Below, piece after piece: positions 1-34,573 of a stretch of DNA of 34,573 nucleotides; the stretch's first letter is position 1, and every line of letters begins with the position of its first letter. The DNA comes from Deltaproteobacteria bacterium (GTDB lineage Bacteria > Desulfobacterota > DSM-4660 > Desulfatiglandales > B25-G16): NCBI GenBank assembly GCA_019310725.1, contig JAFDDT010000042.1, forward strand, positions 1 to 34,573, written 5' to 3'. The position numbers and the translations under genes are program-made. The notes below the pieces were generated by a model. The model did not search any database, was not told the origin of the DNA, and was given only the letters and a program-made list of their open reading frames with translations.

Positions 1-1010
1 GAGGCTCATAAGTGAAGGGGCCAAGGGTCTCATCCATGGCAATCGAGGAAGACCATCACTGAGGGCCCTGAGCCCTGAGCTTGCCGAAACGATACTTGAT
101 CTTTCCCTCAGCAAATATACCAATTTCAATGATACTCATTTTACTGAAAAGCTGAGGGAAGAAGAAGGGATCACCGTAGGCCGGGATACCGTGAGAAGAC
201 TGAGACGCACCAACGGGATTAAACCCAAAAGGAGACGGAGAGCAAAAAGGCACTTCAAGAGGAGAACCCGCAGCCCGCAAGAAGGCATGATGGTGCTATG
301 GGATGACAGCCATATACGATGCTACAGGAAGACTACTTGATGCCTTCTTTCTCCCCTACGAGTGCTCCTTTGGGTACCTGAAGCTCTTAGAGCACGTAGT
401 CAACCAATACGGTATACCTGCCTTAAAGAGAAATGACGATAACTGGACACTAGAGGAACAGCTTAAAGGGGAGCAGGATCCTACACAGGTGGGAGATGCC
501 CTGAAGTCTTTGGGGATAACCCCCATCTTTGCCCTCACCCCCCAGGCCAAGGGACGGGTTGAGAGACTCTTTGGGGCACTCCAGGATCGGCTTATCGCCG
601 AGATGGGGCTCAGGAACATTAAAGAGATGGCAGTGGCAAATATGTTTCTCACCGGCCACTTCATTGCCGACTACAATCGCCGATTTGCGATAGATCCTGA
701 GGTATCGCAACCAGCATGGAGAAAGGTATCCAGGAATGTGGATATTAAAAGAATCATAAGCTTTCGCTACCAACGGGTTGTAGGTAACGATAAGGTTCGT
801 CAGCTCTTGGATGGAAGTTGGAGAGTGTACTACAAAGACAAGCCCATAGCCCACACACATCCAACTCCATTAAAAGAACCAATCAGGGCCAAGCCTAGGA
901 GAAAATCGCACATAAGAGCAAGCTCTGAGGAGAGATGGGTATACATGGCTTCAGCGGCTTAAAGGGGACATTTTCATTGCGCAGTTAAGGGGACATATTG
1001 ACAAAGGTTA
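1..1010 (+). mobile_element. Decayed ISNCY-type insertion sequence, right part
   Basis: The first kilobase holds the end of a transposase gene followed by what looks like the right end of its element. The left end lies outside the window. Just after the transposase stop, the sequence AAGGGGACAT occurs twice (962-971 and 987-996), spaced as expected for repeated transposase-binding sites near an IS end. The exact element boundary cannot be set because the other end is missing. The transposase is broken, so the element is probably immobile unless supplied in trans. Confidence 0.65.
2..962 (+). pseudogene. ISNCY family transposase, 5'-truncated by the window and frameshifted
   Basis: Frame 2 from the window edge reads GLIHGNRGRPS, then an arginine-rich helix-turn-helix region and RSPQEGMMVLWDDS, and stops at about base 342. 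The rest continues in frame 3 from about base 303 (TAIYDATGRLLDAFF) to the stop at 960-962. This second part includes the integrase-core region ending LTPQAKGRVERLFGALQDRL. In ISNCY transposases these parts form one protein, with about 15 residues between the DGS-like and DATGR motifs. Here those residues are missing and the frame changes near 300-306, which indicates a small deletion. The acidic residue positions (WDDS, the ERL glutamate) are still visible. The reading frames around the break are otherwise open, so inactivation looks recent. A sequencing or assembly error is a less likely alternative, because residues are missing as well as the frame. Confidence 0.75.
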
Positions 1011-1490
1011 AACAGGAATAGAAAAACTGAGAGCTCACAGGGGGAGCATCCTGCTCCCAGCAGGATTTGAGGAACACTTTTTTACCCATTTCTGCTCAAG
1101 GCAGTTTTGGGTAAATTCTACATTTCACTAATATGCATAATTCTAAAGGCTTTTTATCTCTCACAGAAGTCGCAGAGTTTCAGAGTTTTATTGAGCCGAA
1201 TCCTTGAAGGGGAGGATTCATCTCAAACCACAGCGCTTCGCGCAGGGTTTGTTCACTCACCAGCGAATAGGTCAAGTCTGCGCTTGGCTCTTTTGCCAAT
1301 AGACAACTTGGTTCTCTAGTCCTGGCTTAACTTCCCCTTGACTTATGGCCATATTTGGCCTTGGGTTCCTTGACCTCAAAGCCTATTTCCTTCCTTGGCT
1401 TCTCAGGTGGAGGCAGGAGAAGCGGAATGCTTCCATGACAGATTTTGTTCAATAATCAAAACGCTACCTCTCTGAGTGAGAAATGGGCTC
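1011..1490. other. Intergenic region without a recognisable gene
   Basis: No convincing coding frame on either strand. At about 1158-1187 it contains a CTCACAGAAGTCGCAGAG-like stretch, the same kind of degenerate sequence that recurs at about 30205-30235 between imuB and dnaE2. The short open frames here have no recognisable protein features. Confidence 0.5.
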
Positions 1491-3575
1491 TTAGTATTCA
1501 TTTCGCCTGATCTTACATCCAATCGCCTTGAGATTAGGCGTTCCGAATTCCTTTCCGAGTTCTGTAGTAGAGGTGAGGATATTAAGATTGGACTTTTTCC
1601 ATTCATACTGCTCTTCCTGCCTTGCCTCAGGGAACCACCATCCATGTGAGGCATTTATCACCCTTTTGTCAACAATATCTGTAAGATGGGCAATCTGGGT
1701 TATAGCACCGAACTTTGTTTCAATAATCACTTCATCTCCATCCCGAATGCCGTTTTGTGCTGCGGTCTCAGGATGAATTTCAACCTTTGGGTCCGGTCTT
1801 TTTTCCCTGAGTTTTTTAATCCACCGGTAGGATGAATGGAGGTAATACTGGCTCTTGGAGCTGGTTAATACCAGGGGATAATCTGGATCATCCTCCTGTG
1901 GAAGGCCCTGAAATCGAGGTAATGGTGATAGGCTGAATTTTTCGGCCTGACTCAATCTTAGTTCCACCTTGCCGGTGGGGGTGCGAAACCCCTTTTGTTC
2001 GTAAAGCTTGAAGCTTTCAGGGCCTCTCAAATAACGCTTGTCAACGAACTGGCTGTAGGTGAGGCCACTTGGGCCAACAACATCTTCCAGAAACTGGTGG
2101 TAGTCATCATGCCAGTATTCTTTGGGAGAGATGAGCTTACCCAGTTCGTTCAATATCTTTATGTCGGGCCAGCATTCTTCCGGGGGGTCAATCAATTTGG
2201 GCCGGGCCAGGATAAAGCCGTGACCGAGCCCGTAGTGGCCGATATCGTCTATTTCAAATTGGGTTGCAGCGGGGAGGACAATATCGGCAATAGCGGCTGT
2301 CGGGGTCATAAAGACATCAGCGGCTGCTATGAAATCCAGGCTCATGAATGCCTTATATGTCTGGCGGCTGTCTGCATAGGACAGCATGGGATTTGCGCAC
2401 ATGGAGTAGAATCCCTTTACCGGATATGGTGTTCCCTCAAGAATTGCCCTTTTGAAAAAGGCTGCCGGGACGGTCATCAACCGGGGTATAACCCCATGAT
2501 AGGCGCTGATCATCTCCTTTCGCTTGTTTGGAATGAGATCTGCCCGGACAAATGCCCCTAAACGCATGATATCCGGCTCTTTGGCGTGCACATTGCCACC
2601 GGGGACATCCAGATTACCGCAAATAGCCATCAAGCAGATCAGTGCCCGTGTTATGTCAAATGTATGAATGTTGTGTTCAATGGGGTTTCCCCACTGGATG
2701 AGAGCTGGCTTTGACTGTGCATATAGTCTTGCTGTTTCTCGAATCAGATCAGGGGGTACCCAGGTTATCTCCGAGACCTCTTCCGGGGTATATTTCTTGA
2801 CGTGATCTGCAAGATGATCAAAACCATAGGTCCAGTTTTCAACAAAATCCCTATCGTACAGGGATTCCTGGATGATGACATGCAGAAGGCCCAGCGCAAG
2901 GGCGTGGTCAGTGCCGGGCTTTAACTGCAGCCATCCCTTGGATTTTTTGACCAAGTCTATCTTTCTGGGATCAATAACTATCAGATCGGTTCCGCTATTT
3001 ATCTGTTTCAGGAGCATGCTGGATATCTCCCCTTCCTCGTTGGTAGAGGTGATATTGCTTGCCCATAAAAGGATGAGCCTGCTTGGATGATGCAGGTCTG
3101 CAACCGGATAAAAGCCGCAGGTATGCACGCCGGTTATCTCGCGCGGGGCATGGCAAACGTCCTGGGATCCAACAACGTTGGGAGATCCAAAGATATTTGC
3201 CAGACGGATCAAAACAAAGTGTTCCAACCCCTTAGGCATCCCAGCACCAAAGGCAACCCCCTTTGCGCCGTATCTTTCTTTTATTTTCTTGAAATTTTCA
3301 GCAATCTCGTTTAGAGCCTGTTTCCAGGAAATTCTTTTCCATTTCCCCTGCCCGCGTTTTCCCGCTCTTTTCAAAGGATGTTTAAGGCGGTCAGGATGGG
3401 TAAGACGGTCAGGTGATGCAATTGCTTTGGCACATATGTAACCCTTGTTTAAAAAGCCATTGGGATCTCCTCTGACAGCAACAATCTTATTATCTTTAAG
3501 ACCTACCAGCAGGGCACATCCGCCATGGTCCATTCTCGCACAGTGTGTTTTTACCCACCTGATATCATCGTCCAT
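1491..3575 (-). CDS. Molybdopterin-dependent oxidoreductase, catalytic subunit (orphan)
   Basis: A 694-residue protein of the DMSO reductase superfamily. The N-terminal iron-sulfur motif is C12-x3-D16-x3-C20-x27-C48, so the position where relatives have the second cysteine (RMCHGGC) is Asp. QDVCHAPRE around residues 139-147 supplies the likely Mo/W ligand Cys. Later sections are typical: NPIEHNIHTFD, GNLDVPGGNV, ANPMLSYADS, then ADIVLPAATQFE. The C-terminal dinucleotide-binding domain begins near YPLVLTSSKSQYYLHSSYRW and includes VEIHPETAAQNGIRDGDEV. There is no Tat signal, so it should be cytoplasmic. No iron-sulfur, membrane-anchor or chaperone subunit lies beside it, so the substrate cannot be deduced. 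It could be an oxidoreductase or a non-redox member such as an acetylene-hydratase-like enzyme. The start ATG at 3575 fits the family N terminus. Confidence 0.9.
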   Translation of the reverse strand: MDDDIRWVKTHCARMDHGGCALLVGLKDNKIVAVRGDPNGFLNKGYICAKAIASPDRLTHPDRLKHPLKRAGKRGQGKWKRISWKQALNEIAENFKKIKERYGAKGVAFGAGMPKGLEHFVLIRLANIFGSPNVVGSQDVCHAPREITGVHTCGFYPVADLHHPSRLILLWASNITSTNEEGEISSMLLKQINSGTDLIVIDPRKIDLVKKSKGWLQLKPGTDHALALGLLHVIIQESLYDRDFVENWTYGFDHLADHVKKYTPEEVSEITWVPPDLIRETARLYAQSKPALIQWGNPIEHNIHTFDITRALICLMAICGNLDVPGGNVHAKEPDIMRLGAFVRADLIPNKRKEMISAYHGVIPRLMTVPAAFFKRAILEGTPYPVKGFYSMCANPMLSYADSRQTYKAFMSLDFIAAADVFMTPTAAIADIVLPAATQFEIDDIGHYGLGHGFILARPKLIDPPEECWPDIKILNELGKLISPKEYWHDDYHQFLEDVVGPSGLTYSQFVDKRYLRGPESFKLYEQKGFRTPTGKVELRLSQAEKFSLSPLPRFQGLPQEDDPDYPLVLTSSKSQYYLHSSYRWIKKLREKRPDPKVEIHPETAAQNGIRDGDEVIIETKFGAITQIAHLTDIVDKRVINASHGWWFPEARQEEQYEWKKSNLNILTSTTELGKEFGTPNLKAIGCKIRRNEY

Positions 3576-3753
3576 CTATGATCCCCTTTCTCTTTTAGAT
3601 AAGGTTGTTGGTAAGGGCATTCCTGAAAAAGCTCAGCAAGTATGACCGCTATGATACAATACTAACACAACGAGGGGTGAACTTACTTGCGATGGGTTGT
3701 GCAAATTCCTATGTGGAGTTGGTTTTTGTATAAGGATAATGTGAGTTGGGGGG

Positions 3754-4917
3754 TCAAGAAATCTTCTTTATGAACCGCTGGATACGTTCCAGGGCCTCCT
3801 TCAGAATCTCTTGCTTAACCGTGAATGCTATGCGCAAACAACCCTTTCCAGCAGGCCCAAAGGCCTCTCCAGGAATCACAACGACCTGTTCCTCCTTCAA
3901 TAAATCAAGAGCAAACTGCCGGCTGTCGTGTGTGATTTGACTGATATCCGGGAAAATGTAAAAGGTACCTCGAGGTTTATGCACCTTTACGCCAGGGAGT
4001 TCTTCCAGTGCTTCATAGGTCTGGTTGCGGCGCACGCGAAATTCTTCAACCATCGCATCTATGACATCTGCATGAAGCTGTAGGGCTGCCAGGCCAGCGC
4101 GCTGGGAAACCGACGGGGCGCAAGATGTGGTGGAACTTACCACCTTGATCATAGAGCCAATAAGCCATTCAGGTCCAAAGGCATATCCTATGCGCCAGCC
4201 GGTCATGGCAAAGGACTTGGAGAAGGAATGGACCACGACGGTCCGTTCCTTCATGCCCGGACGGGTTCGGATAGAGTCATGAGTGAGCCCGTCAAAAAGA
4301 AGCCTTTCATAAACCTCGTCGCTCAATACCAATAGATCGTGTTCCAGTACGACACGGGCAATGTTATCCAGTATCTCGCCAGGTATGACAGCTCCTGTTG
4401 GGTTGTTTGGGGAATTCAAGAGCAAGGCCTTGGTGTTTGGTGTAATTGCCGCTTCCAGGTCTTCGGGCGTTGGCACAAAACCGTTTTCAAAGCGGGTCTG
4501 AACAGGGACAGCTTTTCCTCCCACCCATTCAATATGGTGTCGATAGGGTGGAAAGTATGGTTCCGGTATAAGGACTTCTTCCCCTGGGTTGAGCACCGTG
4601 CGAAAGAAAGATGTCAGGCCTCCAACCCCCCCGGTAGTTACGACAATCTGACCAGTGGAAAAACCCTCCCCAAGTCGCTCATGCAGATAGGCCTTAATTG
4701 CCTCGAGTAATTCCGGATCGCCCTGCGATTGGGTGTAGTGGGTTGCGCCTTGGAGTGCATCTTGAAGGGCCTGATTGGATATCTGTTCAGGAGTGTTGAA
4801 GTCCGGTTCGCCGATGCCCAGGGAAATGTAACTCTCATACTCGGCGGCGCGTTGCCACATCTCTCGAATACCGGAAAGGGGGATCTGGCTAACAGCAGTT
4901 GCAATTTTCGACTCCAT
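3754..4917 (-). CDS. Class I/II pyridoxal-phosphate aminotransferase (aspartate aminotransferase-like)
   Basis: A 387-residue fold-type I aminotransferase, probably a cytoplasmic amino acid:2-oxoglutarate transaminase. Visible motifs are LGIGEPDFNTP near residue 33, NSPNNPTGAV near 168 (cofactor- and substrate-binding Asn), LSDEVYERL near 198 (Asp200 for the pyridine nitrogen), SFSKSFAMTGWRIGY with the Schiff-base Lys234, and a C-terminal CLRIAF with the carboxylate-binding Arg. Length is normal. It is close to the aspartate/aromatic aminotransferases often labelled AspC or PatA, but substrate specificity cannot be read from the sequence. No strong ribosome-binding site precedes the ATG. It lies 178 bases downstream of nothing related and appears to be transcribed alone. 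Confidence 0.92.
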   Translation of the reverse strand: MESKIATAVSQIPLSGIREMWQRAAEYESYISLGIGEPDFNTPEQISNQALQDALQGATHYTQSQGDPELLEAIKAYLHERLGEGFSTGQIVVTTGGVGGLTSFFRTVLNPGEEVLIPEPYFPPYRHHIEWVGGKAVPVQTRFENGFVPTPEDLEAAITPNTKALLLNSPNNPTGAVIPGEILDNIARVVLEHDLLVLSDEVYERLLFDGLTHDSIRTRPGMKERTVVVHSFSKSFAMTGWRIGYAFGPEWLIGSMIKVVSSTTSCAPSVSQRAGLAALQLHADVIDAMVEEFRVRRNQTYEALEELPGVKVHKPRGTFYIFPDISQITHDSRQFALDLLKEEQVVVIPGEAFGPAGKGCLRIAFTVKQEILKEALERIQRFIKKIS

Positions 4918-4964
4918 AATACATGCACATGTATCAGAACTTTCTGAATCGTGTCAACATAAAA

Positions 4965-5095
4965 AAAGGCAACCCTGAACGCTGAACCCACAATCCCGAT
5001 TTCATCGGGAAACCCTGAACCCGTAAACGGTTACGATTAGTTCTATTGGTTCAGCAAATCAAGCAATTGGACGAATTGAACCAATGAAACACTGC
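4965..5095. repeat. Short repeat-rich intergenic stretch
   Basis: Between the aminotransferase and lytic transglycosylase genes there are two AACCCTGAAC copies (about 4971-4980 and 5011-5020), a perfect hairpin TCCCGAT-ttc-ATCGGGA (4994-5010), the hairpin CGTAA-acgg-TTACG just after it, and the inverted repeat ATTGGTTC/GAACCAAT at about 5046-5086. The AACCCTGAAC motif recurs at about 6957-6967. Its function is unknown. It resembles dispersed non-coding repeats rather than a gene. Confidence 0.5.
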
Positions 5096-5102
5096 TCTTT
5101 TT

Positions 5103-5699
5103 CTATTCCATCATAGCGCTGATCTTGTCAACATAGCCTAATGTTTCTCGATGGCGCCAGCCACGAACATTTGGTGCCACTGATTTTATGTTATGCCAGA
5201 GATTCTCGTTGAGCCCGCTCTTTTTGCATACATTCTGGGCCTTTACAATATTTCTAAAACCCGCATTATAGCTGGCAAAGGTAAAACTCATCTTGTCCTC
5301 AAAGGGCCTTTCGGCCTTCCATTTTCGATACAAGTGGTTATCGTAGTAAATGCCTGCGGCTATGTTCCAGCGTGGTTGATTGATATCAACAAAGGAGGGA
5401 TTCTTCTTCTTGATTTCATGGAAGGTTTTTGGCATCAGTTGCATAATTCCTTTGGCGTTAACCCAACTCTTGGCATCTTCCTTCAAATTTGATTCGGCTA
5501 TGGCCTGGGCTTTAAACCATTTCCAATCAAATCCGGCCCCAAAATATCTTTTGGTATATTTCCTAAAATAACCGTCATATTTGGTTGCCCACTTCTTTGA
5601 GGTTACTTTAGGGAAATTCTGAGCATTTGCACTGGGTGTTGCAAAAAAGATCCCTAAAGCAATCATTACAGCCTGTAGCACATGGTATCGGATTTCCAT
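5103..5699 (-). CDS. Secreted lytic transglycosylase, SLT family
   Basis: A 198-residue protein that should cleave the MurNAc-GlcNAc bond of peptidoglycan in the periplasm. Residues 1-26 form a signal peptide with a likely cleavage site after ATPSANA. The SLT catalytic core follows: AQAIAESNLKEDA with catalytic Glu69, then NAKGIMQLMPKTF, NIAAGIYYDNHLYRKW and FASYNAGFRNI, the standard order of SLT motifs. There are no LysM or other accessory domains, so this is a compact single-domain enzyme. It is transcribed divergently from the cold-shock gene. The ATG at 5699 has only a weak ribosome-binding site but is the only start that provides a signal peptide. Confidence 0.9.
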   Translation of the reverse strand: MEIRYHVLQAVMIALGIFFATPSANAQNFPKVTSKKWATKYDGYFRKYTKRYFGAGFDWKWFKAQAIAESNLKEDAKSWVNAKGIMQLMPKTFHEIKKKNPSFVDINQPRWNIAAGIYYDNHLYRKWKAERPFEDKMSFTFASYNAGFRNIVKAQNVCKKSGLNENLWHNIKSVAPNVRGWRHRETLGYVDKISAMME

Positions 5700-5925
5700 G
5701 TATACCCTGGTATCCCTTTCAAATTTTGTTCAAAAGTGCAAGGCCAAATTTTTTCATAACATTTCCTGTAAATATATCTACCATTGAAAAGAGGTTGAAG
5801 CAACTCTCTTTTCTCATAAGTGGTTTGGCCAGGCGAAGTTTCAGTGATATAAGAAGAGGGGATTTAATGGCAGATAGGTTTTTGTTTTTTGGTTTGTCGG
5901 TCAATTTTGTGGGGTTAAAAAAATG

Positions 5926-5952
5926 TTGAAAATTGTGAGAAAAAGGTATAAT
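5926..5952 (+). promoter_or_regulatory. Likely sigma-70 promoter of the cold-shock gene
   Basis: A perfect TATAAT at 5947-5952 is preceded by TTGAAA at 5926-5931, with a somewhat short 15-base spacer. Transcription would start near 5959, giving a leader of about 160 bases before the cold-shock ATG. Identified by eye only. Confidence 0.5.
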
Positions 5953-5958
5953 AGAAAA

Positions 5959-6117
5959 ATCACAGATTGAAGAATTTTGGATTGACCGTTTTGGAAAGGA
6001 TGAATCATCAAGAGTTTCAAGGACTATTAAAGCTCTGGTAGAGAGTTTAATGGTCTTTTTTTTGCCAAACCGACCATTCTAACGGTTTGGAAAATTTTAT
6101 TGAAGGAGGGAAGCGCT
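5959..6117 (+). promoter_or_regulatory. Structured leader of the cold-shock gene, with mutually exclusive hairpins
   Basis: Three hairpins can be drawn. Hairpin 1 (about 6021-6056) is an intrinsic-terminator structure followed by eight T. Hairpin 2 pairs AATGGTC (6049-6055) with GACCATT (6072-6078), which would sequester the 3' arm of hairpin 1. Hairpin 3 pairs CCAAACCG (6065-6072) with CGGTTTGG (6083-6090), ending 12 bases before the ribosome-binding site. Hairpins 1 and 3 can coexist; hairpin 2 excludes both. This is the layout of an attenuator or temperature-sensing leader. cspA-type genes are known for long regulatory leaders. The switching itself is inference. Confidence 0.5.
6021..6063 (+). 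terminator. Terminator-like hairpin inside the cold-shock leader
   Basis: GGACTATTAAA (6021-6031) pairs with TTTAATGGTCT (6046-6056), with two G-U pairs. An inner CTCT/AGAG stem closes a GGT loop. An uninterrupted run of eight T (6056-6063) follows at once. It lies 54 bases upstream of the cold-shock start codon, so transcription from the TATAAT promoter must read through it. Alternatively it ends a separate RNA of about 100 nt. Confidence 0.6.
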
Positions 6118-6318
6118 ATGGCAGAAGGAACCGTAAAATGGTTCAGTGAAAAAAAGGGCTATGGTTTTATCAACCAGGATGAAGGTGACGATCTTTTCGT
6201 ACACTATACTAGCATAAAGGGATTTGGATTCAGGAGCCTGTATGAAGGCCAGAGAGTACGATTTGAGATTGAGACAAGCCCAAAAGGGGACAAAGCCAAG
6301 GATGTAGAGATACTATAA
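6118..6318 (+). CDS. Cold-shock domain protein (CspA family)
   Basis: A 66-residue single cold-shock domain that binds single-stranded RNA or DNA as a chaperone. Both RNA-binding motifs are present: RNP1 as KKGYGFI near residues 13-19 and RNP2 as DLFVHYTSI near 28-36. The N terminus (AEGTVKWFSEKKGYGFI) and the end (GDKAKDVEIL) match the family closely. The ATG at 6118 is chosen because AAGGAGG at 6103-6109 sits eight bases before it; an upstream in-frame TTG at 6100 would place the Shine-Dalgarno sequence inside the gene. It is monocistronic, with its own promoter, a structured leader and a downstream terminator. Confidence 0.96.
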   Translation: MAEGTVKWFSEKKGYGFINQDEGDDLFVHYTSIKGFGFRSLYEGQRVRFEIETSPKGDKAKDVEIL

Positions 6319-6335
6319 CAAAATAAGCTTTCAAC

Positions 6336-6375
6336 AAGGCGGCACCTGGAAAAACAGTGCCACCTTTTGTTTTTG
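6336..6375 (+). terminator. Intrinsic terminator after the cold-shock gene
   Basis: AAGGCGGCAC (6336-6345) pairs with GTGCCACCTT (6357-6366) across an 11-base loop with one mismatch. The T-rich TTGTTTTT follows. It lies 17 bases after the stop codon. Confidence 0.75.
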
Positions 6376-6507
6376 GATGCAGATAGAGGTTGTTTCCAAA
6401 ATCCTTTTTCGCTGAGTCTAAAACGTTTCTTGATCCCGCCTATCTTTAGGCGGGACTCCAGGCGATGTCAACACTCGCCTTTAGGGGTCAAACAGTTGAC
6501 ATCGCTT

Positions 6508-6732
6508 TCAATTAAGGCCCAGCCCAATAACCAGGCCAATTGCAACCCCAACACCGATAAAGATTCCCATTACAACCAGTCCGACTGCCCTGTTATCTTT
6601 GGCCAGCTCATCTGAAGTGTTAAACTTGGTAAATCTGTCAAACCATATGTAGCCCAAATACATAAATAGTAATGTTAGTAGCCCACCTATTATAGAATAG
6701 ACAAAATTTACAATCATTGCTGTTAGCTGCAT
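6508..6732 (-). CDS. Small two-helix membrane protein, DUF350-like half unit
   Basis: A 74-residue protein with two hydrophobic helices, about residues 5-27 and 49-72. A short hydrophilic loop between them (DRFTKFNTSDELAKDNRAVG) has the look of the DUF350 (YjfL) family, whose usual members are about 130 residues long with four helices in two such units. The second helix is very glycine-rich (GIFIGVGVAIGLVIGLGLN). The ribosome-binding site AAGGAG is well placed before the ATG. Function unknown. It lies 3' to 3' with the cold-shock gene and has no functional partner beside it. Confidence 0.75.
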   Translation of the reverse strand: MQLTAMIVNFVYSIIGGLLTLLFMYLGYIWFDRFTKFNTSDELAKDNRAVGLVVMGIFIGVGVAIGLVIGLGLN

Positions 6733-7223
6733 GGTTCAACTCCTTATAGTTAGGTTTGGTTATCTGAGCTTGTTGGATATGCCTTCATCAAAATTCAATG
6801 TGGTGAAAGCGCATTCCTTGATTTTAGTTCAATTTAGGCACTTTTAGGGGCTCTCAGGTTGTCCGGTTCAAGGTTCAAACTTCACAGTTAATGATTTGGA
6901 GTATCGTAAGAATCGGATGAATTCTGTATTCGATTCGGAATCGAAACCTTATAGAAAACCCTGAACCTCTGAACCTGGGTAGTTACCATCTCTTATTATA
7001 TGTTTCGGGTGTCTTTTGATATTATCTAGATGCACAAATTATGTCAATAATGTTATGTGTCAGTAGTGGCGATCCATTCCTGTGCTCGCTTGAAGAAATG
7101 GATACATTGCCTGGTTAAGACTCGGCAGATAAATTGCCTTGACATCTGCATCAGAGGCGAAATAATTGAGTATATTGTGGTGGATTTCTTGGCTGATATC
7201 CGTAGAAACCCGAAGGGATCGCA
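6733..7223. other. Intergenic region between divergent genes
   Basis: About 490 bases separate the DUF350-like gene (minus) from the DUF3047 gene (plus), so both promoters should lie here, but I see no box clear enough to call. It contains GGTTCAAGGTTCAAAC (about 6860-6876) and AACCCTGAACCTCTGAACC (about 6957-6975), related to the repeats at 4971-5020. No coding frame is convincing. Confidence 0.45.
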
Positions 7224-7982
7224 GTGATACCAAAGAAGAGAACGATTTTGATCTTCATGATTGTTTCTGGGCTCCTCTTGGCCTTGGTGAACCTATCCGA
7301 GGGAAAGGCGAAGACCCTCTTTGTTGGCTTCAAGCAGGGGAAAAAATCAAATTCGGTGCCTGAAGGGTGGGAAGTTATCAGCTATTTCAGAACGGTAAAG
7401 AATAAGCTATCTCTGAGTAAGGAAGGTAAACGGACCGTTCTCAAGGTAAAAAGCGTTGGTAGTGCCTCGGGCCTCTTAAAGAGGCTCGATGTTGACCTGA
7501 AAGCATTTCCTTCTCTTGTGTGGCGCTGGAAGATCAATAGGGTTATAGGGATGGCAATCGAAAGCCGCAAGGACAGGAATGATGCTGCTGCTCGGATCAG
7601 GGTTATATTTGGAACGGCGGCGCCAGCCCCTTCGCAGAAAAAACCACCAGAGATTCCAGACTTTTTCAAATCTTTCGGATTTAAAATGGGGGGAAAGGAA
7701 CCGCGTGGCTTTAAGATCGACTATATCTGGGGAAATACTATCTCCAAGGGGGAGGTTCTCGACTTTCCTGGCTCAAGAAATCACAAAATGGTAATTGTTC
7801 AAAGCGGAAACAAAAAGGCAAACAGGTGGGTATGGGAGGAACGCAATCTCGCTGAAGACTTCCAGCAATGTTTCAGGAGTGCTCCCCCTCACCTCATAGG
7901 GATTGTTGTTCTAACAGATACCAATCAGACAAACGAGGGAGTCATAGCCCACTACAGCAGCATCATTTTGATGAGTAAATAA
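7224..7982 (+). CDS. Secreted DUF3047 family protein
   Basis: A 252-residue protein of unknown function starting with GTG. Residues 1-29 form a signal peptide (IFMIVSGLLLALVNLSEGKA), so it is exported to the periplasm. The mature part shows DUF3047 signatures: PSLVWRWKINRVI, NDAAARIRVIFG, KIDYIWGNTISKG, then WVWEERNLAEDF and HLIGIVVLTDTNQTNEGVIAHY near the end. The alternation of short strands with conserved W, D and R residues suggests a beta-sandwich or jelly-roll. A weak Shine-Dalgarno (GAAGGGA) precedes the GTG. It is alone on the plus strand, convergent with the permease gene. Confidence 0.85.
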   Translation: MIPKKRTILIFMIVSGLLLALVNLSEGKAKTLFVGFKQGKKSNSVPEGWEVISYFRTVKNKLSLSKEGKRTVLKVKSVGSASGLLKRLDVDLKAFPSLVWRWKINRVIGMAIESRKDRNDAAARIRVIFGTAAPAPSQKKPPEIPDFFKSFGFKMGGKEPRGFKIDYIWGNTISKGEVLDFPGSRNHKMVIVQSGNKKANRWVWEERNLAEDFQQCFRSAPPHLIGIVVLTDTNQTNEGVIAHYSSIILMSK

Positions 7983-8107
7983 CTTCGCCAGGTTTTGTAG
8001 CGTCGGATCTCGCCAAGCTCAATCTTTTGTGATTCAAGCCTTCCATCGAGGCAAAAGACCACCGCAAAGACACAAAATATCCATTCACGCTACTACACAG
8101 CGAGTTA

Positions 8108-8141
8108 CTTCAATGGCATGGGGTGTTCCATGCCATTGAAG
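8108..8141. terminator. Perfect 14-bp hairpin between convergent genes
   Basis: CTTCAATGGCATGG (8108-8121) is the exact reverse complement of CCATGCCATTGAAG (8128-8141), with a six-base loop. It lies between the 3' ends of the DUF3047 gene and the permease gene, so it could stop transcription from both sides. No T-run follows, so it may instead be a stabilising or repeat-derived palindrome. Confidence 0.5.
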
Positions 8142-8175
8142 CTAGAGAACAAGAGCAGGCTACAGCCTACTTTAC

Positions 8176-9522
8176 TTATTCAAGATACCTGTCACGCGGC
8201 CATTCCGTGATGAGCTTGTCTACTTCCTCTTTCTTGGAGCGGTAGCCCGTGAAATAGAAGATACTGCCAACTGCCAGCCATATAGCTGAGTAGAGCAGGG
8301 CCTTAGGACCTTGGTAGACCAGCAGGGCAACAGAGATAATGATACCTGCCACAGGCACTATGGCCTTCCATCCGTTCAGCTTGAAGGGAGCTTTATCGAA
8401 GAGCTCAGACTGTGTTTTTGGTGCCATAAGAACCGCTACGTGGGTTATGATCCAGTTATAAAGGAACATAGCCACAACGATTTCGGCTACCAATTGTATC
8501 GTTCCTGAAATAATGAGAAAAACTGTCATGGCGGCCGTAAGGATCAATGCATTACCCGGTACCCCGAAACTATTGATAGAGGCAAATGCCTTGGGAAGTA
8601 TCTTGTCGCGGGATGTTCCAAAAAGGATTCGTGTTCCAACGGTTTGTTCGGCATTATGGGAGGATAAAATGGCAGCCCATGCAACCAGGATAACAAAGGT
8701 CACCCCAAAAGCCCCCATATATTTGCCGGCAACCGTTGCATAAGGAGCATCAGATGCAGCGAAATCGGTCCAGGGAATAACACCGGTTGATACGAACGCG
8801 GAGCCAACGTATAGGATTGCTGGCACAACAATTCCCAGGCTAACTCCCCATGTGATTGTTCGAGCCGGGTTCTTGGCTTCTTCACCCAGATCGGCAGCCA
8901 GGGTCAGTCCAGCATAGGCGAAGATAAGGAGGGATGCACCTTTCCAAATTCCTGAAAATCCCTTGGGCGCAGCCATGCCTAGGTATTCAGCATTCAAATG
9001 CGGCAGGCCGAGAATAATATAGATCACCAGGCCGGCAACCATGAAAAGAAACAGGATGTTTTGAATTACCTTAACGGTTCTGATCCCCAGCCAGTTAATA
9101 ATAAAGAATACAACGGTAACGATAACCGCCCCTACAGCAATATTGAGCTTTGTCTCAAGCCCCGGAAGCGCATTCACATACATGATAAAGGCCTTTGCCG
9201 TAATCGCCACAGGACCTATGAGCGCCATCCACATTGCCCACCCAGACAAAAATCCTGCATAGTGCGACACAACCCGTGTGGGATAGACATAGCTCTCCCC
9301 GCCTTCCACAGGATACATTAGATTAAGCATAATGGTGCTCAAACCAACCAGTATGACCGGAACAGCTCCGATGGCATAAGATACATAGGTATAGGCACCT
9401 GCATATTTTGCGGCAATTCCGGTGATAACGAATACACCAGCGCCGATGACAATACCAGCAGTGATCGCGGTTACACTCAGAACACCAAGTTCCTGCCTCA
9501 AATGTTTTTCGCCGTTTGCCAT
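8176..9522 (-). CDS. APC family amino acid permease
   Basis: A 448-residue integral membrane protein with about twelve hydrophobic helices. The first helix carries the APC signature (TAITAGIVIGAGVFVITG), the unwound substrate-binding segment of this fold. FAYAGLTLAADLGEEAKNPAR around residues 201-221 matches the conserved helix-6 region. It probably imports or exchanges an amino acid or other organic cation by proton or sodium coupling; the substrate is not readable. GGAGGAAG is well placed before the ATG. Its gene begins 42 bases after the metallo-hydrolase gene on the same strand, so the two are likely cotranscribed. The uptake and hydrolysis of a common compound is possible but unproven. 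Confidence 0.9.
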   Translation of the reverse strand: MANGEKHLRQELGVLSVTAITAGIVIGAGVFVITGIAAKYAGAYTYVSYAIGAVPVILVGLSTIMLNLMYPVEGGESYVYPTRVVSHYAGFLSGWAMWMALIGPVAITAKAFIMYVNALPGLETKLNIAVGAVIVTVVFFIINWLGIRTVKVIQNILFLFMVAGLVIYIILGLPHLNAEYLGMAAPKGFSGIWKGASLLIFAYAGLTLAADLGEEAKNPARTITWGVSLGIVVPAILYVGSAFVSTGVIPWTDFAASDAPYATVAGKYMGAFGVTFVILVAWAAILSSHNAEQTVGTRILFGTSRDKILPKAFASINSFGVPGNALILTAAMTVFLIISGTIQLVAEIVVAMFLYNWIITHVAVLMAPKTQSELFDKAPFKLNGWKAIVPVAGIIISVALLVYQGPKALLYSAIWLAVGSIFYFTGYRSKKEEVDKLITEWPRDRYLE

Positions 9523-9564
9523 ATGACTCTTCCTCCTTTCTAAAGAAATACCTGGGGTTTTTGT

Positions 9565-10455
9565 TTATGGTACCTCAACAATCATTCCGGTGTGTAAAGG
9601 TGAAAAGCGATCGTTAAAGGTATTGTAAAGCTCTACTTGCGCCTCAAAACCTGTACAATGACCGGCATAGATCCAGTCTGGATCAAATTGTTTTAGCGCC
9701 TGGGCAGTCTTTTTGATCCTGATCTCAGCAGCTCCTATAGCCTCAATGAGGTGAAAACCGCCAATGATTCCATGGATCTTCTCTGTTTTGGTTAACTTGA
9801 CCGCCTGTTTGGTAATATTCACAATCCCAGCATGACTGCATCCAGTGACAATAACCACCCCCTTTCCTTTAACATTTGCAACAAGAGATATGTCATCAAG
9901 CATCAGATCTGGCTTAACCTGGTTGTTTTCTATTGTAGAGAGGCTTATGCCCGCTTCTTCAAAATCGGTTGCCCGTTCGACTTGGCCGGTTGTAATAAGC
10001 CCTGGCATTATTTCCAAGGGATCTTTGGTTAAATAGAGGGTACCACCTGAACCTTCAATATTTGCCTTTTTATCCTCACCCATAACTCCAACATGTCTCA
10101 AATAGGGATCGGTAATAAAATTCAGACGAAAAATATCGGGATGGGCTATAACAGGAAGGTCATTTTTTCCGATTTCCCTGAGTACTTTGGCCAGACCCTG
10201 AGTATGGTCATAGTGGCAATGCGTCAGAACAACCATATCGATGCACGATAAAGAAATATCCATCATGTTCGCATTTTCGAGGAGAGCGGAAGGATTTTGT
10301 GCGACATCAACAAGGACATTTCTTATGGTACCATCTCTTTCCGCGGTAACGAGAAAGGAGATACCATGCTGCCCCAGGTAAGGGGATTCGTAAAGCACAC
10401 TATCTTCTGCAAGTGTGGTGATTTTTATTCCGTTCAATTCCCCGGTCTTGGGCAC
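9565..10455 (-). CDS. Metallo-beta-lactamase-fold hydrolase
   Basis: A 296-residue MBL-fold protein. The metal-binding set is clear: THCHYDHTQG near residue 78 (HxHxDH), TGCSHAG near 203, GGFH near 232 and a C-terminal YAGHCTG. The GCSHAG and GGFHL motifs place it with the dihydropterin/ribofuranosylaminobenzene phosphate synthase-like group (COG1237), which are mostly uncharacterised. It starts with GTG at 10455, preceded by GAGGTGA. There is no signal peptide, so it should act in the cytoplasm. It is the first gene of a two-gene unit with the APC permease. Confidence 0.88.
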   Translation of the reverse strand: MPKTGELNGIKITTLAEDSVLYESPYLGQHGISFLVTAERDGTIRNVLVDVAQNPSALLENANMMDISLSCIDMVVLTHCHYDHTQGLAKVLREIGKNDLPVIAHPDIFRLNFITDPYLRHVGVMGEDKKANIEGSGGTLYLTKDPLEIMPGLITTGQVERATDFEEAGISLSTIENNQVKPDLMLDDISLVANVKGKGVVIVTGCSHAGIVNITKQAVKLTKTEKIHGIIGGFHLIEAIGAAEIRIKKTAQALKQFDPDWIYAGHCTGFEAQVELYNTFNDRFSPLHTGMIVEVP

Positions 10456-10671
10456 ACGTCACCTCAAAAAGACTGTTGGCGATTGGCAATGGCTTCTGTC
10501 GTGTGGAAATGTAATGTTAGGAGGAACGTTGGAAAGAGGTATCTGATTGCCTGTGCCGAAATGGATTCCATAAATGATACCAGGAAAAAATCAAATATTG
10601 CGAGCTTAGAGACAACGTCACATAATGTCAAGAAAAAATACACCTTTTGCGAATTTTTGTGCGCTGTTACC

Positions 10672-10947
10672 TTATCCCATATCTCTCCTAGCCAATAATC
10701 GGGAGTGATGCTGGTAAGGGGAGGGGTTTCCAAAATCAGAAACCCATTTCAGGTCTGCCCCAGCGCAGAAGGCTCTGCCCTCTCCCGTAATGATTACTCC
10801 GCGCACGCGTTTGTCCATAGCAAGACCGATAAGTTTCTCTGCCAGATTCTGAATCATAGTCAGGCCGAATGCATTAAAGACCTTGGGTCGGTTCAGTGTG
10901 ACTCTTGCAATTCCTTCGATAACATCTAATTTCACCAGATTCTGCAT
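10672..10947 (-). pseudogene. Truncated enoyl-CoA hydratase/isomerase, N-terminal third only
   Basis: The first 75 or so residues are a clear crotonase start: IARVTLNRPKVFNAFGLTM, then RGVIITGEGRAFCAGADLKWV, which includes the CoA-binding and oxyanion-hole region (AFCAGADL). After GADLKWVSDF the similarity ends, and the frame stops about 15 residues later. Normal family length is about 260 residues, so roughly two thirds, including the catalytic Glu region, is missing. The 5' end is intact with AAGGAGA before the ATG. I find no continuation in other frames downstream, which points to deletion rather than a frameshift. Confidence 0.8.
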
Positions 10948-11652
10948 CTTTAATCTCCTTTGAATTATAAGGTGTCAACCTATTGAGCCAGCTACCCTGC
11001 GGAACGAAATATCAAGTGAATGGTATCCACATTTGCATCTCGGTGATTTGCTTTCAATGACTATTATAGATGATTTTATATTGATCTCACGTCAAATCTA
11101 ATGAATACTGAATAGCTGTGTCTGTAGACAGCCAAAACAAATTGTTTTTGTAACTTTCATGTGTGAGGAGGTATGTAAAAGTTTACCAAAAAAGTAGAAT
11201 TTGATTTCTCAAAAACCTGGTATTTTATTACATATAGCAACGTGAGTTTTCTGGAAGGTTACGTAACTGGTTGAGATCTAATGCAATTTTCAATGGTCTG
11301 ATATTGCATGATTCTTGCATGATATTAAGCACAGCATTTTATTGTTTGCATTGGACCTAACGGAGAAGGGTCTAGGATGGTCATGATGTCTTTTCTTCCG
11401 TTCCAACGCTCAATTAGGACCGGTTAATGGCAGGATCATGTTGTGCTCCTTTTTGAGTCGCCTTTTTTTGAAATCCAAAAATTATTCAAGACCAAATTAC
11501 ATATTCTATTATTGAAATTACTTTTTTTTATTGGAGTTGACTGCTTTGGCTCTAATATGATACCTGCCTTAAGGAGTCAAGCTGACCCAAAGTTTCCGGA
11601 GCACTTTGTGTGACCTGACAGACAAAAATTGCTAATTCTGGGAGTATTACAC
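10948..11652. other. AT-rich region with no gene, upstream of the SRA-HNH nuclease
   Basis: About 700 bases, visibly richer in A and T than its neighbours, with no convincing frame on either strand. It lies between a truncated gene and a restriction-type nuclease, which suggests an acquired or eroded segment. I see no clear promoter, repeat pair or tRNA in it. Confidence 0.5.
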
Positions 11653-12549
11653 ATGTTTGTTGTAGGCGAAATATACAGGCGTCGTGATCTCCACGAACTG
11701 TTCGGTGGCCAACGGCAGGGCGGAATAAGCACGCCTTCCGGTCAAAATTTTATCATGCTTTTTACCGGAAACCAGGGAAAGCAATATGGCTATAATCATG
11801 GGTGGTCTGAAGAGGGATTTTATCTTTACACTGGTGTCGGTCAACAGGGGGATATGGCATTTAAGCGGGGAAACTCAGCAATCCTCAAGCACGCAGCGAA
11901 TGGTAAAGATATTTACCTTTTTGAGAATGACAGCAATGGCAATGTTCGCTACGTAGGTGAAATGGTCTGCACAGGGTTTCGTGAAGTGCGAGGGCCGGAC
12001 ATCGATGGAAATGACCGCCGGGTAATAGTGTTTGAGCTGACATCCGCTGATGCCTTTGATGGTGCAGTTGAAGTGGATGATGAAGATGAACGGATGTGGA
12101 AGGAGCCTCTCGGCAAGCTTCGAAAACAGGCGACCGCCTCGTATATGTCAAAAAAAATTCCTTCAGAAAGAAGAACCCTTGCGATATCGAGAAGTAAGGC
12201 CATAAGGGTCTATGCGTTGAAACGAGCCAATGGTGTGTGCGAGGCGTGCGGAAAGAATGGCCCTTTCAGGACCAGTTCAGGTCGACCCTACCTTGAAACC
12301 CACCATTTACGTCGTTTGTGTGATGGTGGCCCGGATGATCCATTGTGGGTTATCGGCCTGTGCCCGAGCTGTCATAGGCGAGCCCATCATAGTGCAGATA
12401 AATCTGAGTTCAATCATCGGCTTGAACACATCGTTGAAAGGAAAGAGAGGCGAAGGGTCAAAGATCAAAGGAGCGGAATTGATCGGAGGAGCGGAAAAGA
12501 TCGGAGGAGCGGAAAAGATCCAAGGAGTGGGAGAAATAGGAGAGAATAA
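11653..12549 (+). CDS. McrA-like modification-dependent endonuclease (SRA-like domain plus HNH)
   Basis: A 298-residue two-domain protein. Residues 1-135 resemble the SRA-like domain of ScoMcrA-type enzymes: EIYRRRDLHELFGGQRQGGI, STPSGQNFIMLFTG, GWSEEGFYLYTGVGQQGDM and FKRGNSAILKHAANGKDIYLF. In relatives this domain recognises modified DNA. Residues 195-246 are an HNH nuclease: CEACG, then LETHHLRRL, GLCPSC and HRRAHH, with two CxxC pairs for structural zinc. The likely role is type IV restriction of methylated or otherwise modified foreign DNA. The tail (about 268-298) is a basic RSGKDR repeat. The ATG at 11653 is chosen over one eight codons upstream because GGGAG lies a suitable distance before it and the family begins MFVVGEIYRRRDLH. 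No methylase or other restriction subunit is nearby. Confidence 0.85.
   Translation: MFVVGEIYRRRDLHELFGGQRQGGISTPSGQNFIMLFTGNQGKQYGYNHGWSEEGFYLYTGVGQQGDMAFKRGNSAILKHAANGKDIYLFENDSNGNVRYVGEMVCTGFREVRGPDIDGNDRRVIVFELTSADAFDGAVEVDDEDERMWKEPLGKLRKQATASYMSKKIPSERRTLAISRSKAIRVYALKRANGVCEACGKNGPFRTSSGRPYLETHHLRRLCDGGPDDPLWVIGLCPSCHRRAHHSADKSEFNHRLEHIVERKERRRVKDQRSGIDRRSGKDRRSGKDPRSGRNRRE
12463..12534 (+). repeat. Four 18-bp tandem repeats in the nuclease tail
   Basis: Four consecutive 18-base units each begin with GATC (12463, 12481, 12499, 12517). The two central copies are identical; the outer ones are diverged. Because 18 is a multiple of three, unit gain or loss changes the length of the basic RSGKDR tail without shifting the frame. 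Confidence 0.85.
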
Positions 12550-12620
12550 GAGGGGCGGCAGATCATAGAGGCAGAGCCACTAAGGGTTTTACCTTGTTAA
12601 CCTCTCTTGGCTCCTATCAA

Positions 12621-12645
12621 TGCCGGAGATGAAATCACTCCGGCA
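12621..12645. terminator. Perfect 8-bp hairpin between convergent genes
   Basis: TGCCGGAG (12621-12628) and CTCCGGCA (12638-12645) pair exactly around a nine-base loop. The hairpin ends one base before the stop codon of the ATP-pyrophosphatase gene and also lies downstream of the nuclease gene. There is no T-run, so termination activity is uncertain. Confidence 0.45.
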
Positions 12646-12646
12646 A

Positions 12647-13612
12647 TCAGACAGCTTCGATCGTGGATGGTGGTTTTCTGGTTATGTTATAGGTGACACT
12701 CACGACGCCGGGCGCCTCAGTGGTAATTCTATTCGCCAACCGATCCAGGACCTCATATGGAAGTCTTGTTGGTGAACCTATTTTCGCATCCGTACTCTCC
12801 CAGGATCTAATCTCTATCTGAAAACCATAATCTCTCCTTCCGTCACGTAATCCAGTAACCCTATCCTCGTGGAGAATAGCCAGATACTGAAATGCTCCAC
12901 TGTGCGCGAGTTCTTCTTCAACAACCGTCGTGGCGCTTCTCACCAATCTTACTCTTTCGGGTGTAACCTCACCGATTACCCTGGCGGCTAGTGCTGGTCC
13001 TGGAAAAGGAGGCCGACTGTAGGTCTTTTCTGGCAACCCCAGGGCCTTACCAAGCTTTCTGATTGAAGATTTCCGAAGTTGAATCAAGGGCTCTATTACT
13101 CGGTAACCATAAGCTTCTTCTGGGTCTATTCCGAGCTGCTCAAGGATATTGTGCTGCCGTTTGATCCCGGCAACAGTTTCCTCGATATCCGTGTAGTTAG
13201 TGCCTTGTAGCAGATGCCTTGCACCTGTTTCTCTCACTAACTGGGCAAAGACATCTCTATAGAATGACCGGGTAATTGCCTGCCGTTTGTCTTCCGGGTC
13301 AGTTTGACCTTTTAAGGCATTGAAAAAGGTTTTCTGGGCATTGATCAGTTTGACAGGTACCCCAAGATCTTTGAACACAGAAACAATGTCTTCAGGCTCT
13401 TTTTCCCTCATCAGACCGCTGTCAATAAAATAGGTTTTGACGCTGTCACCCAATGCCCGATGAGCGAGCATGGTGACAACTGCCGAGTCAACACCTCCAG
13501 AAAGGGCATTGATAGCAATACCGTCATCAACTGCGGAGGAGATCTCCCGTACCTTTTCCGCTATGAATTTCTCAGTGTCTAATTCCTCAAGTGTAATTTC
13601 CTTGACATCCAT
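12647..13612 (-). CDS. Stand-alone GMP synthase-type ATP pyrophosphatase (GuaA C-terminal subunit)
   Basis: A 321-residue protein matching the ATP-PPase and dimerisation domains of GMP synthase, which adenylates XMP for amination to GMP. The PP-loop SGGVDS is at residues 38-43. Further motifs are YFIDSGLMR, GTNYTDIEE, PPFPGPALAARVIG, and a C-terminal YNITRKPPSTIEAV. Usual bacterial GuaA carries an N-terminal glutaminase domain; it is absent here and no separate glutaminase gene is in the window. The normal ending TIEWE is TIEAV. It may be a two-subunit GMP synthase of archaeal type with its partner elsewhere, or a paralogue with another amidation or sulfur-transfer role. The start at 13612 is chosen for AAGGAGG directly upstream; 43 additional in-frame codons look non-coding. 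Confidence 0.85.
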   Translation of the reverse strand: MDVKEITLEELDTEKFIAEKVREISSAVDDGIAINALSGGVDSAVVTMLAHRALGDSVKTYFIDSGLMREKEPEDIVSVFKDLGVPVKLINAQKTFFNALKGQTDPEDKRQAITRSFYRDVFAQLVRETGARHLLQGTNYTDIEETVAGIKRQHNILEQLGIDPEEAYGYRVIEPLIQLRKSSIRKLGKALGLPEKTYSRPPFPGPALAARVIGEVTPERVRLVRSATTVVEEELAHSGAFQYLAILHEDRVTGLRDGRRDYGFQIEIRSWESTDAKIGSPTRLPYEVLDRLANRITTEAPGVVSVTYNITRKPPSTIEAV

Positions 13613-13756
13613 AATACCTCCTTTCACGATACCGTAGGTTATGACACAGTGAATAGAGACGCTCGGCACATCTCTGTGGAGATTATCGTCCTTCCGTTGG
13701 TAGCGAGGGCAGATGAGCTTGTGATAGATTGAGGAACTCAATCACACCTGAACTCT

Positions 13757-13975
13757 TTACGAATCACCACAAGTACTGCAGGTTGAGGCGCTACACGTGC
13801 TGCAAGAAGAGCCATGTGAACTTGAGAACTCACCATCGCTCTTGTGGGAAAAGGCAGAAAGGAGTTTCATAATTCTATTGCCTTTGCAGGTAGGGCAAGA
13901 TACCTCTTCGTTACCGAATACCAGGATTTCAAAATCCTTGTCACACTCTTTGCAATGATATTCAAATATAGGCAT
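13757..13975 (-). CDS. FmdB family zinc ribbon protein
   Basis: A 72-residue protein with the FmdB-type zinc ribbon: PIFEYHCKECDKDFEIL and EVSCPTCKG give two CxxC pairs in the first 37 residues. The tail is low-complexity, rich in Ser and Cys (SSCSTCSASTCSTCGDS), as in many members, and may bind additional metal. The family is named after a putative regulator of formamidase genes, but its biochemical role is not settled. GAGG precedes the ATG. It lies 144 bases upstream of the ATP-pyrophosphatase gene on the same strand and may be cotranscribed with it. Confidence 0.88.
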   Translation of the reverse strand: MPIFEYHCKECDKDFEILVFGNEEVSCPTCKGNRIMKLLSAFSHKSDGEFSSSHGSSCSTCSASTCSTCGDS

Positions 13976-14174
13976 TTCAGATCCTCACTTACGACATTCC
14001 CATACACCAAATATAGGACCTGGTGCAACACTTATCGAGATTTTTTGGGTATTTTTTTTTGAGATATCGCCCGCCCGCTTCGCCTGAGCGGCTCGCGATG
14101 GGGGGCAGGCCTTTCAGAAACAGACATTACCTTCTTAAACCTCAATGCCTAAACTTTTGAACGTTACCAATTTC

Positions 14175-15557
14175 CTAGCTCACATCGAAGATCTTACCAG
14201 GGTTCAGGATCCCATTTGGATCAAAAGCGCTCTTTATTCTGCTCATAAGTTTCAAACCTGTCTGTGGTATCTCCATACCAATGTACGGTTTCTTGCTTAT
14301 CCCCACTCCATGCTCACCTGAGATTGTGCCTTTAAGATCAATGACAAGCCTCAGTATCTCTTTCAAGGCCTTATCTGCTTTTACTGCTTCATCCTTTTCG
14401 TCTTTATTGAACATGATATTTACATGGATGTTCCCGTCCCCGGCATGTCCAAATGAAGGGATAGGCAAATCATGCTTCCTCCCGATATCGGAAAGGCGTG
14501 TAACAAAATCGGCAAGGCAGCTCCTCGGAACAACCACATCCTGGTTAATCTTGTTGGGTCTTAATTGTGGAAGGGATGGTGATAAATTTCTCCGTGCCTT
14601 CCAGAGATCCTCTGCCTCCCCTTTATCCCTGGCAAGGCGAAATTGGACTGCTCCCATTTTCTGGCAGAGTGCCTCTATTTTCCTTACATCTCTATCTATA
14701 AGGACTTGATCCCCATCCAGTTCTATCAAGAGGAGAGTCACATCACCTTTTGGAAGGTCAATGTTAAGCTGGTGTCTAACACAGTCCACTGATAGGCTAT
14801 CCATGAACTCGATGGTCGTTGGGACAATCTTTTCCTTGATGATCGTGGATACGCACCGTGCGGCAGACAATATGTCAGGAAAAACAACCAGCATCGTTTT
14901 TTTCATCGCAGGTTTTGGGATAAGCCTGAGGGTGATCTCTGTGATGATTGCCAGGGTGCCCTCTGAGCCCACCATAAGTCTGGTAAGATCATAGCCAACA
15001 ACGCCTTTGGCGGTCTGCACCCCCGTGGTGAGAATTTCACCAGTTGGCAGCACCACCTTTAGTGCAAGCACATAGTCCCTTGTTACCCCATATTTTACCG
15101 CCCTCAAACCGCCGGCACACTCTGCTACATTACCCCCTATGGTTGAAACATCCAGGCTCGCTGGATCAGGCGGGTAAAACAGGCCCCGTTTTTCCACCTC
15201 TTCCTGCAGATGGCCGGTTATTACGCCTGGTTCCACCTTTGCTATCAGATTATCTTCATCGATTACAAGAATCCGGTTGAATCTGTCCATTGCAACTACC
15301 AGCCCGCCTCGTACAGCAAGGGCGCCGCCACTCATACCACTCCCAGCTCCCCGCGGTACAACCGGAAATCTCTTCCTGTTGGCGAGCTGCAAGATTCGGG
15401 ATATCTCCCCTGCATCTTTGGGAAAAGCCACCACATCAGGCATAAATTGGTGTTGAGTTCCATCGTGGGAGTATGGGAGCAGATCTTCTGTCTTGATGAG
15501 GATATTCTTTCCGCCAACGATATGAGTAAGCTTTGAGAAAACTGATTTGGAGATCAT
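14175..15557 (-). CDS. FAD-linked oxidase, glycolate/D-lactate dehydrogenase GlcD-like
   Basis: A 460-residue flavoprotein of the vanillyl-alcohol-oxidase fold. The N-terminal FAD-binding domain shows PDVVAFPKDAGEISRIL, PRGAGSGMSGGAL, then YPPDPASLDVSTIGGNVAECAGG and GYDLTRLMVGSEGTLAIIT. The C-terminal FAD-oxidase domain has SFGHAGDGNIHVNIMF (metal- and substrate-binding His) and GTISGEHGVGISKKPYIG. This family oxidises 2-hydroxyacids such as glycolate or D-lactate and passes electrons to a quinone or an iron-sulfur partner. No GlcE, GlcF or electron-transfer flavoprotein gene is adjacent. The ATG overlaps the recR stop codon by four bases (ATGA), so the two genes are translationally coupled despite unrelated functions. 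Confidence 0.9.
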   Translation of the reverse strand: MISKSVFSKLTHIVGGKNILIKTEDLLPYSHDGTQHQFMPDVVAFPKDAGEISRILQLANRKRFPVVPRGAGSGMSGGALAVRGGLVVAMDRFNRILVIDEDNLIAKVEPGVITGHLQEEVEKRGLFYPPDPASLDVSTIGGNVAECAGGLRAVKYGVTRDYVLALKVVLPTGEILTTGVQTAKGVVGYDLTRLMVGSEGTLAIITEITLRLIPKPAMKKTMLVVFPDILSAARCVSTIIKEKIVPTTIEFMDSLSVDCVRHQLNIDLPKGDVTLLLIELDGDQVLIDRDVRKIEALCQKMGAVQFRLARDKGEAEDLWKARRNLSPSLPQLRPNKINQDVVVPRSCLADFVTRLSDIGRKHDLPIPSFGHAGDGNIHVNIMFNKDEKDEAVKADKALKEILRLVIDLKGTISGEHGVGISKKPYIGMEIPQTGLKLMSRIKSAFDPNGILNPGKIFDVS

Positions 15558-16159
15558 GAATCGCAGGGGGATCGGTTGTCTAGGGATCTTTTCAAGGTCA
15601 TGCTATCTATATATTTGAGGTCACCGCCCAGGGGAATACCCAAGGCAATTCTTGTAATGCTTAAACCCCTTCCTTTCAAGAAATCAGTAAGATAGGAGGC
15701 TGTAGCCTCTCCTTCTACAGTTGGATTGAGGGCAAGTATAATTTCTCTGATCTCTTCCTTTTTCAACCGTGAAATAAGCTCAGAGATGCGCAGATCTTCA
15801 ACACCAATGCCGTCCAAAGGGGAAAGAACTCCCTGAAGGATATGGTATCTGCCCCTAAAGGCCCCTGATTTCTCAATGGCCAATTGATCTCCAGGCCCCT
15901 CGATAACGCACAGAATGCCGTTTGCCCTTCTTTGATCGGTGCAAATGGGGCATGGGTCAGTATCCGTAAGGTTGAAGCAGACAGAGCAGAGCTTAATCTT
16001 TTCTTTTACGTCCAGGAGGCTCTGTGCCAGTCCCTCTGCGAGTTCCTTTGGACTTCTCAAAACGTACAGGGCTAATCTCTCTGCTGATTTCTTTCCAACG
16101 CCGGGAAATTTACTGAATTGTTCGATTAACCTTCCGAGTGATGGAGGATAAACGCCCAT
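15554..16159 (-). CDS. recR: Recombination mediator RecR
   Basis: A 201-residue RecR, the partner of RecF and RecO in loading RecA at single-stranded gaps. The domains are in normal order: helix-hairpin-helix FPGVGKKSAERLALYVL near residue 18, a four-cysteine zinc finger CSVCFNLTDTDPCPIC near 57-72, and a Toprim domain with LCVIEGPGDQLAIEKSGAFRG, followed by LNPTVEGEATASYL and TRIALGIPLGGDLKYID. The C-terminal tail after YIDSMTL is ordinary. It is usually encoded directly after ybaB, as here, but a repeat element of about 160 bases lies between the two. No dnaX is present upstream. It overlaps the GlcD-like gene by four bases. Confidence 0.96.
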   Translation of the reverse strand: MGVYPPSLGRLIEQFSKFPGVGKKSAERLALYVLRSPKELAEGLAQSLLDVKEKIKLCSVCFNLTDTDPCPICTDQRRANGILCVIEGPGDQLAIEKSGAFRGRYHILQGVLSPLDGIGVEDLRISELISRLKKEEIREIILALNPTVEGEATASYLTDFLKGRGLSITRIALGIPLGGDLKYIDSMTLKRSLDNRSPCDS

Positions 16160-16165
16160 AATTCA

Positions 16166-16326
16166 ATGTATCGGAATTTCTATAACTTGTTGAAATAACA
16201 GTATTTTTATATGGAACATGTTCCATGTAGGCCAGATGGGGTAATGGAATGGTGGAATATTGGAATATTGATTCTTAGTGTTCCAACATTCCATTATTCC
16301 AATTGTGAGCGAACCGAACTAAGTTC
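16166..16326. repeat. Intergenic repeat element, copy A (recR-ybaB)
   Basis: Its first block, 16166-16278, matches 16834-16946 with only two differences in 113 bases by eye. Its second block, 16279-16326, matches 17014-17061 with one difference in 48 bases. Both copies are in the same orientation. The element contains the perfect palindrome TGGAACATGTTCCA (16212-16225) and arms rich in TGGAATA and TATTCCA that can form an imperfect hairpin. It is non-coding. Confidence 0.85.
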
Positions 16327-16330
16327 AGCT

Positions 16331-16651
16331 CTAGATTATGCCTGGTATCTTGACTCCACCAGTCAACTGGGTCATCTCCTCACTGACCATTTGTTTTGCT
16401 TGATACAGTGCATCGTTGACTGCGGCCAAAACAAGATCTTCTAACATTTCAACATCATCCGAATCCACTACCTCGGGATCGATCTTTATCGAAACGATTT
16501 CCTGTTTTCCATTTGCCACAACGGTTACCATTCCACCTCCGGCTGATGCCTCAACCGTCTTTTCACCTAACTCTTCTTGTAATTTTGCCATCTTCTCCTG
16601 AAGCTCTTGCGCCTTCTTTAGCAAATTACCCATATTGGGCAGCCCTTTCAT
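16331..16651 (-). CDS. ybaB: YbaB/EbfC family nucleoid-associated protein
   Basis: A 106-residue DNA-binding protein of the YbaB/EbfC family, a tweezer-shaped dimer that coats DNA. Typical features are NMGNLLKKAQELQEKMAKLQ near the start, VEASAGGGMVTVVANGKQEI in the middle, and VDSDDVEMLEDLVLAAVNDAL toward the end. The ATG at 16651 is chosen because GGAGG (16659-16663) sits at the right distance; the open frame extends five codons upstream, but that would include the ribosome-binding site. It normally lies between dnaX and recR. Here dnaX is absent and copies of the same repeat element lie on both sides. Confidence 0.93.
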   Translation of the reverse strand: MKGLPNMGNLLKKAQELQEKMAKLQEELGEKTVEASAGGGMVTVVANGKQEIVSIKIDPEVVDSDDVEMLEDLVLAAVNDALYQAKQMVSEEMTQLTGGVKIPGII

Positions 16652-16833
16652 CAACGTGACCTCCATATAAACCGTTAAACGGGTTGAAAGTTTTATCTGT
16701 GGCGAAAATGCATCGCCTGTTACTCGCCATTATAACCTATACACCTATCTGAAACGATGGAATAAGGGAGTTTTGGAGCAATGCAGACAATTGAAAACAC
16801 AGAGATCCTATATGGCCCACTAATTGACCCAGC

Positions 16834-17061
16834 ATGTATCGGAACTTCTATAACGTGTTGAAATAACAGTATTTTTATATGGAACATGTTCCATGTAGGC
16901 CAGATGGGGTAATGGAATGGTGGAATATTGGAATATTGATTCTTAGAAGGAATTGTCTCATTTCTTACCCAAATAGACGCATTGCTCCACTTTCCCATAA
17001 CCCAATATTCCATTGTTCCAACATTCCATTATTCCAATTGTGAGCGAAGCGAACTAAGTTC
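16834..17061. repeat. Intergenic repeat element, copy B (lptM-ybaB), with an additional 67 bases
   Basis: This is the second copy of the element found at 16166-16326, offset by 668 bases and in direct orientation. The two conserved blocks (16834-16946 and 17014-17061) are separated by 67 bases absent from copy A. These carry additional TATTCCATTGTTCCA-type low-complexity sequence. The stop codon of the LptM-like gene (17054-17056) lies in the end of the element. With copy A it brackets ybaB, so recombination between the copies would delete that gene. Confidence 0.85.
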
Positions 17062-17233
17062 CCCATCCATTATTCGAATCCAGCATAAGGCACCAAAGCG
17101 CGGCCTTCTGTTCAATAGGGATTGACGAAGAGGGCTTCTGGGGCAGTGAAGGGGGCCCTTTTCTACCGCAGCCCACTAATAATAGCATAAGTGGTATGAG
17201 AACAAGCAACCACAACACACTTCTCTTGGTCAT
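17054..17233 (-). CDS. lptM: LptM-like small lipoprotein
   Basis: A 59-residue protein starting at an ATG that overlaps the argH stop codon (ATGA), so it is translationally coupled to argH. It has a basic N terminus (MTKR), a hydrophobic stretch (LWLLVLIPLMLLL) and a lipobox LLVGC with Cys22, directly followed by GRKGPPSLP. The motif CGxKGPxxLP after the lipidated cysteine is the signature of the LptM (YifL) family, which assists maturation of the LptD-LptE outer-membrane LPS translocon. It is an outer-membrane lipoprotein, as residue +2 is Gly rather than Asp. The tail after residue 33 is not conserved in appearance and ends in a repeat element. The gene is easily missed because of its size. 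Confidence 0.8.
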   Translation of the reverse strand: MTKRSVLWLLVLIPLMLLLVGCGRKGPPSLPQKPSSSIPIEQKAALWCLMLDSNNGWGT

Positions 17234-18609
17234 GATCTTAGCTCTTCTCTTGCATGGTTCAGTGCCTTTCTAACTGCCTCTGACCCGGTGCCCCCATGAA
17301 TATTTCTCCGCTCGATACACAGAGATGGATCCAGCCATCCGTACACACCATCGTCAATGAGGGGACTAAATCGTTTCATTTCAGCCAGGTCTAACTGGTG
17401 CAGTTCCTTGTTATTCTTTTGGGCGGACAGGATCATGTCCCCCACAAGGTGATGGGCCTGCCGGAATGTCATCCCCTTAGTAACAAGATAATCGGCCAGG
17501 TCTGTGGCAACCAGATATCCTTGCTCAACAGCCTTTTTGATGGTCTCTTTTTTGAAAGTTATCTCTTTGAGAAGGGGAGAAAGGATAGCGAGTGATTTTT
17601 CTACTGTATCGGCAGTATCAAGCAGTGGCTCCTTATCTTCTTGCATGTCCTTGTTATAGGCGAGGGGAAGCCCTTTCATGGTGGTAAGAAGGGAAATCAG
17701 GTTCCCATACACCCTTCCAGTTTTTCCCCTGACCAGCTCAGGAATATCAGGATTCTTCTTCTGGGGCATGATGCTGCTGCCGGTAGCAAAGGCATCAGAG
17801 ATCTCGATAAAGTCAAATTCCTGGGTGGACCAAATAATCAGCTCTTCACAGAGACGGGAAAGGTGCATCATTAAGAGGGCTGAGGCAAAAATAAATTCAA
17901 CCATAAAATCCCTGTCCGATACTGCATCCATACTGTTGGCAGTGATGCCTTGCATTTGCAGCTCTCTGCACAGGAATTCCCTATCCATATTCAAGGTTGC
18001 CCCTGCCAATGCTGCACTCCCCAAAGGAAGAACATTGGTTCTCCTTAAGGCTTCCTCATAACGGCTCGTGTCTCTCTTGAGCATCTCATAGTAAGCAAGC
18101 AGATGATGTGCCAGGAGGACCGGTTGAGCCCGCTGGAGATGGGTGTAGCCTGGGATAATCAGGTCGTGGTTTCTTTCTGCCAGTTCGATCAAGGATACCT
18201 GGAATTTGTTTATGAGGTGGATAATCTTGGTAATTGAATTTCGAACGGACAGTCTTGTATCAAGGGCTATTTGATCGTTTCTGCTTCTACCGGTATGGAG
18301 CTTTTCCCCTAAGGGACCAATCTTTTCTATGAGAGCGTTTTCAATATGGGTATGGATATCCTCCAGGCTTTCATCAAACTTGAGCTCCCCCCTCTCTATT
18401 TCACGGTGGATCTCTTCCAAGGCATTGAGGATGGCCGTAGATTCATCTTTACTGATCATGCCCTGTTTTCCGAGCATCTTGCAGTATGCCCTGCTCCCCT
18501 CGATATCCTCCCTGAAGAGTCTCTTGTCAAAATGTATGGAGGCATTAAAGCTATCTGCTCTTTCATCTGTGCCGGTGTTGAAGCGGCCTCCCCAGAGCTT
18601 GCCGCCCAT
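17230..18609 (-). CDS. argH: Argininosuccinate lyase
   Basis: A 459-residue member of the fumarase/aspartase superfamily. It catalyses the last step of arginine synthesis, splitting argininosuccinate to arginine and fumarate. The N terminus KLWGGRFNTGTDERADSFNASI is typical; EDIHTHIENAL and HTGRSRNDQIALDTRL follow. The superfamily signature GSSIMPQKKNPDIPELVRGKTGR contains the catalytic serine loop. An in-frame ATG six codons upstream (18627) is possible; 18609 fits the usual family start, but neither has a strong ribosome-binding site. It lies downstream of argD and argB, but argF and argG are not between them. A MITE-like element separates it from argD, and the LptM-like gene overlaps its stop. 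Confidence 0.95.
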   Translation of the reverse strand: MGGKLWGGRFNTGTDERADSFNASIHFDKRLFREDIEGSRAYCKMLGKQGMISKDESTAILNALEEIHREIERGELKFDESLEDIHTHIENALIEKIGPLGEKLHTGRSRNDQIALDTRLSVRNSITKIIHLINKFQVSLIELAERNHDLIIPGYTHLQRAQPVLLAHHLLAYYEMLKRDTSRYEEALRRTNVLPLGSAALAGATLNMDREFLCRELQMQGITANSMDAVSDRDFMVEFIFASALLMMHLSRLCEELIIWSTQEFDFIEISDAFATGSSIMPQKKNPDIPELVRGKTGRVYGNLISLLTTMKGLPLAYNKDMQEDKEPLLDTADTVEKSLAILSPLLKEITFKKETIKKAVEQGYLVATDLADYLVTKGMTFRQAHHLVGDMILSAQKNNKELHQLDLAEMKRFSPLIDDGVYGWLDPSLCIERRNIHGGTGSEAVRKALNHAREELRS

Positions 18610-18659
18610 ATTATTTTTCCGTCTCATAAGTTTTGCGATTTTAGAACGCTGGATTCTCG

Positions 18660-18804
18660 CAGCTTCTCAATAAGTTCAGGTCCTGTCATTGCGAGCAAAG
18701 CGAAGCAATCTCCAATATCGCAATGAGATTGCCACGTCGCTCCGCTCGTTGCAATGGCCGTAAATGTCAACGGCAAAGAATCAGCCCGACTTCTTGGGAA
18801 GTTA
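18660..18804 (+). mobile_element. MITE-like element, copy 1 (argH-argD)
   Basis: A 145-bp non-coding element whose reverse complement matches 20131-20275 over its full length without gaps, with roughly 16 differences by eye (about 89 %). It contains the REP-like core TCATTGCGAGCAAAGCGAAG and the complementary-sense GACGTCGC/GCTCCGCTCG-type arm, which allow strong folding. The terminal inverted repeats are more decayed here than in copy 2. Confidence 0.8.
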
Positions 18805-18858
18805 CGAATTCTTCTAATAGCAAATATGTCATCTGTGGTCAGGTCTCACATAGATTTC

Positions 18859-20052
18859 TTATTTCTCGCTTTCCCTGAATATCTGATCCAGGCAGTGAAT
18901 GAGGAGGTCAATCTCTTCTTTCCCTATGATCAGAGGAGGGACAAACCTGAGTACTCTTTCCTGCACACAGTTAATCAAAAAACCCCTTTCCATGCAGGCA
19001 GTGACAAAAGGAGCACCCTCTGTATCTAATTCTACCCCAAGGATAAGACCTAATCCCCTGATATCCTTAATGATGCCGTGTTTTTGCTGAAGGGCTTTGA
19101 GCTCATCTTTGAGATAGTCTCCCATCACTCTGGCATTCTCAATCCAACCATCATTCAAAAGACTTTTTACAACGGCAGTGGCTCCTGCTGTAATAAGGGG
19201 TGTGCCCCCGAATGTGGTCGCATGACTTCCGGGACCAAATGCGTCGTTTAGTTCCTCCGTGGCCAGCATTGCACCTATGGGTATTCCATTACCCAGGGCC
19301 TTGGCCAGGGTTATGATATCGGGTGTTATTCCAAAATGCTGGTATGCAAAGAGCCGCCCTGTCCTTCCCATACCTACCTGTATCTCGTCCAAGATCAAGA
19401 GCATACCGTGCTCTGTGCAAATCTCTCTAACACCTTTTAGGTAATCAGGATCAGGTAAAACAACACCACCTTCACCCTGTATTGGCTCTAACATCACAGC
19501 ACACACTGATTCATCTACGGACGATTCCAATTTTTCAAAATCATTAAAAGACACAAATCTAAAACCCTCGAGAAGAGGATCAAACCCAGTTCTGATCCTC
19601 TCCTGGCCGGTAGCCGACAGGGTGGCCATGGTGCGGCCGTGGAACGAGTTCTCCATGGTCATGATAATATATCTTTCGGAGCCAAATTTTTCCCTTGAGT
19701 AACGCCTGGCCAACTTTATGGCTGCCTCGTTAGCCTCTGCACCGCTGTTACAAAAAAATACCCTGTCAGCAAAGGAATTTTCTGCCAATATTTGGGCAAG
19801 CTCTGTCTGGGGCTCGGTATAGAAAAGGTTGGATACATGGACAAGTTTTTGCGACTGTTCGTATAGGGCCTTACTGAGTATAGGTGAACTATGTCCCAAG
19901 GAACAGACAGCAATACCTCCTACAAAGTCAAGGTACTCCTTGCCGTTTTCATCCCATACCCGGCATCCATCTCCCTTGACCAGGGTGATCGGAACGCGCT
20001 TGTATGTAGGAAACATATATCTGTCTGCCTTGTCTGTTGTATGCGAGGTCAT
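18859..20052 (-). CDS. argD: Acetylornithine/succinyl-diaminopimelate-type aminotransferase
   Basis: A PLP-dependent class III aminotransferase of about 397 residues. It makes N-acetylornithine from N-acetylglutamate semialdehyde and can often also serve lysine synthesis. Motifs: GDGCRVWDENGKEYLDFVGGIAV near the N terminus, FFCNSGAEANEAAIKLAR (phosphate-binding loop), ENSFHGRTMATLSATGQ, LILDEIQVGMGRTG (cofactor Asp), ITLAKALGNGIPIGAML with the Schiff-base Lys, and GSHATTFGGTPL. The ATG at 20052 gives the usual family start; a TTG six codons upstream is possible, and no strong ribosome-binding site is visible for either. It is bracketed by two inverted copies of a MITE-like element, which separate it from argB and argH. 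Confidence 0.94.
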   Translation of the reverse strand: MTSHTTDKADRYMFPTYKRVPITLVKGDGCRVWDENGKEYLDFVGGIAVCSLGHSSPILSKALYEQSQKLVHVSNLFYTEPQTELAQILAENSFADRVFFCNSGAEANEAAIKLARRYSREKFGSERYIIMTMENSFHGRTMATLSATGQERIRTGFDPLLEGFRFVSFNDFEKLESSVDESVCAVMLEPIQGEGGVVLPDPDYLKGVREICTEHGMLLILDEIQVGMGRTGRLFAYQHFGITPDIITLAKALGNGIPIGAMLATEELNDAFGPGSHATTFGGTPLITAGATAVVKSLLNDGWIENARVMGDYLKDELKALQQKHGIIKDIRGLGLILGVELDTEGAPFVTACMERGFLINCVQERVLRFVPPLIIGKEEIDLLIHCLDQIFRESEK

Positions 20053-20130
20053 GTTATAGTGAAATTTCAAAGTTAGCTAAAGTTGTGAATGGGATCCCAG
20101 GTAATCTATTGGCTTTGGGCACTTATTAAT

Positions 20131-20275
20131 TAACTTCTTAAAAAGTTCGGCTGATTCCTTGCCGTTGACGTTTACGGTCATTGCAAGGAGCGGAGCGACG
20201 TGGCAATCTCATTGCGATATTAGACATTGCTCCGCTTTGCTCGCAATGACAGAACCCGAACTTATTGAGAAGTTA
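20131..20275 (-). mobile_element. MITE-like element, copy 2 (argD-argB)
   Basis: A 145-bp non-coding element with terminal inverted repeats of 20 bases, 20131-20150 (TAACTTCTTAAAAAGTTCGG) and 20256-20275, which match at 18 of 20 positions. Both ends carry TA at the outermost position, which could be a target duplication as for mariner/IS630-type MITEs. It is in opposite orientation to copy 1 at 18660-18804. No transposase that could mobilise it is in the window; the ISNCY remnant has unrelated ends. Confidence 0.8.
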
Positions 20276-20280
20276 TCTTA

Positions 20281-21189
20281 TCAATTCAATACTATTTCAG
20301 TTCCAGTTCCCTCATCAGTAAATATCTCTAAGAGCAGTGCGTGCTCCTTTCTGCCATCAATAATATGAACCTTTTCCACTCCGCCCTTGAGGGCCTCAAA
20401 ACTGCATTGAAGCTTTGGTATCATGCCCTCCTTGATAACACCACGAGCGATCATACGGTCGGCCTCGTCCATAGTAAGACTGCTAACGAGACTACCATTA
20501 CTGTCAAGCACTCCGTCCACATCGGTCAACATGATAAGCTTTCTGGCCTTGAGAGATTTGGCAATATGACCAGCCACCAGATCAGCATTGATATTGTAGG
20601 TCTCATTGTCTTTGCCAATGCCAACAGGCGCAATCACAGGAGTAAACTGGTTATCAATGAGATTCATTATTATACGATTGTTGATGGAAACAACCTCGCC
20701 TACTAGACCAATGTCTACCATCTCCGGCGGGTTACCAGGTTTATCCCCTTGCTCATCAGGATTTGATAGGAGCTTAAGCTTTCTTGCGGTTATAAGATGG
20801 CCATCTTTGCCTGAGAGACCAACTGCCTGGCCACCGTGTTGATTTATGGTGGCTACAATCTCTTTGTTCACCTTACCGGCAAGAACCATTTCGACTACAT
20901 CCATTGTCTTCTCATCAGTGATTCTGTGTCCTGCAACAAAATTCGATTTTATGGAGAGTTTGCTTAAGAATTTCCCTATCTGAGGCCCACCTCCGTGGAT
21001 TACTACTGGGTTGAGACCAACGTATTTCATAAGAATGATATCCAGAGCAAAGCCTTTCTTCAGCTTGGCATCAACCATTGCATGACCGCCATACTTGATG
21101 ACCATGGTCTGCCTGTCAAATTTCTTTATGTAGGGCAGGGCTTCAATCAGGATCCTTGCCCTATCCAGTCCGGTATTCATTGTATCCAT
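20281..21189 (-). CDS. argB: Acetylglutamate kinase
   Basis: An amino acid kinase of about 302 residues that phosphorylates N-acetylglutamate, the second step of arginine synthesis. Family motifs: [24 protein letters not shown] (phosphate-binding Lys and GG), [43 protein letters not shown], and [24 protein letters not shown]. The C terminus ([11 protein letters not shown]) is canonical. The ATG at 21189 is preferred over an in-frame TTG at 21207; a further ATG at 21180 is also possible. The octamer repeat array lies just upstream, in the 76 bases separating it from hslU. The presence of an arginine-inhibition N-terminal helix, as in long NAGK enzymes, is not obvious. Confidence 0.95.
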
Positions 21190-21202
21190 TGTGTTTTTGT
21201 GC

Positions 21203-21250
21203 CTCAATCCCTCAATCCCTCAATCCCTCAATCCCTCAATCCCTCAATCC
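21203..21250. repeat. Six tandem octamers between hslU and argB
   Basis: CTCAATCC occurs six times without interruption (GGATTGAG on the coding strand). The array ends 14 bases before the proposed argB ATG and starts 16 bases after the hslU stop codon. As GGATTGAGG is purine-rich, the last unit could act as a weak Shine-Dalgarno. Copy number is likely to be variable because of slippage. Confidence 0.9.
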
Positions 21251-21265
21251 CTAAATTCACAATCC

Positions 21266-22669
21266 CTATAGAATATACCTGCTAAGGTTTCTATCTTCCA
21301 ATATCTCGCTTAACTTCTGCCTTACATAGTCTCTGTCAATGGTTATTTCTTTTTCTTGAGTGTCTGGTGCATTGAAAGAGATATCATCCAACAGTGCTTC
21401 CATTACCGTATGCAGACGGCGTGCACCAATATTTTCCATGCTTTCATTGGCCGAAAATGCCATCTCTGCTATCTCTGATACGGCTGATTCAGTAAACTCT
21501 AGCGCTATTCCTTCAGTAGCTAACAAGGCCATGTATTGAGTTATCAAGGCATTTTGGGGCTCTGTCAGTATCCTGACGAAATCCTGTTGTGTCAGGGGGT
21601 TGAGTTCTACCCTGATGGGAAAACGACCCTGAAGTTCAGGCAAAAGGTCAGAGGGTTTGCTTCCGTGGAAGGCTCCGGATGCAATGAATAATATATGATC
21701 TGTCTTTACCATGCCGTATTTTGTAAGCACTGTTGATCCCTCTACAATGGGAAGGAGATCCCTTTGCACCCCCTCCCTCGATACATCAGGGCCAGCTCCT
21801 GACTCGGTGCCCACTATTTTGTCCAGCTCGTCTAAAAATATAATCCCGTTTTGCTCGGTCCGACGTATAGCCTCTTCAATAACCTTATCAAAATCAATCA
21901 ACTTTTGTGATTCCTGCTGCGTTAGTATCTCTACTGCCTCTTTTACCTTCACTCTCTTTTTCTTGGTCTTGGATGGGAGAATTTGCCCGAAGATCTCTTT
22001 CACATTCATATCAAGCTCTTCTAACCCGGAACCGGAGAATATCTCTACAAGAGGAAAAGACTTATCAGTTACCTCCAGCTCAACATACCTTTCATCCAAC
22101 TTGCCATTCCTTAAGAGCCGCCTCAGTTTCTCCCTGGTAGAGTCAGCGTCAGTAGGTTCGCTTCTCACTACCTCCAGCATTCCTTCCCTTTTTTCCCCGG
22201 AGTCTTTCTCAATTTCCTTTTTTGGCTTAGGAAGAAGGATATCCAGCAATTTATCTTCTGCTAACTCCATTGCCTTGGTCTTGACCTTTTCTTGTTCTTG
22301 CTGTTTGGCCATATTCACGCCCAACTCGATCAAGTCCCTTATCATGCTCTCTACGTCTCTGCCCACATAACCAACTTCAGTAAACTTGGAGGCTTCTATC
22401 TTCAAGAAGGGAGAATTTGCTAACCTGGCAAGGCGTCTCGCTATCTCTGTTTTTCCAACACCAGTAGGGCCTATCATAATAATATTCTTAGGGGCTATTT
22501 CATCTCTGAGCTCTTGCGGGACCTGTTGTCTGCGCCATCTGTTCCTGAGGGCGATAGCCACCGAGCGTTTTGCATTGTCTTGGCCAACTATATATTTATC
22601 GAGTTCTAAGACGATCTCTCTTGGCGTAAAGACCTTCATCTCTTTTTTTGTTATATCAATTTCTTCCAT
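21266..22669 (-). CDS. hslU: ATP-dependent protease ATPase subunit HslU
   Basis: A 467-residue AAA+ unfoldase (ClpY) that feeds substrates to the HslV peptidase. [34 protein letters not shown] is the standard start. Walker A is GPTGVGKTE, the [10 protein letters not shown] pore segment follows, then the intermediate domain (about residues 110-240) with charged coiled stretches. Walker B is [10 protein letters not shown], with the sensor region [14 protein letters not shown]. The C-terminal tail LSRYIL is the segment that inserts into HslV to activate it. GGAG precedes the ATG, and hslV ends 53 bases upstream. Confidence 0.97.
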
Positions 22670-22722
22670 TTGATCTCCATATGAGCCGCAAAGGGCCGCA
22701 GTAGAGGAATAGCGATTTACTA

Positions 22723-23310
22723 TTACATGCTTTTTTTCCGCGCGGACAGCGTTTTGATTTCAAACTCCTCATTGGTGTAGAGACAGATAGAAGCTGCAAT
22801 TTTCATTGATTCAAGTGCCATAGCTTCGGGATCTAAATCCGTGTGAGCGAGTAGGGCCTTTGCAGCAGCTAATGCATAGGGCCCTCCGGAACCAATAGCA
22901 GCCACCTCTTCATCCGGTTCAATCACATCTCCATTACCTGATAATATGAGGGTATGTTCCTTGTCCATGGCAAGGAGCAAGGCCTCTAATCTTCGGAGAA
23001 TTTTGTCCGTTCTCCAATCCTTGGCTAACTCAACTGAGGCTCTGGGAAGGTTTCCATTGAATTTTTCCAGCTTTCCCTCCAGCTTTTCGAAAAGAGCAAA
23101 GGCATCTGCTGTTGCCCCGGCAAAACCTACCAGAACCTGAGCATTATACATGAATCTGAGTTTCTTGGCCTTCTGTTTCATAATCGTATTTTCCACGGTG
23201 ACCTGCCCATCCGCCGCCATGACTGCCTGCCCCTGTTTCCTAATGGATAGGATAGTGGTGCTCCTGATCTTTTGGTTTGGCAAATGTCTATTGTAATCTT
23301 GTAATGTCAA
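22723..23310 (-). CDS. hslV: ATP-dependent protease subunit HslV, with TTG start and long propeptide
   Basis: The proteasome-like N-terminal-threonine peptidase (ClpQ) that partners HslU. The mature N terminus is expected at the first Thr of [26 protein letters not shown] follows, and [15 protein letters not shown] is the conserved late motif. E. coli HslV has only Met before the catalytic Thr. Here no ATG lies near it. The nearest well-supported start is TTG at 23310, which has GGGAGG eight bases upstream, giving a 17-residue propeptide ([17 protein letters not shown]). A second TTG nine codons later lacks a comparable site. The AADG sequence replaces the more usual AGDG. It sits in the conserved order xerC-hslV-hslU, 29 bases after xerC. 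Confidence 0.94.
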
Positions 23311-23339
23311 GTGATGTCCTCCCTTTGGGATTTACAGAA

Positions 23340-24248
23340 TTAGCTTCTCGGATGAGACCTATCATAGACCTCCATTAATTTGTCTATACTCAGATGCGTG
23401 TATTTCTGGGTAGTCGAGAGGTTCACATGGCCCAGGAGTTCCTGGATAGATCGTAGATCCGCACCACCATCCAGGAGATGGGTGGCAAAGGTGTGGCGTA
23501 TTGAATGGGGGCTAATTTCCATTCTGATGCCGCATTCCCTTGAGTATCTTTTGACCATTCTATGCACGTTGCGGGTGGAGAGCCGGCCGCCCCTGTAATT
23601 AAGAAAGAGAGGACCTTGACTCTTTGGGTACCCAGCCTTTTTTCTCATCTTGTCAGAGTGTTCGAGATATTCTCTAATCGCAGCGATAGCCTTTCTGCCA
23701 ACTGGTAAAAGTCTTTCTTTCCCGCCTTTACCTGAAACCCTCACAAGCCGGGAACCAAGATCTAGGCTCTCTATGTCTAAACCAACGAGTTCACTGACCC
23801 TGAGGCCAGACGAGTAAAGGAGCTCCAGGATAGCCACATCCCTGAGCCCCAATTCTTTTTGCCTGTCAGGTTGATCCAGCAGGGCGAACATATCATCTAT
23901 GGGGAGATAGGTGGGGATATAGCGCTCCTGTTTGGGAGTGGCTATCTCTGCCGCAGGATTACACGAAGCAAGTCCTCTCAACTCCAAATACTTGAAAAAT
24001 GATTTCAATGCCGAAAGCTTGCGAGCTATAGTAGATCGATGGCACCTATCAAAAAGGTCTCCCAGATATGACCTGATGAGTGAATAGTCTACCAGGTCGA
24101 TTTCTGGATCACCGTTTTCTATATCTTTTTTGGTTGCAAGAAATCTGCTAAATTGCCTGAGATCGCTTTCATAGTTTCTGATAGTGTTTTCTGAATATCC
24201 TTTTTCCTTCTGGACATAGATAATAAAAGAGGAAATTAAATTTTTCAT
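23340..24248 (-). CDS. xerC: Tyrosine recombinase XerC
   Basis: A 302-residue integrase-family recombinase that resolves chromosome dimers at dif with XerD. The N-terminal SAM-like core-binding domain covers about residues 1-90 (YVQKEKGYSENTIRNYESDL). The catalytic domain has the full set: SSGLRVSELVGLD (Arg), SGKGGKERLLPVG (Lys), SPHSIRHTFATHLLDGGADL (His and Arg), LLGHVNLSTTQKYTHLS (His and the nucleophilic Tyr). No accessory phage or integron genes are nearby, and the xerC-hslV-hslU order is the housekeeping arrangement. The ATG at 24248 gives a standard N terminus. Confidence 0.93.
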   Translation of the reverse strand: MKNLISSFIIYVQKEKGYSENTIRNYESDLRQFSRFLATKKDIENGDPEIDLVDYSLIRSYLGDLFDRCHRSTIARKLSALKSFFKYLELRGLASCNPAAEIATPKQERYIPTYLPIDDMFALLDQPDRQKELGLRDVAILELLYSSGLRVSELVGLDIESLDLGSRLVRVSGKGGKERLLPVGRKAIAAIREYLEHSDKMRKKAGYPKSQGPLFLNYRGGRLSTRNVHRMVKRYSRECGIRMEISPHSIRHTFATHLLDGGADLRSIQELLGHVNLSTTQKYTHLSIDKLMEVYDRSHPRS

Positions 24249-24567
24249 GTTATTCGGTCACATCAACAAGAGATAAGAGAAAGAAGGAAATCACTTTTAA
24301 CCCTTAATAACTATCATATTTTTTTATATTAGCAACTAAAAACTGTCTAAAAAATTGTCTATCAGTCTTGCCTTGGGCCATTTGAGAGTGTGGGCTTTAG
24401 ATTTTTTGATCTGCTCCAATGAGTTGGCAGCACAGATTGAACAGACACCAGGGTAGGGGAGATAGGTGCTGGAAGCCTGGTTTTGAATGGCAAAAGGATA
24501 CACACAAGAAGGGACGTGGAATGTGTATTCTTATTTTTTGGAAGAAAATCAAGGTTAGGTGTGCGAG
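24249..24567. other. Intergenic region upstream of xerC
   Basis: About 320 bases without a convincing frame. On the minus strand it must carry the promoter of the xerC-hslVU-arg cluster. A very AT-rich stretch at about 24300-24340 is the best candidate area, but I cannot assign definite boxes. No repeat of the neighbouring families is visible. Confidence 0.4.
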
Positions 24568-24816
24568 CTAGCGAAGCCCCTTCATCGCCTGTTTAAAGAG
24601 TTCGTTAATGGACAGGGTAAGCTCAGATGCCTCTTCAAGGAGACGTACGACTTCTACCAAGTTCTCACTGCGTGCCTTTTTTGACCATTCACAGTAGGTG
24701 TTGGCGTGATCGTCATTATGCTTAATCCAAAATTCCAATAGCTTGGCCAGTTTTTCCCTTACTGATAAGCTGCTCTGGTCCTCAACGCTTGTATCTTCGT
24801 GGTGATGATGATTCAT
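24568..24816 (-). CDS. Small His-rich helical protein beside CooT
   Basis: An 82-residue protein starting MNHHHHED, followed by a predicted all-helical body: VREKLAKLLEFWIKHNDDHANTY and LVEVVRLLEEASELTLSINELFKQAM. Histidines 3-6, 33 and 37 could bind metal. I do not know a characterised family, although small His-tagged-looking proteins of this kind occur next to CooT-like genes in anaerobes. It begins 30 bases after the CooT gene on the same strand, so the two are most likely one transcript, which suggests a role in nickel storage or delivery. That role is an inference from context and histidine content. Confidence 0.7.
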   Translation of the reverse strand: MNHHHHEDTSVEDQSSLSVREKLAKLLEFWIKHNDDHANTYCEWSKKARSENLVEVVRLLEEASELTLSINELFKQAMKGLR

Positions 24817-24846
24817 ACAAACCCCGCTTAGAACAGTTTCAGGCCT

Positions 24847-25035
24847 CTATTCTTCTTCCAGCAAAATCCTGTGATCGACAAGGTTCATTTCCTTGATCCT
24901 TGCTTTGATTGTGCGCTGTCCGCCGAAAATGTCCTGGAGGTATATCCCGTTTTCCTCAGGTCTCAGGGTATCGACGCCTTCCATGATAAGCTTCTCTTGC
25001 CCATCCTTGATGAGATACGCATTTGCTTCACACAT
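24847..25035 (-). CDS. cooT: CooT family nickel-binding protein
   Basis: A 62-residue protein beginning MCEANAYLIKDGQEKLIMEGVD and ending NLVDHRILLEEE, a close match in length and pattern to CooT, the small SH3-like dimer that binds Ni(II) through Cys2 for CO dehydrogenase maturation. Cys2 is present. GGAGGAGG is well placed before the ATG at 25035. The same frame is open upstream to 25203 and encodes a hydrophobic helix (MLIIPFWFSFFICLVLVLIPV), so a longer membrane-anchored form starting at 25113 cannot be excluded, but it lacks a good ribosome-binding site. No CO dehydrogenase (cooS), cooC or cooJ gene is in the window. Confidence 0.82.
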   Translation of the reverse strand: MCEANAYLIKDGQEKLIMEGVDTLRPEENGIYLQDIFGGQRTIKARIKEMNLVDHRILLEEE

Positions 25036-25441
25036 CTTTTTCCTCCTCCGAACTGGGATAAGAACTAATACCAAACAGATAAAAAAAGAAAACCAGAAAG
25101 GAATTATCAGCATCTCTCTTACATAAGAAGCCTTTCTGGCTTTTTCAAGTGGGTAGTGCTCTCTCTGCAGCTTCTTGCTACAGTTATATCTCAAATTTAA
25201 CACAAAGGAGCCCTACTGTCAACAAGAATTGACTGGAGTGCTTGATTTATCAAACCACCCATTGACATTACCTTGTTTTTCATCTACTTTTTTTATGGTG
25301 CCTTCCTTACTCAGCGGTTATGCAGAGGCTTATTATCGGCGGGAGCGCCTTGATGATTTTCTTATTTCTGCGACAAAAGCCATGCGGATATGACTGATAC
25401 ATCAGACCGCAAGCACAAGATAAATCAACGCTGGCAAAGGC
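25036..25441. other. Intergenic region between cooT and lptF
   Basis: A divergent intergenic region of about 400 bases, which should contain the promoters of both the cooT pair (minus) and lptF (plus). The part next to cooT is open in the cooT frame on the minus strand (see cooT). A small hairpin, AAGCC-agaaa-GGCTT in the minus-strand sense, lies near 25125-25140. No other feature is clear. Confidence 0.4.
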
Positions 25442-26548
25442 ATGAAAAAGATTATCGATATCTATATCTTTAAAGAGATGATTCCGAATTTCGTGACCAG
25501 CCTCGTTGTGTTTACCTTTCTTGTGCTCGCCGGGAGGATATTAAGGCTGACCGAATGGATGGTCAACCATGGAATATCCCTGGTGCAGGTTCTGCTCATA
25601 ACCTTGTACACGCTTCCCTATATTCTCTTTTTCACCTTACCAATGGCAAGCCTTTTGGCTTCCCTTATCGCCCTATCTAGGCTCAATGAAGACAATGAGA
25701 TAATTGCCCTGAGATCATCCGGAATCAGTCTGTATCAGCTCTTTCCTCCGGTTATCACCTTTTCGATTATCTGCTATGTGCTGGCCTCCTTTATGGCTAT
25801 CTATCTTCTTCCAAAAGGGAACTGTTCCATGGCAAGACTCCTCTTCCAGGTGGCCCAGTCGAACACCAGTATTGGAATCAAGCAAGGTGTATTCAATGAC
25901 ACCATCCCAAACATAGTACTCTATGCCAATCAGATCTCGGCTCAGGACCAGACCATGGAAGGGGTGTTCATATTAGATGAGAGGGATCCAGAGCTTTCCA
26001 ATACCATTGTTGCACAAAAAGGAAGGATCAGTTCAGATCCACAACAGATGTCCATAAACCTTCATCTCGAGGGTGGATCGATCTTTATGGTCAGTAGGGA
26101 CTTAGATGCATCCAAGGTGTTGCGATTTAAGTCCTATGATCTAAACATAAATTTGTGTGATATAATAAAGAGATTCTCCTCACGGATGAAGGGTGAAAAG
26201 GAGATGTCTCTATCTGAGCTCAGGCGTCACCTCAAAGAAGCGCAAAGAGGGAGTTACCAGCACAACAATTTGTCCATAGAATTCCATAGGAAGTTCTCGG
26301 TTCCTTTTTCTTGCTTGCTCTTGGGCCTTATTGGGCTCCCCCTGGGTTTGATGGTCAAGGCAAGGGCACGGGCATGGGGGATCGCCCTGAGTGTTGCTAT
26401 TTTTACGGGTTACTACATTTTGCTCTCGTCGGCAGAAAGCCTTGGGGAGACGGGCACCATAGACCCGGCAGTGGCTACGTGGATACCGGATATGGTCCTG
26501 GGGATAGCTGCCGTTACCCTGATTTGGCGGGCAGCAAGGAATTCATAA
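25442..26548 (+). CDS. lptF: LPS export ABC transporter permease LptF
   Basis: A 368-residue YjgP/YjgQ family membrane protein, one half of the LptFG pair that, with LptB, extracts LPS from the inner membrane. Three helices lie in the first ~125 residues (FVTSLVVFTFLVLAGRIL, LLITLYTLPYILFFTLPMASLL, VITFSIICYVLASFMAIYLL). A periplasmic beta-jellyroll region follows (about 130-270), with conserved EFHRKFSVPFSCLLLGLIGLPLG starting the C-terminal helices. The N-terminal KEMIPNFVTSLVVFTFL fits LptF better than LptG. The gene is alone; lptG, normally the next gene, is not downstream. The start has only a weak ribosome-binding site very close to the ATG. Confidence 0.88.
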   Translation: MKKIIDIYIFKEMIPNFVTSLVVFTFLVLAGRILRLTEWMVNHGISLVQVLLITLYTLPYILFFTLPMASLLASLIALSRLNEDNEIIALRSSGISLYQLFPPVITFSIICYVLASFMAIYLLPKGNCSMARLLFQVAQSNTSIGIKQGVFNDTIPNIVLYANQISAQDQTMEGVFILDERDPELSNTIVAQKGRISSDPQQMSINLHLEGGSIFMVSRDLDASKVLRFKSYDLNINLCDIIKRFSSRMKGEKEMSLSELRRHLKEAQRGSYQHNNLSIEFHRKFSVPFSCLLLGLIGLPLGLMVKARARAWGIALSVAIFTGYYILLSSAESLGETGTIDPAVATWIPDMVLGIAAVTLIWRAARNS

Positions 26549-26883
26549 GTACTCTGGTGGTCTTTGGCATGACTCGCGGGTATCTCGCCTTAATAGTGAG
26601 AAGCCTAATCTCCACAAATCGGTTTCTAATAGTCATTCAAGAGGCATTTCTCGTCCCGCTCTGCACTGGCATCACATATTCAGCAAACTTGCCCGTTTCA
26701 ATCCCGTGTCGCATGGGCTAATCAGACTCTCTATAAAGGTAATCCTGGAAGGACGAGACCTGAGAATCTCTGGGCCAGACCGATCAGCGCTGTATACTCG
26801 AAAAGTCAGGTTTGCAATAGTGGGTAGTCTAAAGCTACGATAGGTGAATGAGTCGCACCAGGGCAGGCGGGGGTCGCTCTCGC
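26549..26883. other. Intergenic region between lptF and dnaE2, with GC-rich repeat-like end
   Basis: About 335 bases between convergent genes. No lptG fragment or other coding frame is recognisable. From about 26858 the sequence becomes GC-rich and palindromic (GGGCAGGC and GCCTGCCC arms), and this repeat-like block runs on into the last codons of dnaE2. Confidence 0.45.
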
Positions 26884-26940
26884 TCAGGCCTGCCCTCCAG
26901 CCAAGCGGAGTGAAGCGGACAGGCGAGGCGGGTGGAGGGC
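26858..26940. repeat. GC-rich REP-like palindromic sequence overlapping the dnaE2 3' end
   Basis: AGGGCAGGCG, CAGGCCTGCCCT and GGACAGGCGAGGCGGG give several overlapping inverted arms. A similar GC-rich motif occurs at about 14068-14108 (CGCCCGCCCGCTTCGCCTGAG). On the minus strand, this block encodes the last residues of DnaE2 (HPPRLSASLRLAGGQA), which look like translated repeat rather than conserved protein. Confidence 0.55.
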
Positions 26941-29900
26941 CTCTCGTTTGTATCTGTCCAGAAATCCTATCCAGGCCACCGTCAGGGTTATGGAACCGAA
27001 ATCCTCCTCCACCTTACCTTTGATGATATAGGGGAGCATCTCATTCAGCATATGACAAAACCTATTGTACATTTTTGGAAAGAATACGGTTTCATAAAGG
27101 CCGGTGGTATCCTCAAATGAGACAAATTTCATGGGATCGCCACCCTTTGTATGTACGGTCTTCCCGGTCACCAGCCAACCGATGGTTGTCACCCGTTTCC
27201 CCACATGGGCGTGGAGGTCCCGGGCACTGACGTAATCCAAACCTTTTAAGAGTCCTTCATATCGGTCGAGGGGGTGGAGGGAAAGGAGAAGGCCCATGGT
27301 ATCCAGTTCATGTCTCAGCATGAGATTTTTTGGATAAGGAGGTTGTTTCACGGGGGAGAGGGGAGGGGGTGTGGAAAACAGGCTGGGGGTATTCTCTTCT
27401 TGATTTTCCCCACCGTAGAATCGAAGGGCCCGCCACATCAGAGAGGGTCTACTTAAGCCACGGGCGATGCTGTCAAAGCAGCCAATCTTGATAAGGATCC
27501 TGACATCCTGGAGGTGTACGTGATGACCGACCCTGCGCAGGAATTCATCAAAGCCAGTGAAGGGACCGTTTTTGGAGCGTTCATGAATGATGAACCCCCG
27601 ACCCTCCCGGGAGAGGGCCTTGAGCTGCATGAGACCGACCCGAATCTCCCTGTTGTGGCCGGTATATTTGATCTCGCTTTGGTTGATATCGGGAGGAAGG
27701 ATTTTAAGCCCCATCCGTCTTGCTTCCGACAGATAACCAAACGTAGAGTAATAGCCCCCGCCGTTGGAAATGATAGATGCCATGAACTCGGCTGGATAAT
27801 GGGCCCTGAGATAGGCGGATTTATAGGCTACTAAGGTGTAGCTGGCCGAGTGCGGTTTACAGAAGCTGTAACCGTCAAAGCCCATCATCATGTGCCAGAC
27901 ATCCTCTATCACTTCCAGGCTGACACCCCGGTTGCTCGCCCCCCGAATAAATCGGGCATAAAAATCACGGAGTTTCTTTTCCCTATGTTTCTTGCTGACT
28001 ACCTTCCTCAGGGTATCCGCCTCCGCAGGATCAAATCCAGCCAGATGCATGGCCGCCTGGCTTAACTGCTCCTGAAAGACCATGACCCCCAGAGTTTCCT
28101 CCAGGACTGGCCGTAAAAGGGGGTGGGGCGTATCCCAGGGCTGGCCATGGAGCCTGGCTACCCATGTGTGTATGCTTCGGTTTGAGGCTGGCCTGATGAT
28201 GGAGGTGACCACCACGTTGAGGTGGAAGTGGTCCAGCCGGGAGTACTCCTCAAAGCTAAAGCCAGAGCTGACCTTTTGCAGCACCTGCCGTGTGGCGGGG
28301 CTCTCAAAATAGAAGACACCAAAGGTATCACCGCGGTAGAAGATCTCCATTGTCTTGGGATCATTTATGGGGTTCCAGGTTGAGTAATCGATGCGTCGGC
28401 CATAATTCCTCTCCACCAGACCAAGGGCATCCCGGATGACGGCAAGGCTCCGGTTTCCCAAGATATCTATCTTGACAAGCCTTGCGTCCTCCACCGAATC
28501 CTTTTCCCACTGGAGCACCTGAACCCCGTTTGCAGAGATTTCCACCGGGCAGTAACGGCGAATCTCATCGGGCACGATCACCAGACCGCCGCAGTGGACG
28601 GAAAGGTGATTGAGGTGATCTTCGAGCTGAACTGCGGCACGTAAAATCTCATCCCATGGTTTCTTGAACTCGATCCCTCTCATCTTGGGATGCTTTGCCA
28701 GCTCCCTCCAGATTCCCTTCAGGTGCCAGCCAAAACCAATTTTGCTGGTCACCCGACTTATTTCTGCCTCGGTGAGGCCGAAGACCTTTGCTACCTCCCT
28801 GATGGCGGACCTGGCTCCATAGGTGTTATGGTTGGCGACCATGGCAGCCCTTCGGTTTCCGTATCTGGAGAAGGCATAGTCAATGATCTGATCCCGTTCG
28901 TCCCATGCGAAGTCCACATCAATGTCCGGAGGGTCCATCCGTCCCGGGTTTAAAAAACGCTCAAAGAAGAGGTGGTGTTTTATAGGATCGACATGGGTGA
29001 TGCCTAAGGCGTAGGAGACGATGGAGGCAGCGGCGCTTCCCCGGCCGCATGATCGGCAGGCCCTTTTGGTAATATCGGCCACCACCAGAAAATAGTGGGC
29101 GAAGTTTTTCTCCCGGATGATCTTCATCTCGTGCTCCACTCGCTCCTTGACCGCCGGAGTAAGTGTTCCATACCGCCGCCTGCAACCCTCTATGGTAGCC
29201 TGGTAGAGGGTTTCATAGGCCTCCCTGTCTGTCATCTGCTTGAAACGGGGGAAGATGATGCGGTCAAAATCCCAACTCATAAGACATCGTTCGGCCACCT
29301 CGAGGGTATTACGGATTGCCAGGGGGGCATGGGGAAACTGGTCGATCATGGATTGGGCGGCATTCAAGAAATTGTGCTCCCGGCAGATGTCTTCACACCG
29401 TAAACGGGAAAGCTTGCTGTTCAGGGCTACGGCCCGAAGAATCCGGTGGAGCGGAAACTGATCTTCCCTAATCAGGTAGACCCGGTTGGTGGCGAGAGGG
29501 GGGATGCCACTTTTCCGGGAAAAGGCATAGCAGTTGGCCATATTGTAGCCCGGGGACATTTCAACAAAGAGGTCATCTTTTGAATCTTTTTTAAGGGCCT
29601 TGAGCAATGTGGAGTCGTCGGAGAAGATGATGAGTCCCTCACGCCGTTCCTTGACGGATTTGATCAGATCAAAGTCCTGATGGCAGTGGCGGTCTGAGAT
29701 AATCCGGCAGAGGTTGGCATATCCCTCGTGGTTTCGGACCAGCAACACAGCCCGGTGCTCATCGGTTGTAAGCTCACTGCCCACGATGGGCTGGATACCC
29801 ACCTCACTGGCTGTCTGGATAAAAAAGACCAGCCCGTAGAGTCCATTGGTATCGGTGAGGGCGAGTTTATCCATGCCCTGGTTCTTGGCGGATTGGCAGA

Positions 29901-29970
29901 GTTCTTCAATGGTGCCGATACCCCAACCCCGGGAATAGTGGGAATGGACGTTGAGATGGACAAAGTTCAT
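26884..29970 (-). CDS. dnaE2: Error-prone DNA polymerase III alpha subunit, DnaE2 type
   Basis: A 1028-residue C-family polymerase, the length of DnaE2/ImuC rather than the ~1160 of replicative DnaE. An N-terminal PHP domain (LNVHSHYSRG, HxH at residues 9-11) has TDTN where an additional His is common. The palm carries CGRGSAAASIVSYALGITHVDP, PPDIDVDF with catalytic Asp349 and Asp351, and VKIDILGN with Asp502. The fingers include FQEQLSQAAMHLAGF, and the C-terminal OB fold includes VTTIGWLVTGKTVHTKGG. The start at 29970 is chosen because it yields the conserved MNFVHLNVHSHYS; 40 upstream in-frame codons read as translated repeat. As the last gene of lexA-imuB-dnaE2 it should perform SOS-induced translesion synthesis with ImuB. 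Confidence 0.94.
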   Translation of the reverse strand: MNFVHLNVHSHYSRGWGIGTIEELCQSAKNQGMDKLALTDTNGLYGLVFFIQTASEVGIQPIVGSELTTDEHRAVLLVRNHEGYANLCRIISDRHCHQDFDLIKSVKERREGLIIFSDDSTLLKALKKDSKDDLFVEMSPGYNMANCYAFSRKSGIPPLATNRVYLIREDQFPLHRILRAVALNSKLSRLRCEDICREHNFLNAAQSMIDQFPHAPLAIRNTLEVAERCLMSWDFDRIIFPRFKQMTDREAYETLYQATIEGCRRRYGTLTPAVKERVEHEMKIIREKNFAHYFLVVADITKRACRSCGRGSAAASIVSYALGITHVDPIKHHLFFERFLNPGRMDPPDIDVDFAWDERDQIIDYAFSRYGNRRAAMVANHNTYGARSAIREVAKVFGLTEAEISRVTSKIGFGWHLKGIWRELAKHPKMRGIEFKKPWDEILRAAVQLEDHLNHLSVHCGGLVIVPDEIRRYCPVEISANGVQVLQWEKDSVEDARLVKIDILGNRSLAVIRDALGLVERNYGRRIDYSTWNPINDPKTMEIFYRGDTFGVFYFESPATRQVLQKVSSGFSFEEYSRLDHFHLNVVVTSIIRPASNRSIHTWVARLHGQPWDTPHPLLRPVLEETLGVMVFQEQLSQAAMHLAGFDPAEADTLRKVVSKKHREKKLRDFYARFIRGASNRGVSLEVIEDVWHMMMGFDGYSFCKPHSASYTLVAYKSAYLRAHYPAEFMASIISNGGGYYSTFGYLSEARRMGLKILPPDINQSEIKYTGHNREIRVGLMQLKALSREGRGFIIHERSKNGPFTGFDEFLRRVGHHVHLQDVRILIKIGCFDSIARGLSRPSLMWRALRFYGGENQEENTPSLFSTPPPLSPVKQPPYPKNLMLRHELDTMGLLLSLHPLDRYEGLLKGLDYVSARDLHAHVGKRVTTIGWLVTGKTVHTKGGDPMKFVSFEDTTGLYETVFFPKMYNRFCHMLNEMLPYIIKGKVEEDFGSITLTVAWIGFLDRYKREALHPPRLSASLRLAGGQA

Positions 29971-30238
29971 GATAGTATCTCGCCCGCTCCCCTCGACTTG
30001 GCTCAGGATCGCTTGAGTCCTAAGAGCACACGGGGAAGCTATTGAAGAATATGATTGCTTAACATGATAGAGGAGAGGGTCTTGAGGCAAAAACGAACAT
30101 GTTCTTTTTTGCCTTGAAACCTCTCCCCATGTTCAATTCCATCACAGGGATTGAACTCCCTGGGTCGCAGGCATGTTAGGCAATCATTTTTGACGCTCTG
30201 TGCCTCCGCGAGCTCTGTGAGAGATAAGAAAAGTGTTC
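29971..30238. other. Spacer between imuB and dnaE2
   Basis: A 268-base spacer inside the putative operon. It contains TCTCGCCCGCTC...GGATCGCTTGAG (about 29977-30016), similar to TCTCGCCCGCTC...GAATCGCTCGAG at about 32193-32234. It also contains the hairpin CAGGGA-ttgaac-TCCCTG (plus-strand sense, about 30145-30162) and a CTCTGTGAGAGATAAG-type repeat next to the imuB stop. No imuA or other gene is present, and no copy of the proposed LexA operator. Confidence 0.5.
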
Positions 30239-31402
30239 TCAAACCGCCCTGCCGTACCTGATCACTTCATCTCCATACCTCTCCCTGATGCGATTCAGGG
30301 CCTGGGTCGCCAGGGCCTTTTTCTCTATGACAGGAGCCTGTGCGGGGAAAAGAGAGAGCTGTGAGGTGGGAGGGGAAAAGTCCTGAAACCATACCTTTAT
30401 AAATCTGACTCTCAAACGGCGTCGGCAGGCCCTTAAAAAGATCCTCGCCAGAGGTGCATAGAGGTCGAAATCCCAGAAACTCATACGGGGCAGATTGATC
30501 TGGCGCATGATCTCTTCCTGGTCAGTATACCTGAAGATCAACCCTGCCTTGCGGGGCAGCAATACCCTGCTCGAAAGCTGATGGGAGCACCTTTCCACCA
30601 ATCCATAGAGGATTCCCAGCAGCTTCCGGTCATCGTTCTCGTCCTGGGGGAGGGTGACCTCCTCGGCTACCGTGGGTTTCATGCGAGGAGGATAAACCGG
30701 GGTGGGGTCTATGCCAAGGGCGCGCTGATGGATCACGTAGGCCTGCTGGCCAAAAACAAGCTTCAGCGTCCCCATATCGAGGGCAGCTACCTCCCGGACT
30801 AAGAAGATATTCAGCTCTTCCAGAAGGATTCTCCTGCGAACATGGCCTATACCAGGCAGGACACTTGCCTTCAGGGGGGCCATGAACGAGGATTCCTGAC
30901 CGTGATCCACATCCCGTAACCCTTCAGATGATACAATCCTGGAGGCGATGCTGGAAACCATCTTGTTTCCCGCTACGCCCACCATCCCCGAGAGACGTAA
31001 ATGCTCCTTGATTTCCCGTTTAAGACGGCTGGCCGTGTCTTTTGCCCTCCCCCAGAGACGATCGGTCCCTGTCACATCCAGATAGATATGACCCGGCCGT
31101 GAGGGTTCCCAGAGGGGTGTATATTGTGCCACCGTCTTGGCAAGGACCTGGCAGACCTTTCCCGTGAAATCCAGATCAGGGGGTAAGACGGTTAGACCAG
31201 GGCAGAATTTCACGGCCTTGTCAAGGGGCATGCCCTTAAAGATACCTTCCCTCCGGGCCTCAGGTGACACAGAGAGGAGAAGCGCTCGTTCTGAGTGAGG
31301 CGTGGCAATTGCCACAGGGCGATCCCTGAGCTCTGGCTGAGAGACACGTGCCACAGCGATGGGAAAGGCTGGGATATGAAGATGGATGATGTGACGATAC
31401 AT
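30239..31402 (-). CDS. imuB: ImuB-type catalytically dead Y-family polymerase homologue
   Basis: A 387-residue Y-family (UmuC/DinB) protein whose polymerase acids are missing. Aligned by eye to DinB, Asp8 of HVDMDAFF becomes His9 (HLHIPAF), and the Asp103-Glu104 pair of SIDEAYLDVTG becomes Gly104-His105 (GHIYLDVTG). The palm and little-finger architecture is otherwise kept: GMPLDKAVKFCPGL, GVAGNKMVSSIASRI, VLPGIGHVRRRILLEEL, and AEEVTLPQDENDDRKLL. Near the C terminus QLSLF (348-352) is a canonical beta-clamp-binding motif. In characterised mutasomes ImuB bridges the clamp and DnaE2 without synthesising DNA. It begins 56 bases after lexA and precedes dnaE2. An annotation as active DNA polymerase IV would be misleading. 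Confidence 0.88.
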   Translation of the reverse strand: MYRHIIHLHIPAFPIAVARVSQPELRDRPVAIATPHSERALLLSVSPEARREGIFKGMPLDKAVKFCPGLTVLPPDLDFTGKVCQVLAKTVAQYTPLWEPSRPGHIYLDVTGTDRLWGRAKDTASRLKREIKEHLRLSGMVGVAGNKMVSSIASRIVSSEGLRDVDHGQESSFMAPLKASVLPGIGHVRRRILLEELNIFLVREVAALDMGTLKLVFGQQAYVIHQRALGIDPTPVYPPRMKPTVAEEVTLPQDENDDRKLLGILYGLVERCSHQLSSRVLLPRKAGLIFRYTDQEEIMRQINLPRMSFWDFDLYAPLARIFLRACRRRLRVRFIKVWFQDFSPPTSQLSLFPAQAPVIEKKALATQALNRIRERYGDEVIRYGRAV

Positions 31403-31458
31403 GGCTCAAAATTCCGCAATAGAAGTAAGCAGTAGGCAGTAAGCACCACCCAAGCTTC

Positions 31459-32073
31459 TTAATTTGAGTGCCTAAAGTGCCTCATAACCCCTACGACCTT
31501 TCCTTCAATCCGAAGATTTCCCTCTTTGACGATGATGGGTTCCATGCCCGTGTGAGCGGGGCGGAGTTCCACATAATTTTTCCGCTTGTAGTATTTCTTA
31601 ATGGTCACTTCATCGTTGATCAGGGCCACTACGGTTTCCCCGTTCTCGGCTGTCGGTTGCCTCCTGACTACGATGAAATCCCCGTCCAGAATCCCATCCT
31701 CTTTCATGGAATCTCCTTTAACCTGGAGCACAAAGTGGTCTCCCTGTCCTATCATGGATGGGGGGACCTCAATCACATCTATGTCTTCCACGGCCTCGAT
31801 AGGTTTTCCTGCCGCCACCCTTCCCAGGAGGGGAAACTCAAACCGTCTGGTTTCCACAGGACTGATCACCTCAATGGCCCGTTTCTGGTTCTTTTTGCTA
31901 GGAAGACGGATATAGCCTTTCCCCTCCAGGATCTTGAGATAGGTGGTGACTGTGTTGTAAGAGGTGAAACCGAAATGGGAACATATTTCTTCAAAGCTGG
32001 GGGGTCGGCCCCAGTCCTCCATATAGCGAGAGACATATCCCAGGAATGCCTTTTGCTTTTCCGTTAGCTTCAT
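31459..32073 (-). CDS. lexA: SOS repressor LexA
   Basis: A 204-residue LexA. The N-terminal winged helix (residues 1-65: KLTEKQKAFLGYVSRYMEDWGRPPSFEEI, then NTVTTYLKILEGKGYI) binds operators. The C-terminal S24 autoprotease domain has the cleavage site Ala88-Gly89 (GRVAAGKP), nucleophile Ser122 (KGDSMKEDGI) and general base Lys159 (EVTIKKYY). RecA-filament-stimulated self-cleavage should relieve repression. GGGGAGG precedes the ATG. It heads the lexA-imuB-dnaE2 unit, so the repressor controls its own mutagenesis cassette. The promoter contains two matching candidate operators. Another lexA may exist elsewhere; that cannot be judged here. Confidence 0.95.
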   Translation of the reverse strand: MKLTEKQKAFLGYVSRYMEDWGRPPSFEEICSHFGFTSYNTVTTYLKILEGKGYIRLPSKKNQKRAIEVISPVETRRFEFPLLGRVAAGKPIEAVEDIDVIEVPPSMIGQGDHFVLQVKGDSMKEDGILDGDFIVVRRQPTAENGETVVALINDEVTIKKYYKRKNYVELRPAHTGMEPIIVKEGNLRIEGKVVGVMRHFRHSN

Positions 32074-32091
32074 GTGTTCCTCCCCTTATGA

Positions 32092-32138
32092 CAGTAAAAC
32101 TTACAGTTTTATAGATTTAAATATTGTAAATTTTACTG
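32092..32138. promoter_or_regulatory. Two candidate LexA operators in inverted orientation
   Basis: CAGTAAAACTTACAGT (32092-32107, plus strand) and CAGTAAAATTTACAAT (32138-32123, minus strand) agree at 14 of 16 positions. Each has a GTAA/TTAC inverted-repeat core. One lies inside the promoter spacer and the other over the predicted transcription start, with centres 31 bases apart, about three helical turns. The first is also part of TAAAACT-tac-AGTTTTA (32095-32111), a perfect 7-bp inverted repeat. That these bind LexA is an inference from position and symmetry. Confidence 0.6.
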
Positions 32139-32146
32139 GAAGTCAA
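32118..32146 (-). promoter_or_regulatory. Likely sigma-70 promoter of lexA-imuB-dnaE2
   Basis: On the minus strand TTGACT (32146-32141) is followed, after exactly 17 bases, by TATTTA (32123-32118). Transcription would start near 32111. The spacer holds one candidate LexA site and the start region the other. Confidence 0.55.
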
Positions 32147-32678
32147 GCAGAAAATGATAAAATTTTTGAAAATTTGATGAAAATTTACATTTTCTCGCCC
32201 GCTCTTCCCGCTAAAAACGGGAATCGCTCGAGCACACAGAGGGCACTGAGATGATTTTATGCTTGGCCGGATTTTTTGATCCCGGTGAAATAGAAGCTAA
32301 ACGGGGCATTTGGTAGGGTAGGCCGTGTTCTAAATCCTTTTCAACCCTCATTAAGTTGGACTGCCGTCTGCATCAGGTATTCTACAGAGCAGGGCAGGAA
32401 AAATCAGGAAAACAATTCCCGCCGTGCTAAAGCCAGGATCAGCGCATTTGCTACAGTATTGATATCTGCAATTAAAGCTGTAGTGAAAAAAACTCCTCAC
32501 CCTGTTAGATACATTTATAGGGTCATGGGGCACATTTTGTTTACTTATCAAATAATTCCAATGGATCATTCTGCTTATCTAACAGGATGAAGCTCAGCGA
32601 GATCTGCCTGCCCGGCAAGGAGGAGCGACTGTGCTGGGGTAGAGAGATATTTAAGAGCATTCGAAAGGGCGGTATTTG
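32147..32678. other. Intergenic region between lexA and the radical SAM gene
   Basis: About 530 bases with no convincing gene. It contains the perfect hairpin TTCCCG-ctaaaaa-CGGGAA (about 32205-32223) in a TCTCGCCCGCTC repeat-like block, and the inverted similarity CTGTTAGATA/TATCTAACAG (about 32502-32511 and 32575-32584). A small frame on the minus strand (32351-32569) has no recognisable features and is not called. Confidence 0.4.
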
Positions 32679-33698
32679 CTATTCAAAACATCCAGCTATG
32701 GTCTGGTTGCAAAAGGTACATTTATTTCCTTGTAGGTTATACTGTAGTATCTGATAATTTCGGCGTTTAATGATGAGGTTTCCGCACTGGGGGCAGTAGG
32801 TATTTTCTGCCGCATGGCCCGGCACGTTTCCCAGATAAACATAGCGTAATCCTTGAGCTATGCCGATGTGCCTGGCTTGTTCCAGTTGAGAAACTGGTGT
32901 ATAGTCAAGATGAGATAGTTTGTAGTGAGGGACAAACCTGGTGATATGCCAGGGCGTGTCAGGCCCCAACTGGTTTACTATCCAATGTGCCATGTCATTC
33001 AGTTCGTCTTCATCGTCATTGTATCCGGGTGTAAGGTTGGTGATGATTTCAACGTGTATACTCGATTGGTATTTGGCCGTTCTAATATTATGCAGGATCC
33101 CCTTAAAATCAGGAACATTTGCTATTCTTTTATAGGTGTGGGCAGAGAATCCCTTCAAATCCACCCTGTACGCATCTAGATAGGGTCCCAAAAGATTCAT
33201 GGCCTCAGTTGTGATATAGCCATTAGTTACGTAGTTTATCAGAAGGCCTTGCTCCTTGGCTATTTTTGCAGTATCCAGGGTATATTCCAGCCAAAGTGTC
33301 GGCTCATTATAGGTCCAGGAAATGCCCTTGCAGTTTTCTTCTATTGCAAGCTGAACCACCTTTTCAGGAGGGATATATTCAGTAAAAGGGATTTGTTTGG
33401 CAACGTCTGCATGGGAGATTTCCCAATTCTGGCATCCCGGACACCGGAAGTTGCACCCAAGAGAGCCCAGGGAGAGCCACTTGCTTCCCGGGAAGAAATG
33501 AAAGAGGGGCTTGATTTCAACGGGAGAGACCCTTACGGAGGAAACCTTGCCATAGATTATGGAGTGGAGCTGCCCATCCACGTTTTTTCGAGTTCTACAG
33601 AATCCCGTCTTCCCTGGAGGTATCTTACACTCCCGCTGGCAGATTTGGCACTGCACAGTCTTGTCTTCTGATGGCGTGAAAAGTATAGATTGATGCAT
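32679..33698 (-). CDS. amrS: AmmeMemoRadiSam system radical SAM enzyme
   Basis: A 339-residue radical SAM protein of the AmrS (PflA-like, COG1180) group. Near the N terminus, CQICQRECKIPPGKTGFC gives the four-cysteine motif typical of these proteins. The cluster-binding motif C82-N-F-R-C86-P-G-C89 (Cx3Cx2C) follows GSLGCNFRC. ISWTYNEPTLWLEYTLD, YRVDLKGFSAHTYKRI and HVEIITNLTPGYND are the expected barrel strands. The C terminus has an additional CPQC and CTFC pair, a probable zinc ribbon. The family co-occurs with a MEMO1-like dioxygenase-fold protein and an AMMECR1 domain; neither is in the window. The substrate is not established. No strong ribosome-binding site is visible. Confidence 0.9.
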   Translation of the reverse strand: MHQSILFTPSEDKTVQCQICQRECKIPPGKTGFCRTRKNVDGQLHSIIYGKVSSVRVSPVEIKPLFHFFPGSKWLSLGSLGCNFRCPGCQNWEISHADVAKQIPFTEYIPPEKVVQLAIEENCKGISWTYNEPTLWLEYTLDTAKIAKEQGLLINYVTNGYITTEAMNLLGPYLDAYRVDLKGFSAHTYKRIANVPDFKGILHNIRTAKYQSSIHVEIITNLTPGYNDDEDELNDMAHWIVNQLGPDTPWHITRFVPHYKLSHLDYTPVSQLEQARHIGIAQGLRYVYLGNVPGHAAENTYCPQCGNLIIKRRNYQILQYNLQGNKCTFCNQTIAGCFE

Positions 33699-33798
33699 GA
33701 ATACAAAAGCAGTTTCAAGATAATCGTCTTTTGGAAATAAGAGGAACCCGTGTTTGAGTTGAACGAATATCTTTTTGTTTATTACATAAGGTTACTTT

Positions 33799-34573
33799 AT
33801 GGATGATAAACAGTTTCGTCAACTCCTTGATCATTTTGGTTACTCTTGGAGGGGTTACCGTAAGGTGAGAAAGGGAGTCAAAAAGAGGATTACCAAGCAT
33901 ATGCAGGAGATAGGATGTAGAAGCATGGAGACCTATCTCGACTCTTTAGATAGAGATGCAGAGTTGAGGGGTCAGTGCGAGTCTCTAATGTGCGTTTCCA
34001 TAAGCCGTTTTTTTCGTGACCCCCTCCTTTGGAAAGCAATCGTGGATCAAATACTGCCAGGTTTTTCAAAAGAGAATATTAAGAGGTTGAAGCTCTGGTT
34101 TGCTGGTTGTGCCTGCGGCGAAGAGGTGTATAGTTTTAGGATAATGTGGGAAGGTCTGAAGGGTCGGTTTGACCCCATGCCAGAGCTTGAGATATGGGCG
34201 ACAGATATCAATCGTACCTTCCTCAGGAGAGCTCAAGATGGAATATACGCCTTTAGTAGTCTCAAAGAGGTACCATCAGAGCTGAAAGAGATTTATTTTA
34301 TTTCTCATGGCGATCGAGGCCCTTACGCTGTATTCCCGTCGCTAAAGCAGGGGATTAGGTGGAGGGTTCATGATCTGTCTTCTAAGTTAGATGAATTCAA
34401 CTTTCACATTATCTTTCTAAGAAACAGTATCCTGACCTATTACAACGATGAGCTCAAACGGGCTGCCTTCCAGAAAGTGATAGATAATCTAAGCAATGGT
34501 GGATTTTTGATCATAGGCACTCATGAAAAACTACCTTTTGAATCAAGGGATCTGGTATCTTTTGGTAGCCAAC
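33799..34573 (+). CDS. CheR-like protein methyltransferase, diverged, cut by the window end
   Basis: A frame open from ATG 33799 to the window edge (258 codons so far). It follows the CheR pattern: a short N-terminal helical part (about 1-55, ending GCRSMETYLDSL), ISRFFRDPLLWKAI in place of TxFFR, LKLWFAGCACGEEVYSFRIMW for the SAM-binding GCxxGEEpYS motif, EIWATDINRTFLRRAQDGIY with the adenosyl-binding Asp, and HIIFLRNSILTYYNDELK in place of the usual IFCRNVLIYF. Substitutions in TN-x-FFR and CRNVxIYF suggest a divergent subgroup, possibly with a substrate other than chemoreceptor glutamates. No chemotaxis gene is adjacent within the window. Its promoter must lie in the 100 bases separating it from the divergent amrS. 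Confidence 0.82.
   Translation, partial: MDDKQFRQLLDHFGYSWRGYRKVRKGVKKRITKHMQEIGCRSMETYLDSLDRDAELRGQCESLMCVSISRFFRDPLLWKAIVDQILPGFSKENIKRLKLWFAGCACGEEVYSFRIMWEGLKGRFDPMPELEIWATDINRTFLRRAQDGIYAFSSLKEVPSELKEIYFISHGDRGPYAVFPSLKQGIRWRVHDLSSKLDEFNFHIIFLRNSILTYYNDELKRAAFQKVIDNLSNGGFLIIGTHEKLPFESRDLVSFGSQ

Follow-up and report, generated by a model that had tools for sequence, protein, structure and literature searches.

Organization and putative regulation of the cassette

A three-gene unit in the window (the whole 34,573-nucleotide stretch of DNA analysed) is probably a LexA-repressed translesion-synthesis operon, in which an inactive Y-family protein would act as a scaffold for a DnaE2-type polymerase and RecA would dock in the place of ImuA. 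Mutasomes usually combine ImuA (or ImuA'), ImuB, and DnaE2, with ImuA as a RecA-like accessory protein. The initial annotation had placed lexA, a Y-family gene, and a 1028-residue dnaE in one minus-strand unit from which imuA is missing, and on inspection of the frames between lexA and dnaE, both the arrangement, with its coordinates, and the absence of imuA from the cassette were confirmed.

The first gene, lexA (31459-32073, minus strand), encodes an SOS repressor of 204 aa that scores 199 bits with the NCBIfam lexA model TIGR00498 (cut-off, 111). It is followed by the gene for a dead Y-family polymerase homologue of 387 aa (30239-31402, minus strand), assigned by the Pfam domains IMS and IMS_C together with motif and AlphaFold-model comparisons. 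Beyond a spacer without a gene (29971-30238, minus strand) lies the gene for a DnaE2-type C-family polymerase with an intact Asp triad, 1028 aa long when read from a conserved ATG (26884-29970, minus strand). The minus strand between lexA, the polY gene, and dnaE holds no further substantial frame, and no imuA-like frame was found among the three cassette genes. The source genome is a draft MAG (3.9 Mb, 343 contigs, 93% complete) whose kin are uncultured Desulfobacterota. Elsewhere in the window, a frame of 306 aa (11629-12549) resembles, though weakly, the HNH portion of IscB (26 bits against a cut-off of 175).

Two inverted copies of the motif CAGTAAAnnTTACAGTA lie upstream of lexA and are putative LexA operators. 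Operator 1, CAGTAAAATTTACAATA (32122-32138, minus strand), has one mismatch to the consensus CAGTAAANNTTACAGTA and stands beside a promoter-like TTGACT -35 element; operator 2, CAGTAAAACTTACAGTT (32092-32108, plus strand), is inverted relative to it. The consensus recurs upstream of lexA in many relatives, where the CAGTAAAnnTTACAGTA motif is found at the lexA promoter next to a TTGACT hexamer. Across the whole genome, one-mismatch matches were confined to the two lexA sites and a third on another contig, inside an unrelated antiporter-like operon (C306). The paired motifs fit LexA autoregulation as putative operators. A scan for a wider regulon, allowing up to two mismatches, gave 18 matches versus 10 in the control, which is near background.

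A catalytically dead Y-family protein with clamp and RecA-NT motifs

The window PolY has a Y-family fold by profile, and its AlphaFold model matches DinB structures. Alignment to Escherichia coli DinB showed that the three catalytic acids are absent: D8 is replaced by H9 (31370-31378, minus strand) and D103/E104 by G104-H105 (31088-31093, minus strand). This loss is common to the protein's family. The genome's second PolY, on contig C31, keeps its catalytic residues.

Two other motifs are retained toward the C terminus. The β-clamp-binding motif QLSLF (30347-30361, minus strand) is conserved among about 70 relatives (Q, 87%; L, 85%; F, 85%). The chain's C-terminal segment, KKALATQALNRIRERYGDEVIRYGRA (30245-30322, minus strand), is a RecA-NT motif by hhalign of the family profile: the final 26 residues of the family match local RecA N termini with a probability of 86% and an E value of 4.7e-6, and this tail scores higher than any other segment of the family profile. 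We base the RecA-NT assignment on the family profile because the window sequence taken singly did not reach significance against the RecA N terminus (186 of 2000 shuffles scored equally well or better).

The chain ends right after the RecA-NT motif, and Pfam finds no ImuB-C domain in it; we therefore call the protein an inactive PolY (iPolY) and not a standard ImuB. By its sequence, then, the window Y-family protein is catalytically dead and yet no standard ImuB, and the name imuB given to its gene in the initial annotation fails in the strict sense, since the ImuB-C domain was found neither in the protein nor in the genome.

The second DnaE polymerase and the spacer before its gene

The catalytic Asp triad of the window DnaE is intact (PDIDVDF, KIDILGN). 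Its PHP motif is altered, with TDT replacing TDH; its internal clamp motif is degenerate, the canonical form being missing; and little sequence remains beyond the OB fold. Most relatives likewise have only a short stretch past the OB fold, in contrast to DnaE1. The NCBIfam DnaE1 model scores the protein at 693 bits and the DnaE2 model at 584, neither reaching its cut-off. In a 63-sequence tree, rooted only by the choice of DnaE1 (no PolC root) and with some long-branched references, the window DnaE belongs to a clade, itself well supported, of DnaE proteins that accompany iPolY. This clade neighbours the PolY-linked, DnaE2B-type DnaE proteins of Bacteroidetes and is separate from three ImuA-linked plasmid DnaE2A references and from DnaE1, including the genome's own on C239. 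We consider the window DnaE likely to be DnaE2B. Streptomyces DnaE references fall elsewhere in the tree, on long branches; on two Streptomyces plasmids, a divergent DnaE gene (L124:3395-7851 and L132:2951-7401) is followed by one for a helix-hairpin-helix protein of 335 to 337 aa that resembles a truncated inactive PolY.

The 268-base spacer between iPolY and dnaE2 (29971-30238) forms a strong hairpin (-99 kcal/mol; z, -5.2) and consists in part of dispersed repeats, of which incomplete copies occur on seven further contigs, in agreement with its earlier description as repeat-like. It contains no convincing coding frame, and no intrinsic terminator was called within it on the coding strand, so that we rejected both a hidden gene and a terminator. 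In 40 of the 66 loci, polY and dnaE are no more than 100 bases apart, and the window spacer is thus a local insertion-like feature, one that could weaken co-transcription of dnaE2.

ImuA, ImuB-C, and other polymerases in the source genome

The initial annotation had left room for an ImuA encoded elsewhere, but genome-wide searches with three models found only RecA. The NCBIfam ImuA model, whose cut-off no control genome exceeds, Caulobacter included, gave a single sub-cut-off match, the RecA gene on contig C183, and the Pfam RecA model placed that same gene above cut-off as the only family member. Its product is a RecA of the ordinary kind: it has a P-loop, and its N terminus is normal. Because the NCBIfam cut-off misses Caulobacter too, we built an ImuA alignment of our own from three ImuA genes in annotated imuA-imuB-dnaE2 plasmid cassettes. 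Its best match was a RecA-sized frame in 38 of 41 genomes (40 relatives plus the source), among them three single-contig relatives (G004, G014, and G035); in fifteen of these frames, fetched as loci, direct reading of the sequence showed the RecA P-loop. A genome-wide profile search for a standalone ImuB-C (DUF6504) yielded nothing above cut-off. The wider search for DnaE and Y-family genes that had been proposed returned two proteins, a housekeeping DnaE1 (C239), whose PHP motif is intact and whose clamp motif is QLNMF, and the active-site-intact PolY on C31.

Conservation and spread of the cassette

Counting the source genome, the relatives search covered 41 genomes, 36 of which gave a Y-family match. 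Among 29 loci from relatives, the polY gene has LexA as a visible neighbour in 26 and DnaE in 27; the loci without one or the other are those that stop short. The three-gene order thus recurs in relatives far beyond chance. Outside the order, the cassette occurs in Desulfuromonadales, three members of which (L085, L089, and L109) share the iPolY family with the window, as well as in Nitrospirae, Acidobacteria, KSB1, and Fibrobacterota and on a plasmid of Desulfosarcina ovata. Since the arrangement is conserved over the order and in other phyla, we rejected a recent or local loss of imuA.

Proposed mechanism and competing readings

In the mechanism that we favour, DNA damage would activate RecA, LexA would cleave itself, and lexA-iPolY-dnaE2 would be switched on, with transcription presumably continuing across the spacer. 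The dead iPolY would serve as the scaffold of a physical complex, tied to the β clamp through QLSLF and carrying DnaE2 on its body, while its RecA-NT tail would bind a RecA filament end or a RecA monomer, where ImuA sits in the classical mutasome. DNA synthesis, probably mutagenic, would be carried out by DnaE2. The initial annotation had offered a two-component mutasome as one option; this stands for the subunits that the cassette encodes but probably not for the system as a whole, because the RecA-NT motif in the PolY tail makes RecA a likely third subunit.

A strict two-component mutasome, made of iPolY and DnaE2 with no RecA-family subunit at all, would suit a cassette with only two nonregulatory genes, and fusions of PolY to DnaE do exist elsewhere. 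The conserved C-terminal tail, however, matches the RecA N terminus and would have no obvious use unless RecA binds it, and we regard this reading as distinctly unlikely. More improbable still is that an ImuA exists and was missed, either because it lies in the 7% of the MAG that was not assembled or because it has diverged beyond detection. The genome's 93% completeness and 343 contigs leave some room for this, as does an NCBIfam ImuA model that puts no control genome, not even Caulobacter, over its cut-off. Against it stand the RecA-sized best matches of our own ImuA alignment, those in the single-contig genomes among them, the one RecA-family member above the Pfam cut-off, and the reports of such genomes without imuA in the 2019 and 2026 surveys (PMC6511836, PMC12926913).

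The second DnaE might also be damage induced but not mutagenic, serving, for example, in accurate gap filling, in which case "mutasome" would be a misnomer. Its best NCBIfam match is of the DnaE1 type, though below cut-off like the other; the tree is unrooted as to DnaE1 and DnaE2A; and DnaE2 roles vary by species (PMC3919608). The TDT in the PHP motif, the missing canonical internal clamp motif, the end of most relatives soon past the OB fold, and the position of the gene beside lexA and a dead PolY all argue the other way. We think a nonmutagenic role unlikely, if slightly less so than the strict two-component system, and retain translesion synthesis with RecA as the proposed docking partner.

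Comparison with known systems

The arrangement has already been described and explained. Timinskas and Venclovas proposed in 2019 modules of DnaE2B-iPolY-RecA composition in genomes without imuA (PMC6511836), and their 2026 survey described such modules with AlphaFold support, including a widely spread group whose type is Geobacter bemidjiensis DinB2 (PMC12926913). The window is like these modules in its inactive PolY with RecA-NT beside a second C-family polymerase and in that no ImuA, ImuB, or ImuB-C was found in the 93% complete MAG, RecA being the presumed partner; no point of difference from them was established. As judged from the published description, the window most likely belongs to the gbDinB2-like DnaE2B-iPolY-RecA group.

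With the ImuA-ImuB-DnaE2 mutasome of Pseudomonas and Mycobacterium the window shares a LexA-linked operon, a dead PolY with a clamp motif, and a DnaE2-type polymerase. It differs in having no ImuA in the cassette or the genome, no ImuB-C (DUF6504) after RecA-NT, and a DnaE outside the DnaE2A clade as represented by the three plasmid references. In mycobacteria, binding of ImuA' by the RecA-NT motif of ImuB has been demonstrated (PMC11791113). A plasmid of Deinococcus taeanensis (L129) fits the DnaE2X-iPolY-ImuBC-RecA type and has the lexA-PolY-dnaE order without imuA, as in the window, but it carries a separate DUF6504 (ImuB-C) gene, for which the window genome has no match above cut-off. Another likeness is the damage-induced lexA-imuB-C-polY operon of Geobacter sulfurreducens, also a deltaproteobacterium (PMC6511836); there the PolY is active and DnaE2 is lacking, whereas the window pairs a dead PolY with DnaE2.

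A good part of the research on DnaE2 mutagenesis presumes ImuA and ImuB. Cassettes without ImuA point to RecA itself as a possible ancestral partner, and such a cassette is a simple two-protein system in which to probe RecA control of a DnaE2 polymerase.

Variant cassettes in other lineages

The Desulfosarcina ovata plasmid, typed as mobilizable, bears lexA-DUF72-iPolY-dnaE (L121, NZ_AP021877.1, 56079-67075), and the cassette can thus travel. Its DUF72 gene lies just upstream of iPolY (L121:2006-2812). The same holds in seven further loci (L090, L092, L095, L097, L108, L113, and L120), and where lexA is visible, the DUF72 gene stands between lexA and iPolY. Such cassettes occur in Desulfosarcina, Desulfobulbus, Acidobacteria, Fibrobacterota, and Phycisphaerae; the DUF72 gene is a possible extra component.

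In Verrucomicrobiota, PolY and DnaE are fused in one chain whose PolY part is apparently active; in four of the five cases the fusion immediately follows a LexA-like gene, and most genomes with a fusion also encode a separate DnaE of about 1200 aa. Because these natural fusions exist, PolY and DnaE can be argued to touch. The words "fusion" and "DUF72" are absent from the main text of the 2026 survey (PMC12926913), and the fusions and the DUF72 gene in the cassette may be less known. A joint reading of the widely spread cassette as a compact mutasome, with direct PolY-DnaE2 contact that goes as far as fusion in Verrucomicrobiota, RecA in place of ImuA, and DUF72 as an additional, undescribed subunit or regulator in several phyla, is tentative, and we consider it rather unlikely.
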